64,000 nt of DNA, taken from Pseudoxanthomonas gei (GTDB lineage Bacteria; Pseudomonadota; Gammaproteobacteria; Xanthomonadales; Xanthomonadaceae). Below the pieces are notes generated by a model, which worked only from the letters and a program-made list of their open reading frames with translations, had not been told where the DNA came from and did not search any database. The stretch is from NCBI RefSeq assembly GCF_010119615.1, contig NZ_QOVG01000008.1, forward strand, positions 124,001-188,000. The letters run 5' to 3'. How positions within the stretch are numbered: position 1 is the stretch's first letter; each line of letters begins with the position of its first letter. The position numbers were made by a program, and so were the translations under genes. Shown here piece after piece: positions 1 to 64,000 of this stretch.

Positions 1-2
1 TG

Positions 3-923
3 CGCAGGCGGGCGCGGGCGCAAGGCATCAGCGAGCGTGAAGTCTTCGACGCCGACGGGCGCGATTTCGAGTGGAGCAACCTCGAGGCGTCCTTCAACGC
101 ACCCAGCCTGTTCAGTGCGCGGCGGCTGGTGGAAGTCAGGTTGCCGACCGGCAAGCCGGGCAAGGACGGCATCGCTGCGATCATCGAGTTCTGCGACAAC
201 CCGCCGCCGGACGTGGTGTTGCTGATCACCGCCGGTGACTGGAGCAAGGCCCACCACGGCAAGTGGACCGAGGCGGTGTCGCGGATCGGCGTGCTGGCGG
301 TGGCCTGGGCGATCAAGCCGCACGAACTTGCCGGCTGGGTGGAAACCCGCTTGCGCGCCAAAGGCCTGCAGGCTGACCGCGCGGCCGTGCAGGTGCTGGT
401 GGATCGCGTGGAGGGCAATCTGTTGGCCGCAGCGCAGGAAATCGACAAGCTGGTCCTGCTTGCCGGCGGCACGCCGCTGGACGCCGCGCAGATGCAGTCA
501 CTGGTCGCCGATGCCGCGCGTTACGACGTGTTCCGGTTGACCGATGCCATGTTGGGCGGGCAGGGGCCGCAGGTATCTCGAATGCTCGCCGGCCTGCGCG
601 CGGAAGGTGACGCGGTCCCCGGCCTGCTGCCGATGCTGGTCCGCGAATTGCTGCGCACCGCCGCGCTGGCCCGCGCCCAGGCGCGTGGCGGCAACCTTGC
701 TTCGGAAATGAAATCGCAGGGCATCTGGGAAACCAGGCAGGCTCCTTTCAAGCGCGCGCTGCTGCGTCATCCCAACCCCGCACGCTGGGATCGCTTCGTC
801 GCCGAGGCCTCGCGCATCGACCGCATCGCCAAGGGTCGCGGCGACGGTGACGCATGGGTGGCCCTGGAACGCCTGTTGCTGGCCGTTGCCGAAGCACGCG
901 CGGTTCGCCTGCTGGTGGCCTGA
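3..923 (+). CDS. holA: DNA polymerase III delta subunit, 5' end missing
   Basis: This is the C-terminal 306 codons of the clamp-loader delta subunit, which opens the beta sliding clamp and loads it at primed DNA. The frame is open from the left edge of the window, so the start lies outside. The visible part begins at the stretch RRRARAQGISEREVF and continues through FSARRLVEVRLP and the helical C-terminal domain, both typical of HolA. The family is about 340 residues, so only a few dozen residues are missing. nadD follows 5 bp after the stop, and holA-nadD-rsfS-rlmH is a common gammaproteobacterial order (usually with lptE in front). The assignment rests on overall family resemblance and neighbours. 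Confidence 0.9.
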   Translation, partial: RRRARAQGISEREVFDADGRDFEWSNLEASFNAPSLFSARRLVEVRLPTGKPGKDGIAAIIEFCDNPPPDVVLLITAGDWSKAHHGKWTEAVSRIGVLAVAWAIKPHELAGWVETRLRAKGLQADRAAVQVLVDRVEGNLLAAAQEIDKLVLLAGGTPLDAAQMQSLVADAARYDVFRLTDAMLGGQGPQVSRMLAGLRAEGDAVPGLLPMLVRELLRTAALARAQARGGNLASEMKSQGIWETRQAPFKRALLRHPNPARWDRFVAEASRIDRIAKGRGDGDAWVALERLLLAVAEARAVRLLVA

Positions 924-928
924 AGCAC

Positions 929-1606
929 GTGGCCGGGGATCAGGCGCTCCAGTTCTTTTACGGCGGCACCTTCGATCCCGTCCATAACGGGCACATGGCC
1001 ATCGCCCGCGCCGCGTGCGACGAGCTGGGCAGCACGATGCGCCTGATGCCGGCCGCGGATCCGCCGCACCGTGATCCGCCCGGGGCGGATGCGTTCCATC
1101 GCGCCCGGATGCTCGACCTCGCCGTGGCCGGGGAACCCGGGCTGGTGGTGGACCGGCGGGAGCTGCAAAGGCAGGGGCGCTCCTACACCATCGACACCCT
1201 GCGCGAGTTGCGGCTCGAATTCGGACCGTCGCAGCCGCTCGCCCTGCTGATCGGCGCGGACAGCCTGCTTGGCCTGCCCACCTGGCGGGAGTGGCGGACC
1301 TTGTTCGGGCTGGCCCATTTCGTGGTCGCACCACGCCCGGGCAGCCCGGTGGATACGGGACTGCCGCCCGAGCTTGCAGAGGCGCTGGCAGGCCGCTGGA
1401 CCGGATCCCCCGAGACGCTCCGGCACGCGCCTGCAGGACACCTGTACCTGCTCAACCAGCCCCTGCAGCCTGAATCGGCCAGTGAAGTGCGCCGGCGCAT
1501 CAGTGCCGGGGAGGCGTGGCAGGGCTTGGTGCCAGGCCCCGTGGCGGGCTACATCCTTGCCCACGGGTTGTATTCACAGCCGGGCCCCGTGGTCAGTCCG
1601 GTATAA
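929..1606 (+). CDS. nadD: Nicotinate-nucleotide adenylyltransferase
   Basis: This enzyme makes nicotinate adenine dinucleotide from nicotinate mononucleotide and ATP in NAD synthesis. With a GTG start at 929 the protein is 225 residues. The nucleotidyltransferase signature GGTFDPVHNGH is at residues 12-22 (HNGH is the HxGH motif), GADSLLGLPTW at 109-119, and the C-terminal SASEVRRR at 183-190 stands for the ISxTxxR-type phosphate-binding motif. The open frame extends upstream to 854, but that would overlap holA and add non-family sequence, so GTG 929, 5 bp after the holA stop, is preferred. The gene is probably co-transcribed with holA and rsfS. Confidence 0.9.
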   Translation: MAGDQALQFFYGGTFDPVHNGHMAIARAACDELGSTMRLMPAADPPHRDPPGADAFHRARMLDLAVAGEPGLVVDRRELQRQGRSYTIDTLRELRLEFGPSQPLALLIGADSLLGLPTWREWRTLFGLAHFVVAPRPGSPVDTGLPPELAEALAGRWTGSPETLRHAPAGHLYLLNQPLQPESASEVRRRISAGEAWQGLVPGPVAGYILAHGLYSQPGPVVSPV

Positions 1607-1636
1607 TTCGCCCCAATCACCGGAGCTTCCAAGCCT

Positions 1637-2053
1637 TTGTCCAGCCAAACCCAAGTCATCAAGACCCGCCTTCCCACTCCGCCGCCGTCGGTCCCGGCGC
1701 TGCTCGCCAACGTCCATGCGGCACTGGCAGAACTCAAGGCGAAGGACGTGGTCGAGATCGACGTTCGCGGCAAGTCCAGCGTGGCCGATTACATGGTCAT
1801 CGCGTCGGGCACCTCGACCCGCCACGTGAAGTCCAGCGCCAACGAAGTGGTCAAGTTCGCCAAGAGGCTCGATGTGATGCCGTTGGGCGTGGAAGGCGAG
1901 CGCGAGGCCGAGTGGGTACTGGTCGACCTGGGCGACGTCATCGTCCACGTCATGCTGCCGCGCGTGCGCGAGTTCTACGCCCTCGAGCGCCTGTGGACCG
2001 TCGGCGACCAGCCGCCGGACGATCATGAAGCCGCGGATGCAGTACAGCGCTGA
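1637..2053 (+). CDS. rsfS: Ribosomal silencing factor RsfS
   Basis: RsfS (Iojap/DUF143 family) binds ribosomal protein uL14 on the large subunit and blocks subunit joining in starved cells. The 138-residue protein carries the family core: the segment [21 protein letters not shown] near residues 36-56, then [14 protein letters not shown] and [16 protein letters not shown]. The only start that fits the family length is TTG at 1637. It follows nadD by 30 bp and precedes rlmH by 21 bp, the usual nadD-rsfS-rlmH arrangement. RsfS and RlmH both act on the 50S subunit. Confidence 0.9.
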
Positions 2054-2074
2054 GCGCAGCTTGCGGGCCAGGGC

Positions 2075-2545
2075 ATGAAGGCCCGCCTGATTGCCACCGG
2101 TGAACGCGCACCCGCCTGGGTCGCACAGGGTTTTTCCGAATACCAGAAGCGCCTTTCGCACTGGCTTCCGCTGGAGCTGGTGGAAATAGAGCCGGGCCTG
2201 CGCGGCAAGGGCCGCGATGCGCAACGCGCCATCGAGGAAGAAGGACGGCGCGTGCTGGCCGCCTTGCCCAAGAACGCGCATGTAGTCGCGCTGGAAGTCG
2301 CCGGCAAGCCGTTTTCCTCCGAACAACTGGCGCAGCGCCTGGAACACTGGCGCGGCCAGGGTCGCGACATGGCTTTCCTGATCGGAGGCCCGGAAGGGCA
2401 CTCACCGGAAGTACTGGCCGGTGCAAGCGAAACCTGGTCGCTGGGTCCGCTGACCTTGCCGCATATGCTGGCCCGCCTGCTGGTGGCCGAACAGCTGTAC
2501 CGCGCTGCGGCCATGCTGGCCAACCATCCCTACCACCGCGCCTAG
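2075..2545 (+). CDS. rlmH: 23S rRNA (pseudouridine-1915-N3)-methyltransferase
   Basis: RlmH is a SPOUT-class methyltransferase that uses S-adenosylmethionine to methylate pseudouridine 1915 in helix 69 of 23S rRNA on assembled ribosomes. The protein is 156 residues, the usual length. The knotted SAM-binding region shows FLIGGPEGHS at residues 101-110, and the C-terminal segment LPHMLARLLVAEQLYRAAAM followed by NHPYHR is diagnostic. It closes the holA-nadD-rsfS-rlmH series. A G+C-rich hairpin lies just past the stop, shared with the convergent TonB-like gene. Confidence 0.95.
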   Translation: MKARLIATGERAPAWVAQGFSEYQKRLSHWLPLELVEIEPGLRGKGRDAQRAIEEEGRRVLAALPKNAHVVALEVAGKPFSSEQLAQRLEHWRGQGRDMAFLIGGPEGHSPEVLAGASETWSLGPLTLPHMLARLLVAEQLYRAAAMLANHPYHRA

Positions 2546-2551
2546 TGGCCA

Positions 2552-2579
2552 GGCCCGCCCTGCAGGAGCAGGGAGGGCC
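2552..2579. terminator. Bidirectional hairpin between rlmH and the TonB-like gene
   Basis: The arms at 2552-2563 and 2568-2579 pair over 12 positions with one mismatch around a 4-nt loop. The hairpin fills the 42-bp gap between two convergent stop codons. No long T run follows, so termination strength is uncertain. Confidence 0.6.
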
Positions 2580-2587
2580 GTTGGCAC

Positions 2588-3253
2588 TTATTCCAGTGTG
2601 AAGTTGATCGGCACCATCCCGTAGGCCTGGACGGCGTGTCCGTCGCGCAGGGCGGGCTTGAACCGCCAGTTCTTCAATACGAAACGCCTGGCTGCCTCAT
2701 CGAGGACGCGGTGCCCGCTGCTGGTGGACACCACCACTTCCAGCGGCCTGCCATCCGCATCCACCAGGATCTTCAGGAGCACCTGCCCCTGCAGTCCGTC
2801 GCGGAACGCTTCGCGTGGATAGGGGGGCGCCTTGGCCAGTTCGTATTCCAGTTGCACCCCGGATATCGGCTGGCTCAATTCTCCGCTGGAAGTAACTGCG
2901 TCGCTTGACGCTGCGGTGCCTTGCTCCGTCGCCACCGTGCCCTGCTCCACGATCACCGGGTCGGAAACCGGCGTGGCGGTGTCCTGTGCAAGGCGGGGTT
3001 GGGGTTGTGGTTTCGACTCCTGTTTACGCACTGGAACGACTTGCGGTGGCCTGGGCGTGACGGGTACGGTTTTTGGAAGCCACCAATCGATCACCGGCTT
3101 CTGGTCGGCCAATGTCGCGTCGGGGACTGGTGCAGCCATCGGAATCAGCAACAGCATGAAAGCAAACGCATGCACCGCGATCGCGGCCGTGATGGCCAGG
3201 ATGCGCGCGGGTTCGGGACGGGTTTCAGAGCGTAGCGGCAGTGTGCGAACCAT
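2588..3253 (-). CDS. TonB-family energy transducer
   Basis: This is a TonB-like protein that would link the inner-membrane proton motive force (through ExbB/ExbD) to outer-membrane receptors. The 221-residue protein has a short cytoplasmic N-terminus, one membrane segment at about residues 17-39, a Pro/Gln/Lys-rich periplasmic linker (PPQVVPVRKQESKPQPQP), and a C-terminal TonB domain from about residue 135 with PPYPREAFRDGLQGQVLLKI and the closing NWRFKPALRDG. The open frame runs 38 codons further upstream; ATG 3253 is chosen because it places the membrane anchor normally. No exbB or exbD is nearby, so it is an orphan TonB paralogue, and its partner receptor cannot be told from this window. 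Confidence 0.85.
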   Translation of the reverse strand: MVRTLPLRSETRPEPARILAITAAIAVHAFAFMLLLIPMAAPVPDATLADQKPVIDWWLPKTVPVTPRPPQVVPVRKQESKPQPQPRLAQDTATPVSDPVIVEQGTVATEQGTAASSDAVTSSGELSQPISGVQLEYELAKAPPYPREAFRDGLQGQVLLKILVDADGRPLEVVVSTSSGHRVLDEAARRFVLKNWRFKPALRDGHAVQAYGMVPINFTLE

Positions 3254-3437
3254 GATCCACCTCCATAGCGGGTATGCGAGAGGAACAACGCCTGGGCACG
3301 GGCTGCGGGGTTGGAGCGCTGCGTCGTGCCGCAGTTCGACAGTGCGCCGGGTTGTGGCGCCTTGCAAGCGGCATTGGACTATGGTCGGGGGTGCCGCGCG
3401 CAGGGGCGGGTGGAGCGGTTTGCCGGAGACAATTGAG

Positions 3438-3459
3438 AACGGCGCCTTGCGGCGCCGTT
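3438..3459 (-). terminator. Hairpin downstream of the SIMPL gene
   Basis: There is a perfect 9-bp G+C-rich stem (3438-3446 with 3451-3459) with a 4-nt loop, 20 bp past the stop of the minus-strand SIMPL gene. No T run follows on the minus strand, so it may be a weak or Rho-assisted terminator. Confidence 0.5.
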
Positions 3460-3479
3460 TCAGGGGCTGTTGCGGGATC

Positions 3480-4214
3480 TTACTTGCCCAGCTCGAACAC
3501 CACGTCCAGATTCACCGACAAGGTCGTCTCGCCGGGCGACACCTGGGTATCCATCTCGGCCGATTTTGCCTGCATGCGCATCATCGGCACCGGCTGGAAG
3601 TTGCCGCCACCACCCTCGGAAATACTTACGATGCGACGCACCTGCAGACCCAGCGACCTGGCATAGGTCTGGGCGCGCGCCTGTGCCTTCTTCAGCGCGG
3701 CCAGGCGGGCTTCGTCATACACCGGCTCCGGCTGGTCGATTTCGAAAGTCGGTCCGTTGATCTGGTTGCTGCCCTGTGCAGCCAGCGCGTCCAGCACCTT
3801 GCCCAGCTTGGCGATGTCGCGCACCTTCAGGTTGACGGTGTTGCTGGCCTGGAAGCCGGTGATCTTCGGGGCCTCGTTTTCCACGTAGCGATACTGTGGG
3901 CTGAGATTGATGCCGCTGGTCTGGATGTCCTTTTCGGCAATGCCTGCTGCCTTGATCGCGGCCATCACCTTGGCCATCTGTTCGGCGTTCTGGCGCATGG
4001 CGGCATTGCCGTCCACGGCCTGGGTCACCACGCCGGCGGAAATCGTCGCCACATCGGGTACCCGCGATGCCTGGGCGTTGGCCGAGACCGACAGCAGGGT
4101 GCCATCGGTGGGAACCACGTAACCGGCGGCGTTCTGTGCGTGTGCGGGCATCATCGTGGCTCCGAGGGCAAGTGACAGGGCGAGCAGCAGCGGACGTAGC
4201 AGGGGGGTGCGCAT
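3480..4214 (-). CDS. Periplasmic SIMPL-domain protein (DUF541/YggE-like)
   Basis: The 244-residue protein has a signal peptide (MRTPLLRPLLLALSLALG, then TMMPAHAQ, cleavage after about residue 26) followed by one SIMPL/DUF541 domain. Family marks are the N-terminal LLSVSANAQASRVPDVATIS, the middle AGIAEKDIQTSGINLSPQY, and the C-terminal KAQARAQTYARSLGLQVRRI. YggE-like proteins are periplasmic and linked in E. coli to reduced oxidative damage, but the biochemical role is unknown. ATG 4214 is chosen because an AAGGAG ribosome site lies 6 nt upstream and the signal peptide starts there; the open frame extends a further 45 codons. It is transcribed towards the TonB-like gene with 226 bp between them. 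Confidence 0.85.
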   Translation of the reverse strand: MRTPLLRPLLLALSLALGATMMPAHAQNAAGYVVPTDGTLLSVSANAQASRVPDVATISAGVVTQAVDGNAAMRQNAEQMAKVMAAIKAAGIAEKDIQTSGINLSPQYRYVENEAPKITGFQASNTVNLKVRDIAKLGKVLDALAAQGSNQINGPTFEIDQPEPVYDEARLAALKKAQARAQTYARSLGLQVRRIVSISEGGGGNFQPVPMMRMQAKSAEMDTQVSPGETTLSVNLDVVFELGK

Positions 4215-4369
4215 GGGTTTCTCCTTGGATGCGGCGGTTGCGTTGGCCACGCAAAGTGCGGCTAGGTTGTTGGGACCACGATGAACGCGTTGTGAGCCGG
4301 ACCGGGGTTTGCAGTGACACACCGTGACGGGCATCCATTCAGTCAGCATGCGCAGGGTATCCTTCCTGC

Positions 4370-4936
4370 ATGTTGCATCTCGCTTCCAAATCGCCCCGCC
4401 GGGCCGAACTGCTGGCCCGCCTCGGGCTGGATTTCGGCGTGCTGGAGCTGGACATTCCCGAGCATCGCCAGCCCAACGAGCCGGCCTTGGACTATGTTCG
4501 CCGCGTTGCCAGGGAAAAAGCCGGGGCCGGGTTGCTGCAGGTCATGACCGTGCCGGGCGCGATCGTGCTGGGCGCCGATACCGAGGTGGTCCTGGATGAC
4601 GAAGTCTTTGGCAAGCCGCGTGATGCCGAAGATGCCGCCGGCATGCTGCGGCGCCTGTCCGGGCGCACGCATCAGGCGGTTTCCGCGGTCTCGCTGGTGA
4701 GCGCCGGCCGCGAGGTCCAGGCCATGTCGGTGACCGAGGTGGAATTCATGGCACTTTCAGAGGAAGACATCGCCACCTACGTGGCCGGCGGAGAGCCGAT
4801 GGGCAAGGCCGGTGCCTATGCCATCCAGGGCCAGGCGGAACGCTTCGTCAGGCACCTGTCAGGCAGTTATTCGGGGGTGATGGGGTTGCCCTTGTTCGAG
4901 ACATCGCAGCTGTTGAAGTCGTTCGGGGTTTACTGA
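4370..4936 (+). CDS. maf: Maf-family nucleoside triphosphate pyrophosphatase (YhdE type)
   Basis: Maf proteins hydrolyse non-canonical or excess NTPs to NMP and pyrophosphate; the YhdE branch prefers dTTP/UTP. The 188-residue protein begins with the family signature [12 protein letters not shown] (residues 4-15), has [16 protein letters not shown] in the middle and [19 protein letters not shown] near residues 142-160. The last two segments fit the YhdE rather than the YceF group. The stop overlaps the rng start by one base (TGATG), so the two are translationally coupled, as in the maf-rng pair of many gammaproteobacteria. Confidence 0.9.
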
Positions 4937-6420
4937 TGTCCGAGGAAATACTGGTCAACGTCACCCCGCGCGAAACCCGCGTAGCCGTGGTCGAGAACGG
5001 CATGCTGCAGGAACTGCATATCGAACGTGGCTGGCGCCGTGGCGTGGTCGGCAATATCTACAAGGGCAAGGTGCAGCGGGTCATGCCTGGCATGCAGGCC
5101 GCCTTCGTCGAAGTCGGCCTGGACCGCGCCGCTTTCCTGCATGCCAGTGACGTGGTGCGCTCGCTGCCCACCACCAGTGGCGATGAAGTCGAGGTCTCGC
5201 CCGCGGCCAACGCCGTGCCAATCGTCGAGCTGCTGCGCGACGGCCAGGACATCGTGGTGCAGGTGGTCAAGGATCCGATCGGCAGCAAGGGCGCGCGCCT
5301 GACCACGCAGATCAGCATTCCCTCGCGCTACATGGTGCTGTTGCCGCAGTCGAAGGTGATCGGCGTATCGGCGCGCATCGAGGACGAAGCCGAACGCCTG
5401 CGCCTGAAGACGCTGGTCGGCGAACTGGCTGCCACCCATGGCGGGCATGGCTACATCGTGCGCACCAATGCCGAAGGCCAGCCGCAGGAAGCGCTGGCCG
5501 AAGACATCGCCTACCTGTCGCGGGTGTGGGCACTGGTCGAACAGCGCAGCCGTGATTCGGCCGTGGGTGCCTGCGTCTATGAAGACCTGACGCTGCCGCT
5601 GCGCGCGGTGCGCGACCTCATGCGCCGCGACGTGGAGAAGGTGAAGGTGGATTCGCGCGAGACCTGCGACCGCCTGCAGGCCTTCGCCGCCAAGTACATG
5701 CCGGTGCTGGCCGAACGCATCGAACACTACGCCGGTGAGCGCCCGATCTTCGACCTGTACGGGGTCGAGGACGAAATAGGCCGCGCGCTCGAAAAGCAGG
5801 TGCCCTTGAAGTCCGGCGGCTACCTGGTCATCGACCAGACCGAAGCGATGACCACCATCGACGTCAACACCGGCTCCTTCCTCGGCCAGCGCAACCTGGA
5901 GGAAACCGTCTACCGCACCAACCTGGAAGCCGCGCAGTCGGTGGCGCGGCAACTGCGCCTGCGCAACCTCGGCGGCATCATCATCATCGACTTCATCGAC
6001 ATGGATGATCCCGAGCATCGCCGGCAGGTGTTGCGAACGCTGGAAAAAGCGCTTTCCCGCGACCACGCCAAGACCACGGTGTACGAGTTCTCGCCGCTGG
6101 GCCTGGTGGAGATGACCCGCAAGCGCACCATCGAAAGCCTGGAGCGCCAGCTGTCCGAACCCTGCCATGAGTGTGGTGGGCGCGGCACGGTGAAAACCGC
6201 TGAAACCGTGACCTATGAAATCTTCCGCGAGATCACCCGCGCGGTACGCCAGTTCGAGGCCGCGCGCCTGCTGGTGATCGCTTCGCCCAAGGTGGTGGCG
6301 CGGATCACCGAGGAGGAATCGCCTGCCGTCGCCGAGCTGGAAGAGTTCCTTGGCAAGTCGATACGTTTCCAGGCCGACGCGCAGTACCTGCAGGAGCAGT
6401 TCGATGTGGTGCTGCTCTGA
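4936..6420 (+). CDS. rng: Ribonuclease G
   Basis: RNase G is an endoribonuclease that matures the 5' end of 16S rRNA and trims some mRNAs. The protein is 494 residues, the full RNase G length without the long C-terminal scaffold of RNase E. An S1-type RNA-binding domain lies at about residues 35-120. The catalytic metal-site segment DVNTG is at about 309-313, and the zinc-link motif CHECGGRG has its cysteines at residues 410 and 413. It is coupled to maf by a one-base overlap and is followed 45 bp later by yhdP, a conserved order. Nothing is missing from the active site. Confidence 0.95.
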   Translation: MSEEILVNVTPRETRVAVVENGMLQELHIERGWRRGVVGNIYKGKVQRVMPGMQAAFVEVGLDRAAFLHASDVVRSLPTTSGDEVEVSPAANAVPIVELLRDGQDIVVQVVKDPIGSKGARLTTQISIPSRYMVLLPQSKVIGVSARIEDEAERLRLKTLVGELAATHGGHGYIVRTNAEGQPQEALAEDIAYLSRVWALVEQRSRDSAVGACVYEDLTLPLRAVRDLMRRDVEKVKVDSRETCDRLQAFAAKYMPVLAERIEHYAGERPIFDLYGVEDEIGRALEKQVPLKSGGYLVIDQTEAMTTIDVNTGSFLGQRNLEETVYRTNLEAAQSVARQLRLRNLGGIIIIDFIDMDDPEHRRQVLRTLEKALSRDHAKTTVYEFSPLGLVEMTRKRTIESLERQLSEPCHECGGRGTVKTAETVTYEIFREITRAVRQFEAARLLVIASPKVVARITEEESPAVAELEEFLGKSIRFQADAQYLQEQFDVVLL

Positions 6421-6465
6421 TCAGGCCGCCGCGATGAGCCGCACCGCCGTGCACGTGGCCGGCTG

Positions 6466-9400
6466 ATGCCCACTCCGTTGCGCCGTCGCTTGCGACTTGC
6501 GCGCCGCGGCGTTTGGTACGCCGTGGCCGGCCTGCTGGTGTGCATGGCGCTGGTGCTGGGCGTGGCCAGCCAGGTATTGCCACTGGCCGAACGCAATCCG
6601 CAGAAGATCGCCCAGTGGCTTAGCGCGCGCGCCGGCAGGCCGGTCGCATTCGACAAGGTGGAGACCGAATGGACGCGCCGCGGGCCGTTGTTGCGACTGG
6701 ATGGCTTGCGCGTGGGAAGTGGTCGCAACGCAGTGCGCATCGGTGAAGCCGAAGTGCTGGTGTCGATGTACGCCGGGATGCTGCCCGGACGTTCCTTCAC
6801 CGAGCTGCGGCTGCGCGGATTGTCATTGACCCTGCAGCGCGCCGACGATGGCGCCTGGTCGGTGCTGGGATTGCCTGGACAGCAGGGCGGTGGCGACCCG
6901 TTCCAGAACCTGGAAGGCCTGGGTGAATTGCAGGTCATCGATGGCAGGCTTGCCGTTTCGGCGCCTTCGCTGGGTTGGAACCTGCACTTGCCCAGGATCA
7001 ACCTGCGCCTGCGCGTGGACGGCGATCGCGTCCGCGCCGGAACGCGCGCGTGGATGGACAGCAAGGGCACTCCGGTGCAGGTCGCGCTGGATTTCAATCG
7101 CCGCAGCGGTGACGGTCGCGCGTATCTGGACACGAAATCCCTGGATATCGCCGCCTGGACGCCGGTACTGCGCTATGCGGGCGTGGTTGCCGATGCGGGA
7201 AACGGGCGGGCGCAGGCCTGGGCGGAGCTGCGCCGGAACCGCGTGGTGATGGTCACTTCGCAGTTGAAACTGCAGCAGATCGCCTTGCATGGCGCGCCAC
7301 TGGCGGGTGGCCAGGTGCCTCGCGCGCTTTTTGATCGCGTGGAAGGGCGCGTGCGCTGGCGCCTGTCGGCCAACGGCTGGCGTTTTGACGCACCCAACCT
7401 GCTGATTGGAAGCCAGCAGGCGCCCCAGAAGCTTGACGGGCTGGTGGTGGCCGGCGGCCGGCAATATGCGCTGCTCGCCGAACGCATCGATGCGGCTCCG
7501 TTGCTGGCGATGCTGGGATTGAGCGATCGCGTGGACGCCGGCCTGCGGCACTGGCTGTCGCGGGCAGCGCCGGGCGCGCGCCTGGCCAGGGTTTCGCTGG
7601 CCGGCAACGCCGGGGGCATGCAGGCCAGCGGGCGCCTGGAGGGCATCAGCTTCCTGCCGGTCGCGCATTCGCCCGGGGTGAGCGGTCTGGCCGGTGAGTT
7701 CATGGGCGACAGCGAGGGGTTCACGCTGAAGCTGGATCCTTCCACGCCGTTCCGTTTCGACTGGCCCGCCGGGTTCGGCGTTGCGCATGCAGTGACCCTG
7801 GACGGATCGCTTGCAGGCTGGCGCGAAGGCAACGGTTGGCGGGTCGGTACTTCGTCACTGCGCATCCGTGGCAAGGACTTCGGCGCGAAGGCGCGCGGCG
7901 GATTGTGGTTCCAGGGCGATGGCACGCGTCCCTGGATCGACATCGCCGCCGACATCGATGAAGCACCGGTGGCGGCCGCCAAGGGATTCTGGATCCACGA
8001 CAAGATGTCCAAGGCCGCGGTCGACTGGCTCAATGGCGCGCTGGTCGGGGGCCGGGTGACAGGCGCGCGCGCGCTCATATCCGGCGACCTGGATGACTGG
8101 CCGTTCACCCACAACAACGGGCGCTTCGAAGGCCTGGCGCGGATCGAGGACGGGCAGATCAGGTTCCAGCACGATTGGCCGGCGATGGACCACGTGCAGG
8201 CGGACGTCGCCTTCATCGGCAACGGATTTTCCATGCAGGGCCAGGGCGCGCTGGCTGGCGTGCGGGTCGAAGGCTTCACTGCCGGCATTCCTGATTTCGC
8301 AAAAGGCGAGCTGTCGATCAGTGCACAGGGTGCCGCCGATGCCAGCCAGATGCTGGCGATGCTGCGACAGTCTCCACTGCAGGCCAGATACGGTGAAACC
8401 CTGGCCAGCCTGAGCGCCACCGGTCCGGCGCGCGCCACTTATGAAATGCTGCTGCCATTGCATGCGCATGCCGGTGCGGTCCGCAAGTCCGGTGGCACGG
8501 TCGAGCTGCTGGGAAACCGGCTTGCCGACAAGCGCTGGAACCTGGCCTTCGATGCGGTGAAGGGCAGGGTCGATTACCGCGACAACGGCTTCACCGCGGA
8601 GAAGCTCAGCGTCCGCCAGGGCGGCCAGCCGGGCGCACTGTCGCTGCGTGCCGGTGGCGGCGTGCGTGATCCGAAGCAGGCTTTCGAGGCCGAACTCTCC
8701 GCCAGCCTCACCGCCAACGAACTGCTGGAACGCGCGCCCGACATGGCCTGGTTGAAGCCGTACGTGCAGGGACGCTCGCAGTGGACGATCGGGGTCAACC
8801 TGCCTGCCGGCGGCGGCGCCAGCGTACCAAGCCAGTTGAACCTGCGCTCCGACCTGGTCGGAACTACGCTCAAGCTGCCGGCGCCACTGGACAAGGCGGC
8901 ATCAGTGGCCTTGCAAACCACCGTGCGGACGGCCTTGCCGATGGGCGAAGGCAATATCGATGTCGCCTTCGGCAAGCTGCTTGCATTGCGGGCGCGCGGC
9001 GATGGCAAACAGACTGGCGTACGGGTCGTGCTGGGCAGCAACACCGTTGCCGAGGCGGCTCCTGCGCTGGGGCTTGTCGCCACCGGTCGCACCTCGACGC
9101 TGGATGCGATCGAATGGATAACGCTCGCCAAGAGCGGCAGCGGCAGCGGCGGTGGCGGCAAGCTGCCACTGCGCCACATCGATGTCAGTGCTGACCGGCT
9201 GTTGCTGCTGGGCTCGGTATTCCCCGACACGCGCCTGCAGGTCGCGCCGTCAGGCAACGCGCTCGCAGTCACCATGGAGGGGCGGGCCCTGGCAGGTGCC
9301 CTGCTGGTGCCTGATGCGGACGGGGCGGCGATTGCCGGAAAACTTTCACGCTTCCACTGGCGAAGTGCCACTGCGAAAACCGCGGCGGGTGCCACGGCCG

Positions 9401-10284
9401 CGGGCAGCGATGACGCTTTCAATCCCGCCGCCATCCCGCCGTTGAAGCTGGATATCGCCGACCTGCGCTTCGGCGAGGCGCAGCTTGGCAGCGCGCAATT
9501 GCGGACCCAGCAGATGGCGGGTGGCATGCGCGTGCAGCAGCTCGCGCTGCGTTCGCCCAAACAGCAGATCGACGTGCAGGGCGACTGGCTGGGGCGCGGC
9601 GCGAACGCGCGCACGACGGTCACCGCCAGCGTCGGCAGCCAGGACCTGGGCAGCCTGCTGGATGGTCTGGGAGTGAAGGGGCAGGTCCGCGGCGGCAAGG
9701 GCAAGGTGAAGTTCGATGCGCGCTGGCGCGGCAGTCCTGCCTCTTTCTCGCTGGCCACGATGGAAGGTAGCCTGGGCATCGCCGTGCGCGACGGCCAACT
9801 GCTGGAAGTAGAGCCAGGTGCAGGGCGCGTGCTGGGCCTGCTCAGCCTGACCCAGCTGCCGCGTCGCATGATGCTGGACTTCCGCGACTTCTTCTCCAAG
9901 GGCTTTGCCTTCAACCGCATCGACGGCAATGTCCGCTTCGGCGCCGGCACCGCGCACAGTGATGACATGGTAATCGATGGCCCCGCCGCGCAGATCAACA
10001 TCAGCGGCAACACCGACCTGCGCGCGCAACGCTTCGACCAGACCATCGAAGTGCTGCCCAGGTCCGGCAACATGCTGACCGTGGTCGGCGCCGTAGCCGG
10101 CGGTCCGTTGGGCGCGGCGATAGGTGCCGCTGCCAATGCGGTGCTGAAGAAGCCGCTCGGCGCGCTGGGCGCCAAGACCTATCGCGTGACCGGCCCATGG
10201 AAGGACCCGAAGGTGGAAGTGATGAGCCGCGAACAATCGCGGCTGGAGGCGGCGGGAACATCGGGTGCACCGGATGTCCAGTGA
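6466..10284 (+). CDS. yhdP: YhdP-family AsmA-like lipid transport protein
   Basis: The 1272-residue protein has an N-terminal inner-membrane anchor at about residues 16-38 and a very long periplasmic part of AsmA-like repeats (DUF3971 and AsmA_2 regions), ending in a conserved block from about residue 1100 with the segments LLSLTQLPRRMMLDFRDFFS and GFAFNRIDGNVRFGAG. In E. coli YhdP, with TamB and YdbH, bridges the periplasm and moves phospholipids to the outer membrane. The length matches the family (about 1266 in E. coli). The start has no clear Shine-Dalgarno, but no better in-frame start exists after the rng stop. Position between rng and tldD is conserved. Confidence 0.9.
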   Translation: MPTPLRRRLRLARRGVWYAVAGLLVCMALVLGVASQVLPLAERNPQKIAQWLSARAGRPVAFDKVETEWTRRGPLLRLDGLRVGSGRNAVRIGEAEVLVSMYAGMLPGRSFTELRLRGLSLTLQRADDGAWSVLGLPGQQGGGDPFQNLEGLGELQVIDGRLAVSAPSLGWNLHLPRINLRLRVDGDRVRAGTRAWMDSKGTPVQVALDFNRRSGDGRAYLDTKSLDIAAWTPVLRYAGVVADAGNGRAQAWAELRRNRVVMVTSQLKLQQIALHGAPLAGGQVPRALFDRVEGRVRWRLSANGWRFDAPNLLIGSQQAPQKLDGLVVAGGRQYALLAERIDAAPLLAMLGLSDRVDAGLRHWLSRAAPGARLARVSLAGNAGGMQASGRLEGISFLPVAHSPGVSGLAGEFMGDSEGFTLKLDPSTPFRFDWPAGFGVAHAVTLDGSLAGWREGNGWRVGTSSLRIRGKDFGAKARGGLWFQGDGTRPWIDIAADIDEAPVAAAKGFWIHDKMSKAAVDWLNGALVGGRVTGARALISGDLDDWPFTHNNGRFEGLARIEDGQIRFQHDWPAMDHVQADVAFIGNGFSMQGQGALAGVRVEGFTAGIPDFAKGELSISAQGAADASQMLAMLRQSPLQARYGETLASLSATGPARATYEMLLPLHAHAGAVRKSGGTVELLGNRLADKRWNLAFDAVKGRVDYRDNGFTAEKLSVRQGGQPGALSLRAGGGVRDPKQAFEAELSASLTANELLERAPDMAWLKPYVQGRSQWTIGVNLPAGGGASVPSQLNLRSDLVGTTLKLPAPLDKAASVALQTTVRTALPMGEGNIDVAFGKLLALRARGDGKQTGVRVVLGSNTVAEAAPALGLVATGRTSTLDAIEWITLAKSGSGSGGGGKLPLRHIDVSADRLLLLGSVFPDTRLQVAPSGNALAVTMEGRALAGALLVPDADGAAIAGKLSRFHWRSATAKTAAGATAAGSDDAFNPAAIPPLKLDIADLRFGEAQLGSAQLRTQQMAGGMRVQQLALRSPKQQIDVQGDWLGRGANARTTVTASVGSQDLGSLLDGLGVKGQVRGGKGKVKFDARWRGSPASFSLATMEGSLGIAVRDGQLLEVEPGAGRVLGLLSLTQLPRRMMLDFRDFFSKGFAFNRIDGNVRFGAGTAHSDDMVIDGPAAQINISGNTDLRAQRFDQTIEVLPRSGNMLTVVGAVAGGPLGAAIGAAANAVLKKPLGALGAKTYRVTGPWKDPKVEVMSREQSRLEAAGTSGAPDVQ

Positions 10285-10458
10285 GATCCTGTGTTGACTG
10301 CGCCGACCGCCGTTCCGCATTGGTTACTAGGATGATTGCCACGCCTGTGCCCTGCGGTTTCCGGGGATGTTTTCGTGGCTTGTCGCCCTTGTCGCCACTA
10401 ACGTTGAAACGCTGAAGCCTGCTTGCCTTTGCCCTATCCGCCCCCAGACTTATTCCCC

Positions 10459-11904
10459 ATGACCGACTCCTCGCTGGCCCTCGCCGAAACCCGCCTCCTT
10501 CTTCCCGCCGGCCTCGACCAGCAGGGCCTGCATCGCGCCTTCGGCACGCTGCTTGGGCCTGGCATCGACTTCGGCGACCTGTATTTCCAGCATTCGCGCC
10601 GCGAGAGCTGGACGGTGGAGGATGGCATCGTCAAGGACGGTGCCCATTCCATCGACCAGGGCGTGGGCGTGCGCGCCATTTCAGGCGAGAAGACCGGCTT
10701 CGCCTATTCCGACGACATCAACCCGCAGGCGCTGCTGAGCGCTGCCAGCTCGGCGCGCGCCATCGCCCGCGACGGCGGCTCGCACGCGCCCGGCGCGCTG
10801 GTGCGCAGTGCCGGCCGCGCCCTGTATTCCAGCGAGGATCCCATCGATGCGATGGGAAACGATGCCAAGGTCGAAGCCCTGCGCATCGTCGACAAGCTGG
10901 TGCGCGCCGCCGATCCGCGCGTGCAACAGGTGACCGTCAGCCTGGCCGGCGGCGTGGACACGGTGCTGGTCGCGCGCAGCGACGGCGTGCTGGCCGCCGA
11001 TGTGCGCCCGCTGGTACGCATGAACATCCAGGTCATCGTCGAACAGGACGGCCGCCGCGAGTCGGGTTATGCCGGCTTCGGTGGCCGCTATTCGTATGCC
11101 GAACTGTTCGGCGGCGGCAAGCCCGAGGAATTCGCGCGCGATGCGCTGCGGCAGGCGCTGGTGAACCTGGAGGCGGTGGACGCACCGGCCGGGATGATGC
11201 CGGTGGTGCTGGGTTCGGGCTGGCCCGGCGTGTTGCTGCACGAAGCCGTTGGCCATGGCCTGGAAGGCGATTTCAACCGCAAGGGCACCTCGACCTATGC
11301 CGGGCGCATGGGCCAGCGCGTGGCTTCGCCGGGGGTGACCATCGTCGATGACGGCACCCTGGAAGGACGCCGCGGGTCGCTCAATGTCGACGACGAAGGC
11401 ACGCCTACGAACTGCACCACGCTGATCGAAGACGGGGTCCTGGTCGGCTACATGCAGGACACGCTCAACGCGCGACTGATGGGCGTGGCTCCTACCGGCA
11501 ACGGGCGCCGCGAATCGTTCGCCCACCTGCCCATGCCGCGCATGACCAACACCTACATGCTCGCCGGAAAGGACGATCCGCAGGACATGATCCGTTCGGT
11601 GAAGAGGGGCCTGTACGCGGTGAACTTCGGCGGCGGCCAGGTCGACATCACCAGCGGCAAGTACGTGTTTTCCGCCACCGAGGCCTACCTGATCGAGGAT
11701 GGCAGGATCACCGCGCCGGTGAAGGGCGCGACCCTGATCGGCAACGGTCCGGAAACCATGCAGAAAGTGAAGATGATCGGCCACGACCTGGCGCTGGATG
11801 CCGGCGTCGGCGTGTGCGGCAAGGACGGGCAGAGCGTGCCGGTGGGCGTGGGCCAGCCGTCACTGCTGATCGAGGGCATCACCGTGGGTGGGACCAAGGC
11901 GTGA
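10459..11904 (+). CDS. tldD: Metalloprotease TldD
   Basis: TldD is the catalytic half of the TldD/TldE (PmbA) zinc protease that digests unfolded peptides, matures microcin B17 and destabilises the CcdA antitoxin in E. coli. The protein is 481 residues from ATG 10459. The metal-binding HEAVGH is at residues 261-266, followed by [10 protein letters not shown]. The conserved C-terminal half ([19 protein letters not shown], then [12 protein letters not shown]) is complete. A TTG at 10423 is in frame but adds 12 atypical residues. The partner pmbA lies 0.8 kb downstream, separated by the oppositely oriented yjgA. Confidence 0.95.
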
Positions 11905-11920
11905 TGCCGGGTTGCCGTTC

Positions 11921-11965
11921 CCTTCTCCCTCCGGGCGAAGGTGGCGCGCAGCGTCGGGTGAGGGT
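11921..11965. repeat. 45-bp REP-like element, copy 1
   Basis: This element starts 17 bp after the tldD stop. It begins CCTTCTCCC, folds back on CGAAGG, then continues GTGGCGCGCAGCG. The same 45-bp arrangement with a few substitutions occurs just after the asnB stop at 63731-63775. The fold-back suggests a REP-like or terminator-like role. The rest of the 215-bp tldD-yjgA gap shows nothing recognisable. Confidence 0.6.
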
Positions 11966-12119
11966 GCTGCGCAGGAGATTAGCTTCGCATTGCGAGAAGC
12001 CATCCATCAGCGGCTTTGCGCCTGTCGTCCGTCACGCGCAGCTTGTGGCGCTACGTCCTTGCCGTTTCCCCGCCCGGTGCGTCGACCGCCGGCTGCGTCC
12101 TCGATTCCCGGCGGCAGGG

Positions 12120-12680
12120 CTAGGGCGTCTCGTCGTCCGCGTCGTCCTCGTCATCGACTTCCGCCTGCACCAGCAGCTCCCGCAACTCACGGAACAGTTC
12201 CCGGAACGCATGCGGCGGCTTGTTCTTCGCTTTTTCCTCGCCCGCGTTGCGCAGCAACTGGCGCAGCCGCTGGCGGTCGGCCGCCGGGAATTCGGTCAGC
12301 AGGTCGGCAAGCGCACTGTCGCCTTCCTCGAGCAGGCGCAGGCGCCAGCCCTCGACCTTGTGCAGGATCGCGGTCTCGCGCTTGGCCGCGTCGCCGCCTA
12401 CTTCCATCGCATCGCGGATCGCATCCAGGGTCTCGTCGCTTTCCCGGCGCATCTGCTTGGCCAGGAACTGCAGCTGCCGCTTGTGCGCGATGTGCGAGGT
12501 GATGCGCTGGGTGTCGTGGATGTGCTCCAGCAGGTCTTCGGGAATGGGCAGCCTGGCCAGGTGCGCAGGCGCCAGCGCTACCAGCTTCTCGCCCAGGCTG
12601 CGGATGTCCAGGGCTTCGCGCCGTTGTTCGCTGCGGCTGGGCCCCAGGAATTCGCCGGTTTCCGGGTCGTTTCCACGCAT
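12120..12680 (-). CDS. yjgA: Ribosome-associated protein YjgA/DarP (DUF615)
   Basis: The 186-residue protein belongs to the DUF615 family, which associates with late 50S assembly intermediates. It opens with [22 protein letters not shown], the family hallmark, and is rich in helix-forming charged residues ([20 protein letters not shown], then [19 protein letters not shown]). The acidic C-terminal tail (DDEDDADDE) is unusual in its density but harmless to the assignment. ATG 12680 has a GGAG site 6 nt upstream; the longer frame would run into pmbA. It diverges from pmbA across only 35 bp, so both promoters must overlap or lie inside the neighbouring genes. Confidence 0.9.
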
Positions 12681-12715
12681 GTTCGTTCTCCAAAACTTTG
12701 CCACAGGATAAGCCA

Positions 12716-14077
12716 TTGAACGCAATAGCCGATTTTTCCGCAGACGACAGCCTGTCGAGGCTGGATGCGCTGGAGGACCTGTCACGGCGCCTGCTGGAGC
12801 GCGCCCGCGCCGCCGGGGCCAGCCAGGCCGAGGTCAGCTGCAGCGAAGACCGCGGACTCAACGTCAACGTGCGCATGGGCGAAGTGGAAACAGTCGAGTC
12901 CACGCGTGACCGCAGCATCGGCGTGACCGTGTACTTCGGCCAGCGCAAGGGCAGCGCCAGCACCGCCGACCTGCGTGAGGAAAGCCTGGAAGCGACGGTG
13001 GCGCAGGCCTGCGCCATTGCCCGCTACACGGAACACGACGAAGCCTCCGGGCTGGCCGATGCCGACCTGATGGCCACCGAATTCCCCGACCTCGACGCCT
13101 GGCACCCCTGGGCGCTGGAGGCCGACCATGCGGTCGACCTGGCGCTGGCCTGCGAGGCGGCCGGCCGCGAATTCGATCCGCGCATCGCCAATTCCGACGG
13201 CGCCTCGGTCGGCAGCGGGGAAAGCATTTCCGTTTACGGCAACTCGCATGGCTTCTTCGGTCGCGATCGCGGCACCCAGCATTCGCTGGGCTGCGCGCTG
13301 ATCGCCGGCCAGGGTGATGACATGCAACGTGACGGCTGGTACAGCAGCGCGCTGGCGCGCGAGGAACTGGAGGCGCCGGCTCTGATCGGACGCCGCGCAG
13401 CCGAGCGCACGTTGGCCCGCATGGCGCCGCGGTCGGTGCCTACCGGCGAATACCCGGTGCTGTTTGCCGCCGAGGTGGCCCGTTCCCTGGTCGGTCACCT
13501 GCTGGGCGCGGTGTCTGGCGGTGCGTTGTACCGGCGCGCCAGCTTCCTGCTCGACTCGGTGGGAACGCGGATTTTCCCGGAGTGGTTTTCGATAGAGGAG
13601 CATCCGCTGCTGGCTCGCGGCCTGCGCTCGGCTGCATTCGATGCCGAAGGCGTGGCCACGCGCGAAGTGCCGCTGGTCAGCGGCGGCGTGCTGCAGCGTT
13701 ACGTGCTGGGCAGCTATTCGGCACGCAAGCTGGGCCTGCAGACCACTGCCAATGCCGGCGGTGTGCACAACCTCAAGGTCGCGGCCAATGCTGGCGGCTT
13801 CGAGTCGCTGGTCGGCGGGATGTCGCGCGGGCTGCTGGTCACCGAATTGATGGGGCAGGGTGTGAACCCGGTGACCGGCGATTACTCGCGCGGCGCGGCC
13901 GGGTTCTGGGTGGAGAACGGCGCCATCGCCTGGCCGGTGGATGGCATCACCATCGCCGGCAACCTCAGGGAGGTGTTCGCGGGCATCGAGGCGGTGGGTA
14001 CTGACGTCGATACGCGCTCCCACATCAGTTGCGGGTCCATTCTCGTGGGCAGGATGACCGTCGCCGGCAGTGATTGA
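12716..14077 (+). CDS. pmbA: Metalloprotease subunit PmbA/TldE
   Basis: This is the non-metal-binding partner of TldD; the heterodimer degrades unfolded peptides. The 453-residue protein shows the family features [20 protein letters not shown] near the N-terminus, the [11 protein letters not shown] segment, and the C-terminal [19 protein letters not shown]. It lacks HExxxH, as expected for PmbA. Two TTG starts are possible (12698 and 12716). I prefer 12716 because AGGA lies about 7 nt upstream and the resulting N-terminus ([11 protein letters not shown]) looks like that of relatives. No ATG is available, and the weak start may set dosage relative to TldD. Confidence 0.92.
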
Positions 14078-14163
14078 CGTTAGCCTCTGGTCGGGCAATA
14101 TGAGTCGCAACGACGCACCAGCCGGTGTGAAACGACACCACACGTCCGCAAGGGGAAAATGCA

Positions 14164-14589
14164 ATGAGTGAATTCGACAACCTGACTGCTGCGCCGCCAC
14201 CGCCGCCCGGCGCTCCCAGTGCCGAGGAAAGGCAATGGGCGCTTTTTGCGCACCTCTCGGCCCTGGTCGGCGGCATCCTGACCTCCGGCTGGGCCGGCAG
14301 CATCGGCTGCTTCATCGGCCCCCTGATCATCTGGCTGGTGAAGAAGGACACGATGTCCTTCGTCGGTGACCAGGCCAAGGAAGCGCTGAACTTCAACATC
14401 ACCGTGGCGATCGTGTTCCTGGCCCTGTTCCTGCTGGCCCTGCTCACCTTGGGCATTGGGCTGATAGTGGCCATCCCGCTGTGGATCATCATCGGCATCG
14501 CCTGGCTGGTGCTCACCATCATCGCCGCGATGAAAGCCAACGGTGGCGAAGCCTATCGCTACCCATTCGCGCTGCGATTGATCAAGTAA
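14164..14589 (+). CDS. DUF4870 domain membrane protein
   Basis: The 141-residue protein has a proline-rich cytoplasmic start (TAAPPPPPGAPSAEERQWAL) followed by membrane helices at about residues 27-58 and 77-124, a typical DUF4870 topology. The motif GDQAKEALNFNIT between helices is the family mark. Function is unknown. A ribosome site AAGGGGA precedes ATG 14164. It stands alone between pmbA and a strong terminator shared with ispA. Confidence 0.85.
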   Translation: MSEFDNLTAAPPPPPGAPSAEERQWALFAHLSALVGGILTSGWAGSIGCFIGPLIIWLVKKDTMSFVGDQAKEALNFNITVAIVFLALFLLALLTLGIGLIVAIPLWIIIGIAWLVLTIIAAMKANGGEAYRYPFALRLIK

Positions 14590-14624
14590 GCCGACAGCAA
14601 AGGATCTGGAGATCCGGTTTTCAG

Positions 14625-14653
14625 AACAAGGCCCGGCCAGTCCGGGCCTTGTT
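14625..14653. terminator. Bidirectional terminator between DUF4870 gene and ispA
   Basis: A perfect 12-bp stem (14625-14636 with 14642-14653) around a 5-nt loop sits between two convergent genes, 36 bp from each stop. The outer base pairs (AACAAG with CTTGTT) provide a short T-rich end on either strand. Confidence 0.75.
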
Positions 14654-14689
14654 AGTTTGCGGGCGGCACGCAGGCTGCGCCGGGCAAGG

Positions 14690-15568
14690 TCAGTGGGTGC
14701 GATGGATCGCCAGCTTGCCCAGTGCCCACAATGCAGTTGCATGGTCACGGAACGGTGCCAGTGCCTCGTGCATGGCCATGTCCAGTTCGACCAGCTTGGC
14801 CTTGGCGCCATCCATGCCGAGCAGGGCGGGATAGGTGGATTTCTCCTGGGCCGCATCCTTGCCGGCGGTCTTGCCGAGCTGCCTGGAAGTGGATTCCACG
14901 TCCAGGATGTCGTCGCGCACCTGGAAGGCCAGGCCCAGCGCATCGGCGAACTTGTCCAGCAGCTGCAACGTGCCTTCGTCGATGCAGCCACCCAGCGCGC
15001 CCATGCGCACCGAGGCGCGGATCAGCGCGCCGGTCTTCAGGCGGTGCATGCGTTCCAGGTCGGCCAGGCCCTGTGCCTTGCCGGTGGCGTCGACATCGAG
15101 CGCCTGGCCGCCGCACATGCCTGCCGCGCCGGCCGCCACGCTCAGCGAACGCAACCACGCCACCCGCAGTTCCGATGCGACGGGCGCTTCGGCCAGCACT
15201 TCGAAGGCCAGCGACTGCAGCGCGTCACCGGCCAGGATGGCGGTGGCTTCGTCGAACGCGACATGCACGGTGGGCCGGCCGCGCCGAACCTCGTCGTTGT
15301 CCATCGAGGGCAGGTCGTCGTGCACCAGCGAATACGCGTGGATCAGTTCGACCGCCGCCGCAGGTGCGTCCAGCCAGCGCTCGTCGGTGCCGAATACCGA
15401 GCCGGTTGCGTAGACCAGCAACGGACGGATGCGCTTGCCGCCGCCGAGCACGGCGTGGCGCATGGCAGCGTGCAGGCTTTGTGGATGCACGGAGGCCGAA
15501 GGAAGGGCGTGGCCCATTGCCGTTTCCACGCGCTGCGCCCAGCGCAGGAACGGGGCGTCATTGTCCAT
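14690..15568 (-). CDS. ispA: Farnesyl/geranyl diphosphate synthase
   Basis: The enzyme condenses isopentenyl diphosphate with dimethylallyl and geranyl diphosphate to make farnesyl diphosphate, the precursor of undecaprenyl phosphate and quinone tails. The 292-residue protein has GGKRIRP at 43-49, the first aspartate-rich motif DDLPSMD at 84-90 and the second, DDILD, at 219-223. ATG 15568 overlaps the end of xseB by 11 bp; the open frame upstream is only the shadow of xseB. xseB-ispA pairing is widespread, and here dxs does not follow. Its product feeds UppS (37620-38387), encoded in the same window. Confidence 0.93.
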
Positions 15569-15818
15569 CGGGCAAGGGCGCGAAGGGTTCGGCGGTATCG
15601 GGCTGCTCGGGGTCGCTGAGCAGGCGCACGCGCAGTTCGGCCTGTTCCAGGGCCGACTGGCAGGTGCGGTAGAGGCCGACGCCGCGCTCGTAGGCGGCCA
15701 GCGATTCCTCAAGGCTCATTTCGCCCAGCTCCATCTTCTCGACCAGCGATTCAAGCTCGTCCAGGGATTGTTCGAAGTGGGCGACGGGAGATGTTTCGGC
15801 GGCGGGTTTGCGAGGCAT
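15558..15818 (-). CDS. xseB: Exodeoxyribonuclease VII small subunit
   Basis: XseB combines with XseA to form the single-strand exonuclease VII used in mismatch and recombination repair. The 86-residue protein carries the family pattern [20 protein letters not shown] followed by [20 protein letters not shown]. It sits in the tilS-xseB-ispA order and overlaps ispA by 11 bp, implying translational coupling. xseA is not in this window. Confidence 0.93.
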
Positions 15819-15863
15819 GCGGCCAGTTTGGGGACGCGGCGGGAATAGGTCAATCCGGCTCGT

Positions 15864-17174
15864 TCATTCCCGCCGCAGCCAGTGCAGGCGTGCGCCGGCC
15901 TGGCGCAGCCATGCATCGAGGCCGGCCGAGTAGGCCAGGTCACCCACGGCCTCCAGTTCACCGTCGCCGGCCGCAAGCAACGGCAGGACCGCGCGTTCCC
16001 ACGGTGGCACGCCCAGCTGCTGGAGCACGTTCTTGAGCGTGCGCGACTGCGTGCGGCCGGGCAGGGTGATGCGTTCGCCGCCCTGGCGCGCGAACACGCG
16101 CAGGGGAACCGGAAGCGCATCGGCTCCCTCGAGCTGCAGCAAGTCGCCACCGGGCAGGGCCAGGGCCTCGCGACCCTCCCATTGCACGCTCCACGCGTCG
16201 GGCAACGGTGGCCGCTGGTATTGCACGTGCAGCAGGTCGCGCCAGCGCTCGATGACCACGTCGCGCCACTCGAAGCGGGCCCTCGCGTCGGCGCGTGCGG
16301 GCAGCAGGTCGCTTTCGATCTGCGCCACTCCCTCACCCGGCAACGGCGGCAAGCCGAGTTCATCGATCCAGCGACGCAGCACGCGCGCGCGCCGCACCGT
16401 GGCCAGGCCCAGCAGCGCGTTCACGGAAATGGCCCGCGGATCCAGCGTGCGGATCATCGCCAGCGCCAGTGCGTCTTCGCCCGCCAGCAGTTCCACCGCA
16501 TCGGCACTCAGTACGGCACTGCGCGCGAAGGCAGCGTGCACTTGCGGCCAACGTTCGCGCAACAGCGGCAGGATGCGCTGGCGCAGGAAATTGCGGTTGT
16601 GGCGCAGGTCCTCGTTGCTGGGATCGTCCAGCCAGGCAAGCCCATGCTGGCGGGCATAGGCCAGCAAGTCACTGCGCGGCGTGTCCAGCAGGGGACGCCA
16701 GTGCCAGCCCTTCCCGAACTTCCGCCACGGCCGCATCGCCGCCAGGCCATCCGGCCCCGATCCGCGCAATGCGCGTAGCAGGAAGGTTTCCGCCTGGTCG
16801 TCGAGGTGGTGCGCGGTTACCAGCACTTCGTCATCGCCCAGCAGGCGCTCGAATACCGAATAGCGGGCCTTGCGTGCAGCCGCTTCCAGTCCTTCGCCGC
16901 CATTGCGATCCACGTCAACGGCAACCACCTGCAGTTCGATGCCCAGCGAATCGCATGACGACCTGCAATGCGCGGCCCAGTCATCGGCCGCCGATTGCAG
17001 GCCGTGATGCACGTGCACGGCGCGCATGCCGTGCGCCCGGCTGTGCTCGTCGCTTGCCAGTGCATGCAGCAGCGCGGTCGAATCCAGCCCGCCACTCAGC
17101 CCGACCAGCAGTGGGGCGGGATGCGAGGGTGGCAATGCACGGTTGAAGCCGGCGAGGGAAGCAGTGGAATCCAT
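15864..17174 (-). CDS. tilS: tRNA(Ile)-lysidine synthase
   Basis: TilS adds lysine to C34 of the CAU-anticodon isoleucine tRNA, so that it reads AUA and not AUG; it is essential. The 436-residue protein has the PP-loop SGGLDS at residues 27-32, the family segment VTAHHLDDQAETFLLRALRG near 115-134, and the C-terminal substrate-binding domain with RQGGERITLPGRTQSRTLKN. All expected parts are present. It is followed 45 bp later by xseB. The upstream neighbour accA is displaced by an inserted oxidoreductase gene on the other strand. Confidence 0.95.
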   Translation of the reverse strand: MDSTASLAGFNRALPPSHPAPLLVGLSGGLDSTALLHALASDEHSRAHGMRAVHVHHGLQSAADDWAAHCRSSCDSLGIELQVVAVDVDRNGGEGLEAAARKARYSVFERLLGDDEVLVTAHHLDDQAETFLLRALRGSGPDGLAAMRPWRKFGKGWHWRPLLDTPRSDLLAYARQHGLAWLDDPSNEDLRHNRNFLRQRILPLLRERWPQVHAAFARSAVLSADAVELLAGEDALALAMIRTLDPRAISVNALLGLATVRRARVLRRWIDELGLPPLPGEGVAQIESDLLPARADARARFEWRDVVIERWRDLLHVQYQRPPLPDAWSVQWEGREALALPGGDLLQLEGADALPVPLRVFARQGGERITLPGRTQSRTLKNVLQQLGVPPWERAVLPLLAAGDGELEAVGDLAYSAGLDAWLRQAGARLHWLRRE

Positions 17175-17283
17175 GCCTGCATGCTAGCGCGCTGCGCCGA
17201 TGGCATGCAGCGATCCATCATCGTGCACGTCGATGCCCACCACTGCCGGTTACATTGCCGGTCCGGTTTCCAAGGCGTGGCCC

Positions 17284-18342
17284 ATGGCATTGTTCGAACC
17301 CTTCACCCAACGCTCCCTGGTGCTGCGCAACCGCATCGCGGTGTCGCCGATGTGCCAGTACTCGCTGCCCGACGGCATCCCGGGTGATTGGCACCTGGCC
17401 CACCTGGGTAGTCGCGCGGTCGGTGGGGCCGCACTGGTGATCACCGAGGCCGCGGCGGTTTCGCCGGAAGGCCGCATCTCGCCCGCCGACGCCGGCATCT
17501 GGAACCAGGCGCAGGCGGACGCATGGCGTCGTATTGCCCGCTTCATTCGCGCCCAGGGCGCGATCGCCGGCACCCAGCTCGCGCATGCAGGACGCAAGGC
17601 CAGCACCGCCGAACCCTGGAATGGCGGCAAGGCGGTCGCAGCGGCATCGGGAGGCTGGCAGCCGGTCGCCCCGTCGGCACTGGCTTTCAGCGATGACTAC
17701 CCGTTTCCCGCGGAACTGGACGAGCCAGGCATCGCCAAGGTGGTCGCCGACTTCCGCGCCGCCGGCCTGCGCGCGCTGGAATCAGGATTCGAGCTGATCG
17801 AGCTGCACGCGGCGCATGGTTACCTGCTGCATCAGTTCCTGTCGCCGCTGTCGAACCGGCGTTCGGATCGCTGGGGTGGCAGCTTCGAAAATCGCACCCG
17901 GCTGCTGCGCGGGGTGCTGTCGGCGTTGCGCGAAGTGTGGCCGGACCGCCTGCCGCTGTGGCTGCGAATCTCCGCCACCGACTGGGCCGAAGGCGGTTGG
18001 GACATCGAGCAGAGCATCGAACTGGCCCGCAACGTGCGCGAACTGGGCGTTGATCTGATCGATGTGTCCAGTGGCGGCCTGGTGCCTGGCGTGAAGATTC
18101 CGGTCGGGCCGGGCTACCAGGTGGATTTCGCCGCGCGCATCCGCAGCGAAGCCGGCATCGCGACCGGCGCGGTCGGTCTGATCACCCAACCCGGGCAGGC
18201 CGAAGCCATCATCGCGGAGGGCAAGGCGGATGTGGTGCTGCTGGCACGCGAGGAGCTGCGTGACCCGTACTGGCCGCGGCGTGCGGCCAGGGAGCTGGGC
18301 GTGGAGATCGAGGTGCCGCTGCAGTACCAGCGCGCGTGGTGA
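17284..18342 (+). CDS. NADH:flavin oxidoreductase, Old Yellow Enzyme family (YqjM type)
   Basis: This FMN enzyme would reduce activated C=C bonds of enals, enones or quinones with NAD(P)H. The 352-residue protein shows the YqjM/xenobiotic-reductase features: PMCQYSLPDG near residue 22, GTQLAHAGRKAST near 96-108, the catalytic ELHAAHGYLLHQFLSP near 173-188 with SNRRSDRWGGSFENR, and VLLAREELRDPYWP near the end. The cysteine in PMCQYS matches the redox-tuning Cys of YqjM. Substrate is unknown. ATG 17284 is used; the frame extends 28 codons upstream without family likeness. It lies between tilS and accA, where relatives often have no gene, so it may be an insertion. Confidence 0.88.
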   Translation: MALFEPFTQRSLVLRNRIAVSPMCQYSLPDGIPGDWHLAHLGSRAVGGAALVITEAAAVSPEGRISPADAGIWNQAQADAWRRIARFIRAQGAIAGTQLAHAGRKASTAEPWNGGKAVAAASGGWQPVAPSALAFSDDYPFPAELDEPGIAKVVADFRAAGLRALESGFELIELHAAHGYLLHQFLSPLSNRRSDRWGGSFENRTRLLRGVLSALREVWPDRLPLWLRISATDWAEGGWDIEQSIELARNVRELGVDLIDVSSGGLVPGVKIPVGPGYQVDFAARIRSEAGIATGAVGLITQPGQAEAIIAEGKADVVLLAREELRDPYWPRRAARELGVEIEVPLQYQRAW

Positions 18343-18363
18343 TCGCCCAGCCGAGGGTTGGAC

Positions 18364-18557
18364 GTAGGAGCGACGCAAGTCGCGAAGCTCGTATCAGTTC
18401 AACTCCAACGCGACGCAAGTCGCGAAGCCCAGGGCAGTTGATCTGTAGGAGCGACGCGAGTGGCGAAGCTCGTATCGGTTCAGAGGACGTTCGACGCGTG
18501 TCGCGAAGCTGCTGGTAGTGCAGGCGCTACCAGCTTCGCGACTTGCGTCGCTCCTAC
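18364..18557. repeat. Cluster of five GTAGGAGCGACGCAAGTCGCGAAGC-type repeats
   Basis: Four direct copies or partial copies of an approximately 25-bp unit lie at 18364-18389, 18410-18428, 18445-18471 and 18490-18511, and one inverted copy at 18531-18557. The core is GACGCAAGTCGCGAAGC. Each unit is partly self-complementary (GCGAC with GTCGC). Copy 4 and the inverted copy 5 can fold into one long hairpin. The block fills the gap between the convergent oxidoreductase and accA genes. Short dispersed repeats with this core are, to my knowledge, common between genes in Xanthomonadaceae. Confidence 0.8.
18490..18557. terminator. Long inverted-repeat hairpin downstream of accA
   Basis: The arm around 18491-18516 (GACGCGTGTCGCGAAGCTG and onward) is the near-perfect reverse complement of 18526-18553, giving a stem of about 24 bp with two mismatches. 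It lies 15 bp past the accA stop and between convergent genes, so it could end transcription from both sides. Confidence 0.5.
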
Positions 18558-18571
18558 AACGCCCAGGCGTC

Positions 18572-19531
18572 TCAGCCGGCTTCGTAGGCGCCGTAGTTGC
18601 GCAGTCGCTGGTAGCGCTGTTTCACCAGCTCGTCCACCGGCAATTGCTCAAGCGCATCCAGCTCGTTGAGCAGCACGGCCTTGAGTCGTGTCGCCATCTG
18701 CTTGGGGTTGCGGTGCGCGCCGCCGATGGGCTCGCGTACCACTTTGTCCACCAGGCCGAGTGAGAACAGGCGCTTGGCGGTGATGCCGAGTTGCTCGGCG
18801 GCGTCCTTGGCCTTGTCGGCCGATTTCCACAGGATCGAAGCGCAGCCTTCGGGGGAGATCACCGAGTAGGTGCCGTATTCCAGCATCAGCGTTCGATCGC
18901 CCACGCCGATAGCCAGCGCGCCGCCGGAGCCGCCTTCGCCGATCACCGTGCAGATGATCGGCACCTTGAGTTCGGCCATTTCCATCAGGTTGCGGGCGAT
19001 GGCTTCGGACTGGCCGCGCTCTTCGGCGCCGACGCCGGGGTAGGCGCCGGGCGTGTCGATGAAGGTCAGCAGCGGCAACTTGAAACGCTCGGCCAGCTTC
19101 ATCAGGCGCAAGGCCTTGCGATAGCCCTCCGGGCGCGGCATGCCGAAATTGCGCGCGATCTTGCTCTTGGTGTCGCGGCCTTTCTGGTGGCCGATGATGA
19201 CCACGCTGCGGCCGTCGATGCGGCCCAGGCCACCGACGATGGCGGCGTCATCGGCAAAGGCGCGATCGCCGGCCAGCTCCTGGAATTCGTCGCAGAACAC
19301 GCGGATGTAGTCGAGCGTATAGGGACGCGCCGGATGCCGCGCCAGTTGCGAGACCTGCCACGGCGAGAGGTCGCGGAAGATCTGCGCCGTGCGCACCCGC
19401 AGCTTGTCCTGCAGGGCATGCACTTCGGCATCGATGTTGACCGCCGGGCCCGCGCTGGCACTGCGCAGGTCCTGGATCTTGGATTCCAGGTCGGCGATGG
19501 GCTGTTCGAAATCCAGGTAATTCGGGTTCAT
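18572..19531 (-). CDS. accA: Acetyl-CoA carboxylase carboxyltransferase subunit alpha
   Basis: AccA pairs with AccD to transfer the carboxyl group from biotin to acetyl-CoA, the first committed step of fatty-acid synthesis. The 319-residue protein begins [20 protein letters not shown] as in relatives and carries the crotonase-fold core [40 protein letters not shown] and the oxyanion-hole region [16 protein letters not shown]. It follows dnaE by 76 bp, the usual dnaE-accA pairing. The repeat hairpin lies directly downstream. Confidence 0.95.
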
Positions 19532-19607
19532 CTACGGACCGCGGACCGGAAAGGAGGGGAGTTTAGCCGATGCGGGGCCGGCGACCCGTACGCCCGGGTA
19601 GGGCTGG

Positions 19608-22600
19608 CTAGTTGGCCCAGGGCCGGCTTATTGCCACCTTGACCGTGCGCACGCCGGGCTGCGCACGCAGCGCATCCAGCAGTTCGGTGTCCACCCGCAC
19701 CGACTTGGGTCCGTTCAAGTCCAGCACGCCGGCGACGCCGCGTTCACCCGATTTCAGCACCAGGTCCAGGCGCAGCGGGGTCGCGCCAGGACGGTGCCGG
19801 GCCAGCAGCGCATCGATGCGATCCCACACCCCAGGCACGCGCATGTCCAGGCGCAGCGACAGGCGCTGGGCATGGCTGCCGCACAGTTGCGCGTAGTCCC
19901 AGCACTTGCGCACGCGCAGGCTGAAGCCGCCACTGAACTCGTCCTCGCGCAGGCCGCCCTGGACGACCAGGATGCGGTCGCGGGTCAGCAGCGGCGCAAG
20001 CTCTGCATACGCCTCGGCGAATACGCTGCACTCGATGCGCCCGCGCCCGTCCTCCAGTTGCACGAACACCTGGCTGTCGCCCTTCTTGCGCAGCGCGACC
20101 ACTTGCCCGGCGATGACCACGCCGACTTCGGGACGCCAGCCCTTCTTCTCGCTTTGTGGCGCGCCGCTCCACAGCTTGTCCAGTTCGCCCAGGTCGGTGC
20201 CGACCAGCGAACGCAGGTCGTCGCGATACGGATCCAGCGGATGCCCGCTGAGGTAATGACCCAGGGTCTCGCGCTCGCCGGCAAGCTTCTGCGACAGCGG
20301 CCATTCCGCCACTTCGGTCAGGTGGACTTCCAGCGCCGGCGCTGCGTCGCCACCGCCGCCGAACAGCGAGACCTGGCCGGCGTCGCGTTCCCTGGCCAGC
20401 TGGTCGGTGGCCTTCACCACCTCCGGCAATTGCAGCATCAGCGACGCGCGGTTGCTGCCCAGCGCATCCAGCGCACCCGCATTGACCAGCGCTTCCAGCG
20501 CGCGCCGGTTCAACTTGGAGGAATCCACGCGCTTGCAGAAATCCAGCAGGTCACCAAATGCGCCGCGCTGGGCGCGTTCGATGGAAATCGCTTCGCAGGC
20601 GCCACGGCCGACGCCCTTGATGGCGCCCAGCCCATAGCGCACGGTGCGCGGATCGGTGGCCACGAACATGTATTCGGACGCATTCACCTCCGGCGGCAGC
20701 ACTTCCAGTTCCAGGGTGCGGCATTCATCGAGGAAGGCCACGACCTTGTCGGTCTTGTCCATGTCCGAGGACAACGTAGCGGCCATGAACTCGGCCGGGT
20801 AGTGCTTCTTCAGCCAGGCAGTCTGGTAGGCGACCAGTGAATAGGCGGCCGCGTGCGACTTGTTGAAACCATAGCCGGCGAACTTCTCCATCAGGTCGAA
20901 GATCTCGTCGGCCTTGCGCTGGCTCACGCCGTCCTTGCCGGCGCCCTCGCGGAAGATCTCGCGGTGCTTGGCCATCTCGGCCGGCACCTTCTTGCCCATC
21001 GCGCGGCGCAGCAGGTCGGCGCCGCCCAGCGAGTAGCCGCCGACGATCTGCGCCATCTGCATGACCTGCTCCTGGTAGACCATGATGCCGTAGGTCTCCT
21101 TGAGCATGACCTCGGTGCGCGGGTCGGGATATTCGAACTGCTCGCGCCCGTGCTTGCGCTCGACGAACGAGGGAATCATGTCCATCGGGCCGGGGCGGTA
21201 CAGCGCATTCAGCGCGATCAGATCCTCGAAGCGGTCGGGCTTGGCTTCCTTCAGGGCCCGGCGCATGCCCGAGGATTCGAACTGGAACACGGTGCCGGTG
21301 TTGCCGTTGGCGAAGATGTCCCGATAGACGCTGGCGTCGTCCAGCGGGATCGTGGTGATGTCCACCGGCGGCAGGCCCGCGCGCGAGTGGCGCTGGTTGA
21401 TCGCCTTCACCGCCCAGTCGATGATGGTCAGTGTGCGCAGGCCCAGGAAGTCGAACTTGACCAGGCCGACGGCTTCGACGTCGTCCTTGTCGAACTGGGT
21501 CACCGGGTTCCTGCCGCGCGCGCCCTCATCGTGTTCGGCGAACAGCGGGCAGAAGTCGGACAGCGGCGTGGGCGAGATCACCACGCCGCCGGCATGCTTG
21601 CCGGCGTTGCGGGTCAGGTCCTCCAGCTCGCGCGCCAGGTCGATCAGGTCGCGGACGTCGTCTTCGTCGCGGTAACGGTCGATCAGCTCCTGCGACACCA
21701 TGTCGCTCTTGCCTTCGCCCATCGCGTCTTTCAGGGTCACCCCCAGCGTCATCGGGATGAGCTTGGCCACGCCATCGACCAGGCCGTACGGGAAGCCGAG
21801 CACGCGGCCGGTATCGCGGACCACGGCCTTGGCCGCCATGGTGCCGTACGTGATGATCTGGCTGACCCGGTCGCGGCCGTACTTGGCGGCGACGTAGTCG
21901 ATCACCTCGTCGCGGCGGTCCATGCAGAAGTCGATGTCGAAGTCCGGCATCGACACGCGTTCCGGGTTGAGGAAGCGTTCGAACAGCAGGCCGTAGGGCA
22001 GGGGATCCAGGTCGGTGATCAGCAGCGCCCAGGCCACCAGCGAGCCGGCACCGGAGCCGCGTCCGGGGCCGATCGGAATGCCGTGGTTCTTTCCCCACTG
22101 GATGAAGTCGGCCACGATCAGGAAGTAGCCGGGGAAACCCATCTTGCAGATGGTGTCCAGCTCGAAGTCCAGCCGTGCCACGTAATCTTCGCGGGTGTGT
22201 CCCGGCGCCAGCGGGCTCTTCTGCAGGCGCGCCTCCAGGCCCTCGTGGGAAAGCCTGCGGATCCAGCTGTCCAGCGTCTCTTCGCCCGGCACGGGGTAGG
22301 CGGGCAGGAAGTAGTTGCCCAGCCGCATCTCCAGGTTGCAGCGCTGCGCCAGTGCCCAGGTATTGTCGATCGCGTCGGGCACGTCGGCGAACAGCGCCGC
22401 CATTTCGTCTGGCGATTTCAGGTATTGCTCGGCGCTGTATTCACGCGGCCGCTTGGGGTCGTCGAGCACGCGCCCGGTGGAGATGCACACGCGCGCCTCG
22501 TGCGCGTCGTAACCGTCGCGGTCGAGGAATCGCACGTCGTTGCTGGCGATGACCGGCAGGCCGCGGGTGGAAGCGGCATGCAGGGCGAATGCATTGAAAG

Positions 22601-23168
22601 CATCTTCGCCATCGCGCTGGGTGCGGGTGATTTCCAGGTGCAGGTTTTCGCCGAAGCTGCGCTGCAGGTCGGCGAGTTGCTGCTCGGCATGTTCGTGGCG
22701 TCCGGCGGCGGCCAGGCGACCGGCCAGGCTGTGGCGTCCCGCAATGGCGAACAGGCCTTCGCAATCCTCGTGCAGCCATTGCGGGTTTATCGCCACGCCA
22801 TCGGCGTGGTGGCCTTCCAGCCATGCGCGGGTGAGCAATCGCGACAGCGACAGGTAGCCGCTGTGGTCGCGGCACAGCAACGTCAGTTGCCAGGGGCTTT
22901 CCTTGCCGTCGATGATGCTGATGTCGGCGCCGGCGATGGGCTTGATGCCCACCGATTCGGCGGCCTTGTAGAACTTGACCAGCGCGAACAGGTTGTTGCG
23001 GTCGGTCACCGCCAGCGCAGGCAGCCGCATCTCCACCGCGCGGCTCAGCAGGTTGGGCCGCTTGGCCTTGTCCGGACGCGCCTCATCGGGTTTTTCGGGC
23101 ACGCGAATGGTCGAATCCGCGAGCGAGAATTCGGTGTGCAGGTGGAGGTGGATGAAGCGGGACGACAT
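19608..23168 (-). CDS. dnaE: DNA polymerase III alpha subunit
   Basis: This is the replicative polymerase catalytic subunit. The 1186-residue protein has the PHP domain opening with FIHLHLHTEFSLADS (residues 5-19), the palm-domain acidic motif PDFDIDFCMDRRDEVIDY near residue 407, the finger region GFNKSHAAAYSLVAYQTAWL, a helix-hairpin-helix region (LNRRALEALVNAGALDALG) and a C-terminal OB fold (VVIAGQVVALRKKGDSQVFV). The family is about 1160-1190 residues, so the gene is complete. ATG 23168 is chosen because the family N-terminus starts there; the frame runs 100 codons further into an unrelated GC-rich stretch. rnhB, its usual upstream neighbour, is displaced by about 4.2 kb. Confidence 0.97.
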   Translation of the reverse strand: MSSRFIHLHLHTEFSLADSTIRVPEKPDEARPDKAKRPNLLSRAVEMRLPALAVTDRNNLFALVKFYKAAESVGIKPIAGADISIIDGKESPWQLTLLCRDHSGYLSLSRLLTRAWLEGHHADGVAINPQWLHEDCEGLFAIAGRHSLAGRLAAAGRHEHAEQQLADLQRSFGENLHLEITRTQRDGEDAFNAFALHAASTRGLPVIASNDVRFLDRDGYDAHEARVCISTGRVLDDPKRPREYSAEQYLKSPDEMAALFADVPDAIDNTWALAQRCNLEMRLGNYFLPAYPVPGEETLDSWIRRLSHEGLEARLQKSPLAPGHTREDYVARLDFELDTICKMGFPGYFLIVADFIQWGKNHGIPIGPGRGSGAGSLVAWALLITDLDPLPYGLLFERFLNPERVSMPDFDIDFCMDRRDEVIDYVAAKYGRDRVSQIITYGTMAAKAVVRDTGRVLGFPYGLVDGVAKLIPMTLGVTLKDAMGEGKSDMVSQELIDRYRDEDDVRDLIDLARELEDLTRNAGKHAGGVVISPTPLSDFCPLFAEHDEGARGRNPVTQFDKDDVEAVGLVKFDFLGLRTLTIIDWAVKAINQRHSRAGLPPVDITTIPLDDASVYRDIFANGNTGTVFQFESSGMRRALKEAKPDRFEDLIALNALYRPGPMDMIPSFVERKHGREQFEYPDPRTEVMLKETYGIMVYQEQVMQMAQIVGGYSLGGADLLRRAMGKKVPAEMAKHREIFREGAGKDGVSQRKADEIFDLMEKFAGYGFNKSHAAAYSLVAYQTAWLKKHYPAEFMAATLSSDMDKTDKVVAFLDECRTLELEVLPPEVNASEYMFVATDPRTVRYGLGAIKGVGRGACEAISIERAQRGAFGDLLDFCKRVDSSKLNRRALEALVNAGALDALGSNRASLMLQLPEVVKATDQLARERDAGQVSLFGGGGDAAPALEVHLTEVAEWPLSQKLAGERETLGHYLSGHPLDPYRDDLRSLVGTDLGELDKLWSGAPQSEKKGWRPEVGVVIAGQVVALRKKGDSQVFVQLEDGRGRIECSVFAEAYAELAPLLTRDRILVVQGGLREDEFSGGFSLRVRKCWDYAQLCGSHAQRLSLRLDMRVPGVWDRIDALLARHRPGATPLRLDLVLKSGERGVAGVLDLNGPKSVRVDTELLDALRAQPGVRTVKVAISRPWAN

Positions 23169-23245
23169 ACCGCTAGCAGGGTAGCGGGAGGGGTGGGGTC
23201 GAACAAGGCTTGACAGTCCGGCGGCGGCGCCTGGACCTTGCTGCA

Positions 23246-23581
23246 TCAGGCTTCGCAGCGTTGAGCCATTGCATGCCGGTGCTGGCGGCGGGGACGCTGC
23301 CACTCCAGCAGCGCGCTTTCCTGTTGGCCGGTGCGGCGATAAAGCAGGTAGCGCGCCAGTTCTTCGGCCAGCGTCATCCATGCATGTTCGCTCGTGCTGC
23401 CGTTGCCTGCGGCGCTGGCGAGCACCTGCAGCAGTTGCGCGCGTACGCACGGTGGGCACGACCAGCAACGGTCGGCAAGGATCGACCTCAGCAATTGCAG
23501 GCGATCATCGTCTGGTTCCCGGAATGGCAGGGGCCGATGCAGGGTGGGGTACGCATCGGGCCGCCGGTATGCAATGGGCAT
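23246..23581 (-). CDS. Hypothetical protein
   Basis: The 111-residue product is not recognised. It has a charged, mostly helical composition (DDDRLQLLRSILADRC, then HAWMTLAEELARYLLYRRTG), a cysteine pair in CWSCPPC at about residues 39-45, and a basic Gln/Arg/His-rich tail. Start ATG 23581 has GAGGG about 8 nt upstream. It lies between dnaE and a DUF1232-like gene on the same strand. CxxC pairs can bind metal or form disulphides, but nothing here decides that. It could be a non-coding open frame; the ribosome site and protein-like composition favour a gene. Confidence 0.5.
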   Translation of the reverse strand: MPIAYRRPDAYPTLHRPLPFREPDDDRLQLLRSILADRCWSCPPCVRAQLLQVLASAAGNGSTSEHAWMTLAEELARYLLYRRTGQQESALLEWQRPRRQHRHAMAQRCEA

Positions 23582-23605
23582 GGCCAACCCTCGGTACGGA
23601 TTCCG

Positions 23606-23633
23606 CGGCCACCCCGTGTTGGCGGGGTGGCCG
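23606..23633. terminator. Hairpin downstream of the DUF1232-like gene
   Basis: A perfect 11-bp stem (23606-23616 with 23623-23633) with a 6-nt loop lies 33 bp past the stop of the minus-strand gene at 23666. No T run follows, so it may be a pause, a Rho-assisted site or an mRNA-stabilising end. Confidence 0.45.
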
Positions 23634-23665
23634 GAAGAAGGGCTTTGCGGTGGGGTGTGCGGGGT

Positions 23666-24316
23666 TCAATGGACGCGAAACAGGCCGGCGACCTCGGGCA
23701 CATAGCTGCTGTTGCGCACGCGGCGCTGGTGTTCATGCAGGCCTGCCTCGGCGCGGCGGGCGCATTCCCAGTCCCTGCGGTCGAAACGGAAGGCGGTGAT
23801 CTCCTGCTGGTGCAGCTGGGCTTCGACCTGGCGCAGGCGGCAGAAGTCCTGGTAGCTCAGCACCTCGGCGGCCAGTCGCGGCCAGGCGGCATCGATGAGG
23901 ATGGCGTCGTCCAGCTGGCCTACCTGGGGTATCCAGTCGGGGATGAGCTCGTCCTGCCCACCGAGATAGCCCAACACGGCACTGGCTGGTTCGACGGCCT
24001 CATTGGCCGGCTGCCAGCCGCGGTCGGCCAGCATCGCCGTCAGCGCGCCTGCCTGTTCCAGCCGCTGGCGGATGCAGGCGGGCGTGGACTGTGGACCAGA
24101 AGCATCGGCCAGGGCACGCGCGGCGGTCACCACCTGGTCGCAGTCGAGCGGGGCCCGGTCACCGGCCAGGGACGCAAGCAGCGCGTTGAAACGGTCCATG
24201 TCCAGGCTGCTGAGACGGAAGCTGCCGATGCGGCGGCGGCGCCCGGGGCGGCTGGGGCTGGTTGCCCGCAACAGCACCTGTGGCAGGGATTCGATGTGAT
24301 TGGCGTTGGTGGACAT
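23666..24316 (-). CDS. DUF1232 (YkvA-like) domain protein
   Basis: The 216-residue protein has a basic N-terminus (SRPGRRRRIGSFRL near residue 22), a helical middle, and a segment near residue 121, AVLGYLGGQDELIPDWIPQV followed by GQLDDAILID, that matches the YkvA/DUF1232 pattern (in which DLIPDxIPxxGxLDD is conserved). DUF1232 proteins are usually small membrane-associated proteins of unknown function. Here the domain sits in a longer soluble-looking protein with a charged C-terminal half (RRDWECARRAEAGLHEHQRR). ATG 24316 has GGAG 7 nt upstream. It diverges from the winged-helix/TPR regulator across 145 bp, which may make it a target of that regulator. Confidence 0.65.
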   Translation of the reverse strand: MSTNANHIESLPQVLLRATSPSRPGRRRRIGSFRLSSLDMDRFNALLASLAGDRAPLDCDQVVTAARALADASGPQSTPACIRQRLEQAGALTAMLADRGWQPANEAVEPASAVLGYLGGQDELIPDWIPQVGQLDDAILIDAAWPRLAAEVLSYQDFCRLRQVEAQLHQQEITAFRFDRRDWECARRAEAGLHEHQRRVRNSSYVPEVAGLFRVH

Positions 24317-24461
24317 GATGGTTCTCCGGTAAGGGATGCGGGGGAAGGCACCGCTTGGGTGCGTGACCAGCCTCCTCCGGATCGATGGACCGGTCATGAG
24401 GCGGACACGAAGCTTCCGCCAGCCTTTGCGCTGGATTGCGAGGTTTCCATGAGGAAATGCC

Positions 24462-26648
24462 GTGGAGGCCGGTTCTGGCACCAACGCAGGCACCCCGGGG
24501 GCAGAGCGATACCGCTTCGGCGACATCCTCGTGGATGCGGTCGCCTACACGATCAGCCGCAACGGCGAGCCGGTGGCCGTGGAACCCAAGGCCTTCTCGG
24601 TGTTGCTGGTGCTGCTGCGCCACGCCGGCCAGCTGGTTCCGCGCGACGAACTGCTGGATGCGGTATGGGGCCATCGGCACGTCACTCCGGGCGTATTGAC
24701 CCGGGCCATCGCCCAGTTGCGCATGGCCCTGGATGACCGCGGCCAGGCGCATTACATCCAGACCCAGCATGCAGTGGGTTACCGGTTCGTAGGCGAACTG
24801 GTCGATGAACCCGGCGCGGTGCCGGCGCAGCCGGTCGAGCCGGCAAGCGCCTCTGTCGAAGCACCTGCGGCAGCTGCCGGAACAGCCATCGCGGACGTGC
24901 AGCCGCCGGGCCCCGTTCCCGCCAGCGACCGGTCCTGGTGGAAATCCCCGCTGCCCTGGTTGCTGGCCGCCGCGCTCGCCGTGGCCTGGCTGGTCCGTGA
25001 CCGCTTCGCCGAGCGGGTTGCACCCGCCCAGGCTTCCATCGCGGTGATGCCTTTCACCAACCTGGGCGGCAACAAGGACGACGATTACTTCGCCGAGGGC
25101 CTGGCGGTGGAAATGCATGACGCCCTGGCCGGCGTCGAAGGCATCAAGGTGGCCGCGCAGATTTCGTCGCCGCCGGCCAAGGCCGGCGCTTCGGACGTCA
25201 AGGCGCTGGGCAGGAACCTGGGCGTGGCCACCGTGCTCGATGCCAGCGTCCGGCGCGAAGGGCAACGGGTCCGCATCAATGCGCGCCTGTCCGATACTTC
25301 CACCGGGTTCACCCTTTGGAGCCACAGCTACGACCGCCAGCTTTCCGACGTCTTCGCCACCCAGGTCGAAATCGCCAACCAGGTGGTGCAGTCCTTGCTG
25401 GGCGTGTTGCCCAGGCAGGGCGGGACGATGGAAAAACGCCTGACCCCAACCACCAACGCGGCTGCTTTCGATGCCTACCTGCGTGGCCTCCAGCAGTTGC
25501 TGCAGGCCGGCTCCGGCGGCGACGCGCGCAACGCGATCACCTACTTCAACCAGGCGCTGTCGACCGACCGCAAGTTCTCGCGGGCACAGGCGGGAATCTG
25601 CCGCGCGGAGGTCGCCGACTTCATCAACCGCCACGATGCCGCCGCCTTCGGCCGCGCCCAGGTGAGTTGCGAACGGGCCCGGGCCATGGACGCGGGGTTG
25701 GGCGAGGTCAACCTGGCCCTGGCCGAACTGCACCACGCTGACGGCGAGTACGGAAAAGCCATCGACTACTACACCAAGGCGCAGTCCGATCCGGCCAGCC
25801 GCCCTGCGGCCTACGTGGGCATTGCCATCGTGCATGCCGAGCAGGGGCGCGACGCCCAGGCCATGGACTACTTCAACCGCGCCCTGGCACTGCGTCCCGG
25901 AAATGCCCGTATCCACGCCCAGATCGGCTACCGGCATTTCCTGGCGGGGCGATTGCCCGAAGCCATCGCCTCGTATCGCAAGGCAGTCGAATTGCAGCCG
26001 GACGATGTTGATCTCTGGAGTTACCTGGGCGGCGTATACCTGACCGCGGGCAAGGTGCCCGAAGCCGAGCGCGCACTGTCCCGGTCCATCTCCATCAAGC
26101 CGGGTTATGCGGCGCTGACCAACCTGGGCGAGATCAAATACCTCTCGGGCCGCTATGCCGAAGCCGTGGCCTTGCAGCGGCGCGCCGTGCAACTGGATCC
26201 ATCCGACCACACGACCTGGGGCAACCTGGCCCAGGCCCTGCTGGCCGATCCGGCCACGGCAAGCCAGGCGCCGGCGGCGTTCCAGCAGGCGGTCGGGCGC
26301 GCGCAGCGCTATCTGGAAATCAAGTCCGATGACGCCAAGGTGGTTGCGGCCCTGGCCTGGTATCAATCCAACCTCGGCCAGCCGCGATTGGCGCGGCAAT
26401 TGCTCGCCCGTTCGGAGGCGCTGGGTGGCGAGCCCGGCGAAGTGGCCCTCTACAACGCCCAGACCCTGGTGCTGCTGGGCGAATACGAACAGGCCCGTAG
26501 CCGCATCGCCGCAGCGCGTGCCGCAGGCATCGTCGAATACCGGATCAATGGCAATCCGATCCTTCGCCGCGTCGCCACTGCGACCGGCGCCCCGCTTCCA
26601 GTCAAGACCCAGGCATTCGCCCCGAGCACCCGCCACGGGGCCACATGA
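24462..26648 (+). CDS. Membrane-bound winged-helix regulator with FlgO-like and TPR domains
   Basis: The 728-residue protein starts with an OmpR/PhoB-type winged-helix DNA-binding domain (about 16-113; EPKAFSVLLVLLRHAGQLVP, then AIAQLRMALDD and HAVGYRFVGEL), followed by a Pro/Ala linker, one membrane helix (about 163-178), a FlgO/TolB-like domain starting SIAVMPFTNLGGNKDDDYFA (about 192-310), and some eight tetratricopeptide repeats to the C-terminus. This is the CadC-like layout in which a periplasmic sensor part controls a cytoplasmic DNA-binding part without phosphorelay. GTG 24462 has GAGGAAA upstream. Signal and targets are unknown; the divergent DUF1232 gene and the two small genes just downstream are candidates. 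Confidence 0.85.
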   Translation: MEAGSGTNAGTPGAERYRFGDILVDAVAYTISRNGEPVAVEPKAFSVLLVLLRHAGQLVPRDELLDAVWGHRHVTPGVLTRAIAQLRMALDDRGQAHYIQTQHAVGYRFVGELVDEPGAVPAQPVEPASASVEAPAAAAGTAIADVQPPGPVPASDRSWWKSPLPWLLAAALAVAWLVRDRFAERVAPAQASIAVMPFTNLGGNKDDDYFAEGLAVEMHDALAGVEGIKVAAQISSPPAKAGASDVKALGRNLGVATVLDASVRREGQRVRINARLSDTSTGFTLWSHSYDRQLSDVFATQVEIANQVVQSLLGVLPRQGGTMEKRLTPTTNAAAFDAYLRGLQQLLQAGSGGDARNAITYFNQALSTDRKFSRAQAGICRAEVADFINRHDAAAFGRAQVSCERARAMDAGLGEVNLALAELHHADGEYGKAIDYYTKAQSDPASRPAAYVGIAIVHAEQGRDAQAMDYFNRALALRPGNARIHAQIGYRHFLAGRLPEAIASYRKAVELQPDDVDLWSYLGGVYLTAGKVPEAERALSRSISIKPGYAALTNLGEIKYLSGRYAEAVALQRRAVQLDPSDHTTWGNLAQALLADPATASQAPAAFQQAVGRAQRYLEIKSDDAKVVAALAWYQSNLGQPRLARQLLARSEALGGEPGEVALYNAQTLVLLGEYEQARSRIAAARAAGIVEYRINGNPILRRVATATGAPLPVKTQAFAPSTRHGAT

Positions 26649-26658
26649 GGAGAACGAG

Positions 26659-26904
26659 ATGAGCGACGAAGACAACATCCTGCATGAGCAACTGATACGC
26701 ATCCCGCTGGACGGCGGGGAATTCATCGAGATCCGCATCACCATTGCATCGGTGCCGAAGGTCGGGCCTGGCCCGCGGCCGGGTTTTATGGAGGTGCAGT
26801 TCGCGCGCAGGATCGATGAGACCCGGGCGTTGGTCATCAACGCCGACGTGAAGCAGGGCGTGGCCGGTGCCATCGTCGTGGGTCCGGGTGGGCATCCCCA
26901 GTAG
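26659..26904 (+). CDS. Small hypothetical protein in the regulator cluster
   Basis: The 81-residue product is not recognised. It begins MSDEDNILHEQLIRIPLDGG and has two hydrophobic strands (FIEIRITIASVP and the C-terminal AGAIVVGPGG), giving a beta-rich, soluble look without a signal peptide. Its start ATG 26659 has GAGGAG 6 nt upstream and comes only 10 bp after the regulator stop, so it is almost certainly in the same transcript and possibly translationally coupled. A partner or accessory role for the membrane regulator is inference from position only. Confidence 0.65.
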   Translation: MSDEDNILHEQLIRIPLDGGEFIEIRITIASVPKVGPGPRPGFMEVQFARRIDETRALVINADVKQGVAGAIVVGPGGHPQ

Positions 26905-27026
26905 CAACGGCGCGCGGCCCGGCCGACGCGGCCAGATGCGAGGCGTGGCATTGCCTTCGTGGATGGCCCAGCCGGTCAGGCCGTGCCGATCACGGCATGT
27001 CGATATCAACAAGCAGGAGCAAGGCC

Positions 27027-27287
27027 ATGGCCAGCGAGCCGTTACGCAGTGTCTGCAACATGATGGCCAGGGCCATCAAGCTTATCGAGGAAGAGATCAA
27101 GGCCAAGGAGCGCCGGATCCGGAGCCTGAGGCAGCGCATCCAGAAGCTGCAAAGCCAGCCGAATCCCGACCTGATCCAGATCAACGAACTGAAGGCGGAC
27201 ATACAGGAGCTTGAGGACCAGCTTGAGAGCGATCGCCTCCAGCTCGGAGCGTTCCGGGAAGAGTTCGCCGCGTCCTGCGAGTCCTAG
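27027..27287 (+). CDS. Small coiled-coil protein
   Basis: The 86-residue product is not recognised. From about residue 15 to 78 it is a nearly uninterrupted charged helix with heptad-like hydrophobics (AIKLIEEEIKAKERRIRSLR, then INELKADIQELEDQLESDRL), broken once by the turn SQPNPDL, which predicts a helical hairpin or coiled coil. An AGGAG site lies 7 nt before ATG 27027; an in-frame ATG at 26997 lacks one. It follows the 81-residue gene by 122 bp and ends 130 bp before the convergent rnhB. The remaining gap to rnhB shows nothing recognisable. Confidence 0.65.
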   Translation: MASEPLRSVCNMMARAIKLIEEEIKAKERRIRSLRQRIQKLQSQPNPDLIQINELKADIQELEDQLESDRLQLGAFREEFAASCES

Positions 27288-27417
27288 ATCCGGACAATCC
27301 GGGAACACTGCCAGGGGGCGCGTCGCCTGCATGTCTGTCGCGTAATGGGTTGTCTATACGCCAGGCACGCCGGAGCTGCATTCCAACCGGGATCCGCGCG
27401 CCCTCAGTGCGTGCAGG

Positions 27418-28080
27418 TCAGTCCAGGGGGTGGCCGGTCCCGGCAGGCAGGGTTCCGTCCTTGAGGGCCTGTGCACGCATCACCGGCGCGAAGCTGCGCC
27501 GATGATGGGCGCAGGGACCATGCAAGGCCAGGGCGGCCAGGTGCGAGGGCGTGGCATAGCCCTTGTGGACGTCGAAGCCGTAGGCGGGGAATTCGTCGTG
27601 CATGGAAACCATCAGGCGGTCCCGGGTGACCTTGGCGATGATCGAAGCAGCCATGATGGCCCGGTCCAGGCGATCGCCGCCGATCAGCGCCTCGCCCCGG
27701 CACGGCAGGCCCTTGGGCACGGCATTGCCGTCGATGCGGGCCAGTCCTGCGACATGGGCGACGCCCTCGACCGCCATGCGCATTCCCAGCATGGTGGCCT
27801 GGTAGATGTTGATGCGGTCGATCTCATCGGCCTGCACCAGTACCACCCGCCAGGCCAGGGCGCGTTCGACGATGCGCGAATAAAGCAGCTCGCGCCGCGC
27901 GGGGGTGAGCTGCTTGGAGTCGTCCAGGCCGTTGATGCGCGAACGGCCCGGATCGAAGACCACGGCGGCTACCGCCACCGGGCCTGCAAGCGGGCCGCGG
28001 CCTGCCTCGTCCACGCCGGCCACCAGGACCGCGCGCTCGGTGATTGCGGCGACCGGGAAATCGAGCGAATGCTGGTTCAT
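27418..28080 (-). CDS. rnhB: Ribonuclease HII
   Basis: RNase HII cuts RNA-DNA hybrids and starts removal of single misincorporated ribonucleotides. The 220-residue protein has the signature [14 protein letters not shown] with the catalytic Asp-Glu at residues 24-25, [13 protein letters not shown] near 52-64, and the C-terminal [18 protein letters not shown]. The start overlaps the lpxB stop by 4 bp (ATGA), so translation is coupled in the classic lpxA-lpxB-rnhB order. Downstream dnaE is separated by the accessory island. Confidence 0.95.
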
Positions 28081-29336
28081 GGCGAGAACCTGCTGGCTCG
28101 CAGCATGCCCGCGATGGCGTCGGCGGCACGTGCCGACGCGTCCTGGCGCAGGACCTGGTGCAACTCGCGGTAGCGTGGCTGCAGTGCGCTGGTGATCGCC
28201 GGATGCTGCAGCTGATTGAGCACGGCGGCGGCCAGGTTCTGCGGGGTACAGTCGTCCTGCATCAGTTCCGGCGCCACGTCACTGCCGGCCAGCACATTGG
28301 GAAGCGCATAGCGTTCCACCTTCAGCATGCCGAAGGCCTTGACGATGCGGTAAGTGAGCGGGGCCACCTTGTAACCGACCACCATGGCACGCTTGGCCAG
28401 CATCGCCTCCAGCGTCGCGGTGCCCGAGGCCAGCAACACCACGTCGGCCGCCACCATGGCCTCGCGCGCGCGTCCGTCGAGCAGTCGCGGCGGGCTGTCG
28501 AATCCTGCCTGGTCCAGCTGCGGCTGCAGCGCCTGGCGGCAATCGGCATTGGCCGCGGGCACGACCACCTGCAGGTCGGGAACAGCCTGGGATACCAGCC
28601 GCGCCGCCTCCAGGAATATCTTCCCCAATCGCCCGATCTCGCCGAGGCGGCTGCCGGGCAATACGGCAAGCACTGGCGCATGGGCGTGCAGGCCCACTGC
28701 CTGTCGCGCGCCAGCCTGGTCGGGTTCGATCGGCATGTCATCGGCCATCGGATGGCCGACGAAGCGCGCATCGATGCCATGGCGCGCGTAGATCGGGGGT
28801 TCCATCGGAAACAGGCACAGCACCAGGTCCGCGCTGGCCCCGATCTTCTGCGCACGCTTTTCCCGCCACGCCCATACCGAGGGGCTGACGTAATGCACGG
28901 TGCGCACGTCGCGCTGCTTGAGCCAGCGCTCCACGCCCAGGTTGAAGTCGGGCGCATCGATGCCGATGAAAACATCGGGCTGCCATTTCAGCACCCGCGT
29001 ACGGAAGCCACGCCGCAGCCTGAGCAAGCGCGGCAGGTGGCGCAGGACTTCCGACAGGCCCATGACCGCAAGCTCGCCCGCGTCATGCCAGGTGTCGCAA
29101 CCGGCCTCGCGCATGGCCTTGCCGCCAATACCGGCGAATTCCGCATCGGGGAAACGCTTGCGCAACTCCTTGACCAGGCCGGCGCCCAGGGCATCGCCGG
29201 AAGTTTCGCCCGCCACCAGCGCGATGCGCCTGGGCCGTTTCGCAGGTTGCAACAGGTCCTGCTGCGTGGACAGCTCCGACAGGGTCGGCGACTGTTCGTC
29301 GTTGCCCGTCATCGTGCGGTCCCGCCCACCACTCAT
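28077..29336 (-). CDS. lpxB: Lipid-A-disaccharide synthase
   Basis: LpxB joins UDP-2,3-diacylglucosamine to 2,3-diacylglucosamine-1-phosphate, making the lipid A disaccharide at the inner face of the cytoplasmic membrane. The 419-residue protein shows the family segments [57 protein letters not shown] and [14 protein letters not shown] 30-odd-residue polar extension precedes the family start; an internal ATG (residue 9) is an alternative start. It overlaps lpxA and rnhB by 4 bp each, consistent with one coupled operon for lipid A. Confidence 0.95.
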
Positions 29337-30124
29337 CGCAGCAGGGGCCGTTCGCCGCTTTCGATGAAGTCCAGCAACGCGCGCACGTCGGCGCTGTCAC
29401 GTGCCTGTTCTTCGAGTTGCAGCCTGGCTTCGGCCAGCGGCAGGCCGGCGACGTACAAGGTGCGGTAGGCGCGCTTGATCGCGCTGATGCGCGCGGCATC
29501 GAAGCCACGGCGCTTGAGGCCTTCGCTGTTGATGCCTCGCGGACGTCCCTGCGCTTCGGTGGCCACCATGGTGTACGGGGGCACGTCCCCGCTGATCAGC
29601 ACGCCCATGCCGAGGAAGGCGTGGGCGCCGATACGGCAGAACTGGTGCACGCCGGCGAAGCCGCTGGTGATCACCCAGTCACCGACTTCCACGTGGCCGG
29701 CCAGCGTGGAATTATTGGAGAACACGCAGTGGCTTCCGATCAGGCAGTCGTGCGCCACGTGGGTGTAGGCAAGCAGCCAGTTGTCGTTGCCGATGCGGGT
29801 GACGCCGCTGCCGGTGACCGTGCCACGGCTGATGGTGACGAATTCGCGCACGATATTGCGGTCGCCGATGACCAGCTCGGTGCGTTCGCCCTGGTACTTC
29901 TTGTCCTGCGGATCTCCGCCGATCGCGGCGTGCCCGATGAAGTGGTTGTCGCGGCCGATGCGGGTAGGTCCGGTGATGCTGCAATGGGGCCCTATGACGC
30001 AGCCTTCGCCGATTTCCACGTCCGCCCCGATCAGGGTGAAGGCTCCCACGCGCACGTCGGGCGCCAGCCTGGCGGCAGGATCTATGAAGGCGCTGGGATG
30101 GATCCGATCACTGTCGCCGGCCAT
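29333..30124 (-). CDS. lpxA: UDP-N-acetylglucosamine acyltransferase
   Basis: LpxA transfers an R-3-hydroxyacyl chain from ACP to the 3-OH of UDP-GlcNAc, the first step of lipid A synthesis. The 263-residue protein is a left-handed beta-helix of hexapeptide repeats with the conserved THVAHDC, whose second histidine is residue 125, matching the catalytic His of the E. coli enzyme. ATG 30124 begins 2 bp after the fabZ stop, with GGAGC inside fabZ as the ribosome site. Acyl-chain length preference cannot be read from the sequence. Confidence 0.95.
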
Positions 30125-30126
30125 GC

Positions 30127-30582
30127 TCAGCTCCGGTCCTCGGCGCACAGCACTTCGGCCGACGCGACCTCGGCGCCATCGACGCTGGCTACGCCTTCAT
30201 ACAGGGCCATGTTCCGGATCAGCCGCTTGAGCCTGACTTCAAGGTCCAGGCGGTCGCCGGGCACCACCATCTTCTTGAAGCGCGCGTTGTCGACCTTGAC
30301 CATGTAGAACATGCGCCCGGCGGTCTGGCCGTCATGCGAAAGCTGGGTCAGCAGGCCGCCGGCCTGGGCCAGCGCCTCGATGATCAGCACCCCGGGCATG
30401 ATGGGCTTGCCGGGAAAGTGGCCGGTGAAGAAGGGCTCGTTCTGGGTCACGTTCTTGTAGGCCAGGATGCGCTTGTCCGCCTCCAGCTCGACCACCCGGT
30501 CGACCAGCAGGAATGGATAGCGGTGTGGCAGCAGCTTCTGGATTCCGGCGGCGTCGAGGGGTAGCTGGAAGTGGTGGCTCAT
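30127..30582 (-). CDS. fabZ: 3-hydroxyacyl-ACP dehydratase FabZ
   Basis: FabZ dehydrates 3-hydroxyacyl-ACP in fatty-acid elongation and competes with LpxA/LpxD for the same substrate, so their co-operonic position is meaningful. The 151-residue hotdog-fold protein has the catalytic His and Glu in [20 protein letters not shown] (H55 and E69). Its start overlaps the lpxD stop by 4 bp and lpxA begins 2 bp after its end. Confidence 0.96.
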
Positions 30583-31601
30583 GGTTGTTCCTTCTCATTG
30601 GCTTGCACGCGTCGCGCCAGTGCATCGAGTTGCTTGAAACGCGCGGCATTCTTCCGCCAGCTGCGGTTGTCGGTGAGCGGGGTCCCGGAGGAGTACTGGC
30701 CGGGTTCGCGTATGGAACTGGTGACCAGCGACATGGCAGTGATGGTGACCTTGTCGCAGATCTCCAGGTGCCCGAGCACGCCGGCCGCGCCGCCGATCAG
30801 GCAGTAGCGTCCTATTTTCGCGCTGCCGGCAACGGCGCTGCACCCGGCCATCGCCGTATGCGCGCCGATATGCACGTTGTGGCCGACCTGGATCAGGTTG
30901 TCCAGGCGCACGTCTTCCTCCAGCACCGTGTCCTCGAGGGCGCCGCGGTCGATGCAGGTGTTCGCACCGATCTCGCAGTCGTCGCCGATGCGCACGCCAC
31001 CCAGTTGCGGCACGTTGATCCATCGGCCTGCGTCCATGGCCAGGCCGAAACCATCGGCGCCGAGCACCACGCCCGGATGCACCCGCACCCGTTGTCCGAT
31101 GCGTACGCGCGTCACCAGGGTCACGCGTGCGATGAGTTCGGTTGCGGCGCCGACCTCGCAGTCGTCTCCAATCACGCAGCCGGGACCAATCACCGCACCT
31201 TCGCCGATAATGCTGTTGGCACCCACCACCACGAACGGCCCGACATGGGCAGAGGGCGCGATACGGGCGGAAGCATCGATCACCGCACTGGCATGTACGC
31301 CGGGCTCACGCACAGGCGGCGCATCGAACAGCGCGGCGATCCTGGCGAAGGTCGTGTAGGGATCCTTGGCGATCAAGGCGGTGGCCGGCGCCGCGGGCGC
31401 GTCCTCCTGGCGAAGGATGACCACCGAGGCGCGGCTGTCTGCAAGCTGGTTGCGGTAGCGGCTGTTGGCCAGGAAGGTGAGTTGCCCCTGGCCCGCGCCG
31501 GACAGGGTCGCCACGCCATGCACGGGCACGGTGCCATCGCCGTGCACGATCAACCCGAAGCGCTGGGCGAGTTCATCGGCAGTGGCTTGGAAGGCTGTCA
31601 T
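30579..31601 (-). CDS. lpxD: UDP-3-O-acylglucosamine N-acyltransferase
   Basis: LpxD adds the second R-3-hydroxyacyl chain (N-linked) to the glucosamine in lipid A synthesis. The 340-residue protein has a uridine-binding N-terminal domain (ATLSGAGQGQLTFLANSRYR) and a hexapeptide beta-helix (INVPQLGGVRIGDDCEIGAN, then HNVHIGAHTAMAGCSAVAGS). ATG 31601 follows the terminator that ends bamA by about 36 bp, so lpxD starts a new transcription unit (lpxD-fabZ-lpxA-lpxB-rnhB). A TAAACT hexamer about 10 nt upstream of the start could be a -10 element, but no good -35 was seen. skp, which lies between bamA and lpxD in E. coli, is absent. Confidence 0.95.
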   Translation of the reverse strand: MTAFQATADELAQRFGLIVHGDGTVPVHGVATLSGAGQGQLTFLANSRYRNQLADSRASVVILRQEDAPAAPATALIAKDPYTTFARIAALFDAPPVREPGVHASAVIDASARIAPSAHVGPFVVVGANSIIGEGAVIGPGCVIGDDCEVGAATELIARVTLVTRVRIGQRVRVHPGVVLGADGFGLAMDAGRWINVPQLGGVRIGDDCEIGANTCIDRGALEDTVLEEDVRLDNLIQVGHNVHIGAHTAMAGCSAVAGSAKIGRYCLIGGAAGVLGHLEICDKVTITAMSLVTSSIREPGQYSSGTPLTDNRSWRKNAARFKQLDALARRVQANEKEQP

Positions 31602-31636
31602 CAGGGCACAGTTTAGCCTCTTGCACCGCGCCCGGT

Positions 31637-31667
31637 AAAAAGAAAGGCCCGGACATGTCCGGGCCTT
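31637..31667 (-). terminator. Intrinsic terminator of bamA
   Basis: On the minus strand a perfect self-complementary stem (31644-31667, 10 bp with a 4-nt loop) is followed by TCTTTTT. It lies 29 bp after the bamA stop and separates bamA from lpxD. Confidence 0.88.
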
Positions 31668-31695
31668 GCAGTGGTGCAGTTGGGTCAACGCGTGG

Positions 31696-34140
31696 TCAGA
31701 ACGCGCCGCCGAAGGTGAACTGCAGGCGCTCGATCTCGTCGCCATCTTCCTTGCGCAACGGGAAGGCATAGCTGATCGAGATCGGGCCCACCGGCGCACG
31801 CCACAACAGTGACACGCCGGTGGATGCGCGCAGTTCGCCCGCATCGAAGTTGTCGGTTCCGGCGAACACGTTGCCGAAGTCCACGAATGCCGAAATACGG
31901 GCCGCCTTGGAATCGAACAGTTTGGGAAAGTACATTTCCAGCGAGCCAGTGGTCTTCAGCGAGCCGCCCAGCGGTTGGCCCTGGTAGCCGCTGATGGATT
32001 CCGAGCGCGGACCCAGGGTGTTGTCGCGGAAGCCACGCACCGAGCGCACGCCGCCGGCATAGAAGTTCTCGAAGAACGGCAGTCCGGTCGCGGTGACGGT
32101 GCCGGCTTGCACGCTGCCAGGCGGACAGGCTTCGTCGGCCCCGGTGGTTGGCCCGGCCGGTGGCACCCGGCACAGCAGTCGTGTCGAGTCGCTGCCGTAG
32201 CTGTCGCCATATCCGACCTCGGCGCGCGTATTGAGCACCAGCGACGGGCTGAGCGGCCAGTACTTGGAGAACTCGTAATTGAGCTTGAAATACTCGACCG
32301 TCGAGCCGGGCAGGGTGATTTCAGTGGAGACGCGCTGGTAGGTGCCGCGGGTCGGCATGAAATAATCGTTGCGGGTATCGCGCGCCCAGCCCAGCTCCGT
32401 GCGCCATGCATGGAACGTGCGGCTGCCTACTGCGTCGACGTAGTCGATGATGCTGCGAGGCGTGGAACCGGGGAACGTCAGGATTTCATTGGTGTCGATG
32501 CCGAACAGCAGCGACACCGTGTCGTTCTCCGTGATCGGCAGCCCCAGCACGCCCTGCGCGGCGGCGCTGGTGGTCGAGTACTGCGCGGTATTGAAGCTGG
32601 AGTAGTCGAACTCGCGCCACCACAGGTTGTAGCCGAGCGACATGCCTTCGTCGGTGAAGAACGGATTGACGAAGGAGAACGAATAGCGCTGCAGGTAGTC
32701 GCTGCGCTGTGCCTCCACCGAGACCCGGTTGCCGCCGCCGAGGAAGTTGTTCTGCGAAAGCTGGATGGAAGTGGTCAGGCCCGACAGCTGCGAGTAGCCA
32801 AGGCCGAACACGAAGCTGCCCGAGGTGGTTTCCTTGACGTTGAAGACCACGTCCACTTCGTCGTTGCTGCCCGGGACCGGCGGCGTTTCCACGTCCACGG
32901 TCTCGAAGTAGCCAAGGCGCTGCAGTCGGATCTTGGAGCGGTCGATGGCCGCCTGCGAATACCAGGAGCCTTCGAACTGGCGCATCTCGCGGCGCAGTAC
33001 CTCGTCTGCCGAGCGCGTGTTGCCCTTGAACACGATGCGGCGGACGTTCACGCGCGGGCCGGGGACGACCTGCAGGTTGATGGCGACGGTGCGGTTCTCG
33101 CGATCCACGGTCGGGATCGGATTGACCTGCGAAAACGCATAGCCAATGTTGCCCAGGGTGGCGGTGATGGCATCGGAGGTGTATTCCAGCAAGGCGCGCG
33201 AGAAGACCTGGTCCTTCTTCACCAGCACCAGCTTCTGGATGTCTTCCACCGGCAGCACGGTGTCACCGGTAACGGTGACGTCCGAGACCTTGTATTGCTC
33301 GCCTTCGGTGACCCCGGCGGTGATGTACATGTCGCGCTTGTCCGGGCTGATGGCCACCTGGGTGGAATCCAGCGCGAAATCAACATAGCCACGATCCAGG
33401 TACCAGGAGTTCAGCTTCTCGATATCGCCGGAAAGCTTTTCCTTGGAATACTGGTCGTCGCGGCGGTACCAGGACAGCCAGTTGCTTTCGCTGGATTCCC
33501 AGTTGTCCAGGATGTCCTTGTTCTCGAACTTTTCGGTGCCCACCAGGTTGACGTGGCGGATCTTCGCGGCCTTGCCTTCCTTAACGTTGATGGTGACATC
33601 GACGCGATTGCGGTCCAGCTGGGCGACGGTCGGGCTGATCTCGACGTTGTACTTGCCGCGATTGTTGTACTGGCGGGTCAGCTCCTGGGTCACGCGGTCC
33701 AGGGCCAGGCGGTCGAAGGTTTCACCTTCGGCCAGGCCGATGTCCTGCAGGCCCTTCATCAGGTCCTCGGTCTTGATGTCCTTGTTGCCGGCCAGGGTCA
33801 GCTTGTTGATCGCGGGCCGCTCGGCCACCGTGATCACCAGGATGTCGCCCTGGCGGTCGAGCTTGACGTCTTCAAAGAATCCGGTTTTGTACAGCGCGCG
33901 TATCGCTTCGCCGGCCTTGCCCGAGTCGACCGTGTCACCGCGCTCGATTGGCAGGTAGGTCAACACGGTGCCTGCGGAAATGCGCTGCAGGCCATCGATG
34001 CGGATGTCGGTCGCGGTGAAGGCGCTGGTGCTGGCGGCCGGGGCCGGGCCTGGTTCCGTCGTCTGCGCCAATGCCGGCAAGGCGATGGCCGAAGCCAGGG
34101 CGAGGGCAAGCAGGCGGCGGGTGGGGAGTCGCGTCATCAT
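31696..34140 (-). CDS. bamA: Outer-membrane assembly factor BamA
   Basis: BamA is the essential core of the BAM complex that folds beta-barrel proteins into the outer membrane. The 814-residue protein has a signal peptide (LLALALASAIALPALAQ, cleaved near residue 25), five POTRA domains from about 35 to 440 (first one FTATDIRIDGLQRISAGTVL), and a C-terminal 16-strand barrel ending in a terminal phenylalanine (LQFTFGGAF). The lid-loop VRGF motif is present in GVRSVRGFRDNTLGPRSES. Two adjacent ATG codons (34140 and 34137) are possible starts. It follows rseP by 101 bp, the conserved order, and ends at a strong terminator. Confidence 0.96.
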   Translation of the reverse strand: MMTRLPTRRLLALALASAIALPALAQTTEPGPAPAASTSAFTATDIRIDGLQRISAGTVLTYLPIERGDTVDSGKAGEAIRALYKTGFFEDVKLDRQGDILVITVAERPAINKLTLAGNKDIKTEDLMKGLQDIGLAEGETFDRLALDRVTQELTRQYNNRGKYNVEISPTVAQLDRNRVDVTINVKEGKAAKIRHVNLVGTEKFENKDILDNWESSESNWLSWYRRDDQYSKEKLSGDIEKLNSWYLDRGYVDFALDSTQVAISPDKRDMYITAGVTEGEQYKVSDVTVTGDTVLPVEDIQKLVLVKKDQVFSRALLEYTSDAITATLGNIGYAFSQVNPIPTVDRENRTVAINLQVVPGPRVNVRRIVFKGNTRSADEVLRREMRQFEGSWYSQAAIDRSKIRLQRLGYFETVDVETPPVPGSNDEVDVVFNVKETTSGSFVFGLGYSQLSGLTTSIQLSQNNFLGGGNRVSVEAQRSDYLQRYSFSFVNPFFTDEGMSLGYNLWWREFDYSSFNTAQYSTTSAAAQGVLGLPITENDTVSLLFGIDTNEILTFPGSTPRSIIDYVDAVGSRTFHAWRTELGWARDTRNDYFMPTRGTYQRVSTEITLPGSTVEYFKLNYEFSKYWPLSPSLVLNTRAEVGYGDSYGSDSTRLLCRVPPAGPTTGADEACPPGSVQAGTVTATGLPFFENFYAGGVRSVRGFRDNTLGPRSESISGYQGQPLGGSLKTTGSLEMYFPKLFDSKAARISAFVDFGNVFAGTDNFDAGELRASTGVSLLWRAPVGPISISYAFPLRKEDGDEIERLQFTFGGAF

Positions 34141-34241
34141 CACGTCCGATTGGGTAAGTGCGGGTGTTGCCTGCGCAGCAGCAGGAGGGTGCCGCAGTGC
34201 AGCCGGCGGTAGGTCGGTGGAAAACCGGGAAAACGTTGCCA

Positions 34242-35603
34242 TCAGGTCACCAGGCGAAGAATGTCGTTGTAGAACGCCAGACCCATCAGGCTGGCCAGCA
34301 TGGCCAGGCCCACGTATTGCCCGGTAGCCATGGCCCGTTCGCTGAGCGGACTGCCCTTGACCAACTCTATAAGGTAATACAGCAGGTGCCCGCCGTCCAA
34401 GACCGGGATAGGCAGCAGGTTGATGATGGCCAGGCTCAGGGAGAGCAGGGCCATGAAATACAGGAACCAGTCCGGTCCCCGCTTGGCGGTGGCATTGGCC
34501 ACCTGCGCGATGGTCAACGGCCCGGAAATATTTTTCACCGAGGCTTGCCCGGTCAGCATGCGGCGGATCATGCCCAGCGAGCTGGAGGTCAGCTTTCCGG
34601 TCTCCCTGAACGCCATCGGGATTGCTGCAAGCGGTCCGAATTGCTGCTCGGCGTCGTAAGCGGCGGGCGCGGCCTGCTGCGGCGGCTTGATGCCCACGGT
34701 CCAGTATTCCCGCCCCGATTCCGGGTCGCGCGTCCACTGCGGCTTGATGTTCAGCGCCAGCCTTTCATCGCCGCGCGTCACCTCGATCATGGCCACGCCG
34801 CCCTTGGCCCCCAGCTTCTGCACCAGCGGCGAAAGATCGCCGAAGCTGCGGACCGGGTCGCCGTCCAGGGCAGTGACCTGGTCACCAGGCTTCAGGACGC
34901 GGGATGCCGGCGAGCCGGGGGCGGTCTCTTCGACGACGGCCGGCAGCATCTGGTGCCGCCACGCAAACCCGGCGATGCCGGCCACGTTTTCCTGGTCGAA
35001 CCCTTCCGGCAGCGCCGACAGCGCCAGGCCCCGGTGCCTCTGGTTGCCCAACCCGTCCGTCACTTCGAACTGCACGTCACGTCGGTCCATGGCGGCCAGG
35101 GTCATCGCCTGCAAGGCGTCTCCCCAGGTCGACACGGACTGGCCATCAATTGCATCGATGCGGTCGCCGGGCTGGAATCCGCCTTGCGCGGCGAGCCCCT
35201 GCGCATGGCCCACCGTGGCGCTGTAATCCTGCCGCCCTATCACGAACATCGCCCACAACAGCGCCACGCACAGGACCAGGTTGGCGATCGGCCCGGCGGC
35301 CACGATGGCGATGCGCTGCAGTACCGGTTTGCGGTTGAAGGCCTGTGGCAGGTCCGATGAGGCGACGTCGCCCTCGGCTTCGTCCAGCATCTTCACGTAA
35401 CCGCCCAGTGGAATCGCGGCTATCGCGAATTCGGTGCCGTTGCGGTTGCGGCGCGACCACAGCGGCTTGCCGAAGCCGACCGAGAAACGCAGCACTTTCA
35501 CCCCGCAGCGGCGTGCGACCCAGTAATGGCCGAACTCATGGAACGTGACCAGCACGCCCAAGGCAACGACCATCCACCAGATTGAGCCAACGATGTCACT
35601 CAT
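34242..35603 (-). CDS. rseP: Site-2 protease RseP
   Basis: RseP cuts anti-sigma factor RseA inside the membrane to release sigma-E, and clears signal peptide remnants. The 453-residue protein has the zinc motif HEFGH at 22-26 in its first membrane helix, the beta-hairpin region [20 protein letters not shown], two PDZ domains between about 115 and 310, and the second metal-ligand segment [12 protein letters not shown] near the C-terminus. The start overlaps the dxr stop by 4 bp. Position upstream of bamA links envelope stress control with barrel assembly. Confidence 0.96.
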
Positions 35604-36784
35604 GCGGGAAGGGCGTGGCCTGTGATTGCGCTAGCGGTGAGACGGCGTGCCTGCGCATCGACTGCCAGCAGGGCTTCCAGCGATTCGGCCGGGCCGCCAG
35701 GCAGCAGGGCGAGGGTGTCCTCTACCAGCGCGGGAATGGCTAGGAAGCCTATCCGGCCCTGAAGAAAGGCTGAAACCGCCACTTCGTTGGCCGCATTCAG
35801 CACCGCAGGCGCGGTGCCGCCGGCTTCCATGGCTTCCCAGGCCAGTCGCAGGCAAGGGAAAGCATCGGTATCGGGTGCTTCGAAATCCAGCCGGCCCTGG
35901 GTGAGCAGGTCCAGCCCGGCCACGCCGGATTCGATCCGCTGCGGCCAACCCAGGCCCACGGCGAGGGAGGTGCGCATGTCGGGCAGGCCGAGCTGTGCCA
36001 GCGTCGAGCCGTCCACGAATTCGACCAGCGAATGCACCAGGCTCTGCGGATGCACCAGCACGGCGAGCTTTTCGCCGGGAACGCCGAACAGATGGTGGGC
36101 TTCGATCAACTCCAGCCCCTTGTTCATCAGGGTGGCCGAATCGACCGAGATCTTCGGCCCCATGGACCATTTGGGATGCGCTACTGCCTGCGCCGGGGTG
36201 ACCGTGGCCAGGGCATCGCGCGAGCGACCCCGGAACGGACCGCCCGAGGCAGTGAGCACGATGCGCCGCACATCGCCCTGAGTCTCGCGTGAACGAAGGC
36301 ACTGGAAGATGGCGTTGTGTTCGCTGTCGATCGGGATGATCTCGGCATTTGCGCCGTTGGCCACCGACATCAGCAGCTCGCCGGCCAACACCAGCGATTC
36401 CTTGTTGGCCAGCAGCAGGCGCTTGCCTGCCGCCGCCGCCGCCAGCGTCGAGCGCAGGCCCGCGGCACCCACGATGGCCGCGACAACCGTGTCGCAGCCC
36501 GCGCCAGCCACCAGCCCGTCCAGCGCGTCGGCGCCTGCATGGGCCTGGGTGAGTAACCCGGCGTCCCGCAGGCCGCCACGCAGCTCGGCGAAGCGCGCTT
36601 CATCCGCTATCACCGCATGGTCGGGCCTGTGCGTGCGGCATAGCGCGACCAACGCTTCGACCTGGCTGCCTGCGGAAAGCACCGTGGCGCGCATGCGGTC
36701 GGGGTGGCGGGCGATGACGTCCAACGCGGAAGCGCCAATGGAGCCCGTAGCCCCCAATACCGCGATGTGCCGCATGCCAGCCAT
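35600..36784 (-). CDS. dxr: 1-deoxy-D-xylulose 5-phosphate reductoisomerase
   Basis: DXR makes 2-C-methyl-D-erythritol 4-phosphate with NADPH, the first committed step of the MEP isoprenoid pathway. The 394-residue protein has the NADPH fold GATGSIG at 11-17, [15 protein letters not shown], the metal- and substrate-binding segments [14 protein letters not shown] and [19 protein letters not shown], and the WSMGPKI motif. ATG 36784 overlaps the cdsA stop by one base (TGATG). It supplies precursors that IspA and UppS, both in this window, extend. Confidence 0.96.
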
Positions 36785-37623
36785 CAGAAACCGAACAGTT
36801 CCTTGCCCAGTGCGAATATGGGCAGGGCTGCAAGCACGCCATCGAGGCGATCGAGGATGCCCCCGTGGCCGGGGATCAGGGTGCCTGAATCCTTGGCGCC
36901 GACGTGGCGCTTGAGCAGGCTTTCAAACAGGTCACCCACGACTGAAAACAGCACGGTCACCACTGCCACCGCGATGAATCCCGGTACCTGTGGCCAGCCC
37001 AGGCCGGCGAACCAGGCGAACGCGAGCCCGACCAATACGCCGCCCAGCAGTCCGCCCAGCAGCCCTTCGATGGTCTTGTTGGGACTGATGCGGGGCGCCA
37101 GCTTGCGCTTGCCGAACAGGCGGCCCCCGAAGTGGCGGCCTGCGAAGTAGGCGCCGCTGTCAGCGGCCCAGACGATGGTGAGCGCGGCCAGCAGCCAGCG
37201 GTGGCCATTCGGCTGGCCGGCATGGATGAGGCCGAGCGCGCACCAGGCCGGGATGATGGCCAGGGTTCCTGCGGCGAGCTTGAACACCCGCGCATAGGTC
37301 TCGTGGTCGGAAGCAAACTTGAAGTAGCGCAGCCACAGCAGCGCAAGACACCACCACGCCGCGCCGATCAGGGTGACAAGCTGGAACAGGGCCATCGATC
37401 CGGCCGAGGCCCATACCAGCAGCACCATCAGCAACAGGTTGGCCAGCAGCAGGATGGTGCGAGAAAGGGTGTCGTCGATTTCCGCCAGCTTGAACCATTC
37501 CCACATGCCCATCAGGAACAACAGCGCCACCAGCGCGACCAGCCAGGGCGTGTGCAGCATCAGGATGGCGGCGATGGCAATGGGTGCCATGACCAGCGCG
37601 GTGATGATTCGGGTACTGGTCAT
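36784..37623 (-). CDS. cdsA: Phosphatidate cytidylyltransferase
   Basis: CdsA makes CDP-diacylglycerol from phosphatidate and CTP, the branch point of phospholipid synthesis. The 279-residue protein has several membrane helices from about residue 8 onward and the family signature near the C-terminus: [20 protein letters not shown] followed by [17 protein letters not shown]. The start overlaps the uppS stop by 4 bp (ATGA). Upstream open frame is uppS shadow. Confidence 0.95.
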
Positions 37624-38387
37624 GCGGGATTTTTCTCCGGGGCGACGTCGGCCACTTGGGCGCTGGTAAGGCCGAAACGGCGTTCGCGACCGGCGAAATC
37701 GTCCAGCGCGTGCTGCAGGGTGGCGGCATCGAGTTCTGGCCACAACAGTTCCGTGAACCACAATTCAGTGTAGGCCAGCTGCCAGAGCAGGAAATTGCTG
37801 ATGCGATGGTCACCGCCCGTGCGTATGAACAGGTCGGGCGGAGGCAGGTCGGCCAGCGCCATCTTCGCGGCCACGGCGGCTTCGTCGATGTCTTCGGCGC
37901 GCAGGCGTCCCTCGGCAACGTCGGTGGCGAGCGCCCGCGCGGCCTGGGCTATATCCTGGCGACCGCCATAACTGGCGGCGACCACCAGGTCCAGGCGCGT
38001 ATTGGCACGGGTCTGGTGTTCGGCCGCATGCATCCGCTCACGGATGCTGGCGGAGAAGCGTTCGCGTTCGCCAATGAAGCGCACGCGCACGCCGCGTCGG
38101 TCCAGCTCCTCGACTTCGCGGTCAAGCGCGTTGAGGAACAGCTTCATCAGCGCGCCGACTTCTTCCTGCGGCCGCCCCCAGTTCTCGCTCGAGAAGGCGA
38201 ACAGCGTCAGCGCGCGCACGCCGCGCTCCAGGCAGAAGTCGATGCAGATGTTGACCGCGCGCGCGCCGGCGCGGTGGCCGATGATGCGGGGCCGGCGGCG
38301 GCGCTCGGCCCAGCGCCCGTTGCCATCCATGATGACGGCGATGTGGCGCGGAATTGCGGGGGCGGTAGCGGGTGGCATGGCAGTCAT
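37620..38387 (-). CDS. uppS: Undecaprenyl diphosphate synthase
   Basis: UppS elongates farnesyl diphosphate with eight isopentenyl units to C55-PP, the lipid carrier for peptidoglycan and O-antigen. The 255-residue protein has the catalytic motif MDGNGRWAERR (Asp 21), followed by GHRAGARAVN, the LTLFAFSSENWGRP segment, and the C-terminal DLFIRTGGDHRISNFLLWQL. The frr stop is only 16 bp upstream, so it is co-transcribed with frr and coupled to cdsA. Confidence 0.96.
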   Translation of the reverse strand: MTAMPPATAPAIPRHIAVIMDGNGRWAERRRRPRIIGHRAGARAVNICIDFCLERGVRALTLFAFSSENWGRPQEEVGALMKLFLNALDREVEELDRRGVRVRFIGERERFSASIRERMHAAEHQTRANTRLDLVVAASYGGRQDIAQAARALATDVAEGRLRAEDIDEAAVAAKMALADLPPPDLFIRTGGDHRISNFLLWQLAYTELWFTELLWPELDAATLQHALDDFAGRERRFGLTSAQVADVAPEKNPA

Positions 38388-38403
38388 CGGTTATGCGACT
38401 GCG

Positions 38404-38961
38404 TCAGACGGACATCAGTTCCTGTTCCTTGGCCTTGACTACCTCGTCGACGTCCTTGATGGCCTTGTCGGTGAGCTTCTGGATCTCATCCTGGGTCCTG
38501 CTTTCCTCGTCCTCGGTGATCTGCTTTTCCTTCAGCAGGTCCTTGACCTGCTGATTCGCGTCACGGCGGATGTTGCGCACGGCGATCTTGGCGTTCTCGC
38601 CTTCGCCATGGACATGCTTGGATAGGTCGCGCCGGCGTTCTTCGGTCAACGCCGGGATGTTGATCCGGATCACCGTGCCGGCCGTGTTCGGGGTCAGGCC
38701 CAGGTCAGAGGCCAGGATGGCTTTCTCCACCGCCGAGACCATCTGCTTTTCCCAGGGGCTGATGGTCAGCGAGCGCGCGTCGGAGACGGTCACGCTTGCG
38801 ACCTGGGTCAACGGCATTTCAGAGCCGTAGTAGTTGACCTTCAGGTGGTCGACCAGCGCCGTCGTGGCCCGGCCGGTACGCAGCTTGGTCAGGTCGTGGC
38901 GCAAGGCTTCTATGCTCTTGAGCATGCGCGCCTGGGCGTCTTTCTTGATTTCGTTGAGCAT
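38404..38961 (-). CDS. frr: Ribosome recycling factor
   Basis: RRF splits post-termination ribosomes with EF-G. The 185-residue protein is full length and shows the family segments LTKLRTGRATTALVDHLKVN and ALTEERRRDLSKHVHGEGEN. It normally follows pyrH; here a cation transporter gene intervenes, and a TATAAT hexamer upstream suggests frr has its own promoter. Confidence 0.96.
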   Translation of the reverse strand: MLNEIKKDAQARMLKSIEALRHDLTKLRTGRATTALVDHLKVNYYGSEMPLTQVASVTVSDARSLTISPWEKQMVSAVEKAILASDLGLTPNTAGTVIRINIPALTEERRRDLSKHVHGEGENAKIAVRNIRRDANQQVKDLLKEKQITEDEESRTQDEIQKLTDKAIKDVDEVVKAKEQELMSV

Positions 38962-38994
38962 CGCGGTTATCCGGCGTCATCCAGTTAGCCGGCG

Positions 38995-39000
38995 ATTATA
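38995..39000 (-). promoter_or_regulatory. Candidate -10 element upstream of frr
   Basis: A perfect minus-strand TATAAT lies 34 nt before the frr start codon. No good -35 hexamer is seen at 16-18 bp, so the call rests on the -10 match and on the need for expression after the inserted transporter gene. Confidence 0.4.
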
Positions 39001-39047
39001 CGGGAGGTGGGCGGTTTATCCGGCCCGGCCCGGGTCCCGCCGGGCCG

Positions 39048-39962
39048 TCAATGCGAATGATGCGGCGCCGCATCGTGCAGGTCGTGTCCGCAGGCGAGGC
39101 CGCGCTCTATCTGCAAGGTTGCATGGTTGATGCCGAAACGCTGGTCCAGCGCATGCGCGGTTGCATCGATGAAGGCGTCGTGATCGTGGTCCTGCGCCCG
39201 CACCAGGTGGGCGGTCAGGGCCACTTCATGGGCGCCAAGCGGCCAGATATGCAGGTGATGCACCGCAGTGACGCCGGGTTGCGAGCTCAGGAACGCATTG
39301 ACCTCGACCTGGTCGATGTTGTCCGGCACTGCGTCCATGGCGGCATTGAAACTGTCGCGCAGAAGGCCGAAGGTGCCGACCGCGATCACCACGCCCACCA
39401 GCAGGGCGATGGCCGGATCCAGCCAGGCCCAGCCGAACGCCAGCATGCCGGCGCCAGCCAGCACCGCCGCCAGCGAGACCGCGGCGTCGGCAATCAGATG
39501 CAGGAAGGCGCCCCGCTTGTTCATGTCGTGGTTGTGCCCATCGCGCAGCAGCCAGGCCGCGCCCAGGTTCACGAAGATGCCGATGCCTGCCACCACCATC
39601 ACCGGGATCGCCGGAATCGATGGCGGCGCGCTGAAGCGCCGGATTGCTTCCCAACCCAGCGCGCCGGCAAACACCATCAGCAGGATCGAGTTGGCCAGTG
39701 GCGACAACAGCGTCGCGCGCCGCCAGCCATAGGTATGGCTCAGCGTGGGCGGTCGTTGCGCCAGCTTCGCCGCCCCCCATGCCAGGCCCAGCCCAAGCAC
39801 ATCCCCCAGGTTATGCAGCGCATCAGAGAGCAGGGCCAGCGAATTGGTATGGAAACCGTAACCCGCTTCGAGCGCGGTATAAGCCAGGTTGATCAGGAGT
39901 GCCCAGCCGAAAGCGCGGCTGGCCGATCCATGGGGCAGGTGGGGTGCGTGGGAGTGTGCCAT
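39048..39962 (-). CDS. Cation diffusion facilitator (CzcD/ZitB-like) metal exporter
   Basis: The 304-residue protein is a CDF-family transporter expected to export Zn2+ or a related divalent metal in exchange for protons. It has six hydrophobic segments; helix II carries NSLALLSDALHNLGDVLGLG with the metal-site HxxxD pattern, and helix V carries GAFLHLIADAAVSLAAVLAG. His-rich ends (MAHSHAPHLPHG and GHDLHDAAPHHSH) and an internal RDGHNHDMNK loop are typical of the Zn group. ATG 39962 is chosen over an upstream TTG. It sits between pyrH and frr, two genes that are normally adjacent. Confidence 0.9.
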   Translation of the reverse strand: MAHSHAPHLPHGSASRAFGWALLINLAYTALEAGYGFHTNSLALLSDALHNLGDVLGLGLAWGAAKLAQRPPTLSHTYGWRRATLLSPLANSILLMVFAGALGWEAIRRFSAPPSIPAIPVMVVAGIGIFVNLGAAWLLRDGHNHDMNKRGAFLHLIADAAVSLAAVLAGAGMLAFGWAWLDPAIALLVGVVIAVGTFGLLRDSFNAAMDAVPDNIDQVEVNAFLSSQPGVTAVHHLHIWPLGAHEVALTAHLVRAQDHDHDAFIDATAHALDQRFGINHATLQIERGLACGHDLHDAAPHHSH

Positions 39963-40167
39963 GGGCTCGAGCGTGACCAATGCGGACTGGCGGACACAAT
40001 TACATGCCCAGGTTGGGAGGTCGGTCGCTGCGCTTGCAGTGAAGTCGACGGCTTCGCCGCCCGCCTAAGGCTGATGGCCAATGGTCTAGTTGATCACTTG
40101 CTCTTCGCAGGCCGCGCGGCGGCCGACTTTACCCTTCGCAGCGCCGAAGGCGCTGCATCACCAGCCC

Positions 40168-40893
40168 TCAGCCCCGGCCTTTCACCAGCGTGCCGATATG
40201 CTCGCCACGCAGGATGCGCATCAGGTTGCCGGGCACCGACAAATCGTAGATACGCAAGGGCACGTCGCTGTCGCGGCACAGGGCGAAGGCGGCCGTATCC
40301 ATCACCTGCAGGTCGCGACTCAACACCTCGTCGTAGGTCAGCTGGTCGTAGCGCACGGCATCGGGGAACTTGCCCGGATCCTTGTCGTAAACTCCATCGA
40401 CCTTGGTCGCTTTCAGCAGCAGGTCGGCGCCAATCTCGATCGCCCGCAGCGCCGCGCCCGAATCCGTGGTGAAGAAGGGATTGCCAGTGCCTGCAGCGAA
40501 AATTGCGATGCGGCCTTTTTCCAGGTGGCGCACGGCGCGGCGGCGGATGTAATCCTCGCACACGTCGTTGATCTTGAGCGCGCTCATTACCCGTACGCGG
40601 GCGCCGAGCTTTTCCAGTGCATCCTGCATGGCCAGCGCGTTGATCACGGTGGCCAGCATGCCCATCTGGTCGCCGGTGACCCGGTCCATGCCGCTGGCCG
40701 CCAGCCCGGCACCGCGAAAGATATTGCCGCCGCCGATGACCAGGCCGATTTCAGCCCCTGCGTCGCGGGCCTCGATGATTTCGCGCGCGATGCGCCCGAT
40801 CACAGCCGGGTCGATGCCGTAGTCCTCGGCCCCCATCAACGCCTCGCCGGACAATTTGAGCAGGATGCGGCGGTAGGCGAGGGGAGCAGTCAT
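40168..40893 (-). CDS. pyrH: UMP kinase
   Basis: PyrH phosphorylates UMP to UDP and is feedback-controlled by UTP and GTP. The 241-residue protein shows [14 protein letters not shown] near the N-terminus, [17 protein letters not shown], and [20 protein letters not shown] followed by [13 protein letters not shown]. It is usually transcribed from rpsB-tsf; here about 7.8 kb of accessory genes on the opposite strand lie between tsf and pyrH, and a separate promoter is visible upstream. The 205-bp gap to the downstream transporter gene shows nothing recognisable. Confidence 0.96.
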
Positions 40894-40923
40894 GGGTGTC
40901 TCTGGCGTGGGGGAAGCAGGTAC

Positions 40924-40952
40924 ATTCTAGCCGAGGCCATACGGTACGTCAG
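40924..40952 (-). promoter_or_regulatory. Candidate sigma-70 promoter of pyrH
   Basis: On the minus strand CTGACG (40947-40952) and TAGAAT (40924-40929) are separated by 17 bp, with predicted transcription start about 23 nt before the pyrH ATG. Matches are 4 of 6 and 5 of 6 to consensus. Confidence 0.5.
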
Positions 40953-41145
40953 GCGAAAGGCTTGCATGAAGCGCGAAAACAGGCGACTCAGGGCAATGCA
41001 GGTGCCGCATGCTCCGATAGCCGCGCTGACGCCTGTGCCTCCAGTCGGCATGCGCTCCCAGAACGGTGCCGGCACGAGGTAGTCGCGGCCAGGAAGTTTT
41101 GCCGCGGCCACGGTATTGCCAGTCATCCATCATCAAGGAACCAAT

Positions 41146-41841
41146 ATGAGCGTGCGTACCCTGCAGGAATTCCTGGCGTCGTCGAAAGAAAAGGACGTAA
41201 GTGGCGATGCCTTCGAACTGGAAAGCCCACACATGCTGGAGGTGCGATTGGACGGCCTGGTGTGGGCCAAGGCCGGCTCCATGGTCGCGCGCAAGGGCAG
41301 CGTCAAATTCACCCGCCAGGGGATCCTGGAGCAGGGCCTGGGCAATCTGCTGAAGAAAATGGTCAGTGGCGAGGGCATGCAACTGATGAAGATGGAAGGC
41401 CAGGGCCGCGTGTACCTGGCCGATGCAGGCAAGAAGATCACCCTGCTGCGCCTCGGGGGCGAGTCGATATTCGTCAACGGCAACGACGTGCTTGCCGTCG
41501 AGTCAGGCGTCGAAAGCAGGATCACCATGATGCGCAAGGTGGCCGGCATGCTTTCCGGCGGCCTGTTCAACGTGCGCTTGAGCGGCAGCGGCATTGTCGC
41601 CATCACCTCCCATTACGAGCCGTTGACGCTGCCGGTGAACGCGCAGACTGGCCCGGTGTTCACCGATCCCAATGCGACCGTAGCCTGGTCAGGCGGGCTC
41701 ACCCCCGAGATCATCACCGATATTTCGCTCGGAACACTGCTTGGCCGTGGTTCGGGGGAAAGCGTGCAGCTGCGATTTGCGGGTGATGGATGGGTGGTGG
41801 TGCAGCCGTACGAGGAGGTGGTCTTCCAGGTCAAGGACTGA
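41146..41841 (+). CDS. AIM24-family protein
   Basis: The 231-residue protein belongs to the AIM24/DUF124 family of beta-sandwich proteins whose bacterial function is unknown. Family features are the Gly-rich central strands SGEGMQLMKMEGQGRVYLAD, LRLGGESIFVNGNDVLAVES and the C-terminal FAGDGWVVVQPYEE. No signal peptide or membrane segment is present. ATG 41146 has AAGGAA 5 nt upstream; 10 earlier in-frame codons are possible but lack a ribosome site. It is divergent from pyrH across 252 bp and ends at an intrinsic terminator, so it is a separate unit from the receptor gene. Confidence 0.85.
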   Translation: MSVRTLQEFLASSKEKDVSGDAFELESPHMLEVRLDGLVWAKAGSMVARKGSVKFTRQGILEQGLGNLLKKMVSGEGMQLMKMEGQGRVYLADAGKKITLLRLGGESIFVNGNDVLAVESGVESRITMMRKVAGMLSGGLFNVRLSGSGIVAITSHYEPLTLPVNAQTGPVFTDPNATVAWSGGLTPEIITDISLGTLLGRGSGESVQLRFAGDGWVVVQPYEEVVFQVKD

Positions 41842-41868
41842 CTTCCAGTGCCGTGTCGTAGTTGCCCC

Positions 41869-41895
41869 AAGCCGCGCGTTGCGCGGCTTTTTTTA
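41869..41895 (+). terminator. Intrinsic terminator of the AIM24-family gene
   Basis: A perfect 9-bp G+C-rich stem (41869-41877 with 41881-41889) with a 3-nt loop is followed by a run of T, 27 bp after the stop. Confidence 0.88.
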
Positions 41896-42023
41896 CTTGC
41901 GCGGGGTTTATTCGGCAGATTTCCTGGCTTGCACCAATTGTGGGAAAGAGGTGCCACATTGACCCGTGGACTGGCGCAATAAGTCATCGCAGTGACCAAG
42001 CTTGGCAAAGTTCCCCAACAAAT

Positions 42024-42039
42024 TGTGATAGACATCACA
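42024..42039 (+). promoter_or_regulatory. Perfect CRP/Clp-type operator TGTGA-N6-TCACA
   Basis: The palindrome TGTGATAGACATCACA matches the CRP/Clp consensus at all ten specified positions and lies in an unusually A+T-rich stretch 152 bp before the receptor start. In xanthomonads the CRP homologue Clp, a c-di-GMP-responsive activator, uses this site type. The surrounding 41896-42190 region contains no gene; a promoter is expected just downstream of the site, but its hexamers are ambiguous. Confidence 0.7.
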
Positions 42040-42190
42040 TTATCGGCATAATCTCACGTAACCCAATCCCAACATTTAATTAACCTGTTATTAAGGCGTG
42101 TGGCCAAAGTCGTAGGACCAAAGTCATGTTTTTCGGAGGGCGGGCCCGTCCGGACGTCCATGTGAAGTCAACCTGCAGCGGGGAATCACA

Positions 42191-45100
42191 GTGTCCAAAC
42201 GCACCTTCAATCGCGCGCTCCGGCGCAGCGCCCTTACCCTGGCGCTCGGCGTGTGCTTCAACTCCACCGTCTATGCACAATCCAATACCTCCGGCGCGGT
42301 GTTCGGCCAGGCCCCCCCGGGCGAGACCGTCCTCGTCGAAAACCCCTCCACGGGTTTCAGTCGTGAAATTTCAGTAGGCAGCGACGGAGCATTCCGAGTT
42401 TCGGCGCTTTCCCCCGGCACCTATCGCGTCACCTTGCGGCGCGCCGATGGTACGACCTCCACCCGCGAGGTCTCGGTCAATGTAGGCACGGGTGCCTCGG
42501 TGAACTTCGGTCCGGCCGGCGGTGGCGGGGCTGTCAATCTGGACGCGGTGACCGTGAGGGGCGTGCAGCTGGTCAACCCGATTGACGTTTCCTCGGTGGA
42601 ATCGACCACCATCCTGACGTCGGCCCAGTTGGAGAAGATCCCGGTGCCGCGCGATACAACGTCCGTGGCCCTGCTGGCACCCGGCACCGTGCGCGGCGAC
42701 AACGCCTTCGGCAACCTGGCGTCGTTCGGTGGGTCCTCGGTCGCCGAGAACCAGTATTTCGTCAACGGTTTCAACGTCACCAACTCGTTCCGCAGCCTCA
42801 ACTTCTCCAAGGTCCCCTTCCAGGCCATCGCTGAGCAACAGATCAAGACCGGTGGGTATGGAGCGGAATTCGGCCGTTCGCTGGGCGGGGTGGTCAACCA
42901 GATCACCAAGCGGGGCACCAACGAGTTCAAGGCCGGCGCCAATGTGTTCTGGTCACCCAATTCGCTGCGCTCGGACGTCGATAACGTCATCTATTCCAAT
43001 CCCCTGGAGGCCAGCGATTTCGGCACGTTGGCCGAAGACAACAGCAAGGACTCGCAGGACGAACTGGTTACGAGCGTATGGGCGGGAGGCGCGCTGGTAC
43101 AGGACCGGCTTTTCGCCTATGGACTGTTGTCGTACGGCAAAACCGATTCGGACACCTGGGGTGACAGGAATGCCTTCACCAACCGCAGCGGTACGCTCAA
43201 GAATCCGACCTGGCTGGCCAAGTTCGACTGGAACATCAACGACAGCAACAAGCTTGAACTCACCGCCTTCTCTGACAAGCAGGACACCGAGACCCGGGTC
43301 TACGCCAACACCCCGGGCGAAGTCGATCGCGGCGCCTATGCGGGGACCTTGTTCGATACCCAGGGCGGCGACAACTACGTGCTCAAGTACACCGGGTACC
43401 TGTCCGACAGCTTCACCCTGACGGCTTTGTATGGGCATGGTGTCTTCAAGCGCCAGCAGCATCTTGAAAATCCGGATGGTTCGCGGGTGACCTACAACGG
43501 CGACATCACCACCGCTTATACGACCAGCATCACCGGGACGACGGCCCTGGGTGGTTGCCCGGTGATCCTGGACCTGCGTCCCGGCTATCGCCAGGACATC
43601 ACCGGAACCTATGGCAGCTTCTGCAACCTGACCAATGGCGCCTTGCTGCAGGCCGAGAACAACGAGGATACCCGCGACCAGTACCGCATCGACGCCGAGT
43701 GGATCCTGGGCCCGCACCAGTTGCGCTTCGGCGTGGACATCGACAACTACGAATCGGTGGCAGGCGAGGCCAACGCCGGTGGCTGGCTGTGGCGCTATTC
43801 CACTCAGAACGGTCCCGATGGCAAGGCGCAGACGGGTGATGAAATCGACGTCGTCCGTCGGCAGACCACGGCCCGTGGCACCACCCTCGAGGTCAAGCAG
43901 CAGGCTTTCTACATCGAGGACAGCTGGAGCGTCACAGAGAATTTCCTGGCCTATCTGGGCGCACGCTGGGATACCTTCGAGAACCTGGATGCAAACGGCC
44001 AGGCCTTCGTCAAGATCAAGAACCAGTTCGGCCCGCGCCTCGGCTTCTCCTGGGACGTGAATGGCGATTCGACCTTGAAGATCTACGGCAATGCCGGCCG
44101 CTACGCGCTTCCGCTGACTCCCAGCGTCGCCGTTCGCGGCTCCAGTGCCTCCATCTACCAGCGCAGCAACAACAACCGTTTTTCCGGGGTCGATCCGGTG
44201 ACAGGCGCCCCGATCCTGATCGGTCCGCTTAATCCGCTGAACCTGATCAACGGTGAAGACGGCAACGCCCATGACCCGAACACCATCGCCAGCAAGAACC
44301 TGGATCCGATGTACCAGGACGAGTTCATCCTGGGCTTCCAGAGCGCATTGACCGACCACCTGAATTTCGGTGCGCGGGGCATCTACCGCAAGCTGAAGGC
44401 GGCCATCGACGACAACTGCGACTACACCGCCATCACCGACCTGGCTGATGCGGACGGGCTGGACTACACGGTGCCGAATCCGGGCTTCCCGTATTGCCGC
44501 CTGTTCAATCCGGGCGAGGACGCCGTCATCGTCACCGACCTCAACGGCGATGGTATCTACACCACCTACACGGTTGAGGGAGATCGCCTCAGCCCGCAGG
44601 CCAAGCGTTCGTACAAGGCGCTGGAGCTATTCCTGGACGGCAGCTGGGACAAGTTCTTCTTCCAGGCGTCTTACACGCTGGGCTACAACAAGGGCAATAC
44701 CGAAGGCGGCGTGAAGTCGGACATCGGCCAGGGCGACACCAATACCACCCAGGACTTCGACTATCGCGAACTCACGGTCGATACGGAAGGCTATCTGCCC
44801 AATGACCGTCGCCACGCCCTGAAAGTCTTCGGCAACTACGATGTGACCGACGAGTGGTCGGTGGGCGGCAACCTGCTTGTACAGACTGGTCGGCCAATCA
44901 ACTGCCTGGGCGTACTGGACCAGAATCCGCTGCTCCCGGAACCGGCTGGAACGGATCCGGACGGTGACGGCAATTTCGGCGAGACCAACTACTCGCCACA
45001 CCCCTACGGCTCCGGCTTCATGCGTTGCAGCAATTCACCCGACGGCGCCTCGAATGACGCCACCGTGTCGGCGGTCCCCCGTGGTACCGCGGGTCGATTG

Positions 45101-45325
45101 CCGACGACAACGACGTTCGATCTGAATGTGGCTTACCGGCCGTCGTTCGCGCCTGGCCTGCAGTTCAAGATGGACGTATTCAACGTGTTCAATACGCAGA
45201 AGGTCGTCGCTGTCAGCGACGTGGCTGAGGATTCGGCAACGGGCAATCCGTTGAATACCTACCTGCTGCCACGCGCCTACCAGGCCCCGCGTAGCGTCCG
45301 CTTCATGGTCCAGTACGACTTCTGA
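42191..45325 (+). CDS. Oar-like TonB-dependent receptor
   Basis: The 1044-residue outer-membrane protein has a signal peptide (LRRSALTLALGVCFNSTVYA, cleaved near residue 29), an N-terminal carboxypeptidase-regulatory-like beta domain (about 32-105; FSREISVGSDGAFRVSALSP), a plug domain (about 120-245; FVNGFNVTNSFRSLNFSKVP, then YGAEFGRSLGGVVNQITKRG) and a long barrel ending in Phe (RSVRFMVQYDF). This is the Oar/SusC-like layout. The ligand is unknown. GTG 42191 is the likely start, with a weak GGGGA site. A CRP/Clp palindrome lies upstream, and two TPR-sulfotransferases follow a terminator. Confidence 0.9.
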   Translation: MSKRTFNRALRRSALTLALGVCFNSTVYAQSNTSGAVFGQAPPGETVLVENPSTGFSREISVGSDGAFRVSALSPGTYRVTLRRADGTTSTREVSVNVGTGASVNFGPAGGGGAVNLDAVTVRGVQLVNPIDVSSVESTTILTSAQLEKIPVPRDTTSVALLAPGTVRGDNAFGNLASFGGSSVAENQYFVNGFNVTNSFRSLNFSKVPFQAIAEQQIKTGGYGAEFGRSLGGVVNQITKRGTNEFKAGANVFWSPNSLRSDVDNVIYSNPLEASDFGTLAEDNSKDSQDELVTSVWAGGALVQDRLFAYGLLSYGKTDSDTWGDRNAFTNRSGTLKNPTWLAKFDWNINDSNKLELTAFSDKQDTETRVYANTPGEVDRGAYAGTLFDTQGGDNYVLKYTGYLSDSFTLTALYGHGVFKRQQHLENPDGSRVTYNGDITTAYTTSITGTTALGGCPVILDLRPGYRQDITGTYGSFCNLTNGALLQAENNEDTRDQYRIDAEWILGPHQLRFGVDIDNYESVAGEANAGGWLWRYSTQNGPDGKAQTGDEIDVVRRQTTARGTTLEVKQQAFYIEDSWSVTENFLAYLGARWDTFENLDANGQAFVKIKNQFGPRLGFSWDVNGDSTLKIYGNAGRYALPLTPSVAVRGSSASIYQRSNNNRFSGVDPVTGAPILIGPLNPLNLINGEDGNAHDPNTIASKNLDPMYQDEFILGFQSALTDHLNFGARGIYRKLKAAIDDNCDYTAITDLADADGLDYTVPNPGFPYCRLFNPGEDAVIVTDLNGDGIYTTYTVEGDRLSPQAKRSYKALELFLDGSWDKFFFQASYTLGYNKGNTEGGVKSDIGQGDTNTTQDFDYRELTVDTEGYLPNDRRHALKVFGNYDVTDEWSVGGNLLVQTGRPINCLGVLDQNPLLPEPAGTDPDGDGNFGETNYSPHPYGSGFMRCSNSPDGASNDATVSAVPRGTAGRLPTTTTFDLNVAYRPSFAPGLQFKMDVFNVFNTQKVVAVSDVAEDSATGNPLNTYLLPRAYQAPRSVRFMVQYDF

Positions 45326-45365
45326 CCGCTTAGCAAAAAAGACAGTAGTCCTTCTCTCTCTTGTC

Positions 45366-45390
45366 GGCCGCCTTCGGGCGGCCTTTTTTT
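45366..45390 (+). terminator. Intrinsic terminator of the TonB-dependent receptor
   Basis: A 7-bp G+C stem (45366-45372 with 45377-45383), stable TTCG loop and seven T residues, 41 bp past the receptor stop. It would limit read-through into the sulfotransferase genes. Confidence 0.9.
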
Positions 45391-45453
45391 GCCCGGTTCA
45401 GCAGCGTGATGGTCCACGCGATATGCTTGGTCATCACCGATCGAACCGAGCCG

Positions 45454-47025
45454 ATGAACGAAGCGCTGGCGGCACATTGGAGCGAGGCGCGTCGCCATGA
45501 GGCTGCAGGGAACGTGCCTGCGGCCAAGGCGGCGTACGAGGCCATGCTCGGCATCGAGCCGATGCTGGTGGTTCCGCCGTTGCGACTCTCCCGGTTTGCC
45601 CAGGTCGAGGATCGCTATGTCGATTCCCGTGCGCACGCCTTGCAGGCAAGCCGCATCGCGTTGCTCACCGGCGCCGGCAAGGACGTGGGCTTCGTCACCC
45701 TGCGCCTGCTCTTCTTCGCAGAAGATGGCGAGGTGATGCGGGTCATCCAGGGGCTGGACTGGTCCAATGGCGAAGTGCTGAAGCAGGCAGCAGTGCTTGC
45801 GCAGCACCTCTGGCTGGTGGGGCAGCACCAGCAGGCGCTGGAGTTCCTGATGCAGGCTAGTAAGCGGGTACGCCCCGATGCGCGCTTGAGCTACACGCGG
45901 GCCAACGTACTGAGGTCACTGGGCCGGCTGGACGAAGCCACCGAGCATTACGAGTACGCCCTGCAACTCAGTCCATACGATCCCTATTTTCACTGGTCGC
46001 TGGCATACCACCAGGCTGCGGCTCCGCCAGGCGCGCGCCTGCCGCGGATCAAGGCTGCGCAACGCCAGCATCCATACGATTCCCTTGAGCAGGCGCACCT
46101 GCTGTATGCGCTGTTCAAGGAGCTGGATGGCATGGATGAAACAGACGCGGCCTGGAGTGCCTTGTGCGAAGGTGCAGCGCTGGTACGCGCGAAATTGCAG
46201 CATGATCCGCAAGCCGAGGCCAGTCAGTTCGAATACCTTCGGCAGGCGGTTCCGCCCGTTCCTGCGTCGCCTGTTCCGGCCACCAAGGACGGTCCCGTCC
46301 CGGTCTTCATAGTGGGCATGCCGCGCACCGGAACCACGCTGCTGGACCGCGTGCTGGGGAACCACCCGGACGTCGTCTCGGTGGGTGAGCGCAATGATTT
46401 CGACGCGGCCGTCAGTGAAGCTTCCGATCATTTTTTCAAGGGCGGACTCCGCGAGCGTGAATGGGAAAAGCTTGATGGAATGGATTTCGCCAAGGCCGGT
46501 GACGTCTACCTCAGGCGTCTGGGGGCCATGGCCGGCAACCACCGCTTCTTCATCGACAAGAATCCGCAGAACTTCTTCAATATCGGCCTGATCCTGCGCG
46601 CGCTGCCTAATGCGCGGATCCTGTGCATGCGGCGCGATCCCATGGACGCGTGTTTTTCCAACTTGAAGGAATTGTTCGAAGGCGGTGCGTATGCCTACAG
46701 CTACGCAGCCGAAGACCTGGCACATCACCATCGCGGGTTTTCTTCCTTGCTCAGGCATTGGGAGAATGCCGCGCCCGACCGGGTGCGCATCGTTGACTAC
46801 GAGAGGCTGGTGAAAGACGGGGTTGGGACCTTGCAGCTCGTGCTGGATTTCCTGGGCCTGGAGCCTGCTCCCGGCATGCTCGACATAACCCGTAATACGG
46901 CGCCGGTTTCCACAGCCAGCAGTTCGCAGGTACGGCAACCCATCCACGACCGGAATATCGGAGCCTGGAAGCGCTATGGGGCCCAGCTGGAGCCGCTGCG
47001 CCTGATGCTGGAAGGTGCTGCATGA
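45454..47025 (+). CDS. TPR-containing sulfotransferase, copy 1
   Basis: The 523-residue protein has N-terminal tetratricopeptide-like helices (about 1-250; HEAAGNVPAAKAAYEAMLGI and SLGRLDEATEHYEYALQLSP) fused to a sulfotransferase domain. The 5'-PAPS-binding loop is VFIVGMPRTGTTLLDRVLG at about 284-302, and the 3'-phosphate motif is in RILCMRRDPMDACFSNLKEL near 385-404. No signal peptide, so it acts in the cytoplasm. The acceptor (sugar, lipid, peptide or protein) is unknown. ATG 45454 is the first start that gives the helical N-terminus, although its ribosome site is weak. It follows the receptor terminator by 63 bp and precedes a paralogue by 34 bp. Confidence 0.87.
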   Translation: MNEALAAHWSEARRHEAAGNVPAAKAAYEAMLGIEPMLVVPPLRLSRFAQVEDRYVDSRAHALQASRIALLTGAGKDVGFVTLRLLFFAEDGEVMRVIQGLDWSNGEVLKQAAVLAQHLWLVGQHQQALEFLMQASKRVRPDARLSYTRANVLRSLGRLDEATEHYEYALQLSPYDPYFHWSLAYHQAAAPPGARLPRIKAAQRQHPYDSLEQAHLLYALFKELDGMDETDAAWSALCEGAALVRAKLQHDPQAEASQFEYLRQAVPPVPASPVPATKDGPVPVFIVGMPRTGTTLLDRVLGNHPDVVSVGERNDFDAAVSEASDHFFKGGLREREWEKLDGMDFAKAGDVYLRRLGAMAGNHRFFIDKNPQNFFNIGLILRALPNARILCMRRDPMDACFSNLKELFEGGAYAYSYAAEDLAHHHRGFSSLLRHWENAAPDRVRIVDYERLVKDGVGTLQLVLDFLGLEPAPGMLDITRNTAPVSTASSSQVRQPIHDRNIGAWKRYGAQLEPLRLMLEGAA

Positions 47026-47059
47026 AGCAGATGCGTACCTTCGTTGCACCGTCTTCCCG

Positions 47060-48628
47060 ATGAGTGAGCCGGCAAGCCAGGCGCGCGCGCGCGATCTGTC
47101 CGCCGTCGCCCAGGAACATGCGGTGGCACGTCGGTTCGACCAGGCAGCAGCCTGCTTCGAGCAGGCGCTCGCCATGCTGCCCGGCGATCCTGACCTGTTG
47201 CTGCAGTTGTCGTACATGGAGTCACTCGCGGGGCGCTACCGACTGGCCCACCGATATGCCTTGCAGGCGGCCGTCAGGCACACACGGCAGCCGGAGGTGG
47301 TCAAGGAGCTGCTGGCGCGCCTGCGTACGTTCAATGAAATCCCCACGATGTCCGCGTGCATTGAGCGGCTGTTGCCGATGTCGGGTATTCCGATTCCGCT
47401 GCTGATCACCATCGCGGCCCAACTGACGTATGCAGGACAACCGGAGAAGGCCATCCTGTTCCTGGACGAGGCCGCGCGTGGCGATCCTGATTACCCGCCG
47501 ACCTTGCTGTCGCGCGGCCATGTGCTGATCTACCTGGGGCGCTTCGACGAGGCCGCTGCCGACCTCGCCCGGGTACTGAGGCGCGCACCACAACTTGCGC
47601 AGGGATACTGGTTGCAATCGCAGGTGCGCAGGCAAAGCCAGGACGACAACCACGTCAGGCAGATCGTCGCCCAGTTGCAGGTGCCGCAGCGCACGGTCCA
47701 GGACCAGGCGTTGCTTGGCTTTGCCTTGCACAAGGAGCTCGACGACCTGGGTCGGCATGACGAGGCGTGGCACGCACTGGTCAGCGGATGCGCCAGCAAG
47801 CGCGCAGCACTGCGGTACGACGCTGAGCAGAACACCCGCATGTTCGACGGGCTGCTGCGATTCATGCCGCGGGCTTCCAGCACCCATGACGCCAGCTCCC
47901 ATTCGACGGCCCCCGTCTTCATCGTGGGCATGCATCGCTCCGGCACCACGTTGCTGGAGCAGCTGCTGGATGGACATTCCGATGTCGCAGGGCAAGGGGA
48001 GCTCTACGATTTCACCAGCGCCATGCGCTACGCCACCGATCACCACTGCGCCGGAGTCATGGACGCACGCCTTGCAGAACGGGCGATGGACGTGGATTTC
48101 GGAGAGGTCGGGCAGCGCTACCTTGCGGGCGTCGCGTGGCGGCTGAAAGGCGAACGCTTCTTTGTCGACAAGCTTCCGTCCAATTTCCTCAATGCAGGCT
48201 TCATCTGTGAAGCACTGCCGCGGGCGAAGATCCTGCACATGGTGCGAGATCCGATGGAAACCTGCTTCTCCAACCTGCGCGAGCTGTTTTCCGAGGCCAA
48301 TCCATATAGTTACGACCAGCTGGAACTGGCCGGATTCTTCAACCAGTACCGCAAATTGATGGCGCATTGGCACGCGCGCTATCCCGGACGGATCCTCGAC
48401 GTGGATTACGCGCGCCTGACTCGCGAACCGGAGCATGAGCTTCGCCGCGTGTGCGACTTCATGGGGATCACGTTCGAGCCTTCCATGCTGCAACTGCAGG
48501 ACAGGAGGAGGGGCGTAGTCACCGCCAGCGCCGTGCAGGTAAGAGGCGGAATCCAGGCACAGGACACGCCGAAGTGGCGCGCGTATGAGAAGCACCTGCA
48601 GCCCCTGAGGCGGGGACTGGGCGGGTAA
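47060..48628 (+). CDS. TPR-containing sulfotransferase, copy 2
   Basis: The 522-residue protein has the same two-part build as its upstream neighbour: TPR helices (about 1-260; FDQAAACFEQALAMLPGDPD and LGRFDEAAADLARVLRRAPQ) and a sulfotransferase domain with PVFIVGMHRSGTTLLEQLLD at about 286-305 and KILHMVRDPMETCFSNLREL for the 3'-phosphate. The two proteins are clearly paralogous but well diverged, so the duplication is old and they may have different acceptors. An upstream in-frame GTG at 47015 would overlap copy 1; ATG 47060 is preferred. It ends at a bidirectional terminator shared with tsf. Confidence 0.87.
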   Translation: MSEPASQARARDLSAVAQEHAVARRFDQAAACFEQALAMLPGDPDLLLQLSYMESLAGRYRLAHRYALQAAVRHTRQPEVVKELLARLRTFNEIPTMSACIERLLPMSGIPIPLLITIAAQLTYAGQPEKAILFLDEAARGDPDYPPTLLSRGHVLIYLGRFDEAAADLARVLRRAPQLAQGYWLQSQVRRQSQDDNHVRQIVAQLQVPQRTVQDQALLGFALHKELDDLGRHDEAWHALVSGCASKRAALRYDAEQNTRMFDGLLRFMPRASSTHDASSHSTAPVFIVGMHRSGTTLLEQLLDGHSDVAGQGELYDFTSAMRYATDHHCAGVMDARLAERAMDVDFGEVGQRYLAGVAWRLKGERFFVDKLPSNFLNAGFICEALPRAKILHMVRDPMETCFSNLRELFSEANPYSYDQLELAGFFNQYRKLMAHWHARYPGRILDVDYARLTREPEHELRRVCDFMGITFEPSMLQLQDRRRGVVTASAVQVRGGIQAQDTPKWRAYEKHLQPLRRGLGG

Positions 48629-48674
48629 CCCGGATGCTTGGTCACGGGCGCGGAGATTGATGATCCGGCCAAAG

Positions 48675-48704
48675 AAAAAGCCCGCAATTACTTGCGGGCT
48701 TTTT
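48675..48704. terminator. Bidirectional terminator between sulfotransferase 2 and tsf
   Basis: A perfect 13-bp stem (48675-48687 with 48692-48704), loop of 4 nt, with A-tract and T-tract built into the stem so it works on both strands. It lies 47 bp after the sulfotransferase stop and 24 bp after the tsf stop. Confidence 0.92.
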
Positions 48705-48727
48705 CGTCTGTCGCTTGGCGAGGAGGA

Positions 48728-49606
48728 TCAGGCCAGGCCGGCCTGCTTCATCACTTCGGCGGCGTAGTCCTCGACGACCTTCTCGATGCCTTCGCCGACG
48801 GCCAGGCGCTGGAAACCGATCACTTCGGCGCCGGCGGCCTTCAGCACGGCCTCGACGCTCTGGTTGGTGTCCAGTACGTAGGGCTGGCCGTACAGGGTGA
48901 CCTCGTTGACGATCTTGGCGATCTTGCCGCCGATGATCTTCTCAAGGATGTCTGCCGGCTTGGCCTTGTCCTTGTCGGTCATTTTGGCCAGCTCGATTTC
49001 CTTTTCCTTGGCCACGAACTCGGCCGGCACGTCGGATGCCTTCACGTGCGGCGGGTTCATCGCCGCCACGTGCATGGCCAGGCCGCGCGCCAGTTCGACG
49101 TCGCCACCCTTGACCTCGATGAGCACGCCAATGCGGCCGCCGTGCACATAGGCAGCGACGTTGTTGGCGCTGTCGATGCTGGCCAGGCGACGCACCTGCA
49201 CGTTCTCGCCGACCTTGGCGATGACGGCGGCGCGGGTTTCCTCGACGGTATCGCCCGAAGCCAGCTTGGCGCTCTTCAGCGCCTCTGCATCGGCGGCACC
49301 GGAGGCCAGCGCGGCCTGGGCCACGGACTCGGTGAAGGCCAGGAAGTTCTCATCCTTGGCCACGAAGTCGGTCTCGGAGTTGATCTCGACCAGCACGGCC
49401 TTGTGGCCGGACTGGGCCATGGCGATGCGGCCTTCGGCGGCGATGCGGCCTGCCTTCTTGTCGGCCTTGGCCAGGCCCTGCTTGCGCAGCCATTCGGCGG
49501 AGACGTCGATGTCGCCACTGTTTTCGGTGAGTGCCTTCTTGCATTCCATCATGCCGGCGCCAGTGCGCTCGCGCAGTTCCTTGACCAGGGAAGCGGTGAT
49601 TTCCAC
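48728..49606 (-). CDS. tsf: Translation elongation factor Ts
   Basis: EF-Ts exchanges GDP for GTP on EF-Tu. The 292-residue protein has the N-terminal UBA-like domain [20 protein letters not shown], the Tu-contacting [10 protein letters not shown] at 79-88, and the two core subdomains ending in [20 protein letters not shown]. It follows rpsB after a 128-bp spacer containing three hairpins. The operon ends here at a terminator; pyrH does not follow. Confidence 0.97.
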
Positions 49607-49633
49607 GGAATTACCTCGTTTTGTGCGATGTAG

Positions 49634-49722
49634 GGTGGGCCTTGGCCCACCATCGGGACGCGGCGTGGCAACAAAACGCCACGCGGCTGTTCAATGGCAG
49701 CCGCGCATCGTCGCGCGGCTGC
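49634..49722 (-). promoter_or_regulatory. Three consecutive hairpins in the rpsB-tsf spacer
   Basis: Three perfect inverted repeats lie in a row: 49634-49641 with 49644-49651 (8 bp), 49663-49669 with 49678-49684 (7 bp), and 49697-49706 with 49713-49722 (10 bp). None is followed by a T run on the minus strand. They could be attenuating, processing or mRNA-stabilising elements that set the S2 to EF-Ts ratio. Confidence 0.55.
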
Positions 49723-49734
49723 GTTGCGCCTTGG

Positions 49735-50604
49735 TTACTCGGCGGCCTGCTTGTCGGTCGCTTCGTTCTCGGCCACTTCGGCCTGGGCACGGGCCAGGCC
49801 TTCGCCTGCGTCGTCAGCCTTCTTGGCGGCCGGGGCAGCCTTCTTGGCCGGCGCACGGCCGCGCGGGCCCTTGCCGTCGCCTTCCGAGAAATCCTCTTCG
49901 CGCACGGAAGCCGAGTTCGGAGCGGCGGCCTTGCCTTCCAGAACGGCGTCGGCAGCGGCGCGTGCGTACAGCTGCACGGCGCGGATGGCGTCGTCGTTGC
50001 CCGGGATCGGGTAGTCGACCAGGGCCGGGTCGTAGTTGCTGTCGACCACGGCGATCACCGGGATGCCGAGCTTCTTGGCTTCCTTGATGGCGATGTCTTC
50101 ATGGCCGATGTCGATCACGAAGATCGCGTCGGGCAGTCGGTTCATGTCCTTGATGCCGCCCAGCGAAGCGAACAGCTTCTCGCGCTCGCGGCGCAGACCC
50201 AGCACTTCGTGCTTGACCAGCTTCTCGAAGCTGCCGTCGGTCTCGCCGGCTTCCAGCTCCTTCAGGCGCGCCACCGACTTCTTCACCGTGGCGAAGTTGG
50301 TCAGGGTGCCGCCCAGCCAGCGCTGGGTCATGTACGGCTGGCCGCTGCGGATGGCTTCTTCCTTCATCGGCTCGCGCGCGCTGCGCTTGGTGCCGAGGAA
50401 CAGGATGATGCCGCGCTTCTGGGCCACGCCCGAGATGAAGTTCATCGCGTCGTTGAACAGCGGGACGGTCTTCTCGAGGTTGATGATGTGGATCTTGCCG
50501 CGGGCGCCGAAGATGTACGGAGCCATCTTGGGGTTCCAGTAACGGGTCTGGTGGCCGAAATGGACGCCGGCTTCCAGCATCTGGCGCATGGTGACTTGGG
50601 GCAT
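49735..50604 (-). CDS. rpsB: 30S ribosomal protein S2
   Basis: The 289-residue protein is S2 (uS2) with the family segments [56 protein letters not shown] and [20 protein letters not shown]. After the core it has an Ala/Lys/Glu-rich tail of about 60 residues ([20 protein letters not shown]), longer than in E. coli S2. ATG 50604 has AGGAG 9 nt upstream. It is preceded by a consensus promoter and a leader of about 240 nt. Confidence 0.97.
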
Positions 50605-50843
50605 TGCGATAACTCCTGAAAGGGAACCTGCCGCCAGCTTTGGTAAAGGCGGTTGCACCACTGCGGACAGCGGGGCGATGGTTCCGGGGTTGGGCCTCCC
50701 TGCGGCTTCCGTGTCCGAACCCCTTGATTCCATTGGAGTTATCCAGTGGAGGCGGAGGCACCCCGGCACGGGCTGTGGCAGCAGGTGTGTATTCGCCGGT
50801 GTCGTCCGGCGTGGACGGTCTTGCGGGCTGGGCCCGACAAAGC
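50605..50843 (-). promoter_or_regulatory. rpsB mRNA leader with sequence complementary to the ribosome binding site
   Basis: The region between the predicted transcription start (about 50843) and the rpsB ATG is about 240 nt and holds no gene. Its segment 50735-50743 reads GATAACTCC on the minus strand, the exact complement of GGAGTTATC at 50608-50616, which contains the rpsB Shine-Dalgarno. The pairing would hide the ribosome site. S2 is known to repress its own translation through the rpsB leader in E. coli. Confidence 0.55.
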
Positions 50844-50849
50844 CGCGAA

Positions 50850-50878
50850 ATTATAGCTGCAACAAGGACTTGCCGCAA
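50850..50878 (-). promoter_or_regulatory. Sigma-70 promoter of rpsB-tsf
   Basis: On the minus strand TTGCGG (50873-50878) and a perfect TATAAT (50850-50855) are separated by exactly 17 bp. It lies 25 bp downstream of the fimbrial operon stop; no terminator is visible between that operon and this promoter. Confidence 0.75.
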
Positions 50879-50903
50879 ACTGCCGCTTCAGGGCGCGGCT
50901 GGA

Positions 50904-52883
50904 TCACCTTCGCCGCCGCGCACCGATCTGCAGGTGGGCGTCCTGGCGGACATTCACCTGCACCGCCTGGCCGGGCGCCTCGTCGATAAACCAGGGCAGG
51001 GGCAGGTTGTCGGGAACGGCGGTTACAAGGTGCGGCCCCGCCGCCACACGCGGGAAGCTGAAATTTCCCAGGCTGTCGGTCCGGACCGAGTAACGTCCGT
51101 CCAGGATCACGGTGATGTTGGCTGCAGGCTGCTCGGACGCGGCGCGTTGACCGTCATCGTTCTCGTCCAGGAACAGGCTGCCGCTGATGCTGCCCACTGC
51201 GCCGCCGGGCGCGCCACCCAGAACGCCCTGCTGGCGGCCCGCCTGACGGTCGTAGCGCAGGGTCAGGAACAGCGAGCGGTCGCGCGGCAGGGAAATGAAG
51301 GGCGTCCCGGTAACCAGCGGGTCCAGTACGAACGGCGAGCGCTGCGAGCCCTCGCTCTGGTAGACCATGGCCGATAGTGCCCAGTGCGGCTGCAGGCGCC
51401 AGTTCAAGCCGATGTTGAAGTCACTTCCGCGTTGGGCACTTGGCCCGTCGCCCTCGGTCCAGCGCGCACTGCCGTCCAACGACAAGGTGTTGGTGAGATC
51501 GCCGCCGCCGTACAGGGTCAGGCTGGTGCTGCGGGTCGCTGCTTCGCCGTCGTAGACCAAAGATCCATGCGAGAGCGAAGCAGACAGTCGCCGGGCCTGC
51601 TTGACCGCGAAAGACTGGTCGACACTTACTTGCCAGCTGTCTGCATGGTTGCCCGCCGTGGCCAGGTCGAGCTGCACGCGCGTCTGGCCCCATGCATTGC
51701 GCTTGTCGGCGAACCACTGGGTGCTATAGCTGCCGCCGTCGTCGCCCGAGGCGTGCCGCGTGTTGAAGCTGGCGCCATAACCGAGCGTGCTGCTGGCCTG
51801 GTAGCGCCCGAAGGCGGTGGCGTAGACACCGTCGAATCCGTCCCCGGATATGGAGCGGATGGTATCCACGCCGCCATTCCAGCTCCAGCGCGCGTATTGG
51901 TAGCCAACGCGGTAGTACCCGCCTTCGGCATCGTTGTTGATCGGCAGTGCGCCCCAGGAAAGCCCCGGGTCCAGGCGGAAAACGCCGTAGTTGTGCGTAT
52001 AACGGCCGCGGCGGGAACTGGCATCGACCCAGGCGCCGCTGGCGTGGCCGCGGTCGCCGTTGCTGGACAACAGGTTGAACTGCATCGCGTCGCGGGCGCC
52101 ATCCCATGATGTTCCGGCATACATCGCACGGGTATCGCCCACTGCGAAAACAGCTTCTTCCAGTGCGTCGGGCACGATGCGGCCCTGCGTTCCCAGGAAC
52201 ATGGCGCTGCCTTTCCACTGTGGTGCCCAGGACCACTGCGCGCCGAGCGAGGCGACGTCACCATCGGCGATGTCGAAGCCGACCATGCGCGTGCCGTTGT
52301 AAATCCCCGCACGTCCCAGGGAGGCCTGCAGCAGCAGGCCGCTGCCTTCGTTGCGCCATTCTGTGGCGGCACCGGCCAGGGCCACGGTCGGCATGAAGAA
52401 GCGATACTGGTTGTACTGCAGCGGGGTCAGTGGGGTATTGAGCACGCCCAGGCCGTTGCTGCCGAGCCAGCCGCCGTCCAGATTGAGGTCCCGCTGCCAC
52501 AGGGTGATGGCGCCACCCAGCCCTCCATCACCTCGGAAGCGATCCCGGTTGCTGCGAAACAGGGTGGCGTCCAGCGAGAAACTTCCCAGGCTGGGCGTTT
52601 CCCAGAACCCGCCGACCGAAAGGCCTTGCTCGGTGAAAGTCCCTTCGCCGCGTTCGGAATGGCTGAGATTGAGTTCCGCACGCACCGAGCGTGGCAGACC
52701 CTCATCGTCGTATTCCTCATCCTCGTCAGGAGGCAACACCTGCAGGTCCTCGCGGGAGATGATCCGGTCCCGGTACGGCGCCGCGTGAACCGATGCGGCC
52801 GCAAAGGCGGGTGGACTGGTGGCATTGAGGACCAGCGCCGCGACGACGGCCAGCGGAAGCGGGTACGTCGTGCTCCTCCTCAT
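50904..52883 (-). CDS. Usher-like outer-membrane beta-barrel protein of the fimbrial operon
   Basis: The 659-residue protein has a signal peptide (about 1-28), an acidic segment (LPPDEDEEYDDEG near 50-62), a beta-strand-rich middle of about 75-560 with alternating aromatic residues and many Gly/Asn/Asp turns as in a large barrel, and a C-terminal Ig-like domain from about 564 (GSISGSLFLDENDDGQRAAS and TDSLGNFSFPRVAAGPHLVT) resembling SdrD-B/carboxypeptidase-regulatory folds. By position after pilin and chaperone genes it should be the outer-membrane exporter, but classical ushers are 800 residues or more and start with a periplasmic domain not seen here. Coupled to the chaperone gene by a 4-bp overlap. 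Confidence 0.65.
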   Translation of the reverse strand: MRRSTTYPLPLAVVAALVLNATSPPAFAAASVHAAPYRDRIISREDLQVLPPDEDEEYDDEGLPRSVRAELNLSHSERGEGTFTEQGLSVGGFWETPSLGSFSLDATLFRSNRDRFRGDGGLGGAITLWQRDLNLDGGWLGSNGLGVLNTPLTPLQYNQYRFFMPTVALAGAATEWRNEGSGLLLQASLGRAGIYNGTRMVGFDIADGDVASLGAQWSWAPQWKGSAMFLGTQGRIVPDALEEAVFAVGDTRAMYAGTSWDGARDAMQFNLLSSNGDRGHASGAWVDASSRRGRYTHNYGVFRLDPGLSWGALPINNDAEGGYYRVGYQYARWSWNGGVDTIRSISGDGFDGVYATAFGRYQASSTLGYGASFNTRHASGDDGGSYSTQWFADKRNAWGQTRVQLDLATAGNHADSWQVSVDQSFAVKQARRLSASLSHGSLVYDGEAATRSTSLTLYGGGDLTNTLSLDGSARWTEGDGPSAQRGSDFNIGLNWRLQPHWALSAMVYQSEGSQRSPFVLDPLVTGTPFISLPRDRSLFLTLRYDRQAGRQQGVLGGAPGGAVGSISGSLFLDENDDGQRAASEQPAANITVILDGRYSVRTDSLGNFSFPRVAAGPHLVTAVPDNLPLPWFIDEAPGQAVQVNVRQDAHLQIGARRRR

Positions 52884-53680
52884 CGGGCGAAAATGGTCTC
52901 GATGTACAGGTGTTGCGAATCGAAATCCAGGCGCCCTTTCAGGCTCAGCGGATACACGATGGCCGGGGCGGGGGCGCGGTCGTTGTCGCTTTGCGGCGTC
53001 AGCACGATGTCGCGCGTCTCCCCGGCCAGGACCGGTAGGCTTGAGGGGGTAAAGGTGAAGCGGCGGCCACTTGCGTCCTTGCCGTCGATGAAACCCTCCA
53101 GGCGTCCGTGCGCATTGCCCTCGTTGCGCACCCTCAGCGCCGGAAGCAGGTTGCCTTCCATGGTCAGGAGTTGCTGCCCGGCAACGGCCAGCCTGGCCGA
53201 GGCGTCGCCCACGGACAGGTAGACGATGATCCCGATCCGGCCGGAAACCGGGACCACGACGCCGCCCTGGACGCTTTCAGGATCCCCTTCCAGCAGGATG
53301 GCAAACCGGCATTCGCCGGCCGGTGCGTCAGCGGGAACCGCGACTTCGAAACGATAGCGACGCTTGCCATTGGCGGCGATGGTGACTTCGGGTGCCTCCA
53401 GGCCAACCCAGGGCCGGCAGCTGCCCTGCGCCAGTTCCTCGGAAAATACCGCGGCGCCCCCCGCGTCCAGGTGCCAATCCGCGGTCTTGAGGCTGAGATG
53501 CGCGGTCTGCCCCGAAAGGTTGGATATCTCCACGACGTTGCGATAGGTCGTGCCAGGCTTCGCACTGTCTTCGAAGCGTGGCGGGGACACCAGCACGGAG
53601 AAGCTTCCGGCCGAAGCGGTCATTGACAGCAGCAGGCCGCACATGGCCAGCAGCAGGCGTCCGGGAAGAATGGGACTCAC
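52880..53680 (-). CDS. Periplasmic pilus-chaperone-like protein
   Basis: The 266-residue protein has a signal peptide (LLLAMCGLLLSMTASAG) and an N-terminal PapD-like Ig domain (FSVLVSPPRFEDSAKPGTTY, then VVEISNLSGQTAHLSLKTAD) with a second beta domain (GNLLPALRVRNEGNAHGRLE and SSLPVLAGETRDIVLTP). The two-domain build and position between subunit and barrel genes fit a donor-strand chaperone, though the sequence is remote from PapD/FimC. GTG start overlaps the previous stop by 4 bp. Confidence 0.7.
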   Translation of the reverse strand: MSPILPGRLLLAMCGLLLSMTASAGSFSVLVSPPRFEDSAKPGTTYRNVVEISNLSGQTAHLSLKTADWHLDAGGAAVFSEELAQGSCRPWVGLEAPEVTIAANGKRRYRFEVAVPADAPAGECRFAILLEGDPESVQGGVVVPVSGRIGIIVYLSVGDASARLAVAGQQLLTMEGNLLPALRVRNEGNAHGRLEGFIDGKDASGRRFTFTPSSLPVLAGETRDIVLTPQSDNDRAPAPAIVYPLSLKGRLDFDSQHLYIETIFAR

Positions 53681-54144
53681 GGTGTCTCCAGATCCAGTTC
53701 AAAGGAAAAACGCAGTTGTTCAGTGCGGACCAGCTTCTGCCCGTCCGCCTGTATGACCAGGCGCAAGGTGTCTTCGATCAGGCCTTGTCGCAACGGACCG
53801 GCGTACACCAGGGCGCGCTCGCCGGAGCGCAGAGCTCCTGGGAGCAAGGTCCCGTGGGTGGTCCAGCTGGCAGTGACCTGGCCGATCGGTTGCTCGGGCA
53901 GGGTCATGTAAATGCGTCCCTGGCGGCCATTCCAGGCGTCGGTGTCCAGACGTACCAGGACGGTGGTGACCCCCGTGACGCCGGCACCCCTGACCGATTG
54001 CGGAGCCACGCTGTCCCATTTCATTCGCAACGAACTGTCCAGCACCTGGCTTGCACTGTCGTCGACGGGGTAGGTCGCAGCGGTCGCGGAAACCGAAAGG
54101 GCAAGTGCTGCGAGCAAGGTGACGTTCACGAGGCGAGCCTTCAT
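53677..54144 (-). CDS. Small exported protein of the fimbrial operon
   Basis: The 155-residue protein has a signal peptide (VNVTLLAALALSVSATA) and a beta-rich mature part without cysteines (SSLRMKWDSVAPQSVRGAGV, VLVRLDTDAWNGRQGRIYMT, ERALVYAGPLRQGLIEDTLR). It is not recognised. Place and size suggest a minor or adaptor pilin, a second small chaperone, or a tip component. It overlaps both neighbours by 4 bp. Confidence 0.65.
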   Translation of the reverse strand: MKARLVNVTLLAALALSVSATAATYPVDDSASQVLDSSLRMKWDSVAPQSVRGAGVTGVTTVLVRLDTDAWNGRQGRIYMTLPEQPIGQVTASWTTHGTLLPGALRSGERALVYAGPLRQGLIEDTLRLVIQADGQKLVRTEQLRFSFELDLETP

Positions 54145-54785
54145 GGCGCAGACAACGTGTAGGTGACCTGGCCCGTGAACGTGCCGGCGGCGACCACCGC
54201 GTCATTGCCGTAGGCAAAGCTGTGGCAGCTCTCGCGCCAGGTGTTGACCGGGAAACTGGCGAGCGTCTGGCTACCAGGCGTGAAGGTCCCCGCCAGGATC
54301 GGCTGCGCGCCGGTATCGCCGTTGCCGCTGCTGGTCCAGCTGATCTGGGAAAAGGGAATGGTCTGGCCGCTGGAGTTGGTGAGGCTGGTCGGGACCGTGG
54401 CGGTGAGCGTGGCGGTGCCACTATTGCCGGGCAGGCGATAGAAGCCGCCGATGTAGATTTCCGCAGGCACGTCGCAGAAGGCATAGCTGTCCAGGCTGCT
54501 GGTGCCCTGGCTTGAGTTGCTGGTCATCGCCCGGTTGGCGCCATTGCCGACCACATTGGCCGGAACGACGACCGAGACTATGTTGATCGTGTTGTTGTTG
54601 GCGTTTCCGTTGTTGCCGAACGTGGTGACGTTGCTGTTGTAGGTGACGCTGGTACCGGTGCCCACCCGCAGATACACGGCACGCACGCCCGGGGAGATCG
54701 TGACCACATAAGCCGGTGCATCGAAGCACAGGCCCAGGGCGATCAATCCCGACAACAGCCGGATCATGGTCAGGGAAGCTCTCAT
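54141..54785 (-). CDS. Minor pilin-like protein of the fimbrial operon
   Basis: The 214-residue exported protein has a signal peptide (MIRLLSGLIALGLCFDAPAY) and an Asn/Thr/Gly/Val-rich beta mature part (AVYLRVGTGTSVTYNSNVTT, GTATLTATVPTSLTNSSGQT, IPFSQISWTSS). The segments LRVGTG, IPFSQI and the closing GTFTGQVTYTLSAP parallel LQVGTG, ISYSQI and GTYGGVNTN..RVTYTASMP of the next gene, so the two are paralogous subunits. Starts at 54797 or TTG 54800 are also open; 54785 gives the cleanest signal peptide. Preceded by a hairpin. Confidence 0.7.
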   Translation of the reverse strand: MRASLTMIRLLSGLIALGLCFDAPAYVVTISPGVRAVYLRVGTGTSVTYNSNVTTFGNNGNANNNTINIVSVVVPANVVGNGANRAMTSNSSQGTSSLDSYAFCDVPAEIYIGGFYRLPGNSGTATLTATVPTSLTNSSGQTIPFSQISWTSSGNGDTGAQPILAGTFTPGSQTLASFPVNTWRESCHSFAYGNDAVVAAGTFTGQVTYTLSAP

Positions 54786-54805
54786 GCGTTCTCTCATCAA
54801 GCAAA

Positions 54806-54830
54806 GGGCCGGCCAAGTCGCGGCCGGCCC
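54806..54830 (-). promoter_or_regulatory. Hairpin between the two pilin genes
   Basis: A perfect 9-bp G+C stem (54806-54814 with 54822-54830) with a 7-nt loop lies between the first pilin gene and the rest of the operon. Without a strong T run it may act as a partial terminator or 3' stabiliser, raising the first pilin above the downstream proteins, as in other fimbrial operons. Confidence 0.55.
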
Positions 54831-54881
54831 CTTACTTTCCTGCTGGTGCCGTAGGTTTTTCCGGTCGTTCCAGGAAGCCGG

Positions 54882-55505
54882 TTACGGCATCGAAGCGGTG
54901 TAGGTCACGCGGCTGTTGTTGGTGTTCACGCCGCCGTATGTGCCCGGAGCGACCACGCCCCCATTGAGGTAGCTGTAGGTCCAGCGCGCGTCACGGTTGA
55001 CGATCTTGTTGACCGCGGTCAGCGCCGGAAGGGTCGTCGTGGCAGCGTCGGCCAGGGCGGGTGCCGGCAGGGCGGCCGCCGAACTCAGTACCGCGGGAGT
55101 GGTGGTGATCTGGCTGTACGAGATGGTATCGCCCGAGCCGTTGCCGAGCGCGCCCAGGGTGGTGGACGACAGGGTCACGTCGCCGTTGTTGCCCAGCACC
55201 TTCGCGGTGACCACGCCATTCAACAGGTCGCCGGAGGCCGGGGTGGCCGCAACGGCAGTGCCGTTGCCGACGCTGGCGGCAGGAACCGTGAACGCGATCT
55301 GGTTGATGGCCGCATTGGCGGCGTAGGCGGTGCCGGTGCCAACCTGCAGGAAGAGGATTTTCGGAATGGTGATCTGGAAATCGACCCGCGCGCTGGCGGT
55401 TAACGGAGTGCCCGCGCCGGTGGTGAAAGTAGATTCGGCCTGGGCCAGCATCGGAACGCCGGCAAGGACGGCGGCGATCAAAACGGTTTTGGAGAGCAGA
55501 CGCAT
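54882..55505 (-). CDS. Major pilin-like protein of the fimbrial operon
   Basis: The 207-residue exported protein has a signal peptide (LLSKTVLIAAVLAGVPMLAQ, cleaved after AQA) and a Thr/Ala/Val/Asn-rich beta mature part beginning STFTTGAGTPLTASARVDFQ, with VDFQITIPKILFLQVGTGTA near residues 41-60 and a C-terminal strand RVTYTASMP that could serve in donor-strand exchange. It has no cysteines, unlike spore-coat-U or type 1 pilins. As the first gene of the operon, followed by a hairpin, it is the best candidate for the main structural subunit. Confidence 0.72.
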   Translation of the reverse strand: MRLLSKTVLIAAVLAGVPMLAQAESTFTTGAGTPLTASARVDFQITIPKILFLQVGTGTAYAANAAINQIAFTVPAASVGNGTAVAATPASGDLLNGVVTAKVLGNNGDVTLSSTTLGALGNGSGDTISYSQITTTPAVLSSAAALPAPALADAATTTLPALTAVNKIVNRDARWTYSYLNGGVVAPGTYGGVNTNNSRVTYTASMP

Positions 55506-55728
55506 GTTTGGAGAATCCCCTGTGGAAGAAAGTAGTGGATGGGTGGATAACCGTTGGAACTGGAAAAAGCCAAATGGGTGCCGCTTTGGTAAATCGCCTG
55601 ACGCGCTGCGGCCTTGGTCTCAACTTCCTCGCCAGTTTTCGTCGTTGTGCAAGCAAAGGGCGTGCCAACTCGGATTGCGGCTTCAAGCCCGCAAAAGCGT
55701 GTGTCCTGTGTGAAAGTCAGAACCAATA

Positions 55729-55756
55729 CTCATAAAAATGTGACGCACTTGGTCAA
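55729..55756 (-). promoter_or_regulatory. Candidate promoter of the fimbrial operon
   Basis: In the A+T-rich 375-bp gap between the operon and map, minus-strand TTGACC (55751-55756) and TATGAG (55729-55734) are spaced by 16 bp, about 220 nt before the first pilin start. No other gene is visible in 55506-55880. Confidence 0.3.
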
Positions 55757-55880
55757 TTAAGTATGCAAGAGTCACGCGAATTGTCACAAGTGCTTAACAT
55801 TCGGGGCGGGCCAAGGACAAGCTGCGGGCCGACTTCGCAGCCCGGTCCCAACCGAATCAAGGCTTCAGGGCGGCGGGCAA

Positions 55881-56693
55881 ATGGACGATAATCCGCGTAT
55901 GGCCATCAATCTCAAGACCCCCGAAGAACTCCAACACATGCGCATCGCCGGCCGCCTGGCCGCAGAGGTGCTGCAGGTGGTGGCGCCGCACGTGAAGCCG
56001 GGGGTGACCACGGCCGAGCTGGACAAGGTCTGCCACGACCATATCGTCAACGTGCAGCAGGCCATTCCGGCCAACGTTGGCTATGGCGGCGGCCACGGGC
56101 GCATCCCCTTCCCGTTCACGGTCTGCACCTCGGTCAACAACGTGATCTGCCACGGCATGCCCAGCGAGGGCAAGGTCCTGAAGGACGGGGACACGGTCAA
56201 TATAGATGTCACCGTGATCAAGGACGGCTGGCACGGCGATACCAGCCGCATGTATTACGTGGGCACGCCTTCGGTCATGGCCAGGCGGCTGGTGGAAGCG
56301 ACCCGCGAGGCCATGTTCCGCGGCATCCGCACGGTCAAGCCGGGCGCCACCCTGGGCGATGTCGGCCATGCCATCCAGGAATATGCAGAATCGCAGCGCT
56401 TCAGCGTGGTCCGCGAGTACTGCGGCCACGGCATCGGCAAGGTCTACCACGACGAACCGCAGGTCCTGCATTACGGCCGCCCCGGCGACGGGGTGGTGCT
56501 CAAGCCGGGCATGACCTTCACCATCGAGCCGATGATCAACGAAGGCACCCGCTACACGCGGCTGTTGCCGGACGGCTGGACGGTGGTCACCAAGGACCGG
56601 AAGCTTTCCGCGCAATGGGAACACACCGTGGCGGTGACCGAGGACGGCGTCGAGATCCTGACCCGGGTGCCCGGCGACGACAACGATCTGTGA
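55881..56693 (+). CDS. map: Methionine aminopeptidase, type I
   Basis: MAP removes the initiator methionine from nascent proteins. The 270-residue protein keeps all metal ligands in NIDVTVIKDGWHGDTS (two Asp), YCGHGIGKVYHDEPQ (His), MTFTIEPMINEG (Glu) and SAQWEHTVAV (Glu). Compared with E. coli MAP, the segment GYHGYPKSVC is replaced by GYGGGHGRIPFPFTVC, a six-residue insertion that also replaces the conserved Lys. ATG 55881 or 55899 may be the start. map is divergent from the rpsB side as in E. coli, but with the fimbrial operon between. The stop overlaps the glnD start. Confidence 0.94.
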   Translation: MDDNPRMAINLKTPEELQHMRIAGRLAAEVLQVVAPHVKPGVTTAELDKVCHDHIVNVQQAIPANVGYGGGHGRIPFPFTVCTSVNNVICHGMPSEGKVLKDGDTVNIDVTVIKDGWHGDTSRMYYVGTPSVMARRLVEATREAMFRGIRTVKPGATLGDVGHAIQEYAESQRFSVVREYCGHGIGKVYHDEPQVLHYGRPGDGVVLKPGMTFTIEPMINEGTRYTRLLPDGWTVVTKDRKLSAQWEHTVAVTEDGVEILTRVPGDDNDL

Positions 56694-59308
56694 GCATTCC
56701 GGCCAGCGCGGACGAAACAGCGACGCCTACGCCCGATAGCGGCAGCAACGTCGCCTGGTCCGCGCAGGCGCGCACCAGCCTCAACGCCACCGACGCCAAA
56801 CTTGCGAAGCGTTTCGACCAGGGCGACGAGGTAGACCGGCTGGTCGCCCTGCGCGCACGCGCGGCCGACCAGCTCCTCAAGGAAGCCTGGGCGCACTGCG
56901 TGCCGGCCGATGCGCCGCTGGCCCTGTTCGCGGTGGGCGGCTATGGTCGTGGCGAACTGTTCCCGCAATCGGACATCGATCTGCTGGTGCTTGCCGACGC
57001 CGATGCCCAGCAGGCCTGCCACGCGCAGCTGGCGTGCTTCTTCGCCATGCTCTGGGATGCCGGCTTGCCGGTCAGCCATGCGGTGCGCTCCGCCGGGCAA
57101 TGCACTGAAGCCGCCGCCGACCAGACCGTGCTCACTGCCCTGATCGAATGGCGGGCGCTGGTCGCCGACGAGACCGCACAGGCCGCGCTGGCAGCGGCAA
57201 TTTCGCCCCAGCAGGTGTGGCCGCCGCGGGATTTCTTCGTCGCCAAGCGCGAGGAGCAGCGCATGCGCCATGCGCGCTTCGGCGATACCTCGGAAAACCT
57301 GGAACCGAACATCAAGGAAGGCCCGGGTGGCCTGCGCGACCTGCATACGCTGGGCTGGATGGCTTTGCGAACTTTCGGCGTGCGCGAACTGGAGCCGCTG
57401 ATCGGACTGAGCCACGTCGGGCCCGATGAGGCGGCAGCACTCGCCCGCGAACGACGCGCCCTAGGCCGCCTGCGCTATGGCCTGCACCTGGTCGCGGGAC
57501 GACCCGAAGAACGCCTGCGCTTCGACTACCAGAAGACCCTGGCCGAACGCCTCGGCTTCCCGGATGACCAGGAAACCCTGGGCGTCGAGAAGATGATGCA
57601 GGGGTTCTACCGCAGCGCGGCCATCGTGCGCCGGATCAGCGATCGCCTGCTGCAGCGCTTCGAGGAACAGTTCGATGGCGAGGCGTTGCCTGAGCCCCTG
57701 GACGATGCTTTCGCCCTGCGTCGTGGCTACCTGGCCGCGCGCGACCCCTCCTGGCCGCAGGCCGATATCTCCGCGGTCTTCGCCTTGTTCGCGATGTGGG
57801 CCTCGCATCCCGAAGTCCGTGGCCTGCATTCGCGCACCGCGCGGGCGCTGGCCGAGGCGCTGCCGCAGTTGCCCCCGTATGAAGCCGCCAGCCCCGCGCA
57901 GCGCGGCGCATTCATGGCGCTGTTGCGCATGCCGCGCGCGGTGGAAACGCTGACGCGCATGGCCAGGCTTGGCGTGCTGGGGCAGTGGATCCCGGCCTTC
58001 GCGCAGGTGTCGGGGCGCATGCAGTTCGATCTCTTCCATGTGTACACCGTCGACCAGCACACACTGATGGTGCTGCGGAATATCGCCGCTTTTTCGTCCG
58101 GGCGCGCCGACGAGCGCTTCTCCATTGCCCACGAAGTGTGGCCACGCCTGCGCAAGCCCGAACTGCTGCTGGTCGCCGGCCTGTTCCACGACATCGCCAA
58201 GGGCCGCGGCGGCGATCATTCCGAACTGGGCGCGGTGGACGCGCGCGCGTTCTGCGCTGCGCACGGCCTCAGCGAGGGCGACGCGGCGCTGGTGGCCTGG
58301 CTGGTCGAACAGCACCTGCGCATGTCGGTGACGGCGCAGAAGCAGGATATCTCCGATCCCGAGGTCATCCATCGCTTCGGTACCCTGGTGGAAGATCGCG
58401 AGCGCCTGGACTACCTCTACCTGCTGACCTGCGCCGACATCGCCGGCACCAGCCCCAAGCTGTGGAACGCGTGGAAGGACAGGCTGCTGGCCGATCTGTA
58501 TTTCGCCACGCGCCGGGTGCTGCGCGAGGGCCTGGAGCAGCCAGTCGATGCCGAGGCGCGCATGCATGAAGCACGCGAGTCGGCGCGCATGCTGATGGCG
58601 GTGCAGGGCTTCTCCCCCGGTACGGCCGACGAGCTGTTCGCGATCATGCCGGCAGAAGGTTTCCTGCGTTTCAGGCCCGAGCAGATTGCCTGGCAGGCCA
58701 GCGCGCTGCGCAACGTCGTCCCCGGCGAGACGCGGGTACGCGTGCGGCGCATTTCGGATGCGGGCAATGCGCTGGAAGTGTTCGTCCACTCGCCGGATCG
58801 CAGCGGGCTTTTCGCCGCCATCCTGGCCACCCTGGACCGCATGGGTTTCGGCATCCACCAGGCCCGCGTGCTCGATGGCCCGCACGGCGCCATCTTCGAT
58901 ACCTTCGAGGTATTGCCCGCCGACCGCCACGCCAGTTCCGACCCGGCCGAGGTGGAAGCGGTGCTTGGCGCAGCGCTGGACGGCCCACTCGACAATGTCC
59001 GCACCTCGCGCCGCGCGCTACCCAGGCAACTCAGGCATTTCCGTTTCGCGCCCAGTATCCAGTTCGGGGTCACGCCTGACGGGAAACGTTCGCTGCTGAG
59101 CCTCGTGGCACCCGATCGTCCCGGCCTGCTGTCGGATGTGGCGCAGGTGCTGCGCGCACAGGGCGTCAACGTGCACGATGCGCGCATTGCCACCTTCGGC
59201 GAGCGCGCCGAGGACGTGTTCCAGCTTACCGATGCCGGCGGCCAACCGCTGGCCGAACCGACCCAGCAGGCGCTGCGCGATGCGTTGCGCGCCAGCTTCG
59301 AAACATGA
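56690..59308 (+). CDS. glnD: Bifunctional uridylyltransferase/uridylyl-removing enzyme GlnD
   Basis: GlnD senses glutamine and adds or removes UMP on PII proteins, setting nitrogen assimilation. The 872-residue protein has the nucleotidyltransferase motif [19 protein letters not shown] at about 83-101, the HD phosphohydrolase motif [17 protein letters not shown] near 498-514, and two C-terminal ACT domains ([20 protein letters not shown] and [20 protein letters not shown]). GTG 56690 overlaps the map stop by 4 bp. Its product controls glutamine, the nitrogen donor for AsnB encoded downstream. Confidence 0.96.
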
Positions 59309-59330
59309 CCTCAAAGGAAGCCGCCGCTCC

Positions 59331-60179
<849 letters not shown>

Positions 60180-60256
60180 TATCGGTGAGTGGAGATGCTG
60201 GCGAATGCAGGCATCCAGAGATTGCAATTCGCTTGCACGATCACGCGCGAGTCACT

Positions 60257-60280
60257 GGGTCCCCGCCTTCGCGGGGATGA
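60257..60280. repeat. REP-like hairpin GTCCCCGC-CTTC-GCGGGGA
   Basis: A 7-bp perfect stem (60260-60266 with 60271-60277) with CTTC loop lies in the 125-bp gap between dapD and the YffB-like gene. Short elements of this exact type are, to my knowledge, common between genes in Xanthomonadaceae. Confidence 0.6.
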
Positions 60281-60304
60281 TGATCCTTATCTGGCGGGGA
60301 ATGC

Positions 60305-60664
60305 ATGACCATCCTGTACGGCCTCAAGAACTGCGACACCTGCAAGAAGGCGACCAAGTGGCTGGATCGCTTCGGTATTGCCTATTCGTTCGTCGACTAC
60401 CGCGACGACAAGCGTTCTCCCGAAGTGCTGGTCGATTGGGCGAAGCAGGCGGGTGGCTGGGATGTGCTGGTCAACAAGTCCTCCACCACCTGGCGGCAGT
60501 TGCCGGCCAACCGCAAGGCGCCGGGCTCGGAAGCCGAATGGAAGCTCCTGCTGCGTGAGTATCCGCAGCTTATCCGTCGCCCGGTGGTGGTCACCGCCGA
60601 TGGCGTGATGACGCAAGGCTTCAGCGACAACGGCTTCAAACAGCGTTTCGGGGTTGCGAAATGA
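60305..60664 (+). CDS. ArsC/Spx-family protein (YffB-like)
   Basis: The 119-residue thioredoxin-fold protein has [20 protein letters not shown] at residues 6-25 (CxxC at 10 and 13), the ArsC-family [15 protein letters not shown] and the [16 protein letters not shown] segment. It belongs to the YffB branch, whose role is unknown and probably glutathione-linked; arsenate reduction is not implied. The stop overlaps the dapE start by 4 bp. yffB-dapE pairing is conserved in gammaproteobacteria. Confidence 0.9.
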
Positions 60665-61791
60665 GCCAAGTCCTCGACCTCACCAGCGGGCTGATCGGCC
60701 GTCGCTCGGTCACACCCGACGATGCCGGCTGCCAGGAACTTATCGCCGCACGCCTGCGCGACGCCGGTTTCGCCTGCGAGCAGCTGCGCTATGGACAGGT
60801 CGACAACCTGTGGGCCACGCACGGCAGCGGGCAGCCGGTGCTCGTCCTGCTTGGCCATACTGATGTGGTGCCACCGGGCCCGGCGCAGGACTGGACCAGT
60901 GATCCGTTCGTGCCCGTCATCCGCGACGGCGTGCTGTACGGTCGCGGCGCCGCGGACATGAAGGGCAGCGTCGCCGCGTTCGTCATCGCCATGGAACAAT
61001 TCGTCGCCGCGCATCCGGGACATGCCGGCACCATCGCGCTGCTGCTCACCTCGGACGAGGAGGGCGATGCGATCGACGGCGTGCGCCGCGTAGCCGACAC
61101 CTTCCGCGCGCGCGGCCAGGCGATCGACTGGTGCATCACCGGCGAGCCCTCGTCGACGCATCGGCTGGGCGACCTGCTGCGCGTCGGCCGTCGCGGCACA
61201 CTGTCGGCCACGCTCACGGTCAAGGGCATCCAGGGCCATGTCGCCTATCCGGACAAGGCCCGCAACCCCATCCACCAGGCGCTGCCGGCCCTGGCAGAAC
61301 TCACCGCGCGGCACTGGGACGATGGCTACGAAACCTTCCCGCCCACCAGCCTGCAGGTCTCCAACTTCAATGCCGGCACCGGCGCCAACAACGTGATACC
61401 CGGCGATGCCAAGGTACTGTTCAACCTGCGCTACAACCCGCACTGGAACGCGGCGCGGCTGGAAAGCGAGATCGGCGCCGTGCTCGATCGCCACGGGCTG
61501 GAGTACGAGCTGCACTGGCATCGCGGCGGCGAACCGTTCTATACGCCCGAAGGGCGGCTGCGTGCGATGGCACGCGAGGTATTGGCGGAATTCACCGGCA
61601 CGGCGCCCCAGGAAAGCACCGCCGGCGGCACTTCCGATGCGCGTTTCATCGCCCCGCTGGGTGCCCAGTGCATCGAGATTGGCCCGGTCAACGCCAGCAT
61701 CCACAAGGTCGACGAAAACGTGTCGGTGGTCGACCTGGAGGCTTTGCCCGCCCTGTACCGGAGGCTGATCGAAAGATTGTTGCTTGAGTAA
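60661..61791 (+). CDS. dapE: Succinyl-diaminopimelate desuccinylase
   Basis: DapE removes succinate from N-succinyl-LL-diaminopimelate, a late step of lysine and peptidoglycan precursor synthesis. The 376-residue M20 metallopeptidase has the metal and catalytic residues in [12 protein letters not shown] (His 66), [10 protein letters not shown] (Asp 99), [13 protein letters not shown] (Glu 133-134), and the dimerisation-domain segment [15 protein letters not shown]. Start ATG 60661 overlaps the YffB-like stop by 4 bp. Confidence 0.96.
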
Positions 61792-61815
61792 CTGATTGCA
61801 AAGCTTCCGGAACGC

Positions 61816-61845
61816 TTGCCAGCCGGCACCCGGACCGGTTAGTTT
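61816..61845 (+). promoter_or_regulatory. Candidate promoter of the asnB leader
   Basis: TTGCCA (61816-61821) and TAGTTT (61840-61845) are spaced by 18 bp. The -10 fits the TAnnnT pattern and ends 6 nt before the ATG of the leader peptide, so transcription would begin at or next to that ATG. Confidence 0.5.
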
Positions 61846-61851
61846 CGATCC

Positions 61852-61947
61852 ATGCCTCGCACCGCCACCACCATTCGCACCGTTTTGAACCGCCGCAATA
61901 ATGCGCGGACCAATAATCGTGCGCGACCGGTGCGGGTCTGCGACTAG
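61852..61947 (+). CDS. Asn-rich leader peptide of the asnB attenuator
   Basis: A 31-codon frame with ATG at 61852 and TAG at 61945-61947. It begins MPRTATTIRTVLN and has Asn at residues 13, 16, 17, 21 and 22 (VLNRRNNARTNNRAR), ending RVCD. Five Asn in 31 codons is far above normal, and four of them use AAT, which is uncommon in such a G+C-rich genome. An in-frame stop lies 4 codons upstream, so no longer frame exists. There is no Shine-Dalgarno; the predicted promoter suggests a leaderless message. The next gene is asparagine synthetase, so the peptide is most simply a sensor of charged asparagine tRNA. Confidence 0.75.
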   Translation: MPRTATTIRTVLNRRNNARTNNRARPVRVCD

Positions 61948-62006
61948 GCGAACAGCAACAAGCCGATCTCCAGGAACCCGCATCGCGAGATGCGGGTTTT
62001 TCTTTT
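61876..62006 (+). promoter_or_regulatory. asnB transcription attenuator (alternative hairpins and terminator)
   Basis: Three exclusive pairings are visible. Segment 1, CGCACCG (61876-61882), just before the first Asn codon, pairs with segment 2, CGGTGCG (61928-61934). Segment 2, as GGTGCGGGT (61929-61937), pairs with segment 3, ACCCGCATC (61976-61984), as antiterminator. Segment 3, AACCCGCATC (61975-61984), pairs with segment 4, GATGCGGGTT (61989-61998), followed by T-rich TTTCTTTTT, as terminator. A ribosome stalled on Asn codons would cover segment 1, free segment 2 and allow read-through into asnB. Confidence 0.75.
61975..62006 (+). terminator. Intrinsic terminator before asnB (attenuator arm)
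   Basis: A perfect 10-bp stem (61975-61984 with 61989-61998) with GCGA tetraloop and a T-rich tail lies 34 bp upstream of the asnB start and 184 bp after dapE. It could also end the dapE transcript. Confidence 0.9.
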
Positions 62007-62039
62007 TCCGTCTTTCCACATCAGATCCAGGAGCTCCCC

Positions 62040-63728
62040 ATGTGTTCCATCTTCGGCATCTTCGGCCTGCAGTCGGGCGATGACCTGCAGGGTCTCCGGC
62101 GCCAGGCGCTGGAACTGTCACAGCGCCAGCGCCATCGCGGCCCGGACTGGAGTGGGGTCTACATCGACGACCACGCCATCCTGGTGCACGAGCGCCTGGC
62201 CATCGTCGACCCGGCCGGCGGATCGCAGCCGTTGCGCTCGGCCGATGGCGGCCTGGCGCTGGCCGTGAATGGCGAGATCTACAACCACCGCGAACTGGAG
62301 AAGGAACTGACGCAGCCATACGGCTTCCTCACCGGCTCGGACTGTGAGGTGATCAATGCCCTGTATCGCGAAGACGAGCCGGCTTCGTTCCTCAACCGCC
62401 TCAACGGCATCTTCGCGTTCGCGTTGTGGGACAAGGTCGCGGGGCGGGCGCTGGTTGCACGCGACCCGATGGGCGTGTGCCCGCTGTACTGGGGCCATGA
62501 TCGCGAAGGCCGCCTGTGCGTGGCTTCGGAAATGAAGGCCATCAGCGGCCTGTGCGCCGACGTGGCGCAGTTTCCGCCGGGTCATTACTACGACAGCGCC
62601 AGCGGCGCGCTGGTCAAGTACTACGAGCGGCCGTGGCGCGACTACGACGCGGTCGCTGGCGTGGAGGTGGACGGGCAGGAGTTGCGCGAGGCTTTCGAGC
62701 GCGCCGTGCATCGCCAGCTGATGAGCGACGTGCCCTACGGCGTGTTGCTGTCCGGTGGGCTGGATTCCTCGCTGGTCACCGCAGTGGCCGCGCGCTATGC
62801 GCGCCATCGCATCGAGGAAGACGACAAGTCCGAAGCCTGGTGGCCGCGCCTGCACTCGTTCGCGATCGGTTTGAAGGGCTCGCCGGACCTGGCGGCGGCG
62901 GCGATTGCCGCCAAGGCGTTGGACACCGTGCACCACGGTTTCGAGTACACCTTCGAGGAAGGCCTGGATGCCTTGCCGGAAGTGGTCCGCCATATCGAGA
63001 CCTACGACGTCACCACCATCCGCGCGTCCACGCCGATGTACCTGCTGGCGCGTCGCATCAAGGCGATGGGCGTGAAGATGGTGCTGTCCGGGGAGGGCTC
63101 GGACGAGATCTTCGGCGGCTACCTTTATTTCCACAAGGCGCCGAACGCGCGCGAGTTCCACGAGGAACTGGTGCGCAAGCTCGACGCGCTGCACAACTAC
63201 GACTGCCTGCGCGCCAACAAGTCGATGATGGCCTGGGGCGTGGAGCCGCGCGTGCCGTTCCTGGATCGCGAATTCATGGACGTGGCGATGAAGATGGATG
63301 CCCGCTACAAGATGGTCGACAAGACCAGCACCGGCCCGGAGCGCATGGAGAAGGGCATCCTGCGCGCGGCGTTCGAAGGTTACCTGCCGGACTCGATCCT
63401 GTGGCGGCAGAAGGAACAGTTCAGCGATGGCGTGGGCTACGGCTGGATCGACGGCCTGAAGGAACATGCCGAAGCACGGGTCAGCGACCGCGAGCTGGGC
63501 GCGGCCGGCAAGCGCTTCCCGATCAATCCGCCCCTGACCAAGGAAGCCTATTACTACCGCAGCGTGTTCGAGGAGTTCTATCCCGGACCGGCCGCCGCTG
63601 AAACCGTGCCGGGCGGCAAGTCGATCGCCTGTTCGTCACCTGCTGCCATCGCGTGGGATGCGAGTTTTGCCGGGGCTGCGGATCCGTCGGGCAGGGCGAT
63701 CGCCGGAGTGCATAACGCGGCGATCTGA
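62040..63728 (+). CDS. asnB: Asparagine synthase B (glutamine-hydrolysing)
   Basis: AsnB makes asparagine from aspartate, ATP and glutamine. The 562-residue protein has the N-terminal glutaminase domain with nucleophile Cys2 (MCSIFGIFG), the HRGPDWSG loop, LAIVDPAGGSQPL and NGEIYNHREL, and the synthetase domain with the PP-loop SGGLDSSLVTAVAA (from about residue 238) and SGEGSDEIFGGYLYFHKAP. About 25 C-terminal residues (WDASFAGAADPSGRAIAGVH) match typical AsnB. AGGAG lies 7 nt before ATG 62040. An Asn-codon attenuator immediately upstream suggests control by asparagine supply. Confidence 0.96.
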   Translation: MCSIFGIFGLQSGDDLQGLRRQALELSQRQRHRGPDWSGVYIDDHAILVHERLAIVDPAGGSQPLRSADGGLALAVNGEIYNHRELEKELTQPYGFLTGSDCEVINALYREDEPASFLNRLNGIFAFALWDKVAGRALVARDPMGVCPLYWGHDREGRLCVASEMKAISGLCADVAQFPPGHYYDSASGALVKYYERPWRDYDAVAGVEVDGQELREAFERAVHRQLMSDVPYGVLLSGGLDSSLVTAVAARYARHRIEEDDKSEAWWPRLHSFAIGLKGSPDLAAAAIAAKALDTVHHGFEYTFEEGLDALPEVVRHIETYDVTTIRASTPMYLLARRIKAMGVKMVLSGEGSDEIFGGYLYFHKAPNAREFHEELVRKLDALHNYDCLRANKSMMAWGVEPRVPFLDREFMDVAMKMDARYKMVDKTSTGPERMEKGILRAAFEGYLPDSILWRQKEQFSDGVGYGWIDGLKEHAEARVSDRELGAAGKRFPINPPLTKEAYYYRSVFEEFYPGPAAAETVPGGKSIACSSPAAIAWDASFAGAADPSGRAIAGVHNAAI

Positions 63729-63730
63729 TT

Positions 63731-63775
63731 CCTTCTGCCCCGGGGAGAAGGTGGCGCGCAGCGACGGTTGAGGCG
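63731..63775. repeat. 45-bp REP-like element, copy 2
   Basis: It begins 2 bp after the asnB stop and aligns without gaps to 11921-11965 (CCTTCT, then GAAGGTGGCGCGCAGCG). The first 21 bp fold back on themselves. Both copies lie immediately after a plus-strand gene, so it may end transcripts. Confidence 0.6.
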
Positions 63776-63787
63776 AGAAGAACGGTG

Positions 63788-64000
63788 TCAGGGCTTCAAG
63801 GTCAACGTGTATTCCGTCTTCCCCGGAAGGAACGGCGTCGGTTTGCCCTGCACCCAGTCCTCGTGGCCCGCCCCCCAGAACGGCGACAGCGGATTGCCGC
63901 TCTGGCCCCCTGGCATGTGGATGATGCCGTCGGCTTCGTGGCCCGGCGACACCACCATCCGTTCGGAAGCGCCAAAAGAAGGACCCTGCACGCGAGGCAT
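63788..64000 (-). CDS. Penicillin-acylase-family (S45) hydrolase, C-terminal end
   Basis: Only the last 70 residues lie in the window; the gene continues past the right edge. The segment MVVSPGHEADGIIHMPGGQS followed by GNPLSPFWGAGHEDWVQGKP is characteristic of the C-terminus of the beta chain of penicillin acylase-like Ntn hydrolases, which in this family include penicillin G acylases and acyl-homoserine-lactone acylases. The Met at the edge is probably internal. Substrate cannot be judged. Confidence 0.8.
   Translation of the reverse strand: MPRVQGPSFGASERMVVSPGHEADGIIHMPGGQSGNPLSPFWGAGHEDWVQGKPTPFLPGKTEYTLTLKP

Follow-up and report, generated by a model that had tools for sequence, protein, structure and literature searches.

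The asparagine synthase gene asnB of Pseudoxanthomonas gei is very probably controlled by ribosome-mediated transcription attenuation that senses charged tRNA-Asn. The window that we analysed is the whole stretch of 64,000 nucleotides, and its 3' end contains, in this order, a dapE-like gene, an ORF of 31 codons, a terminator and asnB. The dapE-like gene (60661–61791; Pfam PF01546) encodes an M20 peptidase and has the same direction as the ORF, which we call the leader (61852–61947, forward strand). The leader was recognised from the ORF list, its relatives and codon counts; it is predicted to be leaderless and its translation, MPRTATTIRTVLNRRNNARTNNRARPVRVCD, contains five asparagines. It is followed by an intrinsic terminator hairpin of 13 pairs with a loop of 4 (61972–62001, forward strand), which has a T-rich tail up to about position 62006. 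The asnB gene itself (62040–63728, forward strand) encodes asparagine synthase B (glutamine-hydrolysing), as detected by NCBIfam NF006949 (863 bits compared to a cut-off of 499) and Pfam Asn_synthase, and its start at 62040 lies about 34 bp behind the T tract. A preliminary description of this DNA had already claimed a 31-codon leader with five Asn codons, four of them AAT, and an intrinsic terminator 34 bp before asnB, and we found both at these places. The folding z-score of 61852–62006 is -3.5, to which the terminator contributes part. The attenuator interpretation given in that description is supported by the sequence comparisons that we present here: the sequences contain the tested defining features of a leader-peptide attenuator, with a protector hairpin that is plausible.

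From these elements, we infer how transcription start, ribosome stalling, termination and readthrough would be coupled, and in which direction the control would act. RNA polymerase would begin at the leader ATG or directly beside it, and a ribosome would load on the leaderless mRNA. If Asn-tRNA is plentiful, the ribosome would pass the Asn codons, reach the stop codon and cover a segment at the end of the ORF (region 2). With region 2 covered, regions 3 and 4 would form the terminator and transcription would end before asnB. If Asn-tRNA is scarce, the ribosome would stall on the Asn codons just upstream of region 2. This stall would break a protector pairing, region 2 would take region 3, no terminator would form and asnB would be transcribed.

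We compared the locus to its relatives in two samples. For the first, we took the best 80 loci from at least 593 stretches matching AsnB, and found a leader upstream of asnB in 39 of them, that is, in all 38 loci labelled as Lysobacterales and in one locus (L007) that is labelled only as Pseudomonadota. The other 41 loci were counted as having no leader, including two (L078 and L073) with Asn-containing ORFs of doubtful standing. These 41 form the comparison set; a class-wide set would be too small, since 4 of 185 genomes gave an asnB match with E <= 1e-100. The second sample consists of 121 genomes of Lysobacterales, in 71 of which asnB was found; the upstream regions of 70 (the window's being excluded) were inspected and 34 contain a leader. 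When separated by family, the leader occurs in 16 of 17 loci of the window's own family (f1), in 14 of 15 of f12, in all three of f2, in one of 18 of f7 and in none of the 17 of f4, f5, f9 and f10. Family f1 is Lysobacteraceae, judging from leaders identical to those of named loci, and f12 is probably Rhodanobacteraceae. No leader was found in 13 further loci of f7 (one of which, L173, has only 95 nt of upstream sequence), which gives a total of 1 in 31 for this family. Altogether, there are 74 leader loci including the window, 69 of them with a distinct nucleotide sequence, and nearly all belong to three families of Lysobacterales. Leaders were chosen by inspecting tables made by a script, in which we looked for a run of Asn together with a start, promoter spacing and a terminator.

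The preliminary description had named an Asn frame upstream of asnB, a terminator and compensatory changes in the stems as what the relatives should share. The frame is present in the 38 Lysobacterales-labelled loci among the best 80, a terminator was called in all of these except L031 and L033, and compensatory changes in regions 2 and 3 exist between clades. In two loci, L133 (f12) and L136 (f1), asnB is divergent (66 and 64% identity) and lacks a leader, and it is perhaps a replaced gene. We also observed three loci without a leader whose AsnB is 83, 73 and 74% identical to that of the window (L010, L028 and L038); these are labelled as Holophagales, Rhodococcus and Deltaproteobacteria, respectively, and may be either mislabelled contigs or cases of gene transfer.

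The five Asn codons of the window's leader, all on the forward strand, are N13 (AAC, 61888–61890), N16-N17 (AATAAT, 61897–61902) and N21-N22 (AATAAT, 61912–61917), with a gap of 9 nt between the two pairs. Most of 20 aligned sequences have NN at N21-N22, and most have NN or nearly so at N16-N17. In a single ORF of 31 codons, the chance of at least five Asn is 4e-4 and that of at least four AAT is 7e-5; these figures decide little for the window's ORF alone, and it is the relatives that carry the case. At least five Asn within 12 codons were found in 60 of the 69 distinct leaders, compared to 2 of 77 control loci that have asnB without a leader and where any open frame within 300 nt upstream of asnB was allowed. 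The two exceptions among the controls are L061 (Shewanella) and L073 (Photobacterium). In four leaders (L013, L015, L049 and L126), no more than three Asn fall within 12 codons, a number that 18 of the 77 control loci have as well; these four were included because of their promoter, position and terminator.

When AAC and AAT triplets are counted by frame across the 69 distinct leaders, 443 are found in frame, whereas the two remaining frames contain 2 and 6. Since AAC and AAT are both used and the triplets are distributed over the frames in this ratio, asparagine is conserved here, and not an A-rich RNA. The leader reading frame is under selection for asparagine. The peptides of the 69 leaders differ by genus except for the Asn runs and the codons of region 2, as exemplified by ...NNNNRNNLRANNRARPMRDC in Stenotrophomonas, ...NNNNRANNNANRWRA in Rhodanobacter and ...NNNNRNNASLPRAGD in Lysobacter. 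The Asn run is kept in each clade while neighbouring residues vary, and many leaders have Arg-rich tails.

The frame ratio and the neighbourhood of the leader both bear on the possibility that the terminator belongs to the upstream dapE-like gene and that the ORF is a chance frame. In the window, the dapE-like gene ends at 61791 and has the same direction, as would be expected under this reading. Among the 39 leader loci of the first sample, a dapE-like gene was found upstream in 13 and ends less than 150 bp from the leader in only five (L001, L002, L003, L015 and L055); there was no dapE-like match in the other 26, three of which (L005, L027 and L039) have less than 800 nt of upstream sequence. 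As the dapE-like neighbour is not fixed, the leader travels with asnB and not with the preceding gene, although its association with asnB is also how the loci were found. The Asn frame, the promoter spacing, the terminator and asnB persist across loci, and the ratio of 443 to 2 and 6 argues against a chance frame. A terminator of the dapE-like gene behind a chance ORF is thus contradicted by the comparative data and extremely unlikely.

The choice of Asn codons is less clear-cut than the frame. In 38 long non-overlapping ORFs, which were picked mechanically from the window, AAT makes up 0.7% of all codons and 34% of Asn codons. The earlier statement that AAT is rare at this G+C content is thus too strong. 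In the 69 distinct leaders, the share of AAT among Asn codons is 47% (210 of 443). For 40 leaders, we compared the leader to the asnB that follows it and found AAT in 121 of 257 Asn codons of the leaders and in 55 of 337 of asnB (Fisher p 5e-16; counted over the first 1,650 bases of each gene and over the whole asnB of the window). The preference for AAU may provide a slower stall site or may keep the run unstructured.

This enrichment of the less-used Asn codon would also fit a more general control, where the terminator reports translation, ribosome availability or any slow codons and the Asn run is merely a slow stretch; the Arg-rich tails of many leaders point in the same direction. Such a sensor would have no need of Asn. 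Yet the run consists of Asn in each clade although the flanking residues change, AAC and AAT are concentrated in a single frame (443 versus 2 and 6), and the downstream gene makes asparagine and is the sole asparagine synthase found in the genome of the window. We therefore consider general control unlikely. The enzymes encoded in this genome fit a sensor of asparagine: an AsnRS match was found above the cut-off, AsnB has a single match, and searches for GatB and AsnA found neither. With AsnRS present, GatB and AsnA absent and one AsnB, charged tRNA-Asn depends on free asparagine in this genome, and as AsnB is the only asparagine synthase found, a sensor of tRNA-Asn on asnB is the expected feedback. 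AsnRS was found above the cut-off in 39 of 40 genomes of the family. No Asn leader was found on asnS, where the 600 nt upstream contain at most three Asn per 12 codons in 12 of 12 loci.

Upstream of the leader, we predict a promoter with the -35 element TTGCCA (61816–61821) and the -10 element TTAGTT (61839–61844), both on the forward strand, with a spacer of 17 nt and with 7 nt from the -10 element to the leader ATG. TTGC occurs at this distance in 66 of the 69 distinct leaders (it is missing in L049, L109 and L134), a conservation that is partly circular because TTGC or TTGA helped to choose among in-frame starts. The T at -7 and the C at -1 were not used for this choice. In an ungapped alignment of the 69 leaders at the start codon, 87% have T at -35 and 59% have T at -36, both belonging to the TTGC element, 58% have T at -7 and 94% have C at -1; 68 leaders begin with ATG and the remaining one with GTG. 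The starts of nine leaders, for which the script chose another in-frame codon, were set by hand (L008, L015, L022, L101, L106, L109, L111, L121 and L124). With the -10 element about 7 nt upstream of the start codon, the first base of this codon or a neighbouring one is the expected transcription start. We thus predict that the leader mRNA is leaderless, with its start at or beside the A of the ATG. Tetramers resembling a Shine-Dalgarno sequence were found at -18 to -4 in 13 of the 69 leaders. In nine of these 13, the tetramer is part of CAGGAT at the expected place of the -10 element (Lysobacter and Thermomonas types), and it is possible that these leaders have a Shine-Dalgarno site. In L134, a promoter-like site is found farther upstream and not directly at the ATG.

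The antiterminator is the pairing on which the proposed switch would turn. Its first strand, region 2 (GGTGCGGGT, 61929–61937, forward strand), lies inside the ORF, and its end is 10 nt away from that of the stop codon, whereas region 3 (ACCCGCATC, 61976–61984, forward strand) is common to antiterminator and terminator. The preliminary description had proposed that these two segments pair by using the bases of the terminator, and we find nine pairs between them, one of which is G-U. A terminator was called in 66 of the 69 distinct leaders; in the other three (L031, L033 and L121), a hairpin is present but no T tract was called. In these 66 leaders, the distance from the end of the terminator to asnB ranges from 27 to 223 nt. 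In five loci of Rhodanobacter type (L017, L022, L023, L025 and L027), we spotted by eye palindrome units of the ATGGCC type between terminator and asnB, for example CCGGCCATCCATGGCC, which are repeated in some of them.

To find region 2 in the 66 leaders with a called terminator, we compared the segment from the last Asn codon to just past the stop codon with the 5' arm of the terminator and took the best helix. This helix has 5–9 pairs, and its mean score is 19.8 compared to 13.9 for shuffled sequences and 17.7 when arms are swapped with those of other loci; the 94th percentile of a leader's own shuffles is exceeded in only 40 of the 66. Covariation was estimated by anchoring the two strands at G[C/T][G/A]GG and CC[C/T]GC, which was possible in 55 of the 69 leaders (L011, L013, L022, L030, L031, L033, L110, L114, L117, L119, L121, L123, L125 and L126 were dropped). 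As both sides are anchored by motifs, the five core pairs are paired by construction, and the signal comes from the positions around them. Immediately before the core, 45 of 55 leaders have a pair (TA 19, GC 17, CG 4, GT 4 and TG 1) compared to a mean of 21.9 after shuffling, and immediately after it, 44 have one compared to 33.9; neither value was reached in 1000 shuffles. Farther out, the position three before the core is paired in 32 leaders compared to 19.3 (0 of 1000 shuffles) and that two before the core in 26 compared to 19.8 (8 of 1000). There is no excess at the two outermost positions after the core (+6 and +7), with 25 compared to 23.9 and 20 compared to 19.1 among the 55 leaders. 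These shuffles ignore kinship; when repeated on the 37 unique combinations, 27 pairs compared to 13.6 were found before the core and 32 compared to 26.5 after it, again with 0 of 1000 shuffles each. Inside the window's clade of 20 sequences, 90.9% of cells are paired, with one change on both sides, a number that is reached by 66 of 500 shuffles. The complementarity of regions 2 and 3 thus covaries between clades, with little variation inside the clade of the window.

The geometry of the leaders was evaluated with textbook values for ribosome footprints. In 60 of the 66 leaders, 9–20 nt separate the end of region 2 from that of the stop codon. A ribosome that has the last Asn codon in its A site leaves 80% or more of region 2 free in 52 of the 66, including the window; in the other 14, which are mostly of Rhodanobacter and Dyella types, 38–67% is free and earlier Asn codons fit better. 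A ribosome that has reached the stop codon covers 80% or more of region 2 in 52 of the 66, again including the window; in the other 14, where the stop codon ends 16–20 nt past region 2, 12–57% is covered, and eight of these are Stenotrophomonas or belong to its genus g29. The two tests thus fail in different sets of 14 leaders.

We then modelled the folding at the point where region 3 has been made and region 4 has not. The mean probability of the pairing between regions 2 and 3 is at least 0.5 for one or more Asn stalls in 62 of the 66 leaders, and no good helix forms at any Asn stall in L020, L022, L114 and L117. The pairing is absent with the ribosome at the stop codon in 66 of 66, which is true by construction, as the fold starts past the ribosome, and was unused as evidence. 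When no ribosome is present, the probability of the pairing is at least 0.5 in 56 of 66 leaders according to the thermodynamic fold. For the window, it is 0.96 at the best Asn stall and 0.81 without a ribosome. Because regions 2 and 3 pair in a ribosome-free RNA in 56 of 66 leaders, a branch in which the absence of translation leads to termination is unsupported by the model.

The protector hairpin, in which region 2 would be held before a stall, is plausible in the window's clade. Its outer strand, region 1 (CCGCA, 61893–61897, forward strand), pairs with 61931–61935, with 98% of cells paired in 20 sequences, and together with an inner hairpin this forms the conserved protector in the 20 closest relatives. 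For the whole protector, 93.9% of cells are paired in these 20 sequences and there are zero changes on both sides, which is why the hairpin falls short of proof. The preliminary description had proposed a different protector, namely 61876–61882 with 61928–61934. These segments are complementary; however, the leader contains two copies of the heptamer CGCACCG (61857–61863 and 61876–61882), so that 61928–61934 has two equal partners, and it is the other pairing that is conserved in relatives. The minimum-energy fold of the window uses the copy at 61857–61863, and among 22 loci that we folded the protector takes no single form.

A covariance model (R1) was built from the 20-sequence clade of the window. 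In the 121 genomes, it detects 14 asnB leaders of the window's clade with 114–168 bits, and the next two matches (47.1 and 42.6 bits) are also located at asnB; the remaining matches listed have at most 39.0 bits, and some of them come from the terminators of these leaders read on the opposite strand. Outside the own family, matches in 171 genomes of the class do not rise above 37.1 bits, and the second-best place in the own genome has 29.2 bits among the best 24 candidates scored. The E-values of R1 mean little because weak matches reach E 2e-8. R1 scored the best 17–24 candidates per genome and missed most leaders of other clades; it neither finds the whole set nor proves that there is one module per genome. 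A phage search gave no match.

The search of the own genome bears on a further possibility, that the locus mainly serves to produce the terminated leader RNA or its peptide, which would act in trans as a small RNA or protein. A leaderless ORF followed by a terminator would yield a short RNA, and trpL of Sinorhizobium meliloti provides a precedent (PMC7298713). If the product acted in this way, the variability of the peptide outside the Asn and region 2 codons would be hard to explain, as would the match between the Asn codons and the product of the downstream gene; furthermore, R1 found no second place above 29.2 bits among the best 24 candidates of the own genome. We thus regard a main role in trans as very unlikely, and note that such a role would be compatible with attenuation.

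Several upstream regions at the margins of the leader distribution were inspected individually. Among the 31 upstream regions of asnB in f7, L134 is the only one with an Asn ORF, a terminator and a region 2 pairing. In L078 (positions 1915–2214), which is Rubrivirga of the Bacteroidota, asnB is preceded by an open frame with four Asn (RNLTNANRNP), behind which lies a strong, GC-rich terminator; the 3' arm of this terminator is similar to a segment at the end of the ORF. L078 is a possible independent Asn attenuator, represented by one locus with an ambiguous start codon. L073 (positions 2366–2447), from Photobacterium iliopiscarium, has an ORF of 26 codons that includes 7 Asn and stops 54 nt short of asnB; no terminator was called there, and the ORF may be due to chance.

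Attenuation at the leader of asnB would work like known leader-peptide attenuators, and what appears to be new is the specificity for asparagine. In the attenuators of enteric bacteria for His, Leu, Thr, Trp and Phe, a leader with codons for the amino acid that is the product precedes the biosynthetic gene, and the RNA can form alternative pairings. The asnB leader resembles these in its short ORF, its codon run, its alternative antiterminator and terminator pairings, to which a protector pairing may be added, and its biosynthetic gene. It differs in that it would sense asparagine, is predicted to be leaderless and has region 2 inside the ORF, and in that the branch for an untranslated leader is unsupported by the model. 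In Firmicutes, Asn genes are controlled by T-boxes, which sense the charging of tRNA-Asn, as proposed for the asnB leader, but do so by direct binding of the tRNA to the RNA. A T-box or known riboswitch is ruled out here, as a comparison of 4227 Rfam families to 61400–62400 gave no match at the gathering score; two sub-threshold matches (E 0.14 and 0.2) belong to unrelated families.

No asparagine leader peptide is described in open-access titles and abstracts among the matches listed, and the preliminary description knew of no established asparagine case in proteobacteria. Two comparative surveys (Vitreschak et al. 2004; Lopatovskaya et al. 2010) could contain an earlier mention of Asn. Neither PMC1262725 nor PMC2659441 contains the terms asparagine or asn.

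Three described systems are close to the asnB leader. In Sinorhizobium meliloti, attenuation at trpL is likewise proteobacterial, and transcription of the leader begins directly at the ATG of its ORF, as we predict for asnB; the system differs in its specificity for tryptophan, its length of 14 residues and the reported roles of RNA and peptide in trans (PMC7298713). In Streptomyces lividans, the leader peptides LeuL, TrpL, IlvL, ThrL and MetL are transcribed leaderless; they are similarly rich in the respective amino acid and several have a terminator, whereas they belong to Actinobacteria and the eight leaders listed there include no asparagine case (PMC8079986). Lastly, the uORFC-8-2 motif, a Cys leader of cysS in Rhodobacterales for which stalling at Cys codons was proposed, is also proteobacterial, was also found by comparison and would also act by stalling on codons of the sensed amino acid; its amino acid is cysteine and its gene encodes a synthetase, in contrast to the biosynthetic asnB (PMC8632094).

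It is tempting to go one step further and regard Asn attenuation as a separate class that arose repeatedly, with an ancestral leaderless form in Lysobacterales, independent forms in L134 and L078 (Rubrivirga) and AAU preferred because of slower stalls. We put this forward only tentatively and consider it possible rather than probable. If attenuation of asnB by charged tRNA-Asn is true, asparagine joins the amino acids that are sensed by leader-peptide attenuation. The leader set is a natural series of about 70 variants, and the Asn codons, region 2 and the position of the stop codon can be mutated. It would also offer a clean proteobacterial case of how attenuation works on an mRNA that is predicted to be leaderless. 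For Xanthomonas-like bacteria, whose asparagine supply consists of one enzyme in the genome examined, the leader would provide a simple, well-defined feedback switch.
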